Assembly (NCBI RefSeq): GCF_000719555.1
Contig: NZ_JOGX01000030.1
Coordinates: 1 to 64,000 of the forward strand
DNA from: Streptomyces sp. NRRL F-5727
GTDB taxonomy: Bacteria; Actinomycetota; Actinomycetes; Streptomycetales; Streptomycetaceae
Reading direction: 5' to 3'
Length of the DNA: 64,000 nucleotides
Within the stretch, counting starts at the first letter, position 1. Each line of letters begins with the position of its first letter. The notes beneath the pieces were generated by a model. That model had not been told where the DNA came from. It saw nothing but the letters and a program-made list of their open reading frames with translations, and did not search any database. The position numbers and the translations under genes are program-made. Shown here piece by piece: positions 1 through 64,000 of the stretch.

Positions 1-137
1 AGCTTGCCCTTCGCGTGCTGGGCCTCGGTCGCGCGCTCGCTGGGGCCGGCCAGCGCCTGCTCCCGCAGGACGTGCAGTTCGGCGACGCGGCCACGTGCGT
101 CGGTGGGCTCGCTCGGGATCTCGTCGACAAGGGTCAT
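1..137 (-). CDS. Acyl-CoA carboxylase beta (carboxyltransferase) subunit, N-terminal fragment
   Basis: Only the first 45 codons are in the window; the gene continues off the left edge. Translation from the ATG at 137 begins MTLVDEIPSEPTDARGRVAE and ends ATEAQHAKGKL. That matches what I know of the start of actinobacterial acyl-CoA (propionyl/acetyl-CoA) carboxylase beta subunits, which transfer carboxyl groups from biotin to acyl-CoA and supply malonyl- or methylmalonyl-CoA. No catalytic part is visible, so the substrate cannot be assigned. The assignment rests on N-terminal similarity alone. Confidence 0.7.
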   Translation of the reverse strand, partial: MTLVDEIPSEPTDARGRVAELHVLREQALAGPSERATEAQHAKGK

Positions 138-261
138 GTACCGACCCTACGAACTCGACCAAGGAAACCCCGCCGTCGACTCCGTACAGTCTCGCGTGTC
201 GATTCCTGGCGGGGACGGACAGAACCGCGGAGGCGGCGGAGCGAGTCCACAGCCTGAGACC

Positions 262-323
262 CCTTTTGCTTGTGGGGGTCCCACAAAAGTGAGGCGCGGG
301 CCTCCGGGGTCGGGGAGGCCCGC
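262..323 (-). terminator. Two tandem hairpins after the secreted protein gene
   Basis: Two inverted repeats lie between the end of the gene at 344 and the next minus-strand gene. The first, at 295-323, pairs cgcgggcctcc with ggaggcccgcg. The second, at 262-288, pairs cttttg(ct)tgtggg with cccacaaaag. Read on the minus strand they form tandem transcription terminators. Confidence 0.55.
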
Positions 324-343
324 GCGCTCGACGGGTGCGCGGT

Positions 344-853
344 TCAGCAGCCGCCGCAGTTGTAGAAGGTCACGTCCCAGTGGTTGCCCTCGTCGGCGTA
401 GACGTTACCGGCGCCGGAGCGCCACTGCGGGGCGCCGTCCCCGCGCAGGCCGATGTAGGTGAACGTGTTCTTGATGTAGTTCCCGAGGCACGTGTACTTG
501 CTGAAGTCGAGCTTGTAGCCGTTCCAGTGCGAGTAGGTGCCGCTCGCGTGGCCGACCTCGGTGCCGCCGGTGATGTTGAGGGCGCAGCCGCTGGCGCTCT
601 TGAGGGTCTGGGCGCCCTGCGCGGTGGCGAGGTTGAGCTGCTCGAAGGACGTGCAGGTGGAGTTGTACCGGTCGGAGCAGCCGCCGGAGGACGACCAGGT
701 GATGCCGGAGCTGCGGAACATCGAGGTGGCGGTGACGTGGCTGATCTTGGTGACGGCGTGGGCCTCGCCGGCCGAGGTGAGGGCGCCGAAGCCGGGGGCG
801 AAGAGGGCGCCGAGGACGAGGGCGAGGGCGGTGAGGACGGAGCGGAGCTTCAC
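344..853 (-). CDS. Small secreted protein, putative M15-like zinc (D-Ala-D-Ala type) peptidase
   Basis: A 169-residue protein starting at GTG 853, with a GGAGG ribosome site 8 bases upstream; the frame extends further upstream but without a signal sequence. Residues 1-33 are a Sec signal peptide ending in AHA. The mature part has six cysteines, so disulfides outside the cell are likely. H102, H109-x2-G-x3-D116 and E155-x2-H158 follow the spacing of the zinc and catalytic residues of M15/VanX peptidases (HxxGxxxD, then ExxH). That would make it a peptidoglycan or depsipeptide-cleaving zinc enzyme. The fold assignment comes from these motifs only; a structural secreted protein is the alternative. 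It is single-gene and followed by two hairpins. Confidence 0.6.
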   Translation of the reverse strand: MKLRSVLTALALVLGALFAPGFGALTSAGEAHAVTKISHVTATSMFRSSGITWSSSGGCSDRYNSTCTSFEQLNLATAQGAQTLKSASGCALNITGGTEVGHASGTYSHWNGYKLDFSKYTCLGNYIKNTFTYIGLRGDGAPQWRSGAGNVYADEGNHWDVTFYNCGGC

Positions 854-1032
854 GGGGGATGCCTCCTGCTGGTGACCGTGACGGGCGGGGACGGCGGTGC
901 AGGTGGTGCCGGTGTGCTCGCGGGGCGCTGACGCGCCTGCCGCGCACGGGGATGATGCCGCAGTTCTACGCGCGTCCGCCAGAGGGCGGAGGGGTCCGGC
1001 GTGGGCCGTCCGGGGGAACCGCCCCAAGAAAG

Positions 1033-1083
1033 GTTGAAAGTTGAACGGAATGCGTCTACAGTCATTCTCGTTGAAGGTTCAAC
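1033..1083 (+). promoter_or_regulatory. YceI promoter with two MarR-like operators
   Basis: A promoter is visible: -35 TTGAAA at 1034-1039, 17-base spacer, -10 TACAGT at 1057-1062. A perfect palindrome GTTGAAGGTTCAAC at 1070-1083 covers the expected start point. A copy with one mismatch, GTTGAAAGTTGAAC, at 1033-1046 covers the -35 box. The two sites are 37 bases apart. TTGAA-N2-TTCAA is the kind of site bound by MarR-family repressors. No MarR gene lies within the window, so the regulator would act in trans. Confidence 0.65.
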
Positions 1084-1107
1084 AACACCCCCACCAAGGA
1101 GCACGTC

Positions 1108-1719
1108 ATGGGCATCTTCGGCCGCAAGAACACCGAGTCCGCCGCCGCCACCGCCACCCTCCCCGTGGACCCGGCCCTCGCCGCCCTGACCGGCGACTAC
1201 ACCATCGACGCCGCCCACAGCAGCATCGGCTTCACCGTCCGCCACGCGATGGTCACCAACGTCCGCGGCTCCTTCGGCGAGCACGAGGGCACCCTGAAGC
1301 TGAACGGCAGCGACCCGTCCGCCTCCAGCGCCGCCATCGACGTCAGGATCGCCTCCATCGACACCGGCATCGGCGACCGCGACAACCACCTGCGCGGCGG
1401 CGACTTCTTCGACGCCGAGCAGTTCCCGCTGATGACCTTCCGCTCCACCGAGGCGGCGCAGCTCGGCGGCGACAAGTACCGGATCACCGGCGACCTGACC
1501 ATCAAGGACGTCACCAAGCCGCTCTCCATCGACCTGGAGTTCAACGGCACCGCCACCGACCCGTACGGCAACGAGCGCGTCGGCTTCGAGGGCTCCGCCG
1601 AGATCCTGCGCTCCGAGTGGGGCCTCACCTGGAACGCTGCCCTGGAGACCGGCGGTGTCATGGTCAGCGACAAGGTGAAGCTGAACTTCGACATCTCCGC
1701 CATCAAGAACGCCGCCTGA
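1108..1719 (+). CDS. YceI-family lipid-binding protein
   Basis: A 203-residue protein. After a short N-terminal linker, residues of about 28-200 form a YceI domain, with the typical motif AHSSIGFTVRHAMVTNVRGSF and the later segment LTIKDVTKPLSIDLEFNG. YceI proteins are lipocalin-like beta barrels that bind isoprenoids or other long hydrophobic molecules. No signal peptide is visible, so this one is probably cytoplasmic. The start is the ATG after AAGGAG. The promoter carries two repressor-like palindromes (1033-1083). A strong hairpin follows the gene, so it is a monocistronic, regulated unit. Confidence 0.9.
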   Translation: MGIFGRKNTESAAATATLPVDPALAALTGDYTIDAAHSSIGFTVRHAMVTNVRGSFGEHEGTLKLNGSDPSASSAAIDVRIASIDTGIGDRDNHLRGGDFFDAEQFPLMTFRSTEAAQLGGDKYRITGDLTIKDVTKPLSIDLEFNGTATDPYGNERVGFEGSAEILRSEWGLTWNAALETGGVMVSDKVKLNFDISAIKNAA

Positions 1720-1745
1720 CCCTCCCCGCAGGAACCCGGCACCAC

Positions 1746-1787
1746 GAGCGCGCCCGCCCTCCGCGAACCCGCGGACGGCGGGCGCTC
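1746..1787 (+). terminator. Hairpin terminator after YceI gene
   Basis: A long GC-rich inverted repeat runs from gagcgcgcccgcc at 1746 to ggcgggcgctc at 1787, with only short interruptions. It lies 26 bases after the YceI stop and just before the clamp gene. There is no T-tract, as is usual in Streptomyces. Confidence 0.6.
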
Positions 1788-1821
1788 GGCGTTGTCAGAG
1801 GCGGTCGCTAGCGTCGGCCGC

Positions 1822-2931
1822 ATGGAGATCCACATCGACAGTGCCGTGCTGACCGAGGCCGTCGGCCGCGCCGCCCGCGTCCTGCCCGCCCGCTCCCCCA
1901 TGCCCGTTCTCGGCGGGCTGCTCCTGGAGGCCGGCGAGGACGGCCGGCTGAGCGTCTTCGGGCTCGACCACGAGGCGTCCGCGCGCGTGGAGGCCGAGGC
2001 CGAGACGGTGACGCCGGGCCGCGTCCTGGTGCTCGGCCGGCGCCTGCTCGACATCTGCAAGGTGCTGCCGCGCGGCCGCACCGCCCTCGCCGTCGAGGGC
2101 CCCCGGCTCTCCGTCTCCTCCGGCGACGTCCGCTTCGGCCTCTCGCTGCTGCCGCTCGACGCCCACCCGGCCGCCCCGGCGCTGCCGCCGGTCCTCGGCG
2201 AGGTCGACGGGGACGCCTTCGCGGAGGCGGTGGCCCAGGTCGCGGCGGCGGCCGGGCGGGACGACTCGCTGCCGGTCCTCACCGGGATACGGCTCGCGCT
2301 CGACGGCCCGGAGATGACCCTGGCCGCCACGGACCGCTACCGCTACGCCGTCCGCACCCTGGAGTGGTACCCCGCCCCCGGCGCCGCCGCCGTCGAACCC
2401 GCCGACGTCGTCGTCCCGGCCCGCCGCCTCGCCGAGACCGCCCGCTCCCTGGTGGCCGGCGGGCGGGCCAGGATCGGCCTGGACGCGCACTCCCTCGGCT
2501 TCGAGCGGGCCGGGCTGCGCACCACCACCCGGCTGCTCGACGGCCGGCTCCCCCGCCACGACAAGCTGTTCGCCCTCGGCGACCACGCCGTCGCGGCGAC
2601 CGGCCGGGCCGCGCTGGTCGAGGCGGTGAAGCGGGTCTCCGTCGTCGCCGAAGGCGACAGCCCGGTCCAGCTCGCCTTCGACGGGACGACGCTCCGGCTC
2701 CAGGCGGGGTACGAGGACGACGTGGCCTCCCAGCGGCTGCCCGCCACCCTCGGCGGCGCCACGGCGATGACGGTCGCCTTCAACCCGGGCTATCTGCTGG
2801 ACGCCCTGGAGCGGTTCACCGCCGAGGAGGTACGGCTCCACCTGCTGGGCCCGGGCCAGCGCGCCCTGCTGACCGACGGCGACGACGGCCGTCACCGGCA
2901 CCTGCTGATGTCGGTGAAGCCGCTGGTCTGA
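1822..2931 (+). CDS. DnaN-like DNA polymerase III beta sliding clamp paralog
   Basis: A 369-residue protein starting MEIHIDSAVLTEAVGRAARV. It shows the three-domain DnaN plan, with recognisable blocks ARSPMPVLGGLLLEA (domain 1), DDSLPVLTGIRLAL and TDRYRYAVRTLEW (domain 2), and the C-terminal FNPGYLLDALE and HLLMSVKPLV. Beta clamps are dimeric rings that tether polymerases to DNA. The gene stands alone, far from dnaA/gyrB context, so I read it as a second, non-oriC clamp. Its job is unknown; a clamp for a repair polymerase is one possibility. The frame is open back to a TTG at 1792. The ATG at 1822 has no ribosome site but has TAGCGT ending 7 bases upstream, which fits a leaderless message. 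Confidence 0.85.
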   Translation: MEIHIDSAVLTEAVGRAARVLPARSPMPVLGGLLLEAGEDGRLSVFGLDHEASARVEAEAETVTPGRVLVLGRRLLDICKVLPRGRTALAVEGPRLSVSSGDVRFGLSLLPLDAHPAAPALPPVLGEVDGDAFAEAVAQVAAAAGRDDSLPVLTGIRLALDGPEMTLAATDRYRYAVRTLEWYPAPGAAAVEPADVVVPARRLAETARSLVAGGRARIGLDAHSLGFERAGLRTTTRLLDGRLPRHDKLFALGDHAVAATGRAALVEAVKRVSVVAEGDSPVQLAFDGTTLRLQAGYEDDVASQRLPATLGGATAMTVAFNPGYLLDALERFTAEEVRLHLLGPGQRALLTDGDDGRHRHLLMSVKPLV

Positions 2932-2946
2932 CCGGCGGCCCGGCCG

Positions 2947-4293
2947 TCAGAAGCCTCCGCCGCCGTCGAAGCCGCCACCGCCGCCGAAGTCCCCGCCGCC
3001 CCCGAAGTCGCCGCCGCCGAAGTCCCCTCCGAAGTCGCCCCCGCCGCCGAAGTCGCCGCCGTCCTGGAAGTCGGGACCGCCGTACTCGGAGGCGTAGGCG
3101 GGGGTGGAGAGGGCGGAGCCGAGGAGGGTGCCCATGAGCAGGCCGGGCAGCAGGCCGCCGCCGAAGTAGCCGCCGGCCCAGGGGCCGTACGCCGGGCCGG
3201 CCTCCCAGTAGGGGCGGCGGCCGGAGTCGGTCTCGACGGTCCGGGCCAGCGGGTCCTCGCCGTCGTCCAGCCGGGCAGCGTCGGCGGCGCAGACCGGGAC
3301 CTCGCGGGCCGCCCCGCCGGCCGGCGTCCAGGTGCGGTCCTCGGTGGACGGACCGTGGCGCGGGTCGAAGAAGCACGGGGGCCGGCGCTCGGGCAGCGGC
3401 CTGGAGGCGCGGCGGGCGTCGAGCACCGCCAGCGCGTGGCGGCCGTCGTCCAGCGCCTGGGTCACGCCCCGGACGTCGTGCGGCCGGGTCGCCGAGCCCA
3501 TCAGCGACTTCGCCCGGTCGTAGGAGTCCAGGGCCCGTTCGTAGTCGGCGCGCATCGCCTCGTCGGCGCGGGGCTCGGCCGGGTGGAAGTCGAGCCGTTC
3601 CAGCTCCTCGCCGAAGGCGGTGATGTCCTCGTCGACGACGACCCGGAGCCGGTCCAGGGCGGCCCGCTCCTCCGCCTCCTTCCGCTTCCGCCGGGTGCGG
3701 ACCACGGCGTAGGCGGCGGTGCCGCCGGCGGCGGCGACCGCGCCCAGGGTGACGAGGCCGGCGACCGGGACGCCGGAGTCCTCCGCGGCGCCGCCGGGCC
3801 AGGCGGCGGGCGCGGAGCCGCGCATCGCGGGGAGGGCCTGGTCGGCGAAGGCGTTCAGCTGGGTGGCGGCGTCGGTGCCGGGCCGGTCGACGGTGGCGAC
3901 CATGTTCTCCACCGCGCCGGCCGAGAGCACCCGGGCGTCGGCCTTCGCGTCGAACCGGTCGCCGAGCCGCACCGCGTACACCCCGGCGTGGCCGGTCTGC
4001 TCGCGGAGGTTGTCGATGAGCCCCTGCGGCGGGTACTCCGCGCCCTCCGGCAGCACCGCCACGAAGAGGGGCTTGTCGGCGTCCTCGATCTTCTCCGCGA
4101 GGGCGGCCGCGTCGGCCGTCGAGAGCTGGCCGGCGGCGCCCGGATCCACGTAGACGGGGCCCTGTCTCAGGGCCGCGCCCGCGTCCGGGACGCCCGTGGC
4201 CCTGGCGCCCGCCGACGCGGGAGCCAGGGCCAGGAGCAGCAGGAGCACCAGCCCGGCGAGGGCCGGCCACACCGAAATCGCCCTGGTCCTCAT
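2947..4293 (-). CDS. TPM-domain membrane protein with Gly/Asp/Phe-rich tail
   Basis: A 448-residue protein. Residues 1-32 form a signal peptide or anchor. Residues of about 45-165 resemble the TPM (YgcG-like) extracytoplasmic domain, with PVYVDPGAAGQLSTADAAALAEKIEDADKPLFVAVL split over two blocks. A transmembrane helix at about 178-200 is followed by a charged cytoplasmic helix (RTRRKRKEAEERAALDRLRV). The last 45 residues are a low-complexity tail built from repeats of GGGDFGG and GGGGDFGG. Function is unknown; TPM domains are linked to membrane protein assembly and phosphatase activity. The start ATG has TAATTT 6 bases upstream and no ribosome site, which suggests leaderless translation. An inverted repeat GTTCGA/TCGAAC surrounds that promoter. 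Confidence 0.8.
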   Translation of the reverse strand: MRTRAISVWPALAGLVLLLLLALAPASAGARATGVPDAGAALRQGPVYVDPGAAGQLSTADAAALAEKIEDADKPLFVAVLPEGAEYPPQGLIDNLREQTGHAGVYAVRLGDRFDAKADARVLSAGAVENMVATVDRPGTDAATQLNAFADQALPAMRGSAPAAWPGGAAEDSGVPVAGLVTLGAVAAAGGTAAYAVVRTRRKRKEAEERAALDRLRVVVDEDITAFGEELERLDFHPAEPRADEAMRADYERALDSYDRAKSLMGSATRPHDVRGVTQALDDGRHALAVLDARRASRPLPERRPPCFFDPRHGPSTEDRTWTPAGGAAREVPVCAADAARLDDGEDPLARTVETDSGRRPYWEAGPAYGPWAGGYFGGGLLPGLLMGTLLGSALSTPAYASEYGGPDFQDGGDFGGGGDFGGDFGGGDFGGGGDFGGGGGFDGGGGF

Positions 4294-4354
4294 GGTTCGA
4301 AATTACCCGAACGGGATCGAACTAGACATCTCGGGCGTGGGTCGTTCTCGGACG

Positions 4355-5971
4355 CTACTCGGCGGGGTCCACCCCGGCCCGCAGCAGACCGTAGGTGAAG
4401 GCGTCCTCCAGGGCCTGCCAGGAGGCGGCGATCACGTTCTCGCCGACGCCGACCGTGGCCCACTCGGCGTTGCCGTCACTGGTGGTGATGAGCACCCGGG
4501 TGGTGGACTCGGTGCCGTGCCGGCCTTCGAGGATGCGGACCTTGTAGTCGACCAGCTCGAACTTGGCGAGCTGCGGGTAGATCCGCTCCAGGGCGACCCG
4601 GAGGGCGCGGTCCAGGGCGTTGACCGGGCCGTTGCCCTCGGCGGTGGCCAGCATCCGCTCGCCCTTGGCCCACAGCTTGACCGTGGCCTCGTTGGCGTGG
4701 GTGCCGTCGGGGCGGTTCTCGGTGATCGCCCGCCAGGACTCGGTGCGGAAGTAGCGGCGGGCCCGCCCCTCGGCCTCGGCCCGGAGCAGCAGCTCGAAGG
4801 AGGCGTCGGCGGCCTCGTAGGTGTAGCCCTGGAGCTCGCGCTCCTTGACCCGTTCGACCACCCGGGCGACCAGGGCGCGGTCGCCGCCGAGGTCGACGCC
4901 GAGCTCCTTGCCCTTGAGCTCGATGGAGGCGCGTCCGGCCATGTCGGAGACGAGCATCCGCATGGTGTTGCCGACCCGCTCGGGGTCGATGTGCTGGTAG
5001 AGGTCGGGGTCGACCTTGATCGCGGAGGCGTGCAGACCGGCCTTGTGGGCGAAGGCGGAGACGCCGACGTACGGCTGGTGGGTGGAGGGGGTGAGGTTGA
5101 CGACCTCGGCGATGGCGTGCGAGATCCGGGTCATCTCGGCGAGGGCGCCGGCGGGCAGCACCCGCTTGTCGTACTTCAGCTCCAGGGCGGCGACGACCGG
5201 GAACAGGTTGGCGTTGCCGACCCGCTCGCCGTAGCCGTTGGCCGTGCACTGGACGTGGGTGGCGCCCGCGTCGACGGCGGCGAGGGTGTTGGCGACGGCG
5301 CAGCCGGTGTCGTCCTGGGCGTGGATGCCGAGCCGGGCGCCGGTGTCGGCGAGGACGGTGCCGACGACGGCCTGGACCTGGGCGGGCAGCATGCCGCCGT
5401 TGGTGTCGCAGAGGATGACGACGTCGGCGCCGGCCTCGTGCGCGGTGCGGACCACGGCCTTGGCGTAGTCGGGGTTGGCCTTGTACCCGTCGAAGAAGTG
5501 CTCGCAGTCGACGAAGACGCGGCGGCCCTGGGCGACCAGGTGGGAGACGGTGTCGCGGACCATCTCCAGGTTCTCGTCGAGGGTGGTGCGCAGGGCCAGT
5601 TCGACGTGCCGGTCGTGGGACTTGGCCACCAGGGTGATCACCGGGGCGCCGGAGTCGAGCAGCGCCTTGACCTGTGGGTCGTCGGCGGCGGTGCCGCCGG
5701 CCCTGCGGGTGGCGCCGAAGGCGACGAGCTGCGCGTTCCGGAAGTCGATCTCCTGGCGGGCGCGGGCGAAGAACTCGGTGTCCCGCGGGTTGGCACCGGG
5801 CCAGCCGCCCTCGATGAAGCCGACGCCGAACTCGTCGAGGTGCCGGGCGATGGTCAGCTTGTCCGCGACGGTGAGGTTGATGCCCTCGCGCTGCGCCCCG
5901 TCGCGCAGGGTGGTGTCGAAGACGTGAAAGCCGTCGTCGGGGCGCGAGCCCTCGGCGTTCTCCGTGGTCAT
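4355..5971 (-). CDS. cimA: (R)-citramalate synthase
   Basis: A 538-residue protein of the LeuA/CimA family. The HMGL-like TIM barrel opens with FDTTLRDGAQREGINL. It contains the barrel sequence HAQDDTGCAVANTLAAVDAGATHVQCTANGYGERVGNANL in parts, and ends with a LeuA-type allosteric dimer domain (STTRVLITTSDGNAEWATVGVGENVI). The family condenses pyruvate with acetyl-CoA to citramalate, opening the threonine-independent route to 2-oxobutyrate and isoleucine. I favour CimA over 2-isopropylmalate synthase because of the DTTLRDGAQREG and EGGWPGANPRD blocks. The ATG at 5971 was chosen because AGGAG lies upstream; an in-frame ATG at 6019 has none. A candidate Ile-coding leader and terminator precede it (6080-6210). 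Confidence 0.88.
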   Translation of the reverse strand: MTTENAEGSRPDDGFHVFDTTLRDGAQREGINLTVADKLTIARHLDEFGVGFIEGGWPGANPRDTEFFARARQEIDFRNAQLVAFGATRRAGGTAADDPQVKALLDSGAPVITLVAKSHDRHVELALRTTLDENLEMVRDTVSHLVAQGRRVFVDCEHFFDGYKANPDYAKAVVRTAHEAGADVVILCDTNGGMLPAQVQAVVGTVLADTGARLGIHAQDDTGCAVANTLAAVDAGATHVQCTANGYGERVGNANLFPVVAALELKYDKRVLPAGALAEMTRISHAIAEVVNLTPSTHQPYVGVSAFAHKAGLHASAIKVDPDLYQHIDPERVGNTMRMLVSDMAGRASIELKGKELGVDLGGDRALVARVVERVKERELQGYTYEAADASFELLLRAEAEGRARRYFRTESWRAITENRPDGTHANEATVKLWAKGERMLATAEGNGPVNALDRALRVALERIYPQLAKFELVDYKVRILEGRHGTESTTRVLITTSDGNAEWATVGVGENVIAASWQALEDAFTYGLLRAGVDPAE

Positions 5972-6079
5972 GGCTGTGATGGCTCCTGTCGGATGTGGCT
6001 CCGGAAGGTATGGATCCACTTGCCCCCATTCTCACGCGTCGTCCGCCTCCGGCGGGGATGGGGCCGGAAAACGAAAAAA

Positions 6080-6099
6080 CCTCTCGCGGGTGCGAGAGG
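6080..6099 (-). terminator. Intrinsic terminator in the cimA leader (candidate attenuator)
   Basis: On the minus strand the sequence is CCTCTCGC, loop ACCC, GCGAGAGG, then TTTTTTCGTTTT. This is a perfect 8-bp stem with a genuine U-tract, which is unusual in this GC-rich genome. It sits 108 bases before the cimA start, so cimA messages begun upstream must pass it. It could also simply end the tetR operon. Together with the short Ile-containing frame just upstream (6154-6210) it looks like a transcription attenuator. Confidence 0.75.
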
Positions 6100-6153
6100 T
6101 CTGCGCGCGGGTCTGGGGCACGATGTCCACTGCCGCGGGGGTCGTACCGCGGT

Positions 6154-6210
6154 TCAGTGGTCACTGCGGACCGGCGCGCTGCTGCCGATAATCATCGTGG
6201 TAGCGAGCAC
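6154..6210 (-). CDS. Candidate cimA leader peptide (18 residues, Ile-Ile)
   Basis: A short minus-strand frame from GTG at 6210 reads MLATTMIIGSSAPVRSDH and ends at TGA 6154; an internal ATG at 6195 would give a 13-residue version MIIGSSAPVRSDH. It ends 54 bases before a U-tract terminator in front of cimA, whose pathway leads to isoleucine. Two consecutive Ile codons (ATT ATC) plus one Val and one Leu would make it sensitive to branched-chain aminoacyl-tRNA. CACACT lies 6 bases before the GTG and could be a -10 box of a leaderless message. No clear antiterminator pairing is visible, so the role is inferred from position and composition. Confidence 0.45.
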   Translation of the reverse strand: MLATTMIIGSSAPVRSDH

Positions 6211-6253
6211 GTCGGCAGTGTGCCACAGGCCCCTTCGTCCACGGACCCGGATC

Positions 6254-6910
6254 TCACGATGCGGAATCCGCGTCCGCGCCCCGCGCCGGGGGCGTGAGGG
6301 TCTCGTCGACGAACTCCCGTACCTGCGCGAGGACCTCGGCCCGGCCGGTGCCGGGCAGGCCGACCGCGACGTGCACGCTGTAGCCGTCCAGCAGGGCGCG
6401 CATCCGGGTGGCGAAGCGGTCCGGGTCCACGGGCCGGAACTCGCCGCGCGAGACGCCCTCGGCGAGGATCGCGACGAGGTCCCGGTGCCAGGCGCCCTCG
6501 ATGGCGGCCTGGCGGGCGCGGGCGTCCGCGTCGGCGTTCTGCGAGCGGTTCCAGACCTCCAGCCAGAGCGTCCAGTGCGGGTCGCGCGGCCCGTCGGGCA
6601 CGTACACGTCGACGTATCCGTCGAGCCGCTCGCGGGAGGTCCCCGGTCCGGAGAGCAGCGCGCCCCGCTCGGCCCCGAGCCGCCCCTCGCTCCACTCCAG
6701 GGTCTGGAGCAGCAGCTCGTCCTTGGTACGGAAGTAGTAGAGGAGGTGTCCGCTGCTCATCCCGACCTGCCGCCCCAGCCCGGCCATGGTGAGCCCGTCG
6801 AGGCCGCGCTCGGCGACGGTGTCCATCGCCGCCGAGAACACCTCCTCGCGGGGCGGGGCGGCCTGGTTGCGGCGGCGGGGGGCGGGGGACGGGCTGCTGC
6901 TCTGACTCAC
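6254..6910 (-). CDS. TetR-family transcriptional regulator
   Basis: A 218-residue protein. The N-terminal helix-turn-helix (about residues 20-65) is typical: VFSAAMDTVAERGLDGLTMAGLGRQVG, then MSSGHLLYYFRTKDELLL. The C-terminal ligand domain (WTLWLEVWNRSQ...DGYSVHVAVGLPG) is BetI-like. It starts at GTG 6910, nine bases after the agmatine deiminase stop, and is therefore the last gene of the ureAB-ureC-agmatine deiminase operon. I infer that it binds the two TTGAGCGNCACTCNAA palindromes at 10347-10364 and 10417-10431 and so controls both its own operon and the permease. The inducer is unknown; a polyamine- or guanidine-like nitrogen compound is a reasonable guess. Confidence 0.9.
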   Translation of the reverse strand: MSQSSSPSPAPRRRNQAAPPREEVFSAAMDTVAERGLDGLTMAGLGRQVGMSSGHLLYYFRTKDELLLQTLEWSEGRLGAERGALLSGPGTSRERLDGYVDVYVPDGPRDPHWTLWLEVWNRSQNADADARARQAAIEGAWHRDLVAILAEGVSRGEFRPVDPDRFATRMRALLDGYSVHVAVGLPGTGRAEVLAQVREFVDETLTPPARGADADSAS

Positions 6911-6919
6911 TCGTACGTT

Positions 6920-7939
6920 CTACACCGCGGGCTGCTGCTGGGTGATGCAGTGGATGCCGCCGCCCGCCGCGAAGATCGTGCGGGCGTCGACCAGGACGAC
7001 CTCGCGGTCCGGGAAGAGGCGGCGGAAGATCTCGGCGGCGAGCTCGTCGTGCGGGTCGTCGAAGGCGCAGAGGATCACGGCGCCGTTGCACAGGTAGTGG
7101 TTGATGTAGGAGTAGTCGACCCACTCGCCCTCCTCGTCCCTGAGGACGGTGGGGGCGGGGACCTCGATGACCTCCAGGGGGCGGCCGTCGGCGTCGGTCT
7201 GGGCGCGGAGGATGTCCACGTACAGCCGGGAGCGGGCGTAGTCCGGGTGGTTCGGGTCCTGCTGGCTGTGGACGAGGACGGTGCCGGGGCGGGCGAAGGC
7301 GGCGACGATGTCGACGTGGCCCTGGGTGCCGTACATGCCGTAGTCGCCGGCGAGGCCGTGCGGCAGCCAGATCGCCTTGCGGGTGCCGAGCTTGGCGTGG
7401 ATCTCCCGCTCGACCTGCTCCCGGGTCCACTCGGGGTTGCGGCCGGAGCCGAGCTGGACGGTGTCGGTGAGCAGGACGGTGCCCTCGCCGTCGACGTGGA
7501 GGCCGCCGCCCTCGTTGACGAGCTCGCTGCTCAGCACGCGGACCCCGGCCGCGTCCGCGACATGGCGGGCGATCTTGGAGTCGTGCTCCCAGCGCGCCCA
7601 GTCCTGGGCGCCCCAGCCGTTGAACACCCAGTCCACGGCGGCCAGGGAGGTGCCGTCGGTGACGAAGGTGGGGCCGATGTCGCGCATCCAGGCGTCGTCG
7701 AGCTCCCGCTCGACCAGCTCGACGTCCTCGCCGAGGAGCGCGCGGGCGCCCTCCGCGTCGCCGGGGGCGACGACCATCGTCACCGGCTCGAAGCGGCGGA
7801 CGGCACGGGCGACGGAGGCCCACGCCCCGCGGGCCTCGGCGAGCTCCGCGGCGTCGGTGAAGGTGGCGTTGGGGCTCGGCCAGGCCATCCAGGTCCGCTC
7901 GTGCGGGGTCCACTCGGCGGGCATGCGGTACGAAGTCAT
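6920..7939 (-). CDS. aguA: Agmatine deiminase (agmatine iminohydrolase)
   Basis: A 339-residue member of the PPAD-like (guanidine-modifying) superfamily. The start is typical, MPAEWTPHERTWMAWPSP. Catalytic blocks are present: DDAWMRDIGPTFV, the His of QGHVDIVAAFARPGT, and the nucleophile C331 in GGGIHCITQQQP. Length matches the family. The enzyme hydrolyses agmatine to N-carbamoylputrescine and ammonia. The usual next enzyme, N-carbamoylputrescine amidohydrolase (AguB), is not nearby. The gene follows the urease-like alpha gene with an 11-base gap and precedes tetR, so it belongs to the urease-like operon. That context leaves open that its real substrate is a related guanidino compound. Confidence 0.9.
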   Translation of the reverse strand: MTSYRMPAEWTPHERTWMAWPSPNATFTDAAELAEARGAWASVARAVRRFEPVTMVVAPGDAEGARALLGEDVELVERELDDAWMRDIGPTFVTDGTSLAAVDWVFNGWGAQDWARWEHDSKIARHVADAAGVRVLSSELVNEGGGLHVDGEGTVLLTDTVQLGSGRNPEWTREQVEREIHAKLGTRKAIWLPHGLAGDYGMYGTQGHVDIVAAFARPGTVLVHSQQDPNHPDYARSRLYVDILRAQTDADGRPLEVIEVPAPTVLRDEEGEWVDYSYINHYLCNGAVILCAFDDPHDELAAEIFRRLFPDREVVLVDARTIFAAGGGIHCITQQQPAV

Positions 7940-7950
7940 GGAGGCGGGTC

Positions 7951-9633
7951 CTAGAGGAAGTAGAGGCGGTTCAGCGAGACGGAGTCGGCCGGCTCGGAGC
8001 GGATCGGGGAGCCGTCGAGCGAGACGAGGCCGGTGCGGTCGTCCACCTGGACGGAGCCGGTGCGGGAGTTGAGGAGCAGGTCGGCGGGGCCGATCCCCCG
8101 GGTGCCGCGCACCGGGACGCGGCGGCGCCGGGTCGGCATCCGGTCGCCGCCGAGGTCGACGGCGGCCTGGGCGACGAAGGCGACGGAGAGGTCCGCGGCG
8201 GTGGCGCCGTGGGCGCCGAACAGCGGGCCGAGGACGAGCGGTTCGCAGGTGTCGGTGGCGGCGTTGGGATCGCCCACGACCCCCCAGGCGGGGAAGCCGG
8301 CCTTCAGCACCATCTGGGGCTTGGCGCCGAAGAACTCGGGCCGCCACAGCACGATGTCGGCCAGCTTGCCGACCTCGACCGAGCCGATCTCGTGGGCGAG
8401 GCCGTGGGCGATCGCCGGGTTGATGGTGAGCTTGGCCAGGTAGCGCAGCACGCGCGCGTTGTCGTCGTGCGCGCCGTCGCCCTCCAGGGGGCCCAGCTCG
8501 GCCTTCATCTTCCCGGCCATGGCGAAGGTCCGGCGTACGGTCTCGCCGGCCCTTCCCATCCCCTGCGCGTCGGAGGAGGTGATCCCGATCGCGCCGAGGT
8601 CGTGCAGGACGTCCTCCGCGCCCATCGTCCCGGCCCGGATCCGGTCGCGCGCCATGGCGGCGTCGCCGGGGAGGTCGGTCTTCAGGTCGTGGACGGAGAC
8701 GATCATCCCGTAGTGCTCGGCGACCGCGTCGCGGCCGAAGGGCAGGGTGGGGTTGGTGGAGGAGCCGATGACGTTCGGCACGCCCGCCATCTTCAGGACG
8801 TTGGGGACGTGTCCGCCGCCGCAGCCCTCGATGTGGAAGGCGTGGATCGTACGGCCCTCCAGGACGGCGAGGGTGTCCTCCACCGACAGGCACTCGTTGA
8901 GGCCGTCGCTGTGCAGGGCGACCTGGACGTCGTGCTCCTCGGCCACCCGCAGCGCGGTGTCCAGGGCGCGGGTGTGGGCGCCCATGTCCTCGTGGACCTT
9001 GAAGCCGGACGCGCCGCCCTCGGCGAGCGCCTCGACCAGCGGCGCCGGGTCCGAGGAGGAGCCCCGGGCGAGGAAGCCGATGTTGACCGGCCAGGCGTCG
9101 AAGGCGTTGAAGGCGTGGTTCAGGGCCCAGGGCGAGTTGACGCCGACGCCCCAGACCGGGCCGAACTCCTGGCCGACGATCGTGGTGACGCCGCTGGCGA
9201 GCGACGCCTCCATGATCCGCGGCGAGAGCAGGTGGACGTGGGTGTCGACGGCGCCGGCGGTGGCGATGAGGCCCTCGCCGGAGACGATCGAGGTGCCGGT
9301 GCCGACGACGACCTCGACGCCGTCGAGCGTGTCGGGGTTGCCGGCCCGGCCGATGGCGTGGATCCGGCCCTCGCGGATGCCGATGGAGACCTTGCGGATG
9401 CCCTGGACGGCGTCGATCAGCAGGACGTTGCTGATGACGACGTCGCAGGTCTCGCGGACGGCGGCGGCCTTCAGGTGCAGGCCGTCGCGGGCGGTCTTGC
9501 CGAAGCCGGCCAGGAACTCGTCGCCGGGCTTCTGGGAGTCGGACTCGACCCGGACGACCAGCCCGGAGTCGCCGAGGACGACGCGGTCGCCGGCCCGGGG
9601 GCCGTGCACGGAGGCGTACTCGTACGGGTCCAT
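7951..9633 (-). CDS. Urease-like alpha subunit (orphan, altered active-site flap)
   Basis: A 560-residue UreC homolog. All nickel ligands are present by alignment to canonical urease: H132 and H134 (DTHVHLL), the carbamylatable K212 and H214 (GFKVHEDMG), H241 (LHSDGLNE), H267 (FHIEGCGGGH) and D355 (TSSDAQGMGR). The mobile flap differs: the canonical MVCHHL is IVSVHDL here, so flap Cys is V314, the catalytic His is kept as H315, and the next His is D316. The segment after residue 150 (GQEFGPVWGVGVNSPW) is also unlike ordinary urease. It overlaps the gamma-beta gene by one base (TGATG). No ureD, ureE, ureF or ureG is nearby. I call it a urease-family metallohydrolase whose substrate may not be urea. 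Confidence 0.85.
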   Translation of the reverse strand: MDPYEYASVHGPRAGDRVVLGDSGLVVRVESDSQKPGDEFLAGFGKTARDGLHLKAAAVRETCDVVISNVLLIDAVQGIRKVSIGIREGRIHAIGRAGNPDTLDGVEVVVGTGTSIVSGEGLIATAGAVDTHVHLLSPRIMEASLASGVTTIVGQEFGPVWGVGVNSPWALNHAFNAFDAWPVNIGFLARGSSSDPAPLVEALAEGGASGFKVHEDMGAHTRALDTALRVAEEHDVQVALHSDGLNECLSVEDTLAVLEGRTIHAFHIEGCGGGHVPNVLKMAGVPNVIGSSTNPTLPFGRDAVAEHYGMIVSVHDLKTDLPGDAAMARDRIRAGTMGAEDVLHDLGAIGITSSDAQGMGRAGETVRRTFAMAGKMKAELGPLEGDGAHDDNARVLRYLAKLTINPAIAHGLAHEIGSVEVGKLADIVLWRPEFFGAKPQMVLKAGFPAWGVVGDPNAATDTCEPLVLGPLFGAHGATAADLSVAFVAQAAVDLGGDRMPTRRRRVPVRGTRGIGPADLLLNSRTGSVQVDDRTGLVSLDGSPIRSEPADSVSLNRLYFL

Positions 9634-10331
9634 CAGTGGCCCTCCTCGTCGGTCGCGGTGCCCAGGTAGCCGCAGGCGGCCGCGCGGCGCAGCGCCTCCT
9701 CCTTCGCGCCGGGGGCGTCCAGCGGCCCGTCGACGAGGCCGGCGAAGCCGATCGCCACGCGTGCGCCGCCGATGGGCACGAGCCCGACCTCGGCGGAGCC
9801 GCCCGGGTCGAAGCGGAAGGAGGCGCCCGCGGGGATGGCGAGCCGCATGCCGTAGGCGGCGGCGCGGTCGAAGTCGAGGCGCGGGTTGGCCTCGAAGAAG
9901 TGGAAGTGGGAGGTGACGCTGACCGGGACCGTCGCCGTGTTCCGTACGGCGAGGGTGAGCGCGGGCTGCTGCTCCGGGTGGCCGGGGCCGGGCAGCAGCG
10001 CGCCGGGCGCGCCGGCGCCGAGCGTGCCTCCGCCGATCGGGTCGGTGACGACGGCGAGCCGGGAGCCGTCGTCGAAGACGGCCTCGACGTGCACCTCGGT
10101 CACCACGTCGGCGACGCCGGGCAGCACGTCCTCGGGGCCGAGGACGGAGCGGGCCGCCTCGATGGCCTCGGCGAGCCTCCGGCCGTCGCGGGCGGCCTCG
10201 CAGACGGTGTCCGCGATGAGGGCGGTCGCCTCGGGGACGTTGAGCCGCAGTCCGCGGGCCCGGCGGGCCCGGGCGAGTTCGGCGGCGCCGAAGAGCAGCA
10301 GCCGGTCGCGCTCGGTGGGGGTCAGTCGCAC
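9633..10331 (-). CDS. Fused urease gamma-beta subunit (orphan urease-like operon)
   Basis: A 232-residue fusion. Residues 1-98 are urease gamma (RLTPTERDRLLLFGAAELARARRARGLRLNVPEATALI, shown here only in outline). Residues of about 105-232 are urease beta (SHFHFFEANPRLDFDR, GMRLAIPAGASFRFDPG). Such fusions are known in some actinobacteria. The frame stays open upstream, but GTG 10331 has a strong GGAGG site 8 bases before it. A promoter (-35 TTGGAA, 17 bases, -10 TAGAGT) lies directly upstream and its -10 is inside a palindrome. It heads the operon gamma-beta, alpha, agmatine deiminase, tetR. The beta part carries an insertion-like Gly/Pro-rich loop (GGGTLGAGAPGALLPGPG) not seen in ordinary UreB. 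Confidence 0.85.
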   Translation of the reverse strand: MRLTPTERDRLLLFGAAELARARRARGLRLNVPEATALIADTVCEAARDGRRLAEAIEAARSVLGPEDVLPGVADVVTEVHVEAVFDDGSRLAVVTDPIGGGTLGAGAPGALLPGPGHPEQQPALTLAVRNTATVPVSVTSHFHFFEANPRLDFDRAAAYGMRLAIPAGASFRFDPGGSAEVGLVPIGGARVAIGFAGLVDGPLDAPGAKEEALRRAAACGYLGTATDEEGH

Positions 10332-10346
10332 GTCATACACCTCCTG

Positions 10347-10431
10347 TTTGAGCGACACTCTAAATGCTGGACGCAACGCTTCCAAGTATTGACGTGCCGG
10401 TCAGGCACAGGTCACATTGAGCGCCACTCAA
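10347..10431. promoter_or_regulatory. Divergent promoter with two matching operators (urease-like operon / NCS1 permease)
   Basis: Operator 1 (10347-10364) contains TTGAG-CGACA-CTCTAA. Operator 2 (10417-10431) is the perfect palindrome TTGAG-CGCCA-CTCAA. The minus promoter has -35 TTGGAA (10382-10387) and -10 TAGAGT (10357-10362), spacer 17; its -10 lies in operator 1. The plus promoter has -35 TTGACG (10389-10394) and a -10 near 10412-10418, touching operator 2. One repressor binding both sites would shut both directions. The co-operonic TetR is the obvious candidate. Confidence 0.75.
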
Positions 10432-10461
10432 AAATCCCCCTTCCGCTCCCCCGGAGGTCCC

Positions 10462-11886
10462 ATGGCAACGATCGAACAGCGCGGAGTCGACACCGTCCCC
10501 GAGGCCGAACGCACCAGCGGTCCCCGCGACCTGGTCGCGATCCTGCTCGGCTCCAACCTCTGCCTGGGGGTGATCGTCTTCGGCTGGCTGCCGGTCTCCT
10601 TCGGTCTCGGCCTGTGGGGCTCGGTGACCTCCGTGGTCGCGGGCACGGTCGTCGGCGTCGCCGTCACCGCCCCGCTGGCGCTGGTGTCCCTGCGTACCGC
10701 CACCAACCTCTCCACCTCCTCGGGCGCCTTCTTCGGCGTCCGCGGCCGGCTCGTCGGCTCGGTGGTGGGGCTGCTGCTCTCGCTGGGCTACACGGCGCTG
10801 ACCCTGTGGATCGGCGGCGACGTCATGGTGGGCACGCTCGCCCGGCTGACCGGCCTCTCCGCCGGCGACGGGGCGCACGCCGTCGTCTACGCGCTGCTCG
10901 CGGCCTGCACGGTGGTGGGCGCCGTGTACGGCTACCGGCTGCTGCTCCGGCTGAGCAAGGCGCTCGCCGTCGGCATGACCGTCCTGCTGGCGGTCGGGGT
11001 CGTGGCGTACGCCGGTGACTTCACCGCCGCGCCGGTGCCGGACACCCCGTACCTGCTCGGCTCCTTCTGGCCGACCTGGCTGCTCTCGGCGGTCGCCGCC
11101 GGGCTCAGCGGACCGGTCGCCTTCATCACCCTGCTCGGCGACTACACCCGGTACGTCTCCCCCGCCCGGCACAGCGCGCGGAGCGTCTGGCGGGCCACCT
11201 GTCTGGGGCTGCTCGTCGGCCTGCTCGTGCCGCAGCTCTTCGGCACCTTCACGGCGCTCGCCGCCCGCGCGGGCCTCGACTACGCGGGGCCGCTGGTCGC
11301 CGCCTCCCCCGCCTGGTACCTGGTCCCGCTGCTGCTCGCCGCCACCGCCGGCTCGGTCGGCAACGCCGGTCTGATGCTCTACTCGATGGGCCTGGACCTG
11401 GACGCGATCCTGCCCCGGGCCACCCGGGCGCGGGCCACCCTCGTGGTGGCGGCGGTCGCCACCGGCTTCGTCTTCCTCGGCCACTTCGCCTCGGACGCAC
11501 AGTCGGCGATGACCTCGTTCGTGCTGCTCCTGACGGCCATCGGCACGCCGTGGGCGGTCATCACCCTGATCGGGCACGTCCGCTGCCGCGGGGAGTACGA
11601 CCCCGAGGCGCTGCAGGTCTACAACCGGCGCTCGCGCGGCGGGATCTACTGGTTCTCGGCCGGCTGGCACCCGCGCGCCACGCTCTCCTGGGCGATCGGC
11701 GCGGCGGTGGGCCTGGCGGGCGTGTCGACCCCGCTGTACGAGGGTCCGCTGCTGGCCCTGACCGGCGGGATCGACTGCAGCTTCGTGCTCTCGGGAGTCG
11801 TGGGCGGCGTGCTGTACGCGGCCCTGACGCCGCACAGGGCTTCCGGGACCGTGACGGCCCCGGAAGCCCTGGCGACGACGGAGTGA
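10462..11886 (+). CDS. NCS1-type (cytosine/purine/hydantoin-like) permease
   Basis: A 474-residue integral membrane protein with about 12 hydrophobic helices. The N-terminal block RDLVAILLGSNLCLGVIVFGWLPVSFGLGLWGS and the loop LLGDYTRYVSP are characteristic of nucleobase:cation symporter-1 carriers. The cytoplasmic segment HVRCRGEYDPEALQVYNRRSRGGIYWFSAGWHPRA also fits. NCS1 carriers import cytosine, uracil, allantoin, hydantoins or similar nitrogen compounds. The start at ATG 10462 has GGAGG five bases upstream. It is divergent from the urease-like operon and shares its operator pair, so it probably imports that pathway's substrate. Its TGA stop touches the ilvE stop with no base between. Confidence 0.85.
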   Translation: MATIEQRGVDTVPEAERTSGPRDLVAILLGSNLCLGVIVFGWLPVSFGLGLWGSVTSVVAGTVVGVAVTAPLALVSLRTATNLSTSSGAFFGVRGRLVGSVVGLLLSLGYTALTLWIGGDVMVGTLARLTGLSAGDGAHAVVYALLAACTVVGAVYGYRLLLRLSKALAVGMTVLLAVGVVAYAGDFTAAPVPDTPYLLGSFWPTWLLSAVAAGLSGPVAFITLLGDYTRYVSPARHSARSVWRATCLGLLVGLLVPQLFGTFTALAARAGLDYAGPLVAASPAWYLVPLLLAATAGSVGNAGLMLYSMGLDLDAILPRATRARATLVVAAVATGFVFLGHFASDAQSAMTSFVLLLTAIGTPWAVITLIGHVRCRGEYDPEALQVYNRRSRGGIYWFSAGWHPRATLSWAIGAAVGLAGVSTPLYEGPLLALTGGIDCSFVLSGVVGGVLYAALTPHRASGTVTAPEALATTE

Positions 11887-12972
11887 CTACCTGCCGAGCT
11901 CGTGCATCCAGCCGTGGGTGTCCTCGGCCTTGCCCGTCTGGATGGCGAGCAGCGCCTCGCGCAGCTTCATCGTGACCTCGCCGGGCCGGCCGCCGGACTG
12001 CTGCCACTCGCCCCGGGCGGACTTGACCGTGCCGACCGGGGTGATGACGGCGGCGGTGCCGCAGGCGAAGACCTCGGTGAGGGTGCCGTTCGCGGTGTCG
12101 GCCTGCCACTGGTCGATGGAGACGCGGGCCTCCTCCACCTCGTGGCCGAGGTCGGCGGCGAGCTTGAGGAGGGAGTCGCGGGTGATGCCCTCCAGGATCG
12201 AGCCGCTGAGGGACGGGGTGACGATCTTGTTCCCGTACACGAAGTACAGGTTCATGCCGCCGAGCTCCTCGACCCACTTGTGCTCGACCGCGTCGAGGTA
12301 GCAGACCTGGTCGCAGCCCTTGGCCGCCGCCTCGGCCTGCGCGAGCAGGGAGGCCGCGTAGTTGCCGCCGGTCTTGGCGTCGCCCATGCCGCCGGGGACG
12401 GCGCGGACGCGGTCCTCGGAGGCCCAGATGGAGACCGGCTTGACGCCGCCGGGGAAGTACGGGCCGGCCGGGGAGGCGATGACGACGAAGAGGTACTCGT
12501 TGGCCGGGCGGACGCCCAGGCCGACCTCGGTCGCGATCATGAACGGGCGCAGGTAGAGGGACGCCTCGCCGCCGTGCTCGGGGACCCACGCCTCGTCCTG
12601 GCGGACCAGCGCGTCACACGCCTCGATGAAGGTCTCGACCGGCAGCTCGGGCATGCCGAGGCGGTGCGCGGAGCGCTGGAAGCGGCGGGCGTTGGCGTCC
12701 GGGCGGAAGGAGGCGACGGAGCCGTCGGGGCGGCGGTACGCCTTCAGGCCCTCGAAGATCTCCTGGGCGTAGTGGAGGACGTTGGTCGCCGGGTCGAGGG
12801 AGAGCGGGCCGTACGGCACGAGCTCGCCGTCGTGCCAGCCGCGGCCCTCCGTCCAGCGGACGGTCACCATGTGGTCGGTGAAGTGGCGGCCGAATCCCGG
12901 GTTGGCCAGGATCGCCTCGCGCTCCGCGGCGGACAGCGGGCTGGAGGAGGGCTTGAGCTCGATCGTCGTCAT
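11887..12972 (-). CDS. ilvE: Branched-chain-amino-acid aminotransferase
   Basis: A 361-residue fold-type IV PLP aminotransferase. Typical blocks are seen: [29 protein letters not shown], the PLP lysine in [29 protein letters not shown] and [15 protein letters not shown]. It catalyses the last step of valine, leucine and isoleucine synthesis and the first step of their breakdown. The ATG at 12972 has GAAGGA nine bases upstream. A near-consensus -10 GATAAT lies at 13077-13082, giving a leader of about 100 bases. The gene converges on the NCS1 permease, the stop codons being adjacent. Confidence 0.95.
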
Positions 12973-13076
12973 GGGTGCTTGTCCTTCACCGGTTGTGTGT
13001 GTCGGACCGCGCCCGCGCCCGCCCGGCATGGCTGCTAGGACGTCCGAGCTTTCCCGCATGGGGCGGCCCACGTCCG

Positions 13077-13082
13077 ATTATC
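13077..13082 (-). promoter_or_regulatory. ilvE promoter -10 box
   Basis: On the minus strand GATAAT occurs in a non-coding stretch 105 bases before ilvE, with TTCGTA 17 bases further upstream as a weak -35. The hexamer is one base from consensus, rare at this GC content. Confidence 0.5.
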
Positions 13083-13158
13083 GCGCGTGGGAACCCGGGT
13101 ACGAAAGGCGGGTGAGGCGGTCCGGGGTCGATGGTGGCACCCCGCGACCGCACGAGAA

Positions 13159-13191
13159 CAGCCGCCGGGTGCGTGGGAGACCCGGCGGCTG
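13159..13191 (-). terminator. Terminator after leuB
   Basis: cagccgccgggt (13159-13170) pairs with acccggcggctg (13180-13191) across a 9-base loop. It lies 26 bases beyond the leuB stop and before the ilvE promoter, separating the two units. Confidence 0.7.
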
Positions 13192-13216
13192 CTGAGTGGT
13201 GTCAGTGACGCGCGGG

Positions 13217-14257
13217 TCAGCTCGCTACTCGCGCGGCGAGCGCGTCGCCGATCTGGTCCGTCGTGCGGACGGCGGCGCCCCGCTCGGTGAGGTCGGCCTC
13301 GACGGCCGTCTCGACCCGGGCGGCCTCGGCCTCGTAGCCGAGGTGGCGCAGCAGGAGGGCGACGGAGAGGACGGTGGCCGTGGGGTCGGCCTTGCCCTGG
13401 CCCGCGATGTCCGGCGCGGAGCCGTGGACCGGCTCGAACATGGACGGGAACTCGCGGCTCGGGTTGATGTTGCCCGAGGCGGCGACGCCGATGCCGCCGG
13501 AGACGGCCGCGGCGAGGTCGGTGATGATGTCGCCGAAGAGGTTGTCGGTGACGATGACGTCGAAGCGGGCCGGGTCGGTGACGAGGAAGATCGTCGCGGC
13601 GTCGACGTGCAGGTAGTCGGTGGTGACCTCGGGGTACTCCTGGGCGACGCGGTGGAAGGTGTCGGTCCAGAGGTGGCCGGCGAAGGTCAGCACGTTGTTC
13701 TTGTGGACCAGCGTCAGCTTCTTGCGCGGGCGGGCCTGGGCGCGGGCGAAGGCGTCCCGGACCACGCGCTCGACACCGAAGGCGGTGTTGACGGAGACCT
13801 CGGTGGCGACCTCGTGCGGGGTGCCCTTGCGGATGGTCCCGCCGTTGCCCGTGTACGGGCCCTCGGTGCCCTCGCGGACCACGACGAAGTCGATCGCGGG
13901 CTGGCCGGCGAGCGGGGTCGCGACGCCGGGGAGCAGCTTCGAGGGGCGCAGGTTGACGTGGTGGTCGAAGGCGAAGCGCAGCTTCAGGAGGAAGCCGCGC
14001 TCCAGGACGCCGGACGGGACCGACGGGTCGCCGATCGCGCCGAGCAGGATGGCGTCGTGCTTCTTGAGCGAGTCGAGGTCGGCGTCGGTGAGGGTCTCAC
14101 CGGTGGCGTGGTAGCGCCGGGCGCCGAAGTCGTACTCCTCGGTCTCCAGCTTCACGTCCTGCGGAAGCACGGCGGCGAGGACCTTGAGGCCCTGGGCCAC
14201 GACCTCCTGGCCGATGCCGTCGCCGGGGATGACTGCGAGATTGATGCTGTGAGACAT
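13217..14257 (-). CDS. leuB: 3-isopropylmalate dehydrogenase
   Basis: A 346-residue beta-decarboxylating dehydrogenase, starting [20 protein letters not shown]. It shows the substrate loop of actinobacterial LeuB ([25 protein letters not shown]), the catalytic lysine region [40 protein letters not shown] and [20 protein letters not shown]. It oxidises 3-isopropylmalate to 2-oxoisocaproate for leucine synthesis. It is a single gene closed by a hairpin. TAGGGT lies only 6 bases before the ATG; it could be a -10 box of a leaderless message or, less likely, a weak ribosome site. A 17-base palindrome is at 14297-14313. Confidence 0.95.
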
Positions 14258-14296
14258 GGCGGCACCCTACTCTTCGTCCCATCGTCTGACACGCAT

Positions 14297-14313
14297 CGTC
14301 CACCATGTGGACG
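14297..14313. promoter_or_regulatory. Palindrome upstream of leuB, candidate operator
   Basis: CGTCCAC-CAT-GTGGACG is a perfect inverted repeat with 7-base arms, centred 48 bases before the leuB start and just beyond the expected -35 region. It lies between leuB and the 43-residue gene. An activator or repressor of leuB is the likely ligand; none can be named. Confidence 0.5.
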
Positions 14314-14349
14314 AACGGCCAGGCGTCGGGGCCTCTTCGGCGACCGGCC

Positions 14350-14481
14350 TCAGTGGCCGGTGGAGCCGCCGTTGTCGCGGCGGTCGAGGGCGCGCTGGAG
14401 GGCTGCGGCGGCGTTCTGCCGGGCCTCGTCGCTGGGACGGCTGGCGGAGTGGCGGACGCGGGGGGCGGTCTGAGCGGCCAT
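14350..14481 (-). CDS. Small basic protein of 43 residues
   Basis: Translation MAAQTAPRVRHSASRPSDEA, then RQNAAAALQRALDRRDNGGSTGH. It has AAGGAG ten bases before the ATG and clear G/C third positions, so I think it is real. Residues 18-35 would form an amphipathic helix (EARQNAAAALQRALDRR), and the ends look disordered. No family is recognised. It lies upstream of leuB in the same direction (92-base gap). Its leader contains two copies of a 14-base palindrome (14498-14539), so its expression seems to be controlled. Confidence 0.6.
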   Translation of the reverse strand: MAAQTAPRVRHSASRPSDEARQNAAAALQRALDRRDNGGSTGH

Positions 14482-14497
14482 GAGGGATCGACTCCTT

Positions 14498-14539
14498 GAG
14501 ATCAGTGGTGATCCGGGCGTGCGGAGATCAGTGGTGATC
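14498..14539. repeat. Two direct copies of a palindromic 16-mer
   Basis: GAGATCAGTGGTGATC occurs at 14498-14513 and again at 14524-14539, a 26-base period. Each copy contains the inverted repeat GATCA-GTGG-TGATC. They lie 17-58 bases upstream of the 43-residue gene, in its leader or promoter. Either a protein binds the DNA pair or the RNA forms two small hairpins ahead of the ribosome site. Confidence 0.6.
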
Positions 14540-14830
14540 GAAGGCGCCGGAAGGGGCGGGGAGCGCCGCCGCAGGGGTTGCCTGCACGGGGGCGTCGCGC
14601 TCTCGTCCGCCGTTCGCTGATGAAGCGAGACGTTCGGCTTCTACAAAGCTAGGGCAGCCCCCCTCATCTGTCTCCACAATTACTCGGACTTCCTACTATC
14701 TGAGACGGGCCGCTCCGCACGGTCAGCCTCCGGCCACGACCGTCCGCACATGAGTACCGCCCCCGACCCCGGCCTGGGGGGACCGGGGAGGGGGGCGGTG
14801 ATCAGGGGCCGCTCACGCGGCGGGCGGGCG
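14540..14830. other. Intergenic region between pruA and the 43-residue gene
   Basis: No gene is visible. The part at 14640-14710 is relatively AT-rich and probably holds the promoter of the small gene (minus-strand TAGCTT or TTGTAGAAG). A hairpin ccccgg/ccgggg at 14767-14788 could end pruA transcription. Confidence 0.4.
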
Positions 14831-16462
14831 TCAGCCCATGTGCGGGTAGCCGTACTCGGTCGGCGGGACCAGCGTCTCCTTGATGGCGCGGGTCAGCGTC
14901 CAGCGCATCAGGTTCTGCGGGGCACCGGCCTTGTCGTTGGTGCCGGAGGCGCGGCCGCCGCCGAAGGGCTGCTGGCCGACGACGGCGCCGGTCGACTTGT
15001 CGTTGATGTAGAAGTTGCCCGCGGCGAAGCGGAGCTTCTCCATCGTGTGCGCGGCGGCGGCGCGGTCGTTGGAGATGACCGCGCCGGTGAGGGCGTAGTC
15101 GGAGACCGACTCCATCTGGGTCAGCATCTCGTCGTACTTCTCGTCCTCGTACACGTACACGGCGAGGATCGGGCCGAAGTACTCGGCCTTGAAGACCTCG
15201 TTCTCCGGGTCGGTGCACTCGATGACGGTCGGACGGACGAAGTAGCCCTCCGAGTCGTCATAGGTGCCGCCGGCGACGATCGTGCAGCTCGGGTCGGAGG
15301 ACGCACGGTCGATCGCCGCCTTGTTCTTCGCGAACGAGCGGTCGTCGATGACGGCACCGATGAAGTTCGACAGGTCGGTGACGTCACCCATCTTGATGCC
15401 GTCGACCTCGGCCGCGAACTCCTCCTTGAAGCCGTCGTTCCAGATGGAGGCCGGGATGTACGCCCGCGAGGACGCGGAGCACTTCTGGCCCTGGAACTCG
15501 AAGGAGCCGCGGGTCAGCGCGGTCTTCAGGACGGCGCGGTCGGCGCTGGGGTGGGCGACGACGAAGTCCTTGCCGCCGGTCTCGCCGACGATCCGCGGGT
15601 AGGAGCGGTACTTCTCGATGTTGGTGCCGACCGTCTTCCACAGGTGCTGGAAGGTCCTGGTCGAGCCGGTGAAGTGGATGCCGGCCAGGTCGCGGTGGTT
15701 CAGGGCCACCTCGGAGACGGCGATGCCGTCGCCGGTCACCAGGTTGATGACGCCCTTCGGCAGGCCGGCCTCCTCCAGGAGCTCCATGAGGAGCACGGCG
15801 GAGTGGGTCTGCGTCGGGGACGGCTTCCAGACCACCACGTTGCCCATGAGGGCGGGGGCGGTGGGCAGGTTGCCCGCGATGGCCGTGAAGTTGAACGGCG
15901 TGATCGCGTAGACGAAGCCCTCCAGCGGGCGGTGGTCCAGTCGGTTCCACACGCCCGGGGAGTTGGCCGGCGGCTGCTCGGCGAGGATCTGGCGGGCGTA
16001 CGCCACGTTGAAGCGCCAGAAGTCGACGAGCTCGCACGGGGTGTCGATCTCGGCCTGCTGGGCGGTCTTCGACTGGCCGAGCATGGTGGAGGCGGCCAGC
16101 GTCTCGCGCCACGGGCCGGCCAGCAGCTCGGCGGCGCGCAGGATGATCGCGGCGCGGTCGTCGAAGGACATCGCGCGCCAGGCCGGGGCGGCGGCCAGGG
16201 CGGCGTCGATGGCGTCCTGGGCGTCCTGCTGCGTGGCGCCGCGGAAGGTGCCGATGACGGACTTGTGGTTGTGCGGCTGCACGACCTTGAACTCGTCGCC
16301 GCCGCCCATGCGCTTCACGCCGCCGATGGTCATCGGCAGCTCGCGCGGGTTGTCGGCCAGCTCCTTGAGCTTGGCCTCCAGCCGGGCGCGCTCGGGCGAA
16401 CCGGGGGCGTAGCCGTGCACCGGCTCGTTGACGGGAGCGGGGACCTGGGTCACAGCGTCCAT
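14831..16462 (-). CDS. pruA: 1-pyrroline-5-carboxylate dehydrogenase
   Basis: A 543-residue aldehyde dehydrogenase of the P5CDH type. It has the catalytic glutamate in IVGETGGKDFVVAHPSAD, the nucleophile cysteine in EFQGQKCSASSRAYIP, and NAD-binding IHFTGSTRTFQHLWKTVG. The C-terminal QQPFGGGRASGTNDKAGAP and NLMRWTLTRAIKETLVPP are typical of actinobacterial PruA. It oxidises glutamate semialdehyde to glutamate, the second step of proline breakdown. It follows the proline dehydrogenase gene by 36 bases with the same orientation and is presumably co-transcribed from the divergent put promoter region. Confidence 0.95.
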   Translation of the reverse strand: MDAVTQVPAPVNEPVHGYAPGSPERARLEAKLKELADNPRELPMTIGGVKRMGGGDEFKVVQPHNHKSVIGTFRGATQQDAQDAIDAALAAAPAWRAMSFDDRAAIILRAAELLAGPWRETLAASTMLGQSKTAQQAEIDTPCELVDFWRFNVAYARQILAEQPPANSPGVWNRLDHRPLEGFVYAITPFNFTAIAGNLPTAPALMGNVVVWKPSPTQTHSAVLLMELLEEAGLPKGVINLVTGDGIAVSEVALNHRDLAGIHFTGSTRTFQHLWKTVGTNIEKYRSYPRIVGETGGKDFVVAHPSADRAVLKTALTRGSFEFQGQKCSASSRAYIPASIWNDGFKEEFAAEVDGIKMGDVTDLSNFIGAVIDDRSFAKNKAAIDRASSDPSCTIVAGGTYDDSEGYFVRPTVIECTDPENEVFKAEYFGPILAVYVYEDEKYDEMLTQMESVSDYALTGAVISNDRAAAAHTMEKLRFAAGNFYINDKSTGAVVGQQPFGGGRASGTNDKAGAPQNLMRWTLTRAIKETLVPPTEYGYPHMG

Positions 16463-16498
16463 GAGGCTCTTGACTCCTTCAAAGAGGGGGAGGTGGGC

Positions 16499-17425
16499 TC
16501 AGCCCTTGGTCAGGATGGAGCGGACGAAGAAGAGCAGGTTGGCCGGCTTCTCCGCGAGACGGCGCATGAAGTAGCCGTACCAGTCGGTGCCGTAGGCCGT
16601 GTAGACGCGCATGCGGTGGCCCTCGGCGGCGAGGCGGTTCTGCTCCTCGGAGCGGATGCCGTACAGCATCTGGAACTCGTACTCGTCCAGCTTGCGCCCC
16701 GCGCGGCGGGCCAGCTCCTGGCCGATGGAGATCAGCCGCGGGTCGTGCGAGCCGATCATCGGGTAGCCCTCGCCGTCCATCAGGATCTTCATGATCCGGA
16801 CGTACGCCTTGTCGATCTCGGGCTTGTCCTGGATGGCGACCTCGGCGGGCTCCTTGTAGGCGCCCTTCACGATCCGGACGCGGGAGCCGTTGGCGGCGAG
16901 GCGGCGGGCGTCCTCCTCGGTGCGGAAGAGGTACGCCTGGATGACGCAGCCGGTCTGCGGGAAGTCCTTCCGCAGCTCCTCGTGGATGGCGAACATCGAG
17001 TCGAGGGTGGTGTGGTCCTCGGCGTCCAGGGTGACCGTGGTGCCGATCTCGGCGGCGGCCTCGACGACCGGGCGCACGTTGGCGAGCGCCAGCTCGTGCC
17101 CGTTCTCCAGGGACTGGCCGAACATCGACAGCTTGACGGACATCTCGGCGCGCTCGCCGAGGCCCAGCTCCTTGAGGCGGCCGATCAGCTCCAGGTAGGC
17201 GTCACGGGCGGCGTAGGACTGCTCGACCGTGGTGATGTCCTCGCCGACGACGTCGAGGGTGACCTCCAGGCCGCGGTCGGTCAGGTCCCGGACGATCGGG
17301 ACGACGTCGTCCACGACCTCACCGGCGATGAAGCGCGCCACGACCTGCTTGGTCCCGGGCGCGGCCGACACGAGACGGCGCATCTTGTCGCTGCGCGACG
17401 CGGCGAGGATCACGGGACCCAGCAC
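16499..17425 (-). CDS. Proline dehydrogenase (monofunctional)
   Basis: A 308-residue FAD-dependent (beta-alpha)8 barrel. Key segments: VTLDAEDHTTLDSMF, VIQAYLFRTEEDARRL, RIVKGAYKEP, MIGSHDPRLI, and YEFQMLYGIRSEEQNRLAAEGHRMRVYTAYGTDWYGYFMRRLAE in outline, which hold the flavin and proline-binding Arg pair. It oxidises proline to 1-pyrroline-5-carboxylate. In many bacteria this is fused to P5CDH as PutA; here the two are separate adjacent genes. GTG 17425 was chosen for the GGAGG site six bases upstream. It is divergent from a PucR regulator across 194 bases. Confidence 0.93.
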   Translation of the reverse strand: MLGPVILAASRSDKMRRLVSAAPGTKQVVARFIAGEVVDDVVPIVRDLTDRGLEVTLDVVGEDITTVEQSYAARDAYLELIGRLKELGLGERAEMSVKLSMFGQSLENGHELALANVRPVVEAAAEIGTTVTLDAEDHTTLDSMFAIHEELRKDFPQTGCVIQAYLFRTEEDARRLAANGSRVRIVKGAYKEPAEVAIQDKPEIDKAYVRIMKILMDGEGYPMIGSHDPRLISIGQELARRAGRKLDEYEFQMLYGIRSEEQNRLAAEGHRMRVYTAYGTDWYGYFMRRLAEKPANLLFFVRSILTKG

Positions 17426-17572
17426 GGGGCACCTCCAGAGGGGCGAGGAAGAACAGGGCTGTTACCGGTCGTAGGGGTACGAACCGGGAACAGCACGGGT
17501 AACCACCGTGAAACCTAAGGATCGCTCCGATCCTGCGCCATCTACAGCTGTCACGCATCCGTGAGCACGGCC

Positions 17573-17588
17573 TCAGACATCTGTCTGA
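17573..17588. promoter_or_regulatory. Perfect palindrome at the PucR promoter, candidate put operator
   Basis: TCAGACA-TC-TGTCTGA is a perfect 16-base palindrome. Its right arm overlaps CTGAAG at 17585-17590, the best -35 candidate, which is 17 bases from GAGAAT (17608-17613), the best -10. The pucR GTG follows that -10 by six bases. The site is placed for autoregulation of pucR and control of the divergent proline genes. Confidence 0.6.
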
Positions 17589-17619
17589 AGCGGCCGGCCG
17601 GCGGTGCGAGAATGGGCCC

Positions 17620-18843
17620 GTGAAGGGCGATTACCAGGAGCTGGTGGACGAGATCTCGGCGCTGCTCGGCGCCCCGGCGACCCTGGAGAACCGCGATTTC
17701 GGGCTGATCGCCTTCGGGGCCCACGACAGCGACGACGACAGCGCCATGGACCCGGTCCGCACCCGCTCGATCCTGACCCGGAAGTCCACCCCGGCGGTCC
17801 GCGCCTGGTTCGAGGGCTTCGGCATCACCCGGGCCACCGGCCCCGTCCGCATCCCGGCCGCGCCGGACGCGGGCGTCTTCCGCGATCGGATCTGCCTCCC
17901 GGTACGCCATCGGGGTGTCGTCCTCGGGTACGTCTGGCTGCTCGACGCCGAGCCGGGCCCCTCGCACGACCAGCTGACGGCCGCGATGGACGTCGCCGCC
18001 CGGATCGGCGAGCTGCTCGCCGACGAGGAGCGAGCCGGCTCCGACCTCTCCCGCGAGCTGCGGGCCGTCCTCGCAGCGGAGCGCGGCTGGCAGTACGACA
18101 TGGCCGTCGCCGCCCTCCGCACCGCCCTGGGCCCGGACGCCGAGGGCCTGCACGCCCTGGTCTGCATCGCCCCCTGGAGCGGCGAGGACTCCCCCTCCCC
18201 CCGTACAATCCCCGGCGCCGCGGCCCTCTGCGCCCTCCCCTGGCAGGGCCCGGCCGGCCCGTACGCCACCGCCCCGGCCCGCGCCGGCGGCGACCCGGAC
18301 ACGGTCTCCGACGGCGGATACGCCCCCGGGCCCGGCCCGCAGCGGGCGCTCGCCGTCCTGGTGCGACTGCGGTCGGCCGACAACCTCTCCCCCGCGACCA
18401 CCGCCGCCGGGCGGCTGCGCGGCACGGCCGGCCCGGCGGCCGTCGCCGGGGTCGCCGCGCCCCGGCGGGGCCTCGCGGAGCTCGACCTCAGCTGGCGCGA
18501 GGCGACCGCCGCCGCCCGCACCGCGCACGCCCAGCCCCGGCTCGGCCCGCTCGCCCACTGGTCGGAGCTGGGCGCGTACCGGCTGCTCACCGCCCTCCCG
18601 CAGGCCGAGCCCGATCCGGCGGTACGGGCGCTGCTCGCCCCCGCGCACGCCGAACTGGCCCGCACGGCCGAGGTGTTCCTCGACCACGCGGGCCAGGCGG
18701 GCCGGACGGCGGCGGCGCTCGGCATCCACCGGCAGACCCTCTACTACCGGCTCTCCCGGGTCGAGCAGCTCACCGGCCTGGACCTGGACGCCGGCGAGGA
18801 CCGCCTGCTGCTGCACATGGCCCTCAAGACCGCCCGGCTCTGA
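17620..18843 (+). CDS. PucR-family regulator, probably of proline catabolism
   Basis: A 407-residue protein. The N-terminal part (about 1-120) resembles the GAF/purine-catabolism sensory region of PucR proteins. The C-terminal 60 residues are a Fis-like PucR helix-turn-helix, [39 protein letters not shown] in outline. PucR proteins usually activate catabolic genes. Its divergent position beside proline dehydrogenase and pruA suggests it senses proline or a product. The GTG start has no ribosome site but has GAGAAT ending seven bases upstream, so a leaderless message is likely. A hairpin at 18884-18925 separates it from convergent serA. Confidence 0.88.
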
Positions 18844-18883
18844 CACCCCCGGAAGAGGCGCCGGGAAAGACCCCGGAAAAGCA

Positions 18884-18925
18884 CCGCACCCGGCCGTCGG
18901 ACGGATGTCCGACGACCGGGTGCGG
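18884..18925. terminator. Bidirectional terminator between pucR and serA
   Basis: ccgcacccgg-ccgtcgga pairs with tccgac-gaccgggtgcgg around a short loop. It lies between convergent stops at 18843 and 18941 and can serve both. Confidence 0.75.
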
Positions 18926-18940
18926 GTGGTTCGGCGGGGC

Positions 18941-20530
18941 TCAGACCAGGTTGACCGAGCGGGCCGAGGTGGCGCCGATCTCCGTGGCGATCTCCGCGAT
19001 GACGGCCGCCGGGACGGTGTCGTCGACGGTGAGCACGACGAGCGCCTCGCCGCCCTCCTCGGTACGGGAGACCTGCATGCCCGCGATGTTCAGACCGGCC
19101 TCGCCGAGGATCCGGCCGACGGTGCCGACGACACCGGGACGGTCCTCGTAGCGCAGCACCACCATGTGGTCGGCGAGCGCGAGGTCCACGTCGTAGTCGC
19201 CGACGGCGACGATCTTCTGGAGGTGCTTGGGGCCGGCCAGGGTGCCGGAGACGGCGACCTCCTCGCCGCTGGAGAGGGTGCCGCGCACGGTGACCATGTT
19301 GCGGTGGTCGGGCGACTCGGAGCTGGTGGTGAGGCGGACCTCGACCCCGCGCTCCTGCGCGAACAGCGGCGCGTTCACGTACGACACGGTCTCGTCGACG
19401 ACGTCCTCGAACACGCCCTTGAGCGCGGAGAGTTCGAGCACCTTGACGTCGTGCTGGGTGATCTCGCCGTACACCTCGACGTCGAGGCGGGCCGCGACCT
19501 CGCCCGCGAGGGCGGTGAAGATGCGGCCGAGCTTCTCGGCGAGCGGCAGACCCGGCTTCACGTCCTCGGCGATGACGCCGCCCTGGACGTTGACCGCGTC
19601 CGGGACCAGCTCGCCGGCGAGCGCGAGGCGCACCGACCTGGCGACGGCGATGCCGGCCTTCTCCTGGGCCTCGTCGGTGGAGGCGCCGAGGTGCGGGGTG
19701 CAGACGACCTGGTCGAGCTCGAAGAGCGGGGAGTCCGTGCAGGGCTCCTTCGCGTACACGTCGAGGCCGGCGCCGGCGACCCGGCCCTCCTTGAGGGCCG
19801 AGTACAGCGCGGCCTCGTCGACGATCCCGCCACGGGCGGCGTTGACGATGCGGACGCTCGGCTTGACCTTGTGCAGCGCCTCGTCACCGATGAGACCGAC
19901 GGTCTCGGGGGTCTTCGGCAGGTGGACGGTGATGAAGTCGGCGACCTCCAGGAGCTCGTCCAGGGCCAGCAGCTTCACCCCCATCTGGGCGGCGCGGGCC
20001 GGCTGCACGTAGGGGTCGTACGCGACGATCTTCATGCCGAAGGCGGACATGCGCTGGGCGACCAGGACGCCGATGCGGCCGAGGCCGACGACGCCGAGGG
20101 TCTTCTCGCTGAGCTCGACGCCGGTGTACTTGGAGCGCTTCCACTCGCCGTTCTTCAGCGCGGTGTTGGCCTGCGGGATGTTGCGCGCGGTGGCGACGAG
20201 CAGACCGCACGCGAGCTCGGCGGCGGTGACGATGTTGGAGGTCGGGGCGTTCACGACCATCACGCCGGCCTTGGTGGCGGCGGAGACGTCCACGTTGTCC
20301 AGGCCGACGCCGGCGCGGGCGACGACCCGCAGCTTCTTGGCGGCGGCGATGGCCTCCGCGTCGACCTTGGTGGCCGAGCGGACGAGGATGGCGTCGACGT
20401 CGGCGATCGCGGGGAGCAGCTCGGCGCGGTCGGCGCCGTCGCAGTGCCGGATCTCGAAGTCCGGGCCCAGGGCGTCGACGGTGGCGGGCGACAGCTCTTC
20501 AGCGATGAGTACGACAGGTTTCGAGCTCAC
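18941..20530 (-). CDS. serA: D-3-phosphoglycerate dehydrogenase
   Basis: A 529-residue long-form SerA: a catalytic and NAD-binding part (about 1-310: VVGLGRIGVLVAQRM, NAARGGIVDEAALY with the catalytic Arg, PHLGAST with the catalytic His), an intervening domain (about 310-455), and a C-terminal ACT domain (MVVLRYEDRPGVVGTVGRILGEAGLNIAGMQVSR in outline) expected to bind serine. It makes 3-phosphohydroxypyruvate, the first step of serine synthesis. GTG 20530 has GAGGA five bases upstream. It is separated from ilvC by a very strong hairpin and has its own promoter with a palindrome (20643-20663). Confidence 0.95.
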   Translation of the reverse strand: MSSKPVVLIAEELSPATVDALGPDFEIRHCDGADRAELLPAIADVDAILVRSATKVDAEAIAAAKKLRVVARAGVGLDNVDVSAATKAGVMVVNAPTSNIVTAAELACGLLVATARNIPQANTALKNGEWKRSKYTGVELSEKTLGVVGLGRIGVLVAQRMSAFGMKIVAYDPYVQPARAAQMGVKLLALDELLEVADFITVHLPKTPETVGLIGDEALHKVKPSVRIVNAARGGIVDEAALYSALKEGRVAGAGLDVYAKEPCTDSPLFELDQVVCTPHLGASTDEAQEKAGIAVARSVRLALAGELVPDAVNVQGGVIAEDVKPGLPLAEKLGRIFTALAGEVAARLDVEVYGEITQHDVKVLELSALKGVFEDVVDETVSYVNAPLFAQERGVEVRLTTSSESPDHRNMVTVRGTLSSGEEVAVSGTLAGPKHLQKIVAVGDYDVDLALADHMVVLRYEDRPGVVGTVGRILGEAGLNIAGMQVSRTEEGGEALVVLTVDDTVPAAVIAEIATEIGATSARSVNLV

Positions 20531-20642
20531 GTGAGTCCTCACAGAGGCAGTGCGGACGGCCGTCCCGACGGCCGCAGGCGGTGGAGGGGGCTTGCCGCGT
20601 GAAAGCGCACGACGCTGTGGGCCAGACGCGATGTTGTTGAGC

Positions 20643-20663
20643 AGTGTAGTGCCGCATCGGCAC
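20643..20663 (-). promoter_or_regulatory. serA promoter -10 with adjacent palindrome
   Basis: On the minus strand TACACT (20648-20643) is a good -10 box. Directly upstream, in the spacer, is GTGCCG-CAT-CGGCAC (20649-20663), a perfect palindrome. A larger inverted pair, GCGCACGACG (20605-20614) and CGTCGTGCGC (20665-20674), brackets the whole promoter. A repressor bound in the spacer would block RNA polymerase. Confidence 0.5.
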
Positions 20664-20723
20664 ACGTCGTGCGCCTCGTTGGAAGGATCACCCGTCCGTG
20701 GTTGGACGGGGTGTCCAAGGATG

Positions 20724-20760
20724 CGGCACGGGGCCGGACAAGGTGTCCGGCCCCGTGCCG
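20724..20760 (-). terminator. Strong terminator after ilvC
   Basis: cggcacggggccggaca (20724-20740) and tgtccggccccgtgccg (20744-20760) form a perfect 17-bp stem with a 3-base loop, six bases after the ilvC stop. It should end the ilvBNC transcript before serA. Confidence 0.85.
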
Positions 20761-20766
20761 AGAGGC

Positions 20767-24310
<3,544 letters not shown>

Positions 24311-24398
24311 CAGCATCTCTTCTCGAAGCAGAGGGTTTTTTGCGAGGTGTTTTACGGGGTTTTGCATCGACTTCGGGGAGAACCAGTGCAACAAAAAA

Positions 24399-24426
24399 CC
24401 CCTCGTGCCGGAAGGCAAGCGAGGGG
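24399..24426 (-). terminator. ilvB attenuator terminator
   Basis: On the minus strand CCCCTCG...CGAGGGG with an inner GCC/GGC pair forms a hairpin followed directly by TTTTTTGTT (24398-24390). It lies 42 bases after the stop of the ilvB leader peptide and 89 bases before ilvB. This is the terminator of a ribosome-controlled attenuator. Confidence 0.85.
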
Positions 24427-24468
24427 AGCGCGTCGGGTGGTTCTCAGCGGGCCTGATGGGGCCCGGCC

Positions 24469-24510
24469 TCAGCCGACGCGCTGTCCAAGTACGAGAATTC
24501 GGGTGCGCAT
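24469..24510 (-). CDS. ilvB leader peptide [13 protein letters not shown]
   Basis: A 13-residue frame, [13 protein letters not shown], with one Ile, two Leu and two Val codons, starts at ATG 24510 behind a GGAGGG site. This peptide type is a known conserved leader ahead of branched-chain synthesis genes in Streptomyces. Ribosome stalling at the branched-chain codons when charged tRNA is scarce should prevent the terminator at 24399-24426 and switch on ilvBNC. Confidence 0.9.
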
Positions 24511-24541
24511 GGCACTGACCCTCCCTCTCGGGCCTCGCCAC

Positions 24542-24547
24542 TGTCAA
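24542..24547 (-). promoter_or_regulatory. Candidate -35 of the ilvB leader promoter
   Basis: TTGACA, a perfect -35 hexamer, stands 31 bases upstream of the leader peptide ATG on the minus strand. A weak -10, GAGGGT, follows after 18 bases; that promoter would start almost at the leader ATG. If the GGAGGG before the ATG is used as a ribosome site the real start must be further upstream. Confidence 0.4.
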
Positions 24548-24568
24548 GTGGGTGGGACACGCGTCTCA

Positions 24569-27500
24569 TCATGTGAGCGGATCGGGGGACGGTTTCCGCC
24601 GCGCGTCCGGTCCCGTCCCGGCCGGAACGGAGACGGCGCCGGGCAGCGGATAGTCGCCCCGGACGAGGGCCCGGCGGAGCCGGTACTCGTCGAGCGGGCC
24701 CGCGAAGGCCATGCCCTGCGCGTGCCGGCAGCCCATGGCCCGCAGGGCGAGCACCTGCTCGGGGACGTCGACGCCCTCGGCGACGGTCTGCATGCCCAGC
24801 TCCCCGGCGATGCGGAGCACCCCGCTGGTGATCTTGCGGAGCCGGGCCGATTCGACCACGCCTTCGACGAGCGCTCTGTCCAGTTTCAGTATGTCGACCG
24901 GGAGGCGCCTGAGCGCGTGAACGGCGACATGTCCGCTGCCGAATCCGTCGAGCGCGATCCGCACGCCGAGCCGGCGCAGCGAGACCAGCCGCTGCTCCAG
25001 CTCGTCCAGGGGGATCCGGTGGTCGGTGTCGGCCAGCTCGATGACGAGCGAACCGGAGGGCAGCCCGTGCCGGGCCAGCAGGGCCTCGACGGAGCCGAGC
25101 GGGACCGAGCGGTCGAGGAGGCGGTGGGCCGCGAGCCGGATGGCCACCGGGGTGCGGTGGCCGCTGCCGGCCCGCTCGGCGGCCTGCTCGACCGCCTCCT
25201 CCAGGAGCCAGCGGCCCAGCTCGGCGGTGCGCTCGCCGTCGTCGGTGACCCGCAGGTACTCCGCGGGGGTGAAGAGGATGCCCTGGGCGGAGCGCCAGCG
25301 GGCCTGCGCGCTGACGGCGGAGATCCGGCCGGTGGCGAGGTCCACGACGGGCTGGTGGAGCAGGGCGAACTCGCCGTCGTGGAGCGCGCTGCGCAGCCGG
25401 GCGGCGAGTTCGGTGCGCCGGACGACCTCGGCCTGCACCTGGGGCCCGTACAGCTCGACCCGGTCCTTGCCGCCCGCCTTGGCCCGGTACATGGCGAGGT
25501 CCGCGTTGCGCAGCAGGTCGCCGGCGCCGATGCCGGGCTCGGCGAAGGCGACGCCGATGGAGGCGGCGACCCGGACCTCGGTGCCCCCGTCGACGCGGTA
25601 GGGGCGGGAGAGGGTGAGCCGGAGCCGGTCGGCGATCTCCTGGACCTGGGTCTCCCGGGCGGCCCGGTCGCGCTGGCCGTCGCCGAGGATGAGGGCGGCG
25701 AACTCGTCGCCGCCGAGCCGGGCGGCGGTGTCCCCGGCCCGTACGGCCTCCTGGAGGCGGCGGGCGGCCTGGATCAGCAGGTCGTCGCCTGCCTGGTGGC
25801 CGAGCCGGTCGTTGACCGCCTTGAAGCCGTCGAGGTCGATGAAGAGCACGGCGGTGCCGGGGTCGGAGGAGCGGCGGCCGCCGAGGGCCTGCCCGACGCG
25901 GCGGGTGAAGAGCGCGCGGTTGGGCAGGTCGGTGAGCGGGTCGTGCTCGGCGTTGTGCTGCAACTGGGCCTGGAGCCGGACCCGTTCGGTGACGTCGCGG
26001 CTGTTGAAGATCAGGCCGCCCTGGTGCCGGTTGACGGTGGACTCGACGTTGAGCCAGTCCCCGCCGCCGGAGCGGAAGCGGCACTCGATCCGGGTGGTGG
26101 GCTCCTCGGCGGGTGAGGCGGCGAGGAAGCGGCGCACCTCGTGGACGACGGCGCCGAGGTCCTCGGGGTGGATGAGCGCGGCCAGTTCGGTGCCGATCAG
26201 CTCGTCGGCGTCGCGCCCGTAGACCCCGCTGGCGGCGGGGCTGACGTACCGCAGCACGCCGCTGGGCGCGGCGATCATGATGACGTCGCTGGAGCCCTGC
26301 ACGAGCGACCTGAAGTGGTTCTCCTTCTGGGCCAGTTCGTGGGTGAGGGCGATGTTGTCGATGAGCATGATGCCCTGGCGGACGACGAGGGCGAGGACGA
26401 CGGCGCAGCCGGTGAGGACGACGACCCGGTCGATCCGGCGGCCCTCGACCACGTTGTACAGGATGCCGAGGGTGCAGACCGCGGCGGCGAGGTACGGGGT
26501 GAGGGCGGCGAGCGACCCGGCGATGGGCCTGCTGGGCAGTCCGGGGCCGCGGACGGCGGAGGTCTCCGGCGGCCGGCGGACGCCCCACGGGGCGTAGGCG
26601 AGCAGCAGCGAGCCGGCGAACCAGCCGGCGTCGAGCAGCTGGCCGGAGACGTAGTTGGCGCGCAGCAGCGGCGAGGTGAAGAGGGCGTCGCAGAGCACGG
26701 TGAGGGCGAGGGCGGCGATCGCGGTGTTGACCGCCGAGCGGTTCCCGTGGGAGCGACGGAAGTGGAGCGCGAGGACCATGCTGACGAGCACGATGTCGAG
26801 GAGCGGGTACGCCAGCGACAGCGCGGCCTGGGCCACCGACTCGCCCTGGAAGTGGGCGGTGTGGGCGAGGGCGAGGCTCCAGGAGAGGGTCAGCAGGGAG
26901 CCGGCGATGAGCCAGGCGTCGAGACCGAGGCACACCCAGCCGGCCCGGGTGACGGGCTTCTTGGCCAGGACGAGGAGTCCGACGATGGCGGGCGGGGCGA
27001 AGAGTAAGAAGAACAGGTCGGCGACGGAGGACTCGGGGACCTCCAGGCCGCGCACGACCTCGTACCAGCCCCAGACGGCGTTTCCGGCACCTGCCATGAA
27101 GGACGAGAAGGCGAAGAGGAGCCAGGCGGGGCGGGTGCCGCCGCGCTCGGTCCTGGCGTAGAGGAAGCAGGAGACGGCGGCGGTGAAGGCCGCGGCGCTC
27201 AGCCCGAAGTCGCCCATGAACAGGGCGAGTCGGGGGGAGCCCCAGCCGAGGGCGGCGCCGGTGGTGTAGCCGGCGCAGACCAGGCCGAGGGCGATCTGGG
27301 CGAGGAGCGAGCCGGCCCAGGAGGGCGGCCGCTCCGGTCCGGGCGCGGTCCGCTCGGGTCCGGGCAGGCCGGGTCCGGCGGGGGCGGGCACGCGCCGCAT
27401 CAGGGCGGTCGCGCCGGTGCCGGTCACCGCGTCCTCCCGCCCCTCGTCGTGCCCGAAGCCGCCCGCCTCCCCGTCCGTCCCGCCGAAGGCGTGCGGGTTC

Positions 27501-27892
27501 GGGAGGTCGCGCGGGGCGCCGTCGGCCGCGCCCCGCGCGCGGGGGGCGCGGGTGTACGGCTCCGGGACGGAGGCGCGCAGGCGGGCCCGGGCGGGTGCGG
27601 CCGGGTCCGGCGCGGTCCGCTCGCGGGTCGGGACGGTGTCGACCGGCCGTGGCGCCTCGGCGCCGCAGTCGGGACACGGGTCCGGGACGCGGGGCGACGG
27701 CCCCGTGACGTCCGCGTGCTGCGGCGCGCCGTCCAGGCGCTCCGCGCGGTGGGGCGCGGCCTGGTCCGGCACCGAACGCGCGAGACCGGCAGCGAGGCGC
27801 GGGAGGTCGGCAGGCGGCGTCGCCGCGCGGGACCCTCGGTCCTCCGGCCGTGCCTCACCCGTCACCCCCCTCGGATTCTGATGGCCCGTCAC
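24569..27892 (-). CDS. Membrane PAS-GGDEF protein with degenerate EAL domain
   Basis: A c-di-GMP signalling protein of 1107 residues from GTG 27892. After a disordered Arg/Pro-rich stretch there are about ten membrane helices. Then come a PAS domain (HFRSLVQGSSDVIMI...LRYVSPAASGVYGRD), a GGDEF domain with intact LGGDEFAAL and DIDLDGFKAVND-like sequence, and a C-terminal EAL domain. The EAL signature is broken (SAQARW in place of EALVRW), and DDFGTGYSS is DGFGSGHVA. It is therefore probably a diguanylate cyclase, not a phosphodiesterase. The true start is uncertain: GTG 27427 has a far better ribosome site (GGGAGG, 5 bases) and would give 952 residues. But the extension has normal codon bias, so I keep the longer form. 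Confidence 0.85.
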   Translation of the reverse strand: MTGHQNPRGVTGEARPEDRGSRAATPPADLPRLAAGLARSVPDQAAPHRAERLDGAPQHADVTGPSPRVPDPCPDCGAEAPRPVDTVPTRERTAPDPAAPARARLRASVPEPYTRAPRARGAADGAPRDLPNPHAFGGTDGEAGGFGHDEGREDAVTGTGATALMRRVPAPAGPGLPGPERTAPGPERPPSWAGSLLAQIALGLVCAGYTTGAALGWGSPRLALFMGDFGLSAAAFTAAVSCFLYARTERGGTRPAWLLFAFSSFMAGAGNAVWGWYEVVRGLEVPESSVADLFFLLFAPPAIVGLLVLAKKPVTRAGWVCLGLDAWLIAGSLLTLSWSLALAHTAHFQGESVAQAALSLAYPLLDIVLVSMVLALHFRRSHGNRSAVNTAIAALALTVLCDALFTSPLLRANYVSGQLLDAGWFAGSLLLAYAPWGVRRPPETSAVRGPGLPSRPIAGSLAALTPYLAAAVCTLGILYNVVEGRRIDRVVVLTGCAVVLALVVRQGIMLIDNIALTHELAQKENHFRSLVQGSSDVIMIAAPSGVLRYVSPAASGVYGRDADELIGTELAALIHPEDLGAVVHEVRRFLAASPAEEPTTRIECRFRSGGGDWLNVESTVNRHQGGLIFNSRDVTERVRLQAQLQHNAEHDPLTDLPNRALFTRRVGQALGGRRSSDPGTAVLFIDLDGFKAVNDRLGHQAGDDLLIQAARRLQEAVRAGDTAARLGGDEFAALILGDGQRDRAARETQVQEIADRLRLTLSRPYRVDGGTEVRVAASIGVAFAEPGIGAGDLLRNADLAMYRAKAGGKDRVELYGPQVQAEVVRRTELAARLRSALHDGEFALLHQPVVDLATGRISAVSAQARWRSAQGILFTPAEYLRVTDDGERTAELGRWLLEEAVEQAAERAGSGHRTPVAIRLAAHRLLDRSVPLGSVEALLARHGLPSGSLVIELADTDHRIPLDELEQRLVSLRRLGVRIALDGFGSGHVAVHALRRLPVDILKLDRALVEGVVESARLRKITSGVLRIAGELGMQTVAEGVDVPEQVLALRAMGCRHAQGMAFAGPLDEYRLRRALVRGDYPLPGAVSVPAGTGPDARRKPSPDPLT

Positions 27893-28042
27893 TTCGCTCC
27901 CCAGCGTCAGCCCGTACACGACGCAGTCCCCCGATCCGGGACGATACACCAGGACCGTCACTCAGGGACAGGGCCGCAGTACTCTCCGTGACGGCCAGGG
28001 GGTCACGGGCGGCGCGCGGGGGGCGCGCACCGCCGGACGGCC
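27893..28042. other. Intergenic region, GGDEF gene / dehydrogenase gene
   Basis: No gene is visible; the minus-strand frame of the GGDEF gene stays open back to 27961. The region should hold that gene's promoter, but no convincing -35/-10 pair is seen. Confidence 0.4.
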
Positions 28043-29005
28043 TCAGGTGGTGCGGAGGACGTTGGCGAGCTCCTCCCCCGCCGCGAACCGCCCGACCTGC
28101 GCCGCGATCAGCCGCTTCGCCCTCGGCATGAACGCCGAGGTGGATCCGCCGACGTGGGGGGTGACGAGGACACCGGGAGCGTGCCACAGCGGATGCCCGG
28201 CCGGGAGCGGTTCCGGGTCGGTCACGTCCAGGGCCGCCGTGATCCGTCCGCTCTCCACCTCCTTGAGCAGGGCGTTCGTGTCGACCACCGGCCCGCGGGC
28301 GACGTTGACGAGCAGCGCGCCGTCCTTCATCCGGGCGAGGAAGCCCGCGTCGGCGAGGTGCCGGGTCTCCGGGGTCAGCGGGGTGGAGAGCACCACGACG
28401 TCGGCCTCGGGCAGCAGGGCGGGCAGGTCGGCGAGGGCGTGCACGGGCCCGCGGGCCGTGGTGCGCGCGGAGCGTGCGACGCGCACCACCCGCGCGCACT
28501 CGAAGGGCGCGAGCCGGTCCTCGATCGCCGAGCCGATCGATCCGTACCCGACGATCAGGACGGACTTGTCGGCGAGCGCCGGGTAGAAGCCGTCCCGCCA
28601 CTCCTCGGCGTCCTGGCCCCGGACGAAGCGCGGGATGCCGCGCAGGGAGGCGAGGATCAGGGCGAGGGTGAGTTCGGCGGTGCTGGCCTCGTGCACCCCC
28701 CTGGCGTTGCAGACCGAGACGCCGGGGCCGAGCGAGCCGAGTCCGGGGACGACGTGGTCGATGCCGGCGGAGAGGGTCTGGACGACGCGGAGCGAGGTCA
28801 TCGCGGCGAGCGGCCGGACCGCGACCGCCGAGCCCTTCATGTACGGGACGACGTAGAAGGCGCAGTCGGCCGGATCGGCCGGGAAGTCGGTTCCACCGTC
28901 CCAGAAGCGGTAGTTCAGTCCCGACGCGCCCGGGTCGGGCAGCCCGTCGATCTCGTCGGCGGGCATCGGAAGCCACACGTCGGCGGTGGTGGGTGCGAGT
29001 GTCAT
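28043..29005 (-). CDS. D-isomer specific 2-hydroxyacid dehydrogenase
   Basis: A 320-residue NAD(P)-dependent dehydrogenase. The Rossmann motif is VLIVGYGSIGSAIEDRL. The catalytic triad is visible as Arg in NVARGPVVDTNALL, Glu in DVTDPEPLPAGHP, and His in TPHVGGSTSAF. Substrate range (glyoxylate, hydroxypyruvate, other 2-ketoacids) cannot be read from the sequence. The ATG has no ribosome site, but TAGCCT ends seven bases upstream, consistent with a leaderless message. It is divergent from an aldo/keto reductase with a 75-base gap. Confidence 0.88.
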   Translation of the reverse strand: MTLAPTTADVWLPMPADEIDGLPDPGASGLNYRFWDGGTDFPADPADCAFYVVPYMKGSAVAVRPLAAMTSLRVVQTLSAGIDHVVPGLGSLGPGVSVCNARGVHEASTAELTLALILASLRGIPRFVRGQDAEEWRDGFYPALADKSVLIVGYGSIGSAIEDRLAPFECARVVRVARSARTTARGPVHALADLPALLPEADVVVLSTPLTPETRHLADAGFLARMKDGALLVNVARGPVVDTNALLKEVESGRITAALDVTDPEPLPAGHPLWHAPGVLVTPHVGGSTSAFMPRAKRLIAAQVGRFAAGEELANVLRTT

Positions 29006-29080
29006 GAGCGGGAGGCTATGCGAAGAATCCCGCGCGCCATTGGTTACTTTGGGGGGCGGCACAGGGAGGGGTAGCGGCAC

Positions 29081-30094
29081 GTGGAGCGCAGGACTATCGG
29101 GGCGACGGCGCTCGACGTGGGGGCCGTCGGCCTCGGCTGCATGCCGATGAACTGGGCCTACGGGCGGTCGGAGCAGCGGGGCGACCGCTCGCTGCGGGCC
29201 GTGCACGCGGCGCTGGACGCCGGGGTGAGCCTGCTGGACACGGCCGACATGTACGGGCCGTTCACCAACGAGCTGCTGCTGGGGCGCGTGCTGAAGGAGC
29301 GCCGGGCGGACGTCTTCGTGTCGACGAAGTGCGGGCTGCTCGTCGGCGACGGGCACGTGGTCGCCAACGGGCGGCCGGAGTACGTGCGCCGGGCCTGCGA
29401 CGCCTCGCTGCGGCGCCTCCAGACGGACGTCCTCGACCTGTACCTGCTGCACCGGGCGGACCCGGAGGTGCCGGTGGAGGAGACCTGGGGGGCGATGGCG
29501 GGGCTGGTGGCCGCGGGCAAGGTGCGGGCGCTCGGGCTGAGCGCGGTCGGGGTGCGGCGGACCCGGCGGTCGCCGACCGGTGATCTGTACGAGGGAACGA
29601 TCCGTCAGCTGGCCCGGGTGCAGCAGGTGTTCCCGGTGGCGGCGGTCCAGGCCGAGCTGTCGGTGTGGGCGCCGGAGGCCCTGGCGCGGCTGCTGCCCTG
29701 GTGCGGGGCGCGCGGGATCGGGCTGCTCGCGGCGATGCCGCTGGGGAGCGGTTTCCTGACCGGGACGCTGACGCCGGGCGGCGGTTTCGAGCCGGACGAC
29801 CCGCGGGCCCGGCACCCGCGGTTCACGGCCGAGATGATGGCGGCGAACCAGCCGCTGGTGGCCGGGCTGCGGCGGGTGGCGGCACGGCACGGCGACGGGG
29901 TGACCCCGGCGCAGGTGGCGCTGGCGTGGGTGCTCGCACAGGGGCGGCACGTGGTGCCGGTGCCGGGGACGAAGCGGGAGCGGTGGGCGGTGGAGAACGC
30001 CGGGGCGGCGGGGCTGCGGCTCACCGACGGGGATCTGGCGGAGCTCGCCGCGCTGCCCGCGGCGCGCGAGTCCTGGGAGTATCCGCGGTCCTGA
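29081..30094 (+). CDS. Aldo/keto reductase
   Basis: A 337-residue (beta-alpha)8 NADPH oxidoreductase. The catalytic tetrad is visible: Asp and Tyr in LLDTADMYGPFTNE, Lys in VFVSTKCGLLV, His in LYLLHRADPEVPVEE. The cofactor end (VPVPGTKRERWAVENAGAA) is typical of AKR13-like general stress reductases. GTG 29081 was chosen because frame and start of the family domain (RTIGATALDVGAVGLGC) coincide. The substrate is unknown. Confidence 0.88.
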   Translation: MERRTIGATALDVGAVGLGCMPMNWAYGRSEQRGDRSLRAVHAALDAGVSLLDTADMYGPFTNELLLGRVLKERRADVFVSTKCGLLVGDGHVVANGRPEYVRRACDASLRRLQTDVLDLYLLHRADPEVPVEETWGAMAGLVAAGKVRALGLSAVGVRRTRRSPTGDLYEGTIRQLARVQQVFPVAAVQAELSVWAPEALARLLPWCGARGIGLLAAMPLGSGFLTGTLTPGGGFEPDDPRARHPRFTAEMMAANQPLVAGLRRVAARHGDGVTPAQVALAWVLAQGRHVVPVPGTKRERWAVENAGAAGLRLTDGDLAELAALPAARESWEYPRS

Positions 30095-30227
30095 CCTGCG
30101 GTTCGGCCGGACGTCCGGAAGGCGTCCGGGAAAGCGGGCCGGAGGCGGGAACGCGATCGGCGCGAGCGGTGTATCAAGAGGAGAAGGGATGCCGCTCGAA
30201 CGCTCGTACCGTCGAAGGGACCGGATC

Positions 30228-31361
30228 ATGAGCCGTCCTGCTGTGCTGAGGGCCCTGGGGGGTGCCGCCGCGCTGCTGTTCGCGGTGGGCTGCTCCTCGG
30301 ACGCCGACACCGGTGTACGGGGCACCTCGCCGCCCGCCTCGTCGGCCCCCTCGTCCGCTCCGGCCCCGTCGTCGGCGCGGCCGGCCGGGGACGGACGGGT
30401 GACCGTGGCGGGGACGCTCACGGAGGGGCTGCGGTCGCCCTGGGGGCTCGCCGCGCTGCCGGGCGGCGATCTGCTGGTCTCCTCGCGGGACGAGCGGACC
30501 GTCACCCGGGTGGACGGGCGCAGCGGTGCGAAGACCTCGCTGGGCGAGGTGCCGGGGGTGGTGCCGGGCGGCGAGGGCGGACTGATGGGCCTGGCCGTGC
30601 GCGACGGGTGGGTGTACGCGTATCTGACCGCCGAGTCGGACAACCGCATCGTGCGGATGCGGTACGGCGGCGGGGCGGGCGACCGGCTGGGGGCGCCGGA
30701 GCCGGTGCTCACCGGCATCCCCAAGGGCGTGGTGCACAACGGCGGGCGGATCGCCTTCGGGCCGGACGGGATGCTGTACGCGGGGACCGGTGAGACCGGG
30801 CGGACCGGGCTGGCGCAGGACCGGGAGTCGCTGGGCGGGAAGATCCTGCGCATGACCCCGGAGGGGCGGCCGGCGCCGGGCAATCCCTTCCCCGGCTCGG
30901 TGGTCTATTCGTACGGGCACCGGAACGTGCAGGGGATCGCCTGGGACGCCGAGGGGCGGCTGTGGGCGGCCGAGTTCGGGCAGAACACCTGGGACGAGCT
31001 GAACCTGGTCGAGCCGGGGCGGAACTACGGCTGGCCGCATGCCGAGGGCAGGGCGGGCGAGGCGCGCTTCGTGGACCCGGTGGCGCAGTGGCCGACCTCG
31101 GAGGCGTCGCCGAGCGGGATCGCCTACGCCCGGGGCGCGGTGTGGATGGCGGGGCTGCGGGGCGAGCGGCTGTGGCGGATCCCCCTGTCGGGCGCGGAGC
31201 GGTCCGGGGAGCCGGAGGCGTTCCTGGCCGGGGAGTACGGGCGGCTGCGGACGGTCCTCGCGGGCGGGGACGGGCGGCTGTGGCTGGTGACGAGCGAGAC
31301 CGACACCCGGGGCACGCCGGAGGCCGGGGACGACCGGATCCTGCGGCTCGACGTGAGATGA
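30228..31361 (+). CDS. PQQ-dependent sugar dehydrogenase-like (YliI/GDSL sorbosone type) lipoprotein
   Basis: A 377-residue beta-propeller protein. Residues 1-21 are a lipoprotein signal (LLFAVGC, Cys as first mature residue), followed by a Ser/Pro/Ala linker. The propeller starts at about residue 60 with LRSPWGLAALPGGDLLVSSRDE. It holds the family motifs EGGLMGLAV, HNGGRIAFGPDGMLY and YSYGHRNVQGIAWD, and ends DDRILRLDVR. Family members are soluble aldose sugar dehydrogenases that use PQQ. Whether PQQ is bound here is not shown. AAGGGA lies seven bases before the ATG. A GC-rich hairpin follows. Confidence 0.88.
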   Translation: MSRPAVLRALGGAAALLFAVGCSSDADTGVRGTSPPASSAPSSAPAPSSARPAGDGRVTVAGTLTEGLRSPWGLAALPGGDLLVSSRDERTVTRVDGRSGAKTSLGEVPGVVPGGEGGLMGLAVRDGWVYAYLTAESDNRIVRMRYGGGAGDRLGAPEPVLTGIPKGVVHNGGRIAFGPDGMLYAGTGETGRTGLAQDRESLGGKILRMTPEGRPAPGNPFPGSVVYSYGHRNVQGIAWDAEGRLWAAEFGQNTWDELNLVEPGRNYGWPHAEGRAGEARFVDPVAQWPTSEASPSGIAYARGAVWMAGLRGERLWRIPLSGAERSGEPEAFLAGEYGRLRTVLAGGDGRLWLVTSETDTRGTPEAGDDRILRLDVR

Positions 31362-31362
31362 C

Positions 31363-31391
31363 GGCCCCGGCCCGGGGTGGGGGCCGGGGCC
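31363..31391. terminator. Bidirectional terminator between convergent genes
   Basis: ggccccggccc (31363-31373) pairs with gggccggggcc (31381-31391). It lies between the lipoprotein stop and the LuxR-type regulator stop and serves both. Confidence 0.7.
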
Positions 31392-31401
31392 GGGGGCGGG
31401 G

Positions 31402-34400
31402 TCAGCGGGGGGTGTCGAGGAGGTGGAGGCGGTGGGCCATCGCGGCGGCCTCGCCGCGGCCGGAGACGCCGAGCTTGGCGAGGATGTTGGAGACGTGGAC
31501 GCTGGCGGTCTTCGGTGAGATGAACAGCTCCTCGGCGATCTGCCGGTTGGTGCGGCCGGCCGCGACCAGGCGCAGCACGTCCTGCTCGCGGGGGGTGAGA
31601 CCGAAGGCGTCGGACTCGGGCTCCGGCTCCGGCTCCGCGGGCGCGTCGGCGGTGAGGAGGATCCGGGCGCGGGCGGCGAGCAGTTCGACGTCCTCGCGGA
31701 GCGGGCGGGCGCCGAGGGCGACGGCGGTGGCGTGGGCCTGGCGGAGCAGGGCCGTGGCCTCCTCGCGCCGGCCGCCCTCGGTGAGGAGGGCGTCGGCGAG
31801 CCGGTGGCGGGCGCGGGCCAGCGGGTAGGGCAGGCCGAGCGGGGTCCACGCCTCGACGGTCTCCGCCCAGCGGGCGGCGGTCTCGCGGCCCTCGGCGCGG
31901 GCCAGTTCCTCGCTGACCTGGGCCGCGTGGGCGGCCCAGACGGGGGCGGGGGCGGCGAGGGCGCGGACGCAGCGGCGGATGGCGGCCAGCGCCTCGGCTC
32001 GGCCCTCCTCGGCGGCGGGGAGGCCGCGGCTGTCGGCCTCGGCGGTGACGGCGGTGAGGACGAGCGGCCAGCCGTAGCGGTGGGTGCCGGGCGGGAAGCC
32101 GGCCTCGGCGGCGGTGGCGATCCGGGCCCGGACGTCGGCGAGGCGGCCCTCGGCGGCGGCCGTGGCGACGTCGGCGCCGGCCAGCGGCAGGGTGTACTGC
32201 GGGATCGGGTCGCGGGTGCCGTAGACGGCGCGGGCCTCGTCGAGGTGGCGGGCGGCGGTGGCGGTCTCGCCGCGGGCGACGGCGATCTGGGCGAGCCGGA
32301 GGTGGGCGGAGGCGCGGGGCTTGGTGCTGGTGGCGGAGGAGAGGAGGTGTTCGGCCTCGGCGCGGGCCTCGTCCCAGCGGCCGAGGGAGAGAAGGGACTC
32401 GGCCTTGTTGCCGCGGATCCAGCCGGCGGACTCGACCAGGCCGCGGGCGCGGGCGAGTTCGAGACCGGCGTCGGCGAGTTCGACGGCCTCGGCGGAGCGG
32501 CCGAGGGACTCCAGGGCGGAGACGATGTTGATGTGGGCGCGGGCCGCTTCGTGGAACTGGCCGAGGGCGGTGGTCCGTTCGCGGACCGCGTGCATCTCGG
32601 CGAGGCCGGCCTCGCGGTCGCCGGCGGCGACCATGATGGTGCCGAGGGTGAGGCGGGCGTTGAGCTCGGTCGCCTCGGCCTTCACCAGGCGGGCGTACTC
32701 GACGGCGCGTTCGGCGGCGGCGAGGGCGTCGGGGCCGGGGCTGCGGAGCATGCCCCAGCCGGCGGCGCCGGCGAGGACGACCGCGTGGACGGCGGACGGC
32801 GGCAGGCCCTTGACGAGTTCCTGGGCGCGGGAGATCTCGGTCCAGCCGTCGCCGCGGCCGAGGTTGGACTGGAGCCGGGCCTGCTCGGCCCAGAACCAGG
32901 CGGCGCGCAGGGGGTCGTGCTCGTCGTCGCCGTCGAGGAGGCGGAGCGCCATCTTGCCGATCTTGACGGCGCGCTCGCGTTCGCCGCAGAGCCGGGCGGC
33001 GACGGCGGCCTCGGCGAGGAGGTCGAGGTGGCGCAGCGGGGTGGTCTCGGGGTCGCAGCCGCAGGCCGGGTAGGACTCGGCGTAGTCCAGGGGGCGCAGG
33101 CCGGCGCGGATCTCGGCGGGGGCCTCGTCCCAGAGTTCCATGGCCCGTTCGAGAAGCCGGAGCTGTTCGGCGTAGGCGTAGCGCTTGCGGGTGGCGACGG
33201 AGGCGTCGAGGACGGCGGGGAGCGCCTTGGCCGGGTCGTGGGCGTGGTACCAGTACGTGGCCAGGCGGGTGGCCCGCTCGTCGGGGCGGACGAGGCCGGG
33301 GTCGGTCTCCAGGGCCTCGGCGTAGCGCCGGTTGAGGCGGGAGCGCTCGCCGGGGAGCAGGTCGTCGCTGACGGCCTCGCGGACCAGGGAGTGGCGGAAG
33401 CGGTAGCCCTCGCCGTCGGGGACGGCGAGCAGGATGTTGGCGCCGACGGCGGCGCGCAGCGCCTCGATGAGGTCGTCCTCGGCGAGGCGGGAGACGGCGG
33501 CGAGGAGTCCGTACTCGACAGTGGAGCCGCCCTCGGCGACGATCCGGGCGACCCGCTGGGCGTCCTCGGGGAGGGCCTCGACGCGGACCAGGAGGAGGTC
33601 GCGGAGGGAGTCGCTGAGCGGGCCGGTGCCGTCGCCGCAGGTGCGGGAGGCGACGAGCTCCTCGACGAAGAAGGCGTTGCCGTCGGAGCGGTCGAAGATC
33701 TCGTCGACGAGGCCGGGGGCGGGTTCGGCGGCCAGGATGCCGGTGAGCTGGCGGTGCACCTCGGTGCGGGTGAAGCGGGAGAGCTCGATGCGGCGGATGG
33801 TGCGCATCCGGTCGAGTTCGGCGAGGAGGGGGCGCAGCGGGTGGCGGCGGTGGATGTCGTCGGCGCGGTAGGTGGCGACGACCACGATCCGGCCGCGGCG
33901 CAGGGTGCGCAGCAGATAGGTGAGGAGGTGGCGGGTGGAGGTGTCGGCCCAGTGGAGGTCCTCGAGGACGAGGACCAGGGTGCGGTCGGCGGCGAGCCGT
34001 TCCAGCAGGCGGACGGTGAGCTCGAAGAGGCGGGCGGTGGCGTCCTCGTCCCCGGTGTCGGTGCCGCCGGGGTCGCCGAGCTCGGGGAGGAGGCGGGCGA
34101 GCTCGCCCTCGTGGCCGTCGGCCGCTGCGGCGACCTCCTCGGGGAGGCGGCGGCGCAGGGTGCGCAGGGCGGTGGAGAAGGGGGCGAAGGGCAGTCCGTC
34201 GGCGCCGAGCTCCACGCAGCCGCCGACGGCCACGACGGCGCCGGTGGCGCAGGCGGCGTCGCGGAACTCCTCGACGAGCCGGGTCTTGCCGACGCCGGCC
34301 TCGCCGGCGACGAGCAGGGCCTGGGGCTCTCCCGCGGTCGCGCGGGAGAGCGCCTCGGTGAGGGCGGTGAGTTCGCCGGCGCGGCCGACGAAGACGGGGC

Positions 34401-34458
34401 TGACGGACCTGGTCTCCACGGCGCCGAGCATCGCACAGGCGCCCCGCGGGTCACCCAT
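31402..34458 (-). CDS. Large ATP-binding LuxR-family (LAL-type) regulator
   Basis: A 1018-residue regulator. An AAA/NB-ARC-like ATPase domain is at about 20-290, with Walker A GEAGVGKTRLVEEF and Walker B LVLVLEDLHWADTS. A long TPR-like helical middle (about 400-930) follows. The C-terminal 65 residues are a LuxR helix-turn-helix (FGLTPREQDVLRLVAAGRTNRQIAEEL). Proteins of this plan sense a ligand through the TPR/ATPase part and control neighbouring or pathway genes. It starts at ATG 34458, six bases after a 57-residue gene, so the two are probably co-translated; ATG 34431 is an alternative. Confidence 0.92.
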   Translation of the reverse strand: MGDPRGACAMLGAVETRSVSPVFVGRAGELTALTEALSRATAGEPQALLVAGEAGVGKTRLVEEFRDAACATGAVVAVGGCVELGADGLPFAPFSTALRTLRRRLPEEVAAAADGHEGELARLLPELGDPGGTDTGDEDATARLFELTVRLLERLAADRTLVLVLEDLHWADTSTRHLLTYLLRTLRRGRIVVVATYRADDIHRRHPLRPLLAELDRMRTIRRIELSRFTRTEVHRQLTGILAAEPAPGLVDEIFDRSDGNAFFVEELVASRTCGDGTGPLSDSLRDLLLVRVEALPEDAQRVARIVAEGGSTVEYGLLAAVSRLAEDDLIEALRAAVGANILLAVPDGEGYRFRHSLVREAVSDDLLPGERSRLNRRYAEALETDPGLVRPDERATRLATYWYHAHDPAKALPAVLDASVATRKRYAYAEQLRLLERAMELWDEAPAEIRAGLRPLDYAESYPACGCDPETTPLRHLDLLAEAAVAARLCGERERAVKIGKMALRLLDGDDEHDPLRAAWFWAEQARLQSNLGRGDGWTEISRAQELVKGLPPSAVHAVVLAGAAGWGMLRSPGPDALAAAERAVEYARLVKAEATELNARLTLGTIMVAAGDREAGLAEMHAVRERTTALGQFHEAARAHINIVSALESLGRSAEAVELADAGLELARARGLVESAGWIRGNKAESLLSLGRWDEARAEAEHLLSSATSTKPRASAHLRLAQIAVARGETATAARHLDEARAVYGTRDPIPQYTLPLAGADVATAAAEGRLADVRARIATAAEAGFPPGTHRYGWPLVLTAVTAEADSRGLPAAEEGRAEALAAIRRCVRALAAPAPVWAAHAAQVSEELARAEGRETAARWAETVEAWTPLGLPYPLARARHRLADALLTEGGRREEATALLRQAHATAVALGARPLREDVELLAARARILLTADAPAEPEPEPESDAFGLTPREQDVLRLVAAGRTNRQIAEELFISPKTASVHVSNILAKLGVSGRGEAAAMAHRLHLLDTPR

Positions 34459-34464
34459 ACGGGG

Positions 34465-34638
34465 TCACGCGACCTGGGCGTAGTGGTCCCTGCCGGTGCT
34501 CACCCGCCCCTCCGTTTCATGGCGTCCGGCCCGGCGGGCGGCCTTGGCGGCGCGGGCGGCCTCGCGGCCGAGGCGCTGGGCGGCGGCCTCGCGGACCAGC
34601 TCGGCGTGGGCGGCGCGGTGGAGTTCGTAGACGAACAT
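34465..34638 (-). CDS. Small helical protein of 57 residues upstream of the LuxR regulator
   Basis: Translation MFVYELHRAAHAELVREAAA, then QRLGREAARAAKAARRAGRH and a short tail. AGGGAG lies six bases before the ATG, and third positions are almost all G or C. Residues 4-38 predict as one long basic, Ala-rich helix. Its stop lies six bases from the regulator's ATG, suggesting translational coupling. No function is known. It may be a partner of the regulator or an unrelated small DNA- or membrane-associated protein. Confidence 0.7.
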   Translation of the reverse strand: MFVYELHRAAHAELVREAAAQRLGREAARAAKAARRAGRHETEGRVSTGRDHYAQVA

Positions 34639-34749
34639 GGGGTGCTCCCTGGGCTGTGGTGTCGGTATCGCTCCTTGCGATGCCTCTACCTTCGTCGCCC
34701 AGCCGGTGCCGGGGCATCGGGCGAGTGCCGCATGTTCGGGGTGCGGGGG

Positions 34750-34780
34750 GCCTTAGGGAGGTCCGGGGGGTGCCTTAGGG
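34750..34780. repeat. Two 9-bp direct repeats upstream of the regulator operon
   Basis: GCCTTAGGG occurs at 34750-34758 and 34772-34780, 22 bases apart (about two helical turns). Each contains the near-palindrome CCTTAGG. They lie 112 to 142 bases upstream of the 57-residue gene and 39 bases or more from the convergent side's acetyltransferase stop. This arrangement is typical of sites for a dimeric or cooperative DNA-binding protein, possibly the LuxR regulator itself. Confidence 0.5.
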
Positions 34781-34818
34781 CGCCCGGGGAGGGTCCGTAC
34801 GCTCCCCGGGCGGGGGGT

Positions 34819-35376
34819 CTAGGCGTCCCGGGCGGCGCGCCAGTCGGGGGCGAGGACGGACCAGATCTCGGTGTCGGTGCGGGTGCCGCGGTAGAGGTAG
34901 TGCTCGCGCAGGACGCCGTCGCGGGTCATGCCGAGCCGGCGGGCGACGGCGATGCTGGACTCGTTCTTCGAGGAGACGAACCATTCGAGGCGGTGGATGC
35001 CCCGCTGGTCGACGGCCCAGTCGATGATGGTCCGGCAGGCGCGGGTGACCAGGCCGCGGCCGGCGGCGGCGGGTTCCAGCCAGCAGCCGACCTCGGCGTT
35101 GCCGGCGGCCACGTCCATGGTCCGGAACATGACGCCGCCGACGAGGGTGCCGTCGCTCCAGATGCCGTAGAGGCGTCCGGCGTCGTTCGCGGTCTTCTCG
35201 GCGTAGCCGCGGAGGAAGGCGCGGGCGGAGTCGAGGTCGTGGACGACGTCGGCGAGGCCGATGTGGGTGCCGACGTACTCCCGGCCGCGGTCCATGTGGG
35301 CGAGGAACTCCTCCGCCTGCCAGGGCTCCAGGGGCCTCAGCTCGGCGCCGTCGTCACCCAGCGATATCGCGAACAT
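34819..35376 (-). CDS. GNAT acetyltransferase (RimJ/RimL type)
   Basis: A 185-residue acetyltransferase. The acetyl-CoA site is seen in EVGCWLEPAAAGRGLVTRACRTIIDWA (motif A, AAGRGLV). The C-terminal LEWFVSSKNESSIAVARRLGMTRDGVLREHYLYRG is typical of RimJ/RimL-like enzymes that acetylate N-terminal residues of ribosomal proteins, or of antibiotic and small-molecule acetylases. Its start overlaps the end of the MMPL transporter gene by 23 bases, so it is translated from the same message. Confidence 0.9.
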   Translation of the reverse strand: MFAISLGDDGAELRPLEPWQAEEFLAHMDRGREYVGTHIGLADVVHDLDSARAFLRGYAEKTANDAGRLYGIWSDGTLVGGVMFRTMDVAAGNAEVGCWLEPAAAGRGLVTRACRTIIDWAVDQRGIHRLEWFVSSKNESSIAVARRLGMTRDGVLREHYLYRGTRTDTEIWSVLAPDWRAARDA

Positions 35377-37597
35377 CCTCGTTCTCCTCCGTGGCCGGTG
35401 CCGTCACTCGCTGCCCGGGGATCTTCGCACGGGCGTCGGCGGCGCTCCGGCACTCGGGCGGTTCGATGCTGATCCGGGGCAGGATCCGGTCGAGGCTCCG
35501 GGGCAGCCACCAGTTGGCGCCGCCGAGCAGGTGCATCAGGGCGGGGACGAGGAGGGTCCGCAGGACGAAGGCGTCGAGGGCGACGGCGGCGGCGAGGGCG
35601 ATGCCGAACATCGCGATGACCCGGTCGCCGGAGAGCACGAAGGCGAGGAAGACCGAGATCATGATGACCGCGGCGGAGTTGATCACCCGGCTGGTCTCGG
35701 CGAGGCCGACCCGGACCGCCCGCCGGTTGTCGCCGGTCTCCAGCCACTCCTCGTACATCCGGCTGACCAGGAAGACCTGGTAGTCCATGGAGAGGCCGAA
35801 GAGCACCGAGACCATGATCACGGGCAGGAAGGGCTCGATCGGGCCGGCGCTGCCGAGGCCGAGGAGTTCGGCGCCCCAGCCCCACTGGAAGATCGCGACG
35901 ACGATGCCGAAGGCGGCGGCGACGGCGGCGATGTTCATCGCGGCGGCCTTGAGCGGGATGCCGAGGGAGCGGAAGGCGAGCAGCAGGAGCAGACAGCCGA
36001 GGGCGACGACGACGCCGACGAAGAGCGGGAGCTTGCCGACGATGATCTCGGCGAAGTCGTCGTACGAGGCGGTGATGCCGCCGACGTGGACGTCGAGGGA
36101 GGTGCCGGTCTCGGCGGCCGGGAGGACGTCGTGGCGGAGCCGGTCGACGAGCTCGCTGGTGGCCTTGGACTGCGGGGAGGAGTCGGGGACGACGGTGAGG
36201 ACGGCGGTGTCCCCGGAGCCGTTGTAGGTGACCGGGGAGACGGCGGCGACGCCCCTGGTGGCGGCCAGCGCGTCCGGCAGCTGGTCGAGGGCGACCCGGT
36301 CGTCGGCGCCGTCGAGGCCGGCGACGAGGGTGAGGGGGCCGTTCACGCCCGGGCCGAAACCGTCGGCGAGGAGGTCGTACGCCTGCCGGGTGGTGGCGGT
36401 GGCCGGATTGTTGCCCTGGTCGGAGGTGCCGAGGTGGAGCGAGAGGGTCGGCAGCGCGAGGACGGTCATGACGACGAGGGCGACGGCCCCGAGCAGCTTG
36501 GGGTGGCGCTCGACGAAGGCGGACCAGCGGGCGGCGAAGCCGGTGGGCAGCTCGGGCTGGGGGCCGTGCTCGGCGAGCCTGCGGCGCTCGCGCCGGGAGA
36601 GGGCGCGCATGCCGATGAGGGAGAGCAGCGCGGGCAGCAGGGTGACCGAGGCGGCGACGGTGAGGACGACGGTGAGGGAGGCCGCGAGGGCGACGCCGTT
36701 GAGGAAGCTCAGCCGGAGGATGAGCATGCCGAGCAGGGCGATGCAGACGGTCGCGCCGGCGAAGACGACGGCCCTGCCGGTGGTGGCGACGGCGGTCTCG
36801 GCGGCCTCGGCGACGCTCAGGCCGCGTTTCAGGCCCTTGCGGTGGCGGGTGACGATGAAGAGCGCGTAGTCGATGCCGACGCCGAGACCGATGAGCATGC
36901 CGAGCATCGGGGCGAAGTCGGCGACGGTCATCACGTGCCCGAGGAGCACGATCCCGGAGTAGGCGATGCCGACGCTGACCAGGGCGGTCGCGATGGGCAG
37001 CAGGGAGGCGGCGAGGGAGCCGAAGGCGAGGAAGAGCACGACGGCGGCGACGGCCACGCCGACCGCCTCGGCGATGTGCCCGCCGGGCGCCTCGGTGAGG
37101 GCGACGGCGCTGCCGCCGAGCTCCACCTGGAGCCCGTCGGTCCCGGCCGCCTTCGCGGTGTCGACGAGGGCCCGTGCCTGCTCGACGGGGATGTCGTCGG
37201 CCTGCTCGCGGAACGTGACGGTGGCGTACGCGGTCCGCCCGTCCTCGCTGACCTGGCCGCGCGCGGCACCGTCCCCGTACGGGGAGGCGACGCCGGCGAC
37301 GCCGGGCAGCGCGGCGACCTTCTCCAGCATCGGCCCGACCCGCTCCTGGACCGCGTCGGCGCGGACGCTGCCGCGCTCGGTGTGCCAGACGATGGTGTCG
37401 GTGTCCCCGCCGAGCCCCTGGAACCCGCGGTCGAGCAGGGCGGTGGCCCGCCCCGACTCGGTCCCGGGCACCTCGTAGTCGTTCGAGTACGCGCTGCCGG
37501 CGAAGGCGGCGGCGCCACCGACCCCGACGAGGGCGAGAACCCACAGGAGGACGGCGACGAGGCGGTGCCGGATGAACCACCGTGCGATGGCTGCCAA
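35354..37597 (-). CDS. MMPL/RND-family membrane exporter
   Basis: A 747-residue protein with the duplicated MMPL layout: one membrane helix, an extracytoplasmic domain, then five helices, twice. Recognisable parts are HIAEAVGVAVAAVVLFLAFGS in outline, GLGVGIDYALFIVTRHR (the Asp-Tyr of the proton path), and VSVLFGLSMDYQVFLVSRMYEEW. MMPL proteins export lipids, siderophores or drugs using the proton gradient. I start at TTG 37597, giving the usual AAIARWFIRHR beginning, with GGGAG 8 bases upstream. The frame stays open to TTG 37648, which lies inside a palindrome. It is followed in one operon by the acetyltransferase. Confidence 0.9.
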   Translation of the reverse strand: MAAIARWFIRHRLVAVLLWVLALVGVGGAAAFAGSAYSNDYEVPGTESGRATALLDRGFQGLGGDTDTIVWHTERGSVRADAVQERVGPMLEKVAALPGVAGVASPYGDGAARGQVSEDGRTAYATVTFREQADDIPVEQARALVDTAKAAGTDGLQVELGGSAVALTEAPGGHIAEAVGVAVAAVVLFLAFGSLAASLLPIATALVSVGIAYSGIVLLGHVMTVADFAPMLGMLIGLGVGIDYALFIVTRHRKGLKRGLSVAEAAETAVATTGRAVVFAGATVCIALLGMLILRLSFLNGVALAASLTVVLTVAASVTLLPALLSLIGMRALSRRERRRLAEHGPQPELPTGFAARWSAFVERHPKLLGAVALVVMTVLALPTLSLHLGTSDQGNNPATATTRQAYDLLADGFGPGVNGPLTLVAGLDGADDRVALDQLPDALAATRGVAAVSPVTYNGSGDTAVLTVVPDSSPQSKATSELVDRLRHDVLPAAETGTSLDVHVGGITASYDDFAEIIVGKLPLFVGVVVALGCLLLLLAFRSLGIPLKAAAMNIAAVAAAFGIVVAIFQWGWGAELLGLGSAGPIEPFLPVIMVSVLFGLSMDYQVFLVSRMYEEWLETGDNRRAVRVGLAETSRVINSAAVIMISVFLAFVLSGDRVIAMFGIALAAAVALDAFVLRTLLVPALMHLLGGANWWLPRSLDRILPRISIEPPECRSAADARAKIPGQRVTAPATEENEDVRDIAG

Positions 37598-37645
37598 AGG
37601 ACGTGCTCCCTGCCTGGATCGGTGCTCGCGGCCCACTGTCGCAGC

Positions 37646-37661
37646 CAAACGTGATCGTTTG
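37646..37661. promoter_or_regulatory. Palindrome upstream of MMPL gene, candidate TetR operator
   Basis: CAAACG-TGAT-CGTTTG is a perfect 16-base palindrome placed 49 bases before the TTG start. A partial half-site (gtttgaccgtttcg) continues to its right. MMPL exporters are often repressed by TetR proteins that bind such sites. No regulator gene is adjacent, so it would act in trans. Confidence 0.6.
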
Positions 37662-38025
37662 ACCGTTTCGTGTCGATCCTCACAGATCGCGGGGGGATGG
37701 GAGCGGCATCATGCGCAGGACGGCTCTCTGCGGAAGTACGCCTCCGGGCTCGCCGCACCGGTCACCTTCGCCGCGTCGGGACTGGGCCCTGCCGTCCGGG
37801 GAGCAGCGGTCGTGCCTGCGCTCGACGGTCACGTGGACGTCGGGTCCGCCGCGGGCATCGAGGGCCGGCCCCCAGGACGGCCGCACAGGCCCGCGCGACG
37901 CGCCCGCCGCTCACGCCCCGCCCGACGCGCTTCCCGGGCATGTTCCAGCAGACGCGCTCGGGCAGACTGGGGACAGCCTCGTCCTCACTCGCCGCACAGC
38001 TCGCCAGCAGACCTGCCGTGACCAC
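37662..38025 (-). pseudogene. Remnant of a secreted lipoprotein gene
   Basis: The minus-strand frame around 38025-37880 reads TAVVTAGLLASCAASEDEAV, then PSLPERVCWN. It looks like a lipoprotein signal with a lipobox (LLASC) and the start of a Streptomyces PxRVCW-type secreted protein. No start codon with a ribosome site precedes it: a TAG stop and then the truncated MSWDE gene lie upstream. After PERVCWN the frame becomes Arg-rich nonsense, while coding-like sequence (ALDARGGPDVHVTVERR) continues in another frame. I read it as a decayed, frameshifted gene; the match is by eye only. Confidence 0.35.
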
Positions 38026-38064
38026 GGCAGTCGATACCGCTGCGGCAGTACGGGAAACCTGGCG

Positions 38065-38109
38065 CTACGCGGTGTCGGTCTTGAGCTGTTCCCCCTCGTC
38101 CCAGGACAT
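38065..38109 (-). pseudogene. Truncated MSWDE-type small gene (14 codons)
   Basis: GGGGGAG is followed by ATG at 38109 and MSWDEGEQLKTDTA, then TAG. I recall actinobacterial small proteins beginning MSWDEWEQLK with about 80-110 residues. Here the frame stops after 14 codons, and W6 is changed to Gly. The same frame is open beyond the TAG into the lipoprotein remnant. This suggests a deletion or fusion of two formerly separate genes. Confidence 0.4.
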
Positions 38110-38368
38110 CTGCTCCCCCTCGTTCGGCCCCTGTGAACGGCCCGTGGACCTCACGCGCGCGGGTCGTCTCGCTTCACAGTAGCCAAGACGGCCCTGCCGC
38201 AACCGCCCGGGGAAGGGCCACGGTGCGTGCGCGCGTGCGAAGGGGCGGGGTCGTGGCCGGTGCGTGCCGCCTTCGTCGGCGCGGGGGGCTGCCGCGCACC
38301 TCGGTTGACCCCCGACTCCCCCGGGCGGCAAGCTGACTTCCTGTCATTCACTGTGCCTTGGGGGAACG
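38110..38368. other. Intergenic region upstream of the kinase gene
   Basis: No gene can be supported. Third-position bias is absent in all frames, in line with decayed DNA between the MSWDE remnant and the kinase gene. The kinase promoter must lie here; no convincing hexamers are seen. Confidence 0.4.
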
Positions 38369-40375
38369 TTGAGCAAGTCGGCACACCACATCGGGCCTGA
38401 CTCCGCACCGGACCGCTACCGGTTGCTGCGCTCCATCGGACGCGGTGGGGAGGCGGTGCTCTACCTCGCCGAGATCGAGCTCGCGGGCGGCACCGAACCC
38501 GTCGTCGTCAAGGTCCTCGACTCCAAGACGACGATCACGCCCGAGATCTTCGAGCGGGTCAGCCGCAAGTGGAACGAGCAGGCCGAGCTGCTGCGCTTCG
38601 TCAGCCGTCCCGGCGTCGTCGGTGTGCGCGAGCACTTCCAGGGCTCGCCCATCCACGCGCCCGGCGAGTCCGGCACGCTCACCGGCCGGGCCCTCGTGCT
38701 GGTCATGAACCACGTCGACGGGCTCGACCTGCGCGACTGGCGCGCCGAGCGGACCCTGGCCACCCCGGCCGAGCGGCGCGAGGTCATGCGGACGCTCGAA
38801 CAGCTCGCGGACGTCCTCGACTGGCTGCACTCGGGCAAGGCCACGCCGTCCGGGCGGACCGTCGTCCACGGCGACCTCTCGCCGGGGAACGTGATGGTCG
38901 ACGAGCACGGCCAGGCCACCCTCGTCGACTTCGGCCTCAGCAAGCTGACCGCCGACCACCAGACCGCCGAGGTCTGGTTCACCCCCGGCTACGCGGCGCC
39001 CGAGATCTTCGAGGGAAAGCGGACGCCGGCCACCGACCGGTACGCCTTCGGTGCCATCGCCTACTTCCTGCTGAGCGGCCAGTCCCCGCCGGCCTCGCCG
39101 GAGCAGCTCGCGGCCGCGCTCGCCGCCGTGCCGCAGATCGCCGGGCTGCCGGAGGAGCAGCGCCGGCGGGTGCTCGCCATCGCGGCGGCGGACGCGGACA
39201 GGCGTCCGCTGTCGCTGTCGTCGTGGGTCAAGGAGGTCCGGCACGGGGTCGTCTCCACCACGACGACCTCCCGTCCGGCGACCCCGCGGGACGCGCCCCC
39301 GAAGGACGCGCCCCCGAAGGACGCGGCTCCGCAGGACGCCGTCCCGCCCCGCCCGGCCGCCGCGCCGGCCGTGCCGCCGCTCCCCGTCGCCCCGCCCGTG
39401 GGACCCCCGCCGGCCGAGCCGCCCGCCCCGCCGGTGCAGGACGCCGCGCCCACTCCCCCGCCCGCCCAGCCCGCCCAGCCCGTTCAGTCCGTCCAGCCGT
39501 CGGTCTCCGCGCCCGCGCCCGTCGGGCACGACGCAGGGCAGGGCGCGTACGGTCCGCCGACCGCCGGCGTTCCCGCGTACGGCGGGCCGGGCTACGGCGG
39601 GCAGGGGTTCGGGCCTCCGACGGCCGGGATGCCCACCGTCGGCGGGCCCGGCGGACCGACCGGCCCCGTGCCGAAGCGGTCGCCGGAGCCGCGCAGGCGT
39701 CGCCGCAAGGGGCCGCTGATCGGCGCCGTCGCCGGTGTCCTCCTGGTCGCCGTCCTCGCGGTGGTCGGCATCCGGCTGCTCGGCGACCGCGACGCCGACA
39801 ACGGCAAGAACGACCAGGCCGGACCCTCCGAAACGACGGCCGCGCCGGCGAGCGCCGAGACGCCCTCCGAGGAGCCGACCACCGACGCGCCCACCGAGGA
39901 GCCGACGACGGAGGAGCCCACGGAGGAGCCGACCGCCGAGCCGACCGAGAGCGGCAGCCCGTCGGTCGACCCCGGCTCCGTGCCGGACGCGACCGAGGCC
40001 GACCTCACCACCCTCGCGTCCGTCAGCGAGCCCGACAACGTCAGGATCGGCAGCGCGAAGATCAACACCAAGGAGTACGGCTCCGCCCTGATCGGCGACT
40101 GCTACTACGGCGGCTACGTCGAGTACGACCTGAACCGGGAGTGGAAGACCTTCGAGTTCACCGCCGGCGTCGACGACGGCTCGAAGGTCGAGACCGCCCG
40201 GGTCGTGATCTCCGTCGACGACAAGCCCGCGCTCTTCAACGAGACGGTGCGTCTGGGCAAGCCGATCTCCGAGACCCTGGACATCACCGGGGCCCTGCGG
40301 CTGCGCCTGAAGGTCGAGGAGACCTGCACCGACTCCGGCAGCGGGATCATCGCCGCCCCGATGCTCAAGCGGTAG
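38369..40375 (+). CDS. Receptor-like Ser/Thr protein kinase with extracellular C-terminal domain
   Basis: A 668-residue protein. The kinase domain is at about 15-280: Gly-loop RSIGRGGEAVLY, catalytic lysine VVVK48, catalytic loop HGDLSPGNV at 167-175 (Gly replaces the Arg of HRD), DFG at 187-189, and APEIFEG. A long Pro/Ala-rich linker follows, then a single membrane helix at about 448-471, and a Thr/Glu/Pro-rich extracellular stem. The final 110 residues form a beta-rich domain (GSAKINTKEYGSALIGDC...) resembling NPCBM-like carbohydrate-binding modules. It may sense cell-wall sugars. The start is TTG with GGGGGA close by; no other start is available. A strong bidirectional hairpin follows. 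Confidence 0.88.
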   Translation: MSKSAHHIGPDSAPDRYRLLRSIGRGGEAVLYLAEIELAGGTEPVVVKVLDSKTTITPEIFERVSRKWNEQAELLRFVSRPGVVGVREHFQGSPIHAPGESGTLTGRALVLVMNHVDGLDLRDWRAERTLATPAERREVMRTLEQLADVLDWLHSGKATPSGRTVVHGDLSPGNVMVDEHGQATLVDFGLSKLTADHQTAEVWFTPGYAAPEIFEGKRTPATDRYAFGAIAYFLLSGQSPPASPEQLAAALAAVPQIAGLPEEQRRRVLAIAAADADRRPLSLSSWVKEVRHGVVSTTTTSRPATPRDAPPKDAPPKDAAPQDAVPPRPAAAPAVPPLPVAPPVGPPPAEPPAPPVQDAAPTPPPAQPAQPVQSVQPSVSAPAPVGHDAGQGAYGPPTAGVPAYGGPGYGGQGFGPPTAGMPTVGGPGGPTGPVPKRSPEPRRRRRKGPLIGAVAGVLLVAVLAVVGIRLLGDRDADNGKNDQAGPSETTAAPASAETPSEEPTTDAPTEEPTTEEPTEEPTAEPTESGSPSVDPGSVPDATEADLTTLASVSEPDNVRIGSAKINTKEYGSALIGDCYYGGYVEYDLNREWKTFEFTAGVDDGSKVETARVVISVDDKPALFNETVRLGKPISETLDITGALRLRLKVEETCTDSGSGIIAAPMLKR

Positions 40376-40389
40376 CCCGTACGACGAAG

Positions 40390-40427
40390 GAGCGGCCCCG
40401 CACCGGAACTCCGGTGCGGGGCCGCTC
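40390..40427. terminator. Bidirectional terminator, kinase / gatB
   Basis: gagcggccccgcaccgg and ccggtgcggggccgctc form a perfect 17-bp stem with loop aact, between convergent stops. Confidence 0.85.
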
Positions 40428-40451
40428 TCGTGCGCGTACGGGCCGGAGGGC

Positions 40452-41963
40452 TCAGCCCTCGGTGACGCCCAGCTTCTCCAGGATGAGGTCCTTGACCTTC
40501 GCCGCGTCGGCCTGGCCACGGGTGGCCTTCATGACCGCGCCGACCAGCGCGCCGACCGCCGCGACCTTGCCGCCGCGGATCTTGTCGGCGATCGCCGCGT
40601 TGCCCGCGATGGCCTCGTCGACGGCCGCGCCGAGCGCGCCGTCGTCGGAGACGACCTTCAGACCGCGCTTCTCGACGACCTCGTCCGGGGTGCCCTCGCC
40701 GGCGAGGACGCCCTCGATGACCTGGCGGGCCAGCTTGTCGTTGAGGTCGCCGCCGGCCACCAGGGCCGAGACCCGGGCCACGTCCGCCGGCGTGATGGGC
40801 AGCTCCTCCAGGGAGACGCCCTTCTCGTTGGCGTTGCGGGCCAGCTCGCCCATCCACCACTTGCGGGCCGAGGCCGCGTCCGCGCCCGCCTCGATCGTGG
40901 CGACGATCGGGTCGACCGCGCCCGCGTTGAGGATGGACTGCATCTCCTGCTCGGAGACGGCCCACTCCTCGCGCAGCCGGTTGCGGCGCACGCGCGGCAG
41001 CTCGGGCAGACCCTTGCGCAGCTCCTCGACCCACTCGCGGGACGGGGCGACCGGGACCAGGTCCGGCTCCGGGAAGTAGCGGTAGTCCTCGGCGTTGTCC
41101 TTGATGCGGCCGGAGGTGGTGGAGCCGTCGTCCTCGTGGAAGTGACGGGTCTCCTGCACGATGGTGCCGCCGGACTCCAGGACCGCCGCGTGGCGCTGGA
41201 TCTCGAAGCGCGCCGCCCGCTCCACGGAGCGGAGCGAGTTCACGTTCTTCGTCTCCGAGCGGGTGCCGAAGGTGCTCGAACCCTTCGGCATCAGCGACAG
41301 GTTGACGTCGCAGCGCATCTGGCCCTTGTCCATGCGCGCCTCGGAGACGCCCAGGGAGCGGATGACCTCGCGCAGCTCGGCGACGTACGCCTTGGCGACC
41401 TCGGGGGCGCGGTCACCGGCGCCGACGATCGGCTTGGTGACGATCTCGATCAGCGGGATGCCGGCCCGGTTGTAGTCGAGCAGCGAGTGCGAGGCGCCGT
41501 GGATGCGGCCGGTCGCGCCACCGATGTGGGTGGACTTGCCGGTGTCCTCCTCCATGTGGGCGCGCTCGATCTCCACGCGGAAGACCTCGCCGTCCTCCAG
41601 CTGGACGTCCAGGTAGCCGTTGAAGGCGATCGGCTCGTCGTACTGGGAGGTCTGGAAGTTCTTCGGCATGTCCGGATAGAAGTAGTTCTTCCGGGCGAAG
41701 CGGCACCACTCGGCGATCTCGCAGTGCAGCGCGAGGCCGATCTTGATCGCGGACTCGACGCCGATCTCGTTCACGACCGGCAGCGCGCCGGGCAGGCCGA
41801 GGCAGGTCGGGCACGTCTGCGCGTTGGGATCGGCGCCCAGCTCGGTCGAGCAGCCGCAGAACATCTTGGTCTTCGTGCCGAGCTCGACATGGACCTCCAG
41901 GCCCATGACGGGGTCGAACGAGGCCAGTGCCGCCTCGTACGACAGCAGTTCAGTGACAGTCAC
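40452..41963 (-). CDS. gatB: Asp-tRNA(Asn)/Glu-tRNA(Gln) amidotransferase subunit B
   Basis: A 503-residue GatB. The cradle domain has [37 protein letters not shown] and [17 protein letters not shown]. The helical and YqeY-like tail ends in [25 protein letters not shown]. It binds and activates the misacylated tRNA end for amidation. It starts at GTG 41963, 16 bases after the 80-residue gene, in the gatC-gatA-small-gatB unit. Confidence 0.95.
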
Positions 41964-41979
41964 GGTGGAACTTTCCCTC

Positions 41980-42222
41980 TCAGCCCAGCAGGACGTCGTC
42001 GTCGCCGAGGCGCTTCAGCTCGCGGTACAGGATCGCGAGGCCGGTGACGATGGCGGCGGCGGACACGGCGGAGTCGATCAGGCGCAGCATGTCGTGGTCG
42101 TTGCGGGCCAGCCTGGCCTGCTTGGCGACGCTGACGGCACCGAACGCGGTGGTCGCGAGCGAGACGTAGATCCCGGTCTTCGACTTCTTGAAGTTCTTGG
42201 CCTTCTTTGCCATGGCACTCAC
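41980..42222 (-). CDS. Small conserved membrane-associated protein inserted between gatA and gatB
   Basis: An 80-residue protein: a basic start ([19 protein letters not shown]) and two hydrophobic segments at about 20-32 and 48-65 with a charged end. The start codon GTG 42222 overlaps the gatA stop in GTGA, so it is translated by coupling; an internal ATG at 42213 would give 77 residues. Function is unknown. Its fixed place inside the gat operon suggests either a role in amidotransferase function or simple hitchhiking. Confidence 0.8.
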
Positions 42223-43712
42223 AGCGACGGAGCCTCCTCGTGCAGCGGGTGGCCCCACTTTTCCACGAAGGCGGCCTCGACGGCGGCACCGACCTTGTAG
42301 AGCCGGTCGTCCTGCATGGCGGGGGCGATGATCTGCAGCCCGACCGGGAGGCCGTCCTCCGGCGCCAGGCCGCAGGGCAGCGACATGGCGGCGTTGCCGG
42401 CCAGGTTGGTCGGGATGGTGCACAGGTCCGCGAGGTACATCGCCATCGGGTCGTCGGCGCGCTCGCCGATCGGGAAGGCGGTGGTCGGGGTCGTCGGGGA
42501 GACGATCACGTCGACCTGCTCGAACGCCTTCTCGAACTCGCGGGTGATGAGGGTGCGGACCTTCTGGGCCGAGCCGAACCACGCGTCGTAGTAGCCGGAG
42601 CTGAGCGCGTAGGTGCCCAGGATGATGCGGCGCTTCACCTCGGGGCCGAAGCCGGCCTCGCGGGTGAGGGCGGTGACGTCCTCGGCGGACCGGCTGCCGT
42701 CGTCGCCGGCGCGCAGGCCGTACCGCAGGCCGTCGAAGCGGGCCAGGTTGGACGAGCACTCGGACGGCGCGATCAGGTAGTACGCCGAGAGGGCCAGGTC
42801 GAAGGTCGGGCAGTCCAGCTCGACGACCTCGGCGCCCAGCTCCTTCAGCAGCTCGACGGACTCGTCGAAGCGCTGCATGACGCCGGCCTGGTAGCCCTCG
42901 CCGCGGAACTGCTTGACGACGCCGACGCGCATCCCGGCCACCGAGCCGTTGCGGGCGGCCTCGACCATCGGCGGGACCGGCAGGTCGATGGAGGTGGAGT
43001 CGAGCGGGTCGTGGCCGGCGATCGCCTCGTGCAGCAGGGCCGCGTCCAGGACCGTACGGGCGCAGGGGCCGCCCTGGTCGAGGGAGGAGGAGAAGGCGAC
43101 CATGCCGTAGCGGGAGACCGAGCCGTAGGTCGGCTTGACGCCGACGGTGCCGGTGACGGCGGCGGGCTGGCGGATCGAGCCGCCGGTGTCCGTGCCGATG
43201 GCCAGCGGGGCCTGGTACGCGGCGAGCGCGGCCGAGGAGCCGCCGCCGGAGCCGCCGGGGATCCGGGTGAGGTCCCAGGGGTTGCCGGTCGGGCCGTAGG
43301 CGCTGTTCTCGGTGGAGGAGCCCATGGCGAACTCGTCCATGTTGGTCTTGCCGAGGATGACCACGTCGGCGGCCTTCAGGCGCTTGACCAGCGTGGCGTC
43401 GTACGGCGGGATCCAGCCCTCGAGCATCTTCGAGCCGACCGTGGTGGGCACGCCCTGGGTCGTGAAGATGTCCTTGAGGGCCAGCGGGACGCCGGCCAGC
43501 GGGCCGAGCTTCTCGCCGCGGGCGCGCTTCTCGTCGACGGCGCGGGCCTGCGCGAGCGCGCCCTCGCGGTCGACGTGCAGGAAGGCGTGCACCTTCTCGT
43601 CGACGGCGTCGATGCGGGCCAGGTGGGCCTCGGTGACCTCGACCGCGGTCAGCTCGCCGGAAGCGATCTTCGCGGCGATCTCGGCGGCGTCGAGCTTGAT
43701 GATGTCCGTCAT
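42219..43712 (-). CDS. gatA: Asp-tRNA(Asn)/Glu-tRNA(Gln) amidotransferase subunit A
   Basis: A 497-residue amidase-signature enzyme. The Ser-cisSer-Lys triad is visible: Lys in PLALKDIF, Ser in [15 protein letters not shown], Ser in [12 protein letters not shown]. It releases ammonia from glutamine and feeds it to GatB. It starts at ATG 43712, two bases after the gatC stop. Confidence 0.96.
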
Positions 43713-43714
43713 GG

Positions 43715-44011
43715 TCAGTCCTCCCCCAGGATCTGCGGCACCTTGAAACGCTGCTGTTCCTGGGCGGGGGCGCCGGAGAGCGCCTGCGCGGGGGTGAGCG
43801 AAGGGCGGACCTCGTCCGCGCGCATGACGTTCGTCAGCGGCAGCGGGTGGGAGGTCGGCGGTACGTCCTGCTCGGCGACCTCGGAGACGCGGGCGACCGC
43901 GCCGATGATGTCGTCGAGCTGACCGGCGAAGTGGTCGAGTTCCTCGTCGGCGAGTTCCAGACGCGCCAGCCGAGCGAGGTGTGCGACCTCCTCGCGCGTG
44001 ATGCCAGGCAT
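43715..44011 (-). CDS. gatC: Asp-tRNA(Asn)/Glu-tRNA(Gln) amidotransferase subunit C
   Basis: A 98-residue GatC with [21 protein letters not shown] and the C-terminal [10 protein letters not shown] that wraps the complex. AGAGGA lies seven bases before the ATG. TAGGAT at 44051-44056 on the minus strand is a plausible -10 box of the gat operon. Confidence 0.95.
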
Positions 44012-44120
44012 GCAGCGATCCTCTGGGGTGAGTCTGATGGTTTTGGCCCAATCCTATGGGGCCCGCACCACTCCCCGTGAAACGGTCGGGCCGGACGGCC
44101 CCCGGTCCGACCCCCACGGG

Positions 44121-46232
44121 TCACTGCACGACGTGTCCGGGGGCCGGGTCGAGCGCGGTCACGGGGGCGGTGTCGACCGCCCGCCGCCAGCCGTGCTCGC
44201 CGCGGGCGAGCAGCCAGGCGGTGGTCTCGGCGGGCGGCATGGCCGCGGAGACCAGCCAGCCCTGGACGGCGTCACAACCCAGGTCGCGCAGCCGCTCCCA
44301 GGTCTCGTCGTCCTCGACGCCCTCGGCGACGACGAGGAGGCCGAGGGAGTGGGCGAGGTCGACGGTGCAGCGGACGATCTCGGCGTCCTCGGTGTCGACG
44401 GCCAGCCGGGCGACGAAGGAGCGGTCGATCTTCAGTTCGCTGACCGGGAGCCGGCGCAGGTGGACGAGGGAGGAGTAGCCGGTGCCGAAGTCGTCCAGGG
44501 ACATCTTGACGCCGTGGCCGGTGAGGCCGTTGAGGGTGTCGGCGGCGCGCTGGGGGTCCTCCAGGAGGACGTGTTCCGTTATCTCCAGCTGGAGGGAGCC
44601 GGCCGGGACGCCGTGCCGGGCGAGCCGGGCGGCGACGGCGCCGGCGAAGCCGGGGGTGTGGACGTCGCGCGGCGAGACGTTGACGGCGACGGGCACCTCC
44701 AGGCCCTGGGCGCGCCAGCGGGCGACCTGGGCGAGGGCGGTCTCCAGGACGTACTCGGTGAGGTGCGGCATCAGCCCGGAGGACTCGGCGATGGCGATGA
44801 ACTCGTCCGGTGGAACCTTTCCGCGCTCGGGATGGACCCAGCGGACGAGGGCTTCCAGGCCGGCCACCTGGCCGTCGAAGCGGACCTTCGGCTGGTAGTG
44901 GAGCTCGACCTCGCCGGCGTCGAGCGCGCGGCGCAGGTCGCCGAGGAGGCCGAGGCGGTCGGGGGTGTTGGAGTCGCGCTTGGACTCGTACACCTCGACG
45001 CCGGTGCGGTCGCGCTTGGCCTGGTACATGGCGACGTCGGCGCGGCGCAGCAGGCCCTCGGCGTCGGCGGCGTGGTCGGGGTAGACGGCGACGCCGGCGC
45101 TGGCCTCCAGGACGAGGGTGAGCCCGTCGAGGTCGAGCGGGGAGGAGAGGGCGGCGACGAGGTGGCGGGCGACCCGCTGGGCGCTGGTGGTGGAGTCGGC
45201 GACGGGCAGCAGCACGGCGAACTCGTCGCCGCCGAGCCGGGCGGCCTCGGCGCCGCGCGGCAGGGCGAGGCGGAGCCGGTCGGCGATCTGGAGGAGGAGC
45301 CGGTCGCCGGCGAGGTGGCCGAGGGTGTCGTTGACCGAGCGGAAGCGGTCGAGGTCGATGAGGACGAGGGCGGCGCGGGCCTGCTCGCCCTCGGCGTCCT
45401 CCAGCGCGGTCCAGGTGCGCTCCAGCAGCCACTGGCGGTTGGGGAGGCCGGTGAGCGGGTCGCGGAGCTGTTCCTCGGCGCGGGCGCGGGCGATCCAGAG
45501 GGTGGAGTCGAGGGCGATCAGCGGGATCGCGAAGAGCGGCAGGAGGACGGGGAAGGCGTCGGCGACGACGCAGATCAGCGGGGCGATGCCGAGCAGGGCG
45601 ACGGCGACGAGCCCCTGGCGGAGCAGGGCGGTGCGGGCGACGGTGGGCAGTCCGCGGCCGGGCGGCGCGAGCGTGTACCACAGCAGCAGGCGGGTCGCGA
45701 GGAGGTACGCACCGGCGGCGAGCACGATCTCCGGGGCGTCGGCGATCCCCCAGTCGAGCGGCTGCCAGGGGGCGTCGACGCTGGGGACGTCGCCGAAGAC
45801 GGCGAGGACGAGCGCGGCGGCGCCGACGCCGAGGATGTCGGCGGCGCCGTGCAGCAGGCCCTGCCGCCAGCGGTGCCGGCGGGCGGCGCTGACGAGGACG
45901 ACGACGGTGAGCGAGACGAGCCCGGCGGGCACCCAGCCGTACAGGAGGAGGACGGCGAGGGTGAGGGCGGCGCCGGAGCCGGTGCCGCCCCACCAGCGCT
46001 CGCGGCCGAGGGCGACCAGGTGGCCGACGATGAGGCCGGTGAGGAGGGCGAGGGACCAGCCGGCGACGCCGCCGGGGAAGAGCGGCTCCCCGGAGGTCAG
46101 GGCCCGCTGGAGCCCGGTGACGAGCACGGCGGCCGCCGTGCCCACCACGGCGGCGGGCAGGCCGGTGAAGCCCGCGGGGAGCACCCGGCCGCGCGTCCGT
46201 GGCACCGGGGCGGCACTCTCGGTCGGTTCCAT
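44121..46232 (-). CDS. Membrane GGDEF-EAL protein (RmdB-like)
   Basis: A 703-residue protein. Six to eight membrane helices (about 20-260) precede a GGDEF domain (LTGLPNRQWLLER, LIDLDRFRSVNDTLGH, ARLGGDEFAVLLP) and an EAL domain. The EAL side is intact: LEALVRWVHPERG, LQLEITEHVLLEDP, SLDDFGTGYSSLVHLRRLP, ELKIDRSF, VVAEGVED. It is probably able both to make and to hydrolyse c-di-GMP. Its layout and its place beside ligA resemble RmdB of Streptomyces, known to lower c-di-GMP and promote development. ATG 46232 was chosen over the upstream GTG because GGGACGGGA precedes it. Confidence 0.88.
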   Translation of the reverse strand: MEPTESAAPVPRTRGRVLPAGFTGLPAAVVGTAAAVLVTGLQRALTSGEPLFPGGVAGWSLALLTGLIVGHLVALGRERWWGGTGSGAALTLAVLLLYGWVPAGLVSLTVVVLVSAARRHRWRQGLLHGAADILGVGAAALVLAVFGDVPSVDAPWQPLDWGIADAPEIVLAAGAYLLATRLLLWYTLAPPGRGLPTVARTALLRQGLVAVALLGIAPLICVVADAFPVLLPLFAIPLIALDSTLWIARARAEEQLRDPLTGLPNRQWLLERTWTALEDAEGEQARAALVLIDLDRFRSVNDTLGHLAGDRLLLQIADRLRLALPRGAEAARLGGDEFAVLLPVADSTTSAQRVARHLVAALSSPLDLDGLTLVLEASAGVAVYPDHAADAEGLLRRADVAMYQAKRDRTGVEVYESKRDSNTPDRLGLLGDLRRALDAGEVELHYQPKVRFDGQVAGLEALVRWVHPERGKVPPDEFIAIAESSGLMPHLTEYVLETALAQVARWRAQGLEVPVAVNVSPRDVHTPGFAGAVAARLARHGVPAGSLQLEITEHVLLEDPQRAADTLNGLTGHGVKMSLDDFGTGYSSLVHLRRLPVSELKIDRSFVARLAVDTEDAEIVRCTVDLAHSLGLLVVAEGVEDDETWERLRDLGCDAVQGWLVSAAMPPAETTAWLLARGEHGWRRAVDTAPVTALDPAPGHVVQ

Positions 46233-46552
46233 TCCCGTCCCTCTCACAGGCGGCGGTGCCGTCGCTGTCCGATGGGCCGCGGGGCGGCCCGGGTGGCGTC
46301 CGGCCGCCCCGCCCTGCTCCGCCGGCTTCGGGGGCGGGGCGCAGGGCGCGGGGCCGTTCGTCCTGGCGCACGGCCGCGCAGAACCCTCGCGCGGCGGTGC
46401 GGGACGAGACGCACGGTCACCACACTAGGCCGCCGAGGGCGCCGAGGGGCAGCGCTCTCCCTCTCTTGCCCGAATGCGGCCTGGCCACCCGTAACGATCT
46501 GGTATGCGCCGAACGGGTGAGCTTCCGGGGTGCGGGGAGGGGCGGCCGGCGG
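46233..46552 (-). promoter_or_regulatory. Intergenic region ligA / GGDEF-EAL gene
   Basis: This 320-base stretch has no supported gene. TAGTGT at 46422-46427 (minus strand) is the best -10 for the GGDEF-EAL gene and would give a leader of about 180 bases. A less GC-rich patch near 46485-46525 (cgtaacgatctggtatgcgc) may be another promoter or protein-binding site. Confidence 0.4.
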
Positions 46553-48787
<2,235 letters not shown>

Positions 48788-49786
48788 TCACTCTGGGTTG
48801 TCCGCGAGCGATCTCGCCGCCCGGGCGCAGTGGGCGAGCGCCGCCCGGGCGTACGCGGGCGAGGCGCCCGCGAGCCCGCAGGTGGGGGTGACGACCACGG
48901 ACTCGGCGAGAGTCCCCGGATTCAGCCCCAGCCTGCGCCACAGCGTCCTGACACCCATGACGCTACCGCCCGGGTCGGACAATGCCGTGTCGGTGGACGG
49001 CACCACACCGGCGAAGAGCTTCGTGCCGGCCTCCACGGCCTCGCCGATGGGCTCCTCGTCACGTTCGGTGAGCAGCCCGAAGTCGAACGAGACGCCGGCG
49101 GCTCCGGCGCGGCGGAGCAGCGCGAAGGGGACGCCGGGGGCGCAGGAGTGGACGGTGACGGGCCCGTCGTGGGCGGCGATCACGTCCCGCAGGGCGGACT
49201 CGACGACCTGCCGGTCGACGGCGCGGTGGGTGCGGTAGCCGCTGGCGGTGCGGATCCGCCCGAGGAGGACGGCGGTGAGCGAGGGCTCGTCGAGCTGGAG
49301 CACGATCCGGGCGCCGGGGACGCGCTTGGCGACGTCGGCGAGGTGTTCGCGCAGGCCCTCGGCGAGGGAGGCGGCGAGGTCGCGGCAGGCGCCGGGGTCG
49401 GCCAGGGCGGCCTCTCCGCCGCGGAGTTCGAGGGCGGCGGCGAGGGTCCACGGGCCGACGGCCTGGACCTTGAGCGGGCCCTCGTACCCCTGGGTGAACT
49501 CCTCCAGGGCGTCGAGGTCCTCGCCGAGCCAGGAGCGGGCGCGGCGGGTGTCGCGGCCGGGCCGGTCGCTGATCCGCCAGCCGCTGGGCTCCACGTGCGC
49601 GTACAGGTCGACGAGCAGCCCGAGGGTGCGGCCGATCATGTCGGCGCCGGGGCCGCGGGCGGGGAGTTCGGCGAGGAAGGGGAAGTCCTCGAAGGACCCG
49701 GTGACGGTCTTGGCGGCCTCGCGGGCGTCGCCTCCGGGCAGGGAGCCGACGCCGGTGGCGGGGCCCCACAGCTGGGTGTCGCTCAT
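48788..49786 (-). CDS. Core MetE-like (cobalamin-independent) methionine synthase
   Basis: A 332-residue protein corresponding to the C-terminal barrel of MetE only. Zinc ligands are visible as His and Cys in VTVHSCAPGVP and Cys in VVTPTCGLAGAS; a LDEPSL motif holds the catalytic region. It lacks the N-terminal MetE half, as do archaeal MesA-type enzymes that use an unusual methyl donor. The donor and acceptor here are unknown. It ends 33 bases upstream of ligA and begins just after an SDR gene. Confidence 0.8.
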   Translation of the reverse strand: MSDTQLWGPATGVGSLPGGDAREAAKTVTGSFEDFPFLAELPARGPGADMIGRTLGLLVDLYAHVEPSGWRISDRPGRDTRRARSWLGEDLDALEEFTQGYEGPLKVQAVGPWTLAAALELRGGEAALADPGACRDLAASLAEGLREHLADVAKRVPGARIVLQLDEPSLTAVLLGRIRTASGYRTHRAVDRQVVESALRDVIAAHDGPVTVHSCAPGVPFALLRRAGAAGVSFDFGLLTERDEEPIGEAVEAGTKLFAGVVPSTDTALSDPGGSVMGVRTLWRRLGLNPGTLAESVVVTPTCGLAGASPAYARAALAHCARAARSLADNPE

Positions 49787-49795
49787 GTGCCTGCC

Positions 49796-50485
49796 CTACC
49801 GTCCCGGACGGACCGTCAGGTCGTTGACCTCGGCGTCGCGCGGCAGGTCGAGGGCCATCACGACGGTGGTCGCCACCGACTCGGGGTCGATCCACTTCGC
49901 GGGGTCGTACTCCTTGCCCTCCTGCTGGTGCACCTTGGCCTGCATGGGGCTGGCGGTGCGGCCGGGGTAGACGGAGGTGACCCGGACGCCGTGGGCGTGC
50001 TCCTCGTGGCGCAGGGAGTCGGCGAGGGCCTTCAGGCCGTGCTTGGAGGCCGCGTACGCGCTCCACTCGGCGTGCGCGTGGAGCCCGGCGCCGGAGTTCA
50101 CGAAGACGACGTGCCCCTGGGTGAGGCGGAGCTGCGGCAGGAAGTGCCGGGTCAGCTCGGCGGGGGCGACGAGGTTGACGTTCAGCTGGTGGTGCCAGGA
50201 CTTGGGGGTCAGCTCGCCCACCGTGCCGAGGTCGACGACGCCGGCGATGTGCAGCAGCGAGTCGACCCGGTCGGGCAGGCTCTGGTGCGAGAACGCCCAG
50301 GAGAGCCGGTCCGGGTCCGCCAGGTCGCCGACGAGCGTGCGGGCGCCGGGGAACTCGGCCGCCAGCTCCTTCGCACGCGCCGCGTCGCGCGCGTGCAGCA
50401 CGAGTTCGTCCCCGCGCGCGTGCAGCCGGCGCGCGACGGCGGCGCCGATGCCGGAGCCGGCCCCGGTGATCACATGAGTAGCCAT
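49796..50485 (-). CDS. Short-chain dehydrogenase/reductase (SDR)
   Basis: A 229-residue classical SDR: cofactor motif VITGAGSGIGAAVARRL, NSGAG region with Ser, catalytic YAASK (WSAYAASKHGLKAL), then the PGRT of VYPGRTASPM. Substrate unknown. Three starts are close together (50494, 50491, 50485); I use ATG 50485, ten bases after GGGAG. It lies nine bases from the MetE-like gene and 16 bases from the LOG-family gene, so it is in the same unit. Confidence 0.9.
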   Translation of the reverse strand: MATHVITGAGSGIGAAVARRLHARGDELVLHARDAARAKELAAEFPGARTLVGDLADPDRLSWAFSHQSLPDRVDSLLHIAGVVDLGTVGELTPKSWHHQLNVNLVAPAELTRHFLPQLRLTQGHVVFVNSGAGLHAHAEWSAYAASKHGLKALADSLRHEEHAHGVRVTSVYPGRTASPMQAKVHQQEGKEYDPAKWIDPESVATTVVMALDLPRDAEVNDLTVRPGR

Positions 50486-50501
50486 GGTCACCATGCTCCC
50501 A

Positions 50502-51041
50502 TCAGCGGGCGGCGATCTCGCTCTCCAGGTACGCCAGTGCCGTCGCCCCGTCCTCGGCGAAGAAGGCCAGCTCGGCGAGGGGGCGGGGCAGGAAGCCCTC
50601 GTCCTCCATGCGCCGGAACTGGGCCTTGAGGCCGTCGTAGAAGCCGGCGGTGTTGAGGACGACGACGGGCTTGGTGTGCTTGCCGTGCTTCTTCAGCTCC
50701 AGGATCTCGGTGGCCTCGTCGAGGGTGCCCGTGCCGCCGACCATCACGACGATGGCGTCGGACTTGGCGAGGAGGAGCGCCTTCCGCTCGGCCAGGTCCC
50801 GGGTGACGGTCATCTCGTCGGCGTTCGTGCGGGCCTTGGCGGCGAGGAAGTCGACGGAGACGCCGACGAGCCGGCCGCCGGCCGCCTGGACGCCGTCCGC
50901 GACGACCTTCATCAGACCGGTGTCGGAGCCGCCCCAGACGAGGGTGTGGCCGGCCTTGCCGAGGAGGCCGGCGAACTCGCGGGCGGGAGCGGTGTAGCGC
51001 TCGTCGAGGTCGGCGGCGGAGAGGAAGACGCAGATGTTCAT
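50502..51041 (-). CDS. LOG-family Rossmann protein (TIGR00730 type)
   Basis: A 179-residue protein related to cytokinin-activating LOG phosphoribohydrolases. The nucleotide site motif appears as WGGSDTGLMKVVADGV (family GGGxxGLMG), and the second as VVMVGGTGTLDEATEIL (family PGGxGTxxE; the Pro is Val here). Family members cleave ribose-5-phosphate from N6-modified AMP or other nucleotides. The two departures leave activity uncertain. It heads the unit with the SDR and MetE-like genes. Confidence 0.88.
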   Translation of the reverse strand: MNICVFLSAADLDERYTAPAREFAGLLGKAGHTLVWGGSDTGLMKVVADGVQAAGGRLVGVSVDFLAAKARTNADEMTVTRDLAERKALLLAKSDAIVVMVGGTGTLDEATEILELKKHGKHTKPVVVLNTAGFYDGLKAQFRRMEDEGFLPRPLAELAFFAEDGATALAYLESEIAAR

Positions 51042-51138
51042 GCCGCCACGGTATGCCGTGACCTGCGGGTTCCGAGATTCTTCGGGAAATCCCGGGCGGG
51101 GGCGATGAGTTCCGGTGGGTCCGCCGGTCTGCCCTGCC

Positions 51139-51702
51139 ATGGACGAGGTGAGGACGGTCGTCTCGCGGGACGGGACGACCATCGCGTACGAGCGGTACGG
51201 GACGGGGGCCGCGGGCGGGCCCGCGGTGGTGCTGGTGAGCGGGGCGGGTGAGGTGCCGCTCGCCCGGCTGCTGGCCCGGAGCTTCCCCGTGTTCCTGTAC
51301 GACCGGGGGGTGCGGGGCGACGCCGGGCCGGTCGAGCGGGAGGTCGAGGACCTGGCGGCGGTCCTGGAGGCCGCGGGCCCCGGTGCGGCGGTGCACGGCA
51401 GCGGGCAGGGCGGCGCGCTGGCGCTGGCGGCCGCGGCGGCCGGGCTGCCGGTGGGGGCGGTGTCGGTCTTCGAGCCGCCGTACGACGACACGCTCGGGCC
51501 CCTGCCGGAGGTCCACGCGCGCGTGCTGGTGGTCGACGGGGGCGCGAGCCCGGCGCCGGTGCGGCGCGCGGCCCGGGAGCTGTCGGCGCGGCTGCCGCGG
51601 GCCCGGCACCGGACGCTGACCGGCCAGACCCACGAGGTGGCGCCGCATGTGCTGGCGCCGGTGCTCGCGGAGTTCGTGGCGGAGGCGTCCGACGGGCTGT
51701 GA
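51139..51702 (+). CDS. Alpha/beta-hydrolase fold protein, probably lacking the nucleophile
   Basis: A 187-residue alpha/beta-hydrolase. The fold is seen in PAVVLVSGAGEVPLARLLA, FLYDRGVRGDAG, VSVFEPPY, RVLVVDGG and the C-terminal His in TLTGQTHEVAPHVLAPVLAEF. At the nucleophile elbow, where relatives have G-x-S-x-G-G, this protein has GSGQGG, so Gly replaces the Ser. It may be inactive or use another mechanism. ATG 51139 was chosen as start of the fold. Convergent with mnmA, 13 bases apart. Confidence 0.75.
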   Translation: MDEVRTVVSRDGTTIAYERYGTGAAGGPAVVLVSGAGEVPLARLLARSFPVFLYDRGVRGDAGPVEREVEDLAAVLEAAGPGAAVHGSGQGGALALAAAAAGLPVGAVSVFEPPYDDTLGPLPEVHARVLVVDGGASPAPVRRAARELSARLPRARHRTLTGQTHEVAPHVLAPVLAEFVAEASDGL

Positions 51703-51715
51703 GCGGGCCGCCCCG

Positions 51716-52840
51716 CTACGCGGGCGCGGCGGCCGTGCGGCGGACCGTCGTCGCGATCGTCGCCGAGCCGACCACGCGGGTGTCGTCGTAGAGGACGATC
51801 GCCTGGCCGGGGGCGACGCCGCGGACGGGCTCGTCGAAGGTGACGCGGAGCTCGCCGTCCTCCATCGCCGCGCTCACGGGCGTCTCGCCGCCGTGGGCGC
51901 GGAGCTGGGCGGTGTAGCGGCCGGGGCCTTCGGGGGCGGTGCCGCACCAGCGGGGCTTGATCGCGGTGAGGGCGGTGACGTCGAGGGACTCGGCGGGGCC
52001 GACGGTGACCGTGTTGTTCACGGGCGAGATGTCGAGGACGTAGCGGGGCTTGCCGTCGGCGGCCGGGTGGCCGATGCGGAGGCCCTTGCGCTGGCCGATG
52101 GTGAAGCCGTACGCGCCCTCGTGGGTGCCGAGCCTGGTGCCGGACTCGTCGACGATGTCGCCCTCCGCCTTGCCCAGGCGGGCGGCGAGGAAGCCCTGGG
52201 TGTCGCCGTCGGCGATGAAGCAGATGTCGTGGCTGTCGGGCTTCTTGGCGACGGCGAGGCCGCGCCGCTCGGCCTCGGCCCGGATCTCGTCCTTGGTGGT
52301 GAGGGTGTCGCCGAGCGGGAACATGGCGTGGGCGAGCTGCTGCTCGTCGAGGACGCCGAGCACGTACGACTGGTCCTTGGCCATGTCGGAGGCGCGGTGC
52401 AGCTCGCGGGTGCCGTCCTCGTTCAGGACCACGGTGGCGTAGTGGCCGGTGCAGACCGCGTCGAAGCCGAGGGCGAGCGCCTTGTCGAGCAGGGCCGCGA
52501 ACTTGATCTTCTCGTTGCAGCGCAGGCACGGGTTGGGCGTGCGGCCGGCCTCGTACTCCGCGACGAAGTCGTCGACGACGTCGGCGCGGAAGCGCTCGGC
52601 GAGGTCCCAGACGTAGAAGGGGATGCCGATGACGTCGGCGGCCCGGCGCGCGTCCCGGGAGTCCTCGATGGTGCAGCAGCCGCGGGCTCCGGTGCGGAAG
52701 GACTGCGGGTTCGCGGAGAGCGCGAGGTGCACGCCGGTGACGTCGTGGCCGGCCTCGACGGCTCGGGCGGCGGCGACGGCGGAGTCCACCCCGCCGGACA
52801 TGGCGGCGAGGACGCGAAGAGGGCGCGGAGTCTCAGTCAT
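51716..52840 (-). CDS. mnmA: tRNA-specific 2-thiouridylase
   Basis: A 374-residue enzyme. The PP-loop SGGVDS is at 15-20, the nucleophile C105 in NPCLRCN, and the second active cysteine in [15 protein letters not shown]. The C-terminal domain ([22 protein letters not shown]) is typical. It transfers sulfur from a cysteine desulfurase to U34 of Lys, Glu and Gln tRNAs. The matching desulfurase gene lies 750 bases away in the same direction. Confidence 0.96.
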
Positions 52841-52900
52841 AGCCCTACCAGGGTACGGGGCCGCGGGAACCGCGCGGCCGGGACCGGCGTTCTGGGGAGC

Positions 52901-53566
52901 ATGGGGAGCGAGAACGGCAGGAAGCGGGGGGTCGGCCGGCGCGCCGTGCTGCTCGGCGGCGGCGCGGCCGTGGTGGGCACGGCGGTGCTGGCGCGCGAGG
53001 AGCTGGCGCGGGCCTGGTGGCGGCTGCCGGGCATGGAGAAGCCGCGGACGGACGGGGAGCTGGACCACAAGGCGGCCGAGTGGACGGCGGCGCACCAGGC
53101 GAACTGGCGGCGGGCGGACCGCCCGGAGGACTACCGGATCGACCGGGTGGTGATCCATGTGGTGCAGGGCTCGTACGCGACGGCGCTGAAGGTGTTCCGG
53201 AATCCGCTGCACGGGGCGGCCACCCACTACGTGGTCCGCAAGGACGGGCATGTGGCGCAGATGATCCGGGAGCTCGACGTGGCCTTCCACGCCGGGAACC
53301 GGGACATGAACGAGCGGAGCGTCGGCATCGAGCACGAGGGCTTCGTGGACCGGCCGGGGGACTTCACGGCGGAGATGTACGCGGGGTCGGCGCGGCTGGC
53401 GGCGGACATCTGCCGGCGGCACGGGATACCGGTGGACCGGGAGCACATCATCGGGCACGTGGAGGTCGAGGGCACCGACCACACCGATCCCGGCCCGCAC
53501 TGGGACTGGGACCGGTATCTGACCCTCGTGAAGAAGGAGCTGACGAAGCCGCCGGCGCCTGCCTAG
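52901..53566 (+). CDS. N-acetylmuramoyl-L-alanine amidase (Amidase_2 type)
   Basis: A 221-residue exported enzyme. The N-terminus has a twin-Arg motif and hydrophobic stretch ([20 protein letters not shown]), so Tat export is likely. The amidase domain (about 75-200) shows zinc His in [41 protein letters not shown] and the second zinc His in [16 protein letters not shown]. It cuts the peptide side chain from peptidoglycan. The ATG sits close to a GGGGAG; no better start is present. It is transcribed alone between divergent mnmA and convergent cysteine desulfurase. Confidence 0.92.
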
Positions 53567-53591
53567 CCGAGACCGGGGCTCCCGGCCCCGC

Positions 53592-54755
53592 CTAGCTGAG
53601 GCCGGCGGTCCTGGCGCGCTCGACCGCCGGGCCGATGGCGTCGGCGACGGCCCGGACGTCGTCCTCGGTGGAGGTGTGGCCGAGGGAGAAGCGGAGGGTG
53701 CCGCGGGCCAGCTCGGGGTCGGTGCCGGTGGCGAGGAGGACGTGGCTGGGCTGGGCGATGCCGGCGGTGCAGGCGGAGCCGGTGGAGCAGGCGATGCCGG
53801 CGGCGTCGAGGAGGAGGAGCAGGGAGTCGCCCTCGCAGCCGGGGAAGGTGAAGTGGGCGTTGGCGGGGAGCCGGTCGACCGGGTCGCCGCCGAGGATCGC
53901 GTCGGGCACGGCCGTGCGGACGGCGGTGACGAGGGTGTCGCGCAGGGCGCCGATCTCGCGGGCGAAGCCCTCCTGCCCTTCCGTGGCGAGGCGGGCGGCG
54001 GTGGCGAAGGCGGCGACGGCGGGGACGTCGAGGGTGCCGGAGCGGACGTGCCGCTCCTGGCCGCCGCCGTGCAGCACGGGGACGGGGGTGTGCTCGCGGC
54101 CGAGCAGCAGGGCGCCGATGCCGTAGGGGCCGCCGATCTTGTGGCCGGAGACGGTCATGGCGGCGAGCCCGGAGGCGCCGAAGTCGACGGGGAGCTGGCC
54201 GACCGCCTGGACGGCGTCGGCGTGCAGCGGGACGCCGAACTCGGCGGCGACGTCGGCGAGGGCGCGGACCGGCATGACGGTGCCGATCTCGTTGTTGGCC
54301 CACATGACGGTGGCGAGGGCGACGGACTCCGGGTCACGGGCGATCGCCTCGCGCAGCGCGTCGGGGTGGACCCGGCCGTGGGCGTCGACGGGGAGGTACT
54401 CCACCTCGGCGCCCTCGTGGCCGGCGAGCCAGTCGACGGCGTCGAGGACGGCGTGGTGCTCGACGGGGCTGGCGAGGACGCGGGTGCGACGGGGGTCGGC
54501 GTCCCGGCGGGACCAGTAGAGGCCCTTCACCGCGAGGTTGTCGGCCTCGGTGCCGCCGGAGGTGAGGACGACCTCGCTGGGGCGGGCGCCGAGCGCGGCG
54601 GCGAGGGTCTCGCGGCCCTCCTCGACGGTCCGCCGGGCGCGCCGCCCGGCGGCGTGCAGGGAGGAGGCGTTGCCCGTGACGGCGAGGTGGGCGGTCATCG
54701 CCTCGATCGCCTCGGGGAGCATGGGCGTGGTCGCGGCGTGGTCGAGGTAAGCCAT
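53592..54755 (-). CDS. Cysteine desulfurase (IscS/NifS type)
   Basis: A 387-residue PLP enzyme. [34 protein letters not shown], the PLP lysine in [15 protein letters not shown], and the persulfide-forming Cys in [13 protein letters not shown]. The cluster context with mnmA points to sulfur supply for tRNA thiolation. TAGAAT lies nine bases before the ATG and looks like a -10 box, so the leader would be very short. Confidence 0.95.
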
Positions 54756-54825
54756 GGTGGGTCGATTCTACGAGCCCCGGAACGGCGCTCCCCTCCGCAC
54801 CGGGGTCGTACGGCCGCGTACCGGC

Positions 54826-55689
54826 TCAGTCGCGCGGGGCGCGGGCGAGCTGGCGGGACTGGGCGACGAGCCGGCCGGCGCTGTCCCAGACCTCGGCGTC
54901 CTCCTCCAGGAAGCCGCCGGCGAGGTTGCGGGTGGTGATGGAGACCCGCAGCGGGCCTGGGGCGGGGCGGCAGCGGACGTGGGTGGTGAGCTCCACGGTC
55001 GGCGTCCAGCCCTTGAGGCCCAGCTCGAAGGAGGTCGGCGGCAGGGCGTCGACGGCGAGGAGCAGGGAGAGCGCGTCGGGCTCGCGGCCGTCGGCGAGGC
55101 CGAACCAGGCGCGCATCTCGCCCTTGCCGGAGGGGGCGCCGAGCGCCCAGCCGACGCACGCGGGGTCGAGGCGGAGGTCGAGCCGGTCGGTGATGGCCGA
55201 GGAGCCGGGGATCGGCGGGGCCGGGTTGTCGGCGGCGCTGAAGCACTGCTCGATCGGGGCGAGGGCGGGCGGGACGGCGCTGGTGCGGACGTCGTCCGGG
55301 AGGGCGTCGAGGTCGCCGTACGAGGCGAGGACGCGGATCCGCTCGACCTCGGTGCCGTCCTCGGCGTACTGGTAGAGCGAGGCGGTGCCGGTGGAGAGGG
55401 TCCGGCCGGTGCGGACGGTCTCGGTCCGGATGACGGCGGGGCCCGGCACCGACGGCGTGAGGTAGTGCGCCGAGATGGTGAAGGGGTCGGGGTGCGGGAG
55501 GTGGTCGCCGAGGGCGCGGCCGAGCAGGGCGAGGAGGTAGCCGCCGTTGACGGCGTGGATGATCGTCCAGCCGGCCGAGAGCTCGGCGTCGTAGACCCCG
55601 GGCTCCCGGAGGGTGACGGCGGTGTCCCGGTCGAACTCGCTGCGCGCCTCGGTCCGCGGGGCCGGGCTCGTCTCGGTACTCGTGCTCAT
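54826..55689 (-). CDS. Double hot-dog acyl-CoA thioesterase-like protein
   Basis: A 287-residue protein. The first half (WTIIHAVNGGYLLALLGRALGDHL, PDPFTISAHYLTPSVPGPA) and second half (TVELTTHVRCRPAPGPLRVSITTRNLAGGFLEEDAEVWDSAGRLVAQSRQLA in outline) each form a hot-dog fold of the TesB/acyl-CoA thioesterase type. It probably cleaves acyl-CoA; the chain-length range is unknown. ATG 55689 begins MSTSTETSP. Confidence 0.85.
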   Translation of the reverse strand: MSTSTETSPAPRTEARSEFDRDTAVTLREPGVYDAELSAGWTIIHAVNGGYLLALLGRALGDHLPHPDPFTISAHYLTPSVPGPAVIRTETVRTGRTLSTGTASLYQYAEDGTEVERIRVLASYGDLDALPDDVRTSAVPPALAPIEQCFSAADNPAPPIPGSSAITDRLDLRLDPACVGWALGAPSGKGEMRAWFGLADGREPDALSLLLAVDALPPTSFELGLKGWTPTVELTTHVRCRPAPGPLRVSITTRNLAGGFLEEDAEVWDSAGRLVAQSRQLARAPRD

Positions 55690-55711
55690 GCCCCGAAGGT
55701 ACAACAGGAGA

Positions 55712-56389
55712 TTACTGAGCGGTAGCTTTTTCGGGCTCCTCGCGGGCGGACGACCGGCGGTTCCAGGCGCGCGGCGCCCGCCAGTGGTAGCGCATGGCGA
55801 GCAGCCGCAGGAGGAAGGCGGTGAGCACCGCGGTGCCGCTGGTGTACGCGTTCAGCACGTCGAAGCGGATGCAGAGGACGACCATGGTGGCGCCGACGAT
55901 CGCGGGGACGGCGTACAGGTCCCGGTCCCAGCGGAGCAGCGACGGCACCTCGTTGGCGAGGACGTCGCGCAGCACACCGCCGCCGACGGCGGTGGCGAGG
56001 CCGAGCGCGGCGGAGGAGGTGAGGCCGAGCCCGTAGTCGTACGCCTTCGTCGTCCCGGTCACGCAGAAGAGGCCGAGGCCGGCCGCGTCGAACACGTTCA
56101 CCATCGTCTGGGTGCGCTCCACCTCGGGGTGGAGGAAGAAGACCAGGGCCGTGGCGACCAGCGGCATGAGGAAGTAGCCGAGGTCGGTGAAGGCGGCCGG
56201 GGGTACGGCTCCGATGATGAGGTCGCGGAGGAGACCGCCGCCGAGCGCGGTGACCTCGGCGAGCACGGCCATGCCGAAGACGTCGAAGTTCTTCCGGACG
56301 CCGAGGAGGGCGCCGGAGATGGCGAAGACGAAGATCCCGACGAGGTCGAGCGTGTGTTGGACCGACGGGCTGAACAGATCGTGGAGCAC
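55712..56389 (-). CDS. TRIC-type (UPF0126) membrane channel protein
   Basis: A 225-residue membrane protein with seven hydrophobic helices in two homologous halves. Each carries the family signature: ALGGGLLRDLIIG in the first and AVGGGVLRDVLANEVP in the second. Prokaryotic TRIC proteins are trimeric monovalent-cation channels; others have suggested glycine transport. GTG 56389 has no ribosome site, but CACAAT lies six bases upstream, suggesting a leaderless message. A bidirectional hairpin lies between it and the opp operon. Confidence 0.85.
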   Translation of the reverse strand: MLHDLFSPSVQHTLDLVGIFVFAISGALLGVRKNFDVFGMAVLAEVTALGGGLLRDLIIGAVPPAAFTDLGYFLMPLVATALVFFLHPEVERTQTMVNVFDAAGLGLFCVTGTTKAYDYGLGLTSSAALGLATAVGGGVLRDVLANEVPSLLRWDRDLYAVPAIVGATMVVLCIRFDVLNAYTSGTAVLTAFLLRLLAMRYHWRAPRAWNRRSSAREEPEKATAQ

Positions 56390-56411
56390 CGGCCAATTGT
56401 GCCGTGTGTTC

Positions 56412-56451
56412 GGAAAGGGCCCGCCCGCCACACGGCGGACGGGCCCTTTCC
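56412..56451 (-). terminator. Terminator after oppF
   Basis: ggaaagggcccg (56412-56423) pairs with cgggccctttcc (56440-56451). It lies seven bases after the oppF stop. Confidence 0.75.
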
Positions 56452-56458
56452 GGCAGCC

Positions 56459-57742
56459 CTACTTGCCCTCGGCCTTCCCGGGACCGTCCCCGGCCTCGGA
56501 AGCCGCGTCGGTCTCGGGAGCCGTCTCGCCCTCGGCGGCCTCCGGCTCCGGGGCCGTCCCGGACTCGGCGGCCTCCGCCGCGGGCGCCTCAGCCTCGGGC
56601 GCCGTCTCCGGCTCCGGCGCCGTCTCCGACTTCGGGGCCTTCTGCGACGCGGGCGCCTCGGTCTCCGCCTCGGTCTCCGCCGCCGTCTCCGCTTCCGGCG
56701 CCGTCGCCTGGGTCGGGACCGTCGCCGGGGCGGGGTCGCCCGCCGGGAGGAGGGCGCCCGAGCGGATCTCCTGGGTGAAGTGGCAGGCCACCTTGTGGCC
56801 GTCGCCCGCGTCCGTGAGCTCCGGCCGCTCCTCCGCGCACCGGGGCTGCGCCCAGGGGCAGCGGGTGTGGAAGCGGCAGCCCGCCGGCGGGTTCGCCGGG
56901 GAGGGCAGGTCGCCGCGGAGGAGGATCCGCTCGCGCCGCTCCTCGACCTCCGGGTCGGGCACCGGCACGGCGGACATGAGCGCCCGGGTGTACGGGTGCA
57001 GCGGCTCCTCGTACAGCGTGTCGCTCGTCGCCTCCTCCACCAGCGCGCCGAGGTACATCACGCCGATGACGTCCGAGATGTGCCGGACGACGGCGAGGTC
57101 GTGGGCGATGACCAGGTAGGTCAGGCCCATCGACTCCTGGAGCTCCTCCAGCAGGTTGATGACCTGCGCCTGGATGGAGACGTCCAGCGCCGAGACCGGC
57201 TCGTCGCAGATGATGAGGTCCGGCTCCAGGACCAGCGCGCGGGCGATGCCGATGCGCTGGCGCTGGCCGCCGGAGAACTCGTGCGGGTAGCGGGAGAGCG
57301 CGTTGGCGGGCAGGCCCACCTTGGCGAGGATCTCCCGGATCCGCTCCCGCCGCTCGTCCTGGTTCGCGCCGATCCCGTGCGCGGCCATGCCCTCGCTGAG
57401 GATCGACTCGATGTTCTGGCGCGGGTTCAGGCTGCCCAGCGGGTCCTGGAAGACCATCTGGAGGCGGCGGCGGAAGGAGCGCAGCTCCTTCTCCGGCAGC
57501 TTGGCCACGTCGGTGCCGTCGAGGACGACGGAGCCGTCGGTGACGTCCACGAGCCGCAGCACGGCCCGCCCGAGCGTGGTCTTGCCGCAGCCGGACTCGC
57601 CGACCAGGCCGTACGTCTGGCCCGCCTCGACCTTGAGCGAGATGCCGTCCACGGCGTAGACGTGGCCGACCGTGCGGTCGAAGAGGATGCCCTTCTTGAC
57701 GGGGAAGTGGACCTTCACGCCGTCGAGTTCGAGCAGGCTCAT
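56459..57742 (-). CDS. oppF: Peptide ABC transporter ATP-binding protein, OppF type, with acidic tail
   Basis: A 427-residue ATPase. Walker A GESGCGKTTLGRA, signature FSGGQRQRIGIARAL, Walker B LIICDEPVSALD, switch His in VIAHDLAVVRH. The oligopeptide C-terminal motif (CRFHTRCPWAQPRCAEERP) is present and could bind iron-sulfur or zinc. The last 85 residues are an extra Ala/Glu/Pro-rich acidic tail not found in the family core. The ATG overlaps the oppD stop (ATGA). Confidence 0.93.
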   Translation of the reverse strand: MSLLELDGVKVHFPVKKGILFDRTVGHVYAVDGISLKVEAGQTYGLVGESGCGKTTLGRAVLRLVDVTDGSVVLDGTDVAKLPEKELRSFRRRLQMVFQDPLGSLNPRQNIESILSEGMAAHGIGANQDERRERIREILAKVGLPANALSRYPHEFSGGQRQRIGIARALVLEPDLIICDEPVSALDVSIQAQVINLLEELQESMGLTYLVIAHDLAVVRHISDVIGVMYLGALVEEATSDTLYEEPLHPYTRALMSAVPVPDPEVEERRERILLRGDLPSPANPPAGCRFHTRCPWAQPRCAEERPELTDAGDGHKVACHFTQEIRSGALLPAGDPAPATVPTQATAPEAETAAETEAETEAPASQKAPKSETAPEPETAPEAEAPAAEAAESGTAPEPEAAEGETAPETDAASEAGDGPGKAEGK

Positions 57743-58731
57743 GCCGGTACCTCCGTCGTGGCGAGGACCGGGTTCGCGCAGCGGGCGCGGTGGCCGGCCG
57801 CGCGCGGTTCGGTCAGTTCGGGCGTGCCGGTGAGGCACTCCATCTCGTACCGGTCGCAGCGCGGGGCGAAGGCGCAGCCGTCGGCCCAGGCGATCTGGTC
57901 GTTGATGGACCCGCGGATCGGGTGGAGCGGCTCGCCGCGCGGGGCGTCGAGCCGGGGGATGGAGCCGAGCAGGCCGTGGGTGTACGGGTGCGTCGGGTGG
58001 GCGAACAGCTCGCGCCGGGCGGCCGATTCGACGACCTTGCCCGCGTAGAGGACGTTCACCTGGTCGCAGAGGCCGGCGACGACACCCAGGTCGTGGGTGA
58101 TCATCAGCAGGGCGGTGCCCTCCTGGTCGACCAGTTCCTTGAGGAGTTCGAGGATCTGGGCCTGGATGGTGACGTCGAGCGCGGTGGTCGGCTCGTCGGC
58201 GATGAGCAGGCGGGGGGCGCAGGCCACCGCCATGGCGATGAGCGCGCGCTGCCGCATGCCGCCGGAGAGCTGGTGCGGGAACTCCTTGAGGCGCCGGGTC
58301 GGGTCGGGGATGCCGACCCGGTCGAGCAGGTGGGCGGCCTCCTTGCGGGCGGCCTCGCCCTTCAGCCCGCGGTGGCGCTGGAGGATCTCGGTGACCTGGA
58401 CCCCGATGGGGACGACCGGGTTCAGCGAGGACAGCGGGTCCTGGAAGATCATCGCCATGTCGCGTCCGCGCAGGTCGCGCATCTTCGACGGGGAGAGCGA
58501 CAGCAGGTCCGTGCCGTCGAGGTCGGCCCGGCCGCCGAGGGTGACGCCCTTGGCGGGCAGCAGCCCCATGAGGGCGAGCGAGGTCACGGACTTGCCGCAG
58601 CCCGACTCGCCGACGAGGCCGACGACCTGGCCCTGGTCGACGCCGAACGAGACGCCGTTGACCGCCCGGACGTCCTTGCGGCCGCGGCCGCCGAAGGTGA
58701 CGGTGAGTTCGTCCACGGTGAGCAGTGCCAT
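57739..58731 (-). CDS. oppD: Peptide ABC transporter ATP-binding protein, OppD type
   Basis: A 330-residue ATPase. Walker A GESGCGKSVTSLA, signature LSGGMRQRALIAMA, Walker B LLIADEPTTALD, and the C-terminal CAFAPRCDRYEMEC motif. It partners with oppF to power import. Its start lies one base from the oppC stop. Confidence 0.95.
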   Translation of the reverse strand: MALLTVDELTVTFGGRGRKDVRAVNGVSFGVDQGQVVGLVGESGCGKSVTSLALMGLLPAKGVTLGGRADLDGTDLLSLSPSKMRDLRGRDMAMIFQDPLSSLNPVVPIGVQVTEILQRHRGLKGEAARKEAAHLLDRVGIPDPTRRLKEFPHQLSGGMRQRALIAMAVACAPRLLIADEPTTALDVTIQAQILELLKELVDQEGTALLMITHDLGVVAGLCDQVNVLYAGKVVESAARRELFAHPTHPYTHGLLGSIPRLDAPRGEPLHPIRGSINDQIAWADGCAFAPRCDRYEMECLTGTPELTEPRAAGHRARCANPVLATTEVPA

Positions 58732-58732
58732 G

Positions 58733-59692
58733 TCAGCCTCGCAGCTTCGGGTCGAGGGCTTCGCGCATGGCCTCGCCGAGCAGGGTGAAGCCGAGGGCGG
58801 TGATGACGATGCCGACCGCCGGGTACATGGACATCATCGGCTCGTTGTCGAAGAAGCGCTGGGCCGCGGAGAGCATGACGCCCCACTCCGGCACCGCGGG
58901 GTCGGGGTTGCCGAGTCCGAGGTAGGAGAGGGCCGCGGCCTCGATGATGGCGGTGGCGAGGCTGAGCGTCGCCTGGACGATCACCGGGCTCAGCGAGTTC
59001 GGCAGGATCTGGGTGAAGACGATCCGGCGCTTGCGGATGCCGAGCGAGCGGGCCGCGAGGACGTAGTCGCTGCCGCCCTGGGCGAGCATCGAGCCGCGCA
59101 GGAGGCGGGTGAAGACCGGGATCTGCACCACGCCGACGGCGATCATCACGGTGGTGAGCGACTGGCCCAGCACGGCGGCGACGGAGACGGCGAGGAGCAG
59201 CGAGGGCAGCGCCAGCAGGATGTCGGTGACGCGCATGATCGCGTCGTCGATCCGCCGGCCGGCCTTCCCGCCGAGGGTGGCCGCGGCGCCCGAGACGACG
59301 CCGACGAGGGCGCCGATCAGCAGGCCGATGAGCATGGAGACGACGCCGACGAGCAGCGTCTGGCGGGCGCCGACGAGCATCCGGGAGAACAGGTCCCGGC
59401 CGAGGTGGTCCAGGCCGAACCAGTTCTCGGCGCGGGCGCCGACGAACTCGCCGCGGTTGGAGAAGACCTCGCCGCGCCAGGTCTGTTCGGCGGGGCCGTA
59501 CGGGGCGATCCAGGGGCCGATGATCGCGAGCACGACGAAGCCGGCGATGATCGCGCCGCCGATGAGCGCCATCTTGCTGCCGCGCAGCCGGCGCATCGCC
59601 TCGCGCCACAGGCTGGCGCCGCTGGCGGTCTCGGTCTTCGCCGTGAGCTGGGCGAGCCGGTCGATCTTGGAGGCAGTGTTGGTCAGACTCAT
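58733..59692 (-). CDS. oppC: Peptide ABC transporter permease, OppC type
   Basis: A 319-residue permease with a cytoplasmic N-terminus, six membrane helices and the EAA loop (RSLGIRKRRIVFTQILPNSLSPVIVQ). The N-terminal dileucine-like and LRGSKMALIGGAIIAGFVVLAI segment is typical of OppC. Its ATG overlaps the oppB stop by one base. Confidence 0.95.
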   Translation of the reverse strand: MSLTNTASKIDRLAQLTAKTETASGASLWREAMRRLRGSKMALIGGAIIAGFVVLAIIGPWIAPYGPAEQTWRGEVFSNRGEFVGARAENWFGLDHLGRDLFSRMLVGARQTLLVGVVSMLIGLLIGALVGVVSGAAATLGGKAGRRIDDAIMRVTDILLALPSLLLAVSVAAVLGQSLTTVMIAVGVVQIPVFTRLLRGSMLAQGGSDYVLAARSLGIRKRRIVFTQILPNSLSPVIVQATLSLATAIIEAAALSYLGLGNPDPAVPEWGVMLSAAQRFFDNEPMMSMYPAVGIVITALGFTLLGEAMREALDPKLRG

Positions 59693-60687
59693 CAGTGCAC
59701 CCGCACCCTCGGGTCGATGACGCTGTACGCGAGGTCGACGAGCATGTTGATCACCACGTAGATCATGGCGATGAACATGATGAAGCCGACGAGCACCGGG
59801 TAGTCGCGGGCGTCGATGGCGGTCCGGATGAAGGAGCCGATGCCACCGAAGGTGAAGACGGACTCGGTGAGCACCGCGCCGGAGAGCAGGCTGCCGGTGA
59901 GCAGGCCGATGGCGGTGACGACGGGGAGCAGCGCGTTGCGCAGCACGTGGCGGACGCGGACGACCCGGCGCTCCAGGCCCTTGGACTCGGCGGTGCGGAT
60001 GTAGTCCTCGCCGAGCACCTCCAGGACGCTGGCGCGGGTCATGCGGACGATGACCGCGAGCGGGATGGTGGCCAGGGCGATGCCGGGCAGCACCAGGTGC
60101 ATGAGGGCGTCCCAGGCGGCGTCGAACTCGCCGGTCAGCACGCCGTCGAGGACGGCGAAGCCGGTGACGCTGGTGGCGTCGATGCCGGTGGACTGGCGGC
60201 CGAAGGTGCCGAAGATGTCGCCGAAGGCGCCCTTGAGCAGCTGCGCCAGGAAGAAGACCGGGATGCAGATGCCGACCAGGGAGCCGGAGACGGAGGCGAC
60301 GTCGATCCAGCCGCCGCGCTTGCGGGCGGCGAGGTAGCCGAGCGGGATGCCCACGACGGTGGCGATGAGCATGGCCGCGAGGCTGAGTTCGACCGTGGCG
60401 GGGAAGCGCAGCACGAACTCGTCCCAGACGGGCTGTCCGGTCTGCACCGAGGTGCCCAGGTCGAGGTCGAGGAGGCGCTTGAGGAAGCGTCCGTACTGGA
60501 CGTAGATCGGCTGGTCGAGGCCCAGCGCGCGGTTGATGCGCGCCACGTCGGCTTCGGTCGCCCGCTCGCCCAGGATCGCTGAGGCGGGTCCGCCGGGCAG
60601 TCGGTTCAGCCAGATGAAGAGCAGAACCGACAGGCCGAGCAGGGTGGGTATGAGCTGGAGAAGTCGTCGTACGACGAGTCGCAACAC
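59692..60687 (-). CDS. oppB: Peptide ABC transporter permease, OppB type
   Basis: A 331-residue permease, MLRLVVRRLLQLIPTLLGLS, six membrane helices, EAA loop (RTAESKGLERRVVRVRHVLRNALLPVVTAIG). It pairs with OppC. A hairpin (60731-60761) between oppA and oppB may lower expression of the downstream genes relative to oppA. GTG 60687 is the start. Confidence 0.95.
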   Translation of the reverse strand: MLRLVVRRLLQLIPTLLGLSVLLFIWLNRLPGGPASAILGERATEADVARINRALGLDQPIYVQYGRFLKRLLDLDLGTSVQTGQPVWDEFVLRFPATVELSLAAMLIATVVGIPLGYLAARKRGGWIDVASVSGSLVGICIPVFFLAQLLKGAFGDIFGTFGRQSTGIDATSVTGFAVLDGVLTGEFDAAWDALMHLVLPGIALATIPLAVIVRMTRASVLEVLGEDYIRTAESKGLERRVVRVRHVLRNALLPVVTAIGLLTGSLLSGAVLTESVFTFGGIGSFIRTAIDARDYPVLVGFIMFIAMIYVVINMLVDLAYSVIDPRVRVH

Positions 60688-60730
60688 CCCGCGTGCCCCT
60701 TTCTTGCGTATGGAGGGTGGATGCGCGGAC

Positions 60731-60761
60731 GCCCGGTCACGGGAGGAACGCGTGACCGGGC
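60731..60761 (-). terminator. Hairpin between oppA and oppB
   Basis: gcccggtcacg (60731-60741) and cgtgaccgggc (60751-60761) flank a 9-base loop, 19 bases after the oppA stop. As a partial terminator it would give more binding protein than permease. Confidence 0.65.
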
Positions 60762-60779
60762 GGACCGCTTACGGGTGTG

Positions 60780-62450
60780 TTACTTGAAGGAGACCTCGGC
60801 GAAGTTCTCCTGCGTCAGCGGGGAGACCTTCGGCGGGACGACGTTCTTGCCGAACGCGATGGCCGGCGGGGAGGAGGTCAGCGGGAGACCCGGCAGGAAC
60901 TCCATGATCGCCTCGTTGGCGGCCTTGTAGAGGTCCGTGCGCTTGGTCGGGTCGCCCTGGAGCGAGCCGGCCTTCACCGCGTTGAAGACCTTGTCGTTCT
61001 TGAAGCCCCACTGCTTGTCGTACCCGGCGAACCAGGTGCCGATGAAGTTGTAGCCGTCGTTGAAGTCACCGGTCCAGCCGAGCATGTGGAGGGGGCAGCC
61101 GCCCTTCTCCACCGCGTCGACGTAGTCCGGGTTCCACTTCTTCGGCTTGGGGTTGACCTTGATGCCGGCCTTCTCCAGGTCGGCCTTGACCAGCTCGAAG
61201 ATGTCCTGCGGGGCAGGCATGTACGGGCGGGTGACCTCGGTCGGGTAGCAGAAGTCGATCGACAGGCCGCTCGCGCCGGCGCCGGCGAGGAGCGACTTGG
61301 CCTTGGCGGTGTCGAACGGGTACTTCTTCACGTTCTCCGAGAAGCCGGCGACCGTGTCGGGCATGAACTGGGTCGCGACCTTGCCGCCCTCGGGCAGCTG
61401 GGTCTTGACGATGTTCTCGCGGTCGACGGCGTGCGCGATGGCCTGGCGGACCTCGGGCTTCTTCAGCGCCGGGTTGGCCTCCTGCGTCATACCGAGGTAG
61501 AGCAGGTTGAAGACGTCACGGGTCGGGACCTGGAAGCCGGCGCCCTCGAGGGTCTTGATGTCGGCGGGCGCGACCAGGTCGTAGCCGTCGATGTCACCGG
61601 CCTGGAGCGCCTGGCGGCGGCCCTCCTCGGTGTCGATCGTGCGGAAGACCAGGTTCTTGACCTTGGCCTTCTCGCCCCAGTAGTCGTCGAAGCGCTCCAG
61701 GGCGACTTCCTTGTTGCCCTTGTTCCACTTCGTGATCTTGTACGGGCCGGTGCCGGCGACCGTGCCGGCCTCCTGGCTGTACTTGGGGTAGGTGATGGCG
61801 TCGCCGGCCTCGGTGACCTGCTGCTTCGCGTACTCCTGGAGCGCCTTCGGCGAGTGGATCGCGAGGGCCTGGAGGGAGAAGCCGCCGGGCAGGTTGGCGG
61901 AGGGCTCGAAGACCTCGATGACGGCGGTGGCGTCGTCCTTGACCGTGCAGGACTTGTAGTTCGCCTTCGGCGTCTCCTTGTCCTCGTTGGCCTTGAAGCC
62001 GCCCATGATGGTCTGCCAGTAGTACGAGACCGCGCTCGACTGGTAGGTGCCCTTCCAGTTGAACCAGTAGTCGTAGTTGGCGCAGACCGCCTTCGCGTCG
62101 AAGGTCTCGCCGTCGTGGAACTTCACGCCCTTGCGGAGGTTGAAGGTCCAGACGGTGCCCTCGGGGTTGCTCGACCACTTCTCGGCGAGCCCGCCGATGA
62201 GCTTGCTGCCACCGGACTCGTGCTCCAGGAGCGCCTCGAACGCCTGACGGGTGACCCGGAAGGTCTCGCCGTCGCTGGCGAGGGCCGGGTCGAGGGAGGC
62301 CGGGTCGCCCGGGGCGCCGAACACGAAGGTGTCCTTGGCTCCGGACTTGTTCTCGTCCTTGTCCCGGTCGCTCGCGCAGCCCGTGGCGATGAGGCCGACC
62401 GTGATGGCCGCCGTCAGAGCCCGGGTCGACCGGGAATTGAGTATGCGCAT
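60780..62450 (-). CDS. oppA: Peptide ABC transporter substrate-binding lipoprotein, OppA type
   Basis: A 556-residue lipoprotein. The signal ends in LIATGC, Cys being the first mature residue. The SBP_bac_5 fold is shown by DPASLDPALASDGETFRVTRQAFEALLEHE in outline, WTFNLRKGVKFHDGETFDAKAV, and GTGPYKITKWNKGNKEVALERFDDYW. It delivers oligopeptides to OppBC. Peptide import affects development in Streptomyces. A GGGGTGG site precedes the ATG. Confidence 0.95.
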   Translation of the reverse strand: MRILNSRSTRALTAAITVGLIATGCASDRDKDENKSGAKDTFVFGAPGDPASLDPALASDGETFRVTRQAFEALLEHESGGSKLIGGLAEKWSSNPEGTVWTFNLRKGVKFHDGETFDAKAVCANYDYWFNWKGTYQSSAVSYYWQTIMGGFKANEDKETPKANYKSCTVKDDATAVIEVFEPSANLPGGFSLQALAIHSPKALQEYAKQQVTEAGDAITYPKYSQEAGTVAGTGPYKITKWNKGNKEVALERFDDYWGEKAKVKNLVFRTIDTEEGRRQALQAGDIDGYDLVAPADIKTLEGAGFQVPTRDVFNLLYLGMTQEANPALKKPEVRQAIAHAVDRENIVKTQLPEGGKVATQFMPDTVAGFSENVKKYPFDTAKAKSLLAGAGASGLSIDFCYPTEVTRPYMPAPQDIFELVKADLEKAGIKVNPKPKKWNPDYVDAVEKGGCPLHMLGWTGDFNDGYNFIGTWFAGYDKQWGFKNDKVFNAVKAGSLQGDPTKRTDLYKAANEAIMEFLPGLPLTSSPPAIAFGKNVVPPKVSPLTQENFAEVSFK

Positions 62451-62621
62451 GGGTCCACCCCTGGGTCGCCATGTGTGGTCTTGACCGGCCGAACGCTACT
62501 GGCGAGTGACGGCGCAGAGAACAGTCCGCATAGCGGTGATACCAACCTGAGACCCGGACACTCACCAAATCGGGCGGTTGCCGGACATCGGCGGCCGGAG
62601 CGGCTGCAAGTGGACGCAAAA

Positions 62622-62656
62622 CCCCGCCCTGGCAAGGCATTTCGGCCAGGGCGGGG
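62622..62656 (-). terminator. Terminator after the SseB-like gene
   Basis: ccccgccctggc (62622-62633) pairs with gccagggcgggg (62645-62656), and on the minus strand the stem is followed by TTTTGCG. It ends the SseB-like gene before the oppA promoter. Confidence 0.75.
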
Positions 62657-62676
62657 TCACGGGCACGAAGGGCGCG

Positions 62677-63471
62677 TCAGCGGTGCTGCGCCGGCGGGTA
62701 GCCGTATCCCGGACTCTGGGATCCCGCATGCTGGGACGGGGCGCCGTGCGCCTCGCGGTCGTAGAAGGGCCTCGCGTGGGCCTTCAGCCAGAGCGCGACC
62801 GGGTCGTACGCGTCGGAGAGCGCGACCGTCGAGACGGGCAGCCCCTCGGGCACGGCGTTGATCGACTGGCGCATCATCGCCCGCACCTCGTCCACGGTCG
62901 CCGCCGAACCGTCGTACAGGTCGAGGCCGATGACCAGGTAGGGGGTGCCGAGCGCGGGCTGCACCCAGCCGCGGCGGAGCGAGCGGACGGCCGGGGTCCG
63001 GTGCGCGTTCTGGGTCAGCTGGGCGTAGAAGTGCGGGATCTCCAGGCCGGGTTCGGAGACCCGGAGCGGTCCGGCGGGCATCCGGTCGAGGCCGGTGGCG
63101 ATCCGGCGCAGATCGGCCCACGGGATGCCGACGCCGCCGCCGGGCGCGTGCGGGTTGAGCCAGACGCCCCAGCGCTCGGGGTAGAGGGCACGGGCGATCT
63201 CGCGGCCGGTGACGCGCTCGTGGGCGCGGTGCCAGCCGGAGGCGGCGAGTTCGCCGGCCGAGGTGACGCAGGGCGCGTAACCGAAGCCGTCGACCTCCAT
63301 GTTGCCGTACTGGGCCTCCGGCGAGCCCGGGCTGCCCTGCCAGAGCAGCATGTACAGCTCGCCGTCGGCCAGGGCGTGCAGCAGCCCCTCGTACGCGTCG
63401 TAGCGTCCGGGCGCCACCTGGCGCAGCATGTGCTCGACCTGTCCGGTCGTGGCGCCCCCTGACGCGCTCAC
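62677..63471 (-). CDS. SseB-family protein
   Basis: A 264-residue protein. It resembles the enhanced-serine-sensitivity (SseB) family: an N-terminal alpha/beta part (GQVEHMLRQVAPGRYDAYEGLLHALADGELYMLLW in outline) and a C-terminal half ending DAYDPVALWLKAHARPFYDRE. Biochemical role unknown. The final 25 residues are Gln/Gly/Tyr/Pro-rich and disordered. GTG 63471 is the start. The next gene upstream has a similar C-terminus. Confidence 0.75.
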   Translation of the reverse strand: MSASGGATTGQVEHMLRQVAPGRYDAYEGLLHALADGELYMLLWQGSPGSPEAQYGNMEVDGFGYAPCVTSAGELAASGWHRAHERVTGREIARALYPERWGVWLNPHAPGGGVGIPWADLRRIATGLDRMPAGPLRVSEPGLEIPHFYAQLTQNAHRTPAVRSLRRGWVQPALGTPYLVIGLDLYDGSAATVDEVRAMMRQSINAVPEGLPVSTVALSDAYDPVALWLKAHARPFYDREAHGAPSQHAGSQSPGYGYPPAQHR

Positions 63472-63558
63472 CCTGGGTCCCGCCCCTCTGTCCTCTGTGT
63501 CGTACGGCTCGGTTCGGTGGATCGGTCTCGGTCGGCCCAGCTTAGACAGGGCCGGGGG

Positions 63559-64000
63559 TCATCCGGTGGCGCGCTGGTAGAAGGGGCGCACCCGTTCCAG
63601 CATCCAGTCGCCGACCGGGTCGGCGGCCATGTCGAGCAGGATGAGGTTGACCGGCCAGGCGACCTCGACGCGACCGAGGGCGCGGCCGAGGGCGTCCAGC
63701 GGGGCGTTGCGGTCGACGCCGTCCCAGCCGGTGAGCTGGACGCCGACGAAGAGGGCCGGTTCGGTGCCCTCGACGCTGGCGAGGGTGCGGCGCGCGGTGG
63801 CGACGACGCCGGTGGCGTCGAACTCGGCGGCGGCCGCGGCGAGGAAGTCGACCGGGTCGTCCTGCCAGTCGGGCTCGAAGAGCCGGACCCGGCCGCCGGA
63901 GGCGGGCCCGTCGAGGGCGGTGCGGCCGACCCGGCAGAGCTCGGCGACGGCGGGCGGGGGCAGCGGGACGCCGACGACGCCGCCGGGGTTGACGGCGATG
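63559..64000 (-). CDS. SseB-family protein, C-terminal fragment
   Basis: The last 146 codons of a gene running off the right edge. It reads IAVNPGGVVGVPLPPPAVAE at the edge and ends DPVGDWMLERVRPFYQRATG. The end resembles the neighbouring gene's YDPVALWLKAHARPFYDRE, so the two are tandem paralogs of the SseB family. Function unknown. Confidence 0.75.
   Translation of the reverse strand, partial: IAVNPGGVVGVPLPPPAVAELCRVGRTALDGPASGGRVRLFEPDWQDDPVDFLAAAAAEFDATGVVATARRTLASVEGTEPALFVGVQLTGWDGVDRNAPLDALGRALGRVEVAWPVNLILLDMAADPVGDWMLERVRPFYQRATG

Follow-up and report, generated by a model that had tools for sequence, protein, structure and literature searches.

Positions 6254-11886 of the window, the whole 64-kb stretch of Streptomyces sp. 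NRRL F-5727 DNA that was analysed, carry a ure(AB)-ureC-deiminase-tetR operon and a divergent NCS1-type permease gene. The features are:

6254..6910, minus strand: regulator of the TetR/BetI type, encoded at the end of the operon (PF13977, 82.6 bits; PF00440)
6920..7939, minus strand: agmatine-deiminase-family (PAD_porph, pentein) enzyme with a variant pocket (PF04371, 385 bits; TIGR03380, 316.1 bits)
7951..9633, minus strand: urease-like alpha subunit, a ureC paralogue with retained metal ligands and an altered pocket
9633..10331, minus strand: fused urease-like gamma-beta subunit (NF009671, 322.4 bits; PF00547, PF00699)
10348..10362, no strand: operator-like palindrome 1, TTGAGCGACACTCTA
10417..10431, no strand: operator-like palindrome 2, TTGAGCGCCACTCAA
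10462..11886, plus strand: divergent NCS1-type permease (PF02133, 290.6 bits)

All five genes lie where the first-pass annotation had placed them, and its tight operon with spacings of 1-11 bases was found as described. The end of ureAB (9633) shares one base with the ATG of ureC, 11 bases separate ureC from the deiminase gene and 9 bases separate the latter from tetR. The ureAB gene, whose gamma-beta fusion product passes the NF009671 cut-off, likely starts at GTG 10331 with AGGAGG 8 bases upstream, and the permease starts at ATG 10462.

The operon and the divergent permease are separated by 130 bases that contain the two matching palindromes. Copies of TTGAGYGNCRCTCAA are located at 10348 (1 mismatch) and 10417 (0 mismatches). 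With up to two mismatches allowed these are the only matches in the 64 kb, and a third copy is absent from the window; by chance a mean of 0.33 matches is expected, and two were reached in 5 of 100 shuffles. The matching operators proposed earlier correspond to these two operator-like copies between ureAB and the permease, and such sites recur in TetR-bearing relatives. A TetR of similar type was found at 39 of 60 fetched loci. All 38 scored loci of the clade described below that have such a TetR carry a palindrome site (at least 12/15) upstream of ureAB, compared with 6/18 clade loci without it and 25/1160 shuffled control regions. Palindromes and TetR therefore go together across the clade loci.

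A separate clade of urease-like alpha subunits

The alpha subunit scores above the cut-off of the NF009686 subfamily (742.8 vs 354 bits) and below that of the TIGR01792 (urease_alph) equivalog (642.7 vs 680 bits), and it shares 47% identity with the canonical alpha subunit of the same genome. In a tree of 62 rows, hand-picked from 130, it belongs to a clade (36 rows, support 100/99) that is separate from the canonical urease rows (17 rows, 100/98).

Residue numbers, including those of the ligands of the binuclear metal site, follow K. aerogenes urease. H134, H136, K217, H246, H272, D360, H219, H320 and R336, i.e., every metal ligand together with the catalytic histidine and arginine residues, are kept in all 82 distinct clade sequences and in 33/33 non-clade sequences. 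As all catalytic residues of urea hydrolysis are retained, urea may be a substrate of the complex. The surroundings of the substrate site differ throughout the clade. The substrate loop has 20 residues in 82/82 clade sequences and 24 residues in 22/33 others, C276, A361 and G363 are common to all 82 clade sequences, and Trp222 occurs in none of them. Cys319 of the mobile flap is present in 3/82 clade sequences compared with 24/33 others. These changes adjoin the substrate site and point to an altered pocket. The evidence for a changed pocket comes from the sequences, a structure prediction of the alpha subunit from an 11-row alignment having been discarded for its mean pLDDT of 45. Compared with the canonical nickel urease UreABC (Klebsiella-type), the complex shares the alpha, beta and gamma subunits, all metal ligands and the catalytic residues. 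It differs by a clade of its own, the changed pocket, the loss of Cys319 in 79/82 sequences and its presence where UreG was not found.

The retained ligands together with H219, H320 and R336 would also fit a second urease for urea, either self-maturing or using another metal, whose regulon the deiminase and permease merely feed. A PDB match to the alpha subunit is 3qga, named beta 2, which we take to be the iron form of Helicobacter urease. UreA2B2 of Helicobacter is described as an iron-cofactored second urease-type complex regulated by nickel and NikR, and the promoter region of the window operon has palindromes of the TetR type; both are second urease-type complexes, with another metal in Helicobacter, and their residues are compared only through the 3qga match. 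Bacillus subtilis ureABC likewise consists of structural genes without accessory genes, a likeness in gene content, and according to the relevant passage its product is a urease whose intrinsic activity is very low (PMC8600894). At one clade locus (L082) the best family matches of a type II solute-binding protein are to the nickel-binding NikA, weakly so (124 bits against a cut-off of 600), and a transporter of this kind may supply nickel. However, neither the clade-wide changes next to the substrate site nor the close linkage to a guanidine-modifying enzyme would be expected for a plain back-up enzyme, and we regard a second urease as unlikely, though the most serious of the alternatives.

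Maturation genes in the carriers of the clade

As the first-pass annotation stated, ureD, ureF and ureG are not found near the operon within the 64-kb window. As a sign of missing maturation this observation fails, because the host genome harbors a canonical ureABC-F-G-D cluster on contig C13, with one match each for UreG, UreD and UreF. Missing neighbours alone therefore prove nothing, and an ordinary nickel urease with urea as its sole substrate, matured in trans by the canonical UreDFG of the host, has to be considered. In the host-family sample 88 of 99 carriers have UreG, which could act in trans.

The clade nonetheless occurs elsewhere in genomes where UreG was not found. In the host family, UreG was not found in 11 carriers in a sample of at least 99, and in 7 of these 11 UreD and UreF were not found either; three of the seven genomes are single contigs. 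For comparison, UreG was not found in 2/45 genomes of the family in which a different ureC occurs and the best matches include no clade member. Outside the host family the UreG search found no UreG in 21 of 29 carriers, nine of the 29 being placed in the clade by identity alone. Full-length clade alpha subunits occur even in genomes in which the searches recovered none of UreG, UreD and UreF, and at none of 78 clade loci does any of the three genes lie within 6.5 kb of ureC. Both the full-length members and the carriers outside the family argue against an ordinary urease matured in trans.

Similar orphan pairs in other Streptomyces, as had been suspected, are already published (2008, 2012, 2017), where they are regarded as urease. 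S. coelicolor SCO5525-5526 and S. avermitilis SAV2715 are likewise ure(AB)C without accessory genes in the cluster, and SCO5527, an AguA-type homologue, is numbered next to the former. In the relevant passages SCO5525-5526 are listed among urea-utilising genes (PMC3293853) and ure(AB)C is counted among the functional urease cluster types (PMC5489568), both in favor of an ordinary urease; the passages seen of the S. coelicolor and S. avermitilis papers neither set the pair apart from urease nor tie it to a deiminase. One paper gives the tags SCO5526-SCO5524 to nrdABS (PMC4991794), in conflict with the urease labels in PMC2492869 and PMC3293853, and we take this for a slip. No paper that treats the orphan pair as anything other than urease was found in the open-licence PMC literature. 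Taking into account the carriers where UreG was not found, we consider a trans-matured ordinary urease improbable.

Deiminase linkage and other neighbours

The gene named agmatine deiminase in the first-pass annotation belongs to that family, but the name is supported only at family level. Its TIGR03380 score stays below the AguA cut-off of 381.8 bits, and the protein is the sole PF04371 match in the host genome. The catalytic Cys, His and Asp, shared with AguA/AIH, and the guanidine-binding Asp are kept. In contrast, the position of MtAIH Asp220, the acidic residue that binds the terminal amine of agmatine according to the passage concerned (PMC6447857), is Gly in 49/49 sequences, i.e., the window deiminase and its 48 nearest relatives (at least 48% identity), although this position lies next to an insertion and is less surely aligned. 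Position 222 is changed to Arg, Gln or Ser in the same 49 sequences, and the gate loop is shorter than in AguA/AIH in the rows inspected. Because of this changed pocket, agmatine itself is only a possible substrate.

A deiminase-family gene lies within 300 bp of ureC at 51 and within 6.5 kb at 64 of the 78 clade loci, and one also stands beside related alpha subunits in other families of the phylum (L133, L145). The low-G+C loci L163 and L164 were read by tblastn. Nine of the 14 loci without a deiminase within 6.5 kb have an Amidohydrolase_3 gene instead, and five have neither. AguB was found above its cut-off in 0/22 carriers examined, which leaves them with no recognisable dedicated ureido hydrolase. 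In 12/22 there is an AguB-like nitrilase that scores below the cut-off. That of the host genome is part of a dihydropyrimidinase operon.

The NCS1 permease, earlier used as a substrate hint, is not a constant partner and was rejected as a guide. It stays far below the TIGR00800 cut-off (41.1 vs 353.1 bits), and at other clade loci MFS, APC, SSF, Opp and Pot transporters replace it, the Pot type occurring near 6/20 loci fetched outside the host family. Since the transporter type varies among loci, the permease says little on the substrate. A permease of the NCS1 type, Amidohydrolase_3 neighbours (13/78 clade loci) and a molybdo-hydroxylase-like neighbour at one locus (L100) would suit a complex that opens or cleaves another amide, of a cyclic or heterocyclic nitrogen compound, with the deiminase acting before or after on the ring-opened product. 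The transporter type is, however, not conserved and the guanidine-modifying family is the commonest enzyme partner, which makes such an activity quite improbable.

Proposed route and its meaning

With about even confidence we propose that ure(AB)C encodes a UreDFG-independent urease-fold amidohydrolase, working in tandem with the deiminase and removing the ureido group that the deiminase makes. We infer the self-assembly, the metal, the substrate and the order of steps as follows. The ure(AB)C products would form a binuclear urease-fold amidohydrolase assembling without nickel insertion by UreD, UreF and UreG. A guanidino compound would be imported and its guanidino group converted by the deiminase to a ureido group with release of ammonia. 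The urease-like complex would then hydrolyse the resulting substituted urea, yielding CO2, another molecule of ammonia and an amine. TetR would repress the operon and the permease until the compound or its product binds. The earlier interpretation is supported in so far as the urease-like enzyme is of a distinct kind and its operon, which looks inducible, also encodes a guanidine-modifying enzyme; in addition, it occurs in genomes where UreG was not found.

Urease is a standard case of a metalloenzyme needing dedicated, GTP-driven nickel insertion, and it is nearly specific for one substrate. A clade with the metal site retained, a rebuilt pocket and, in many genomes, no helper gene would allow the role of the helpers and the control of substrate range to be tested. 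This urease look-alike is widespread in soil bacteria; a pattern scan of public genomes yielded at least 557 stretches encoding relatives, not each of them a confirmed clade member. Among the best 120 relatives listed, all those with a source name are labelled urease subunit alpha, and urea use by streptomycetes may for this reason be overstated where it is claimed from genomes. More tentatively, an actinobacterial urease branch may have left urea altogether, being chaperone-free and possibly non-nickel, hydrolysing deiminase-made substituted ureas. If true, this would be a two-enzyme guanidine-to-amine route in which the step of the nitrilase AguB is taken over by an enzyme of the urease type.

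Operon structure and putative operators

The first-pass annotation had described a tight operon facing a permease gene, and this arrangement was borne out. The following genes make up the locus:

10331-9633, minus strand, fused gamma-beta urease-like gene
9633-7951, minus strand, urease-like alpha gene
7939-6920, minus strand, PF04371 deiminase gene
6910-6254, minus strand, BetI-type tetR
10462-11886, plus strand, PF02133 permease gene

From the gamma-beta gene to tetR the first junction is a 1-base overlap and the next two are gaps, of 11 and 9 bases. The genes on either side, which we take to be cimA and ilvE, were seen again in 17/60 and 19/60 fetched loci, respectively; the 60 wide-flank loci of the Streptomycetaceae were picked so as to include carriers without UreG and second copies. 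Matching operators had also been claimed, and indeed the 130-base divergent gap holds two palindromes of one type; no further copy with two or fewer mismatches occurs elsewhere in the window. In relatives, i.e., in the clade of urease-like alpha subunits that includes the one of the window, a palindrome-like site (at least 12 of 15) precedes ureAB in all 38 scored loci that have a TetR of the window kind, and in 6 of the 18 that lack one (two loci were unscorable and two non-clade loci were excluded). Shuffled control regions reached this score in 25 of 1160 trials.

Distribution and gene neighbourhoods

The genome samples were drawn by the search tool and some carriers are drafts. A clade member is present in at least 99 of the 150 sampled genomes of the family, a few of the members being fragments. 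In a phylum sample of 296 genomes no match above 52% identity was found outside the family, and a class sample of 394 genomes gave matches at 52-87% identity in further families. A scan of public genomes returned at least 557 confirmed relatives; the 80 retained among these include records from Streptomyces, Kitasatospora, Streptacidiphilus, Nonomuraea, Sphaerimonospora and uncultured Actinomycetes.

As early as 2008 an orphan ure(AB)C had been noted in S. coelicolor and S. avermitilis (passages of PMC2492869), and passages of a 2017 paper count this cluster type among functional urease clusters (PMC5489568). In parts of a 2012 study, SCO5527 and SCO6414 are listed as homologues of the Pseudomonas ADC pathway, and SCO5525-5526 are termed urea-utilising; neither arginine nor ArgR was seen to affect them (PMC3293853). 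An ArgR site is listed at SCO1236, and SCO552x tags are absent from that source (PMC5839063). Passages of a GlnR review list the canonical ureA (SCO1236) as a target and do not mention the orphan. In the open-access literature no paper was found that treats the orphan pair as a non-urease or links it to the deiminase.

Gene partners were counted in 78 wide-flank loci of the clade. ureC has the gamma-beta gene next to it in all 78, and its distance to a PF04371-type gene is at most 300 bp in 51 loci and at most 6.5 kb in 64. Thirteen loci have an Amidohydrolase_3 gene within 6.5 kb, nine of them without a deiminase; five loci (L100, L150, L152, L153 and L161) have neither gene within this distance. 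UreG, UreD and UreF, the helpers of nickel insertion, were found within 6.5 kb of ureC in 0/78. Within the family two main layouts occur: type I resembles the window, some loci carrying NCS1, MFS, APC or SSF transporters, and type II combines an Opp/Dpp-type ABC transporter with as many as four PF04371 paralogues. In the type II locus L082 the hits of the binding protein are to NikA and peptide-binding models, each scoring far under the cut-off. Among loci outside the family, L154, L155, L160, L163, L164 and L166 have PotD/PotB-like genes nearby; the two PotD-like proteins that were scanned scored under the equivalog cut-offs. In L133 and L145, more distant alphas likewise have a deiminase-family gene as neighbour.

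Several loci differ in their surroundings. In the type II loci L084, L087 and L090, PF04371 paralogues number three or four and are joined by TetR genes, a protein kinase and genes of an Opp/Dpp-type transporter. In L100 (2678-11099) the clade ureAB-ureC lies directly downstream of a molybdo-hydroxylase-like fusion, next to SDR, carboxyltransferase and Opp-type transporter genes, perhaps for a different substrate class. In L157 (4941-5912) the clade ureC is adjoined by a gene for cation efflux of the CDF family (MntE-like, scoring under the cut-off), which may be relevant to the metal question. A second urease-like ureAB-ureC unit, separate from the first, is seen in L071, L072 and L141, where it is accompanied by genes for an Amidohydrolase_3 protein, an MFS transporter and a PucR-type regulator; of its three carrier genomes, two (G306, G400) gave no UreG match. 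In L093/L094 and L095/L096, one genome's two alpha copies have different gene neighbourhoods and identical core regions, which suggests recent copying between both loci.

Urease helpers in carrier genomes

The lack of helper genes near the orphan pair had been the main clue of the first-pass annotation. For NRRL F-5727 alone this clue is weak, because its genome encodes one other ureC (contig C13, 47% identical to the window's alpha) with UreG, UreF and UreD adjoining it. The pair does occur in genomes where helpers were not found. A TIGR00101 search (E up to 1e-20) gave no UreG match in 19 of 150 family genomes, 11 of which carry a clade member (G171, G306, G360, G381, G383, G395, G401, G420, G427, G432 and G434). 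Searches for UreD and UreF, covering 21 genomes, found neither in seven of the 11 (G306, G360, G383, G401, G427, G432 and G434), three of these being single-contig genomes. G395 and G420 retain a UreD match, G381 a UreF match, and G171, among the helpers searched, only a 23-bit UreD remnant. A second urease alpha match in G171 is partial and contains an internal TAG (C1:447829-448932; 45% identity to residues 5-363 of the window's alpha); the orphan pair of this genome is intact.

Outside the family, where only UreG was searched, it was not found in 21 of 29 clade carriers (clade signature read in 20 loci, nine assigned on identity alone); the eight with UreG include six of the seven carriers from one family. 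In contrast, UreG is missing in only 2 of 45 family genomes with another ureC and no clade member, namely G362, whose draft assembly comprises 670 contigs, and G400, a carrier of the separate L072-type alpha. Thus, loss of UreG is not accompanied by loss of the clade enzyme. This is no proof of another metal, since B. subtilis ureABC, in passages of PMC8600894, has no accessory genes and shows very low urease activity.

Active-site residues and a candidate pathway

For the alpha comparison 130 sequences from fetched loci were used, 115 of them distinct over the core region (82 clade members, defined by C276/A361/G363, and 33 others). In a midpoint-rooted tree of 62 chosen rows the window's alpha falls inside a 36-row group (support 100/99), and 17 canonical rows form a separate group (100/98); the tree program flagged L163 as a long branch, L146 for its odd composition, and the L071 and L145 groups as places where long branches meet. 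Residues are numbered as in Klebsiella urease, with the genome's own canonical sequence as anchor. All 82 clade alphas retain the six metal ligands H134, H136, K217, H246, H272 and D360 as well as H219, H320 and R336. As the ligands are kept across sequences down to about 52% identity, these alignments argue for a working metalloenzyme rather than a relic.

Pocket positions in the compared alphas (clade, n = 82; others, n = 33)
276: clade C 82; others A 29
361: clade A 82; others S 31
363: clade G 82; others A 23, G 10
222: clade M 64, T 14, L 4; others W 30
319: clade V, A, S or T 79, C 3; others C 24, V 9
Length of stretch 154-178: clade 20 residues in 82; others 24 in 22, 20 in 5, 13 in 3, 21 in 2, 23 in 1

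Among the compared alphas, C276 together with A361 is unique to the clade; G363, the shorter loop and loss of Cys319 also occur in some of the others. The diverged alphas L145, L035 and L033 have a 13-residue stretch, compared to 24 in most canonical ones.

The window's deiminase is the sole PF04371 match in its genome and scores under the AguA cut-off. It retains the nucleophile Cys, the His and the Asp of solved agmatine deiminases. In plant AIH the terminal amine of agmatine is bound by Asp220 and loop 291-314 closes the site (passages of PMC6447857). Of the 83 sequences aligned, 49 (counting the window's own) share 48% identity or more with the window's enzyme; all 49 have Gly at the position aligned to Asp220, preceded by a stretch three or four residues longer, and Arg (43), Gln (5, including the window's) or Ser (1) at 222. 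In the other 34, paralogues of lower identity, position 220 is Glu or Asp (13), a gap (19) or Gly (2), and position 222 is Asp (32) or Asn (2). Although the alignment around the insertion is uncertain, these changes suggest that the guanidino substrate lacks a terminal amine and perhaps has an acidic tail. Judged by the same marks, the deiminases next to the L156 and L157 alphas resemble ordinary AguA.

In the agmatine route the nitrilase AguB acts after deimination (passages of PMC9397018). AguB was found above cut-off in none of 22 carriers tested and as a homologue below cut-off in 12; the one in the window's own genome sits with a dihydropyrimidinase and an aminotransferase. We propose that the partner enzyme would deiminate a guanidino group to a mono-substituted urea. 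Given the reshaped pocket, the adjacent deiminase and the AguB result, the urease-type enzyme is a candidate for the second step, and its metal may be inserted spontaneously, as happens in other carbamyl-lysine amidohydrolases.
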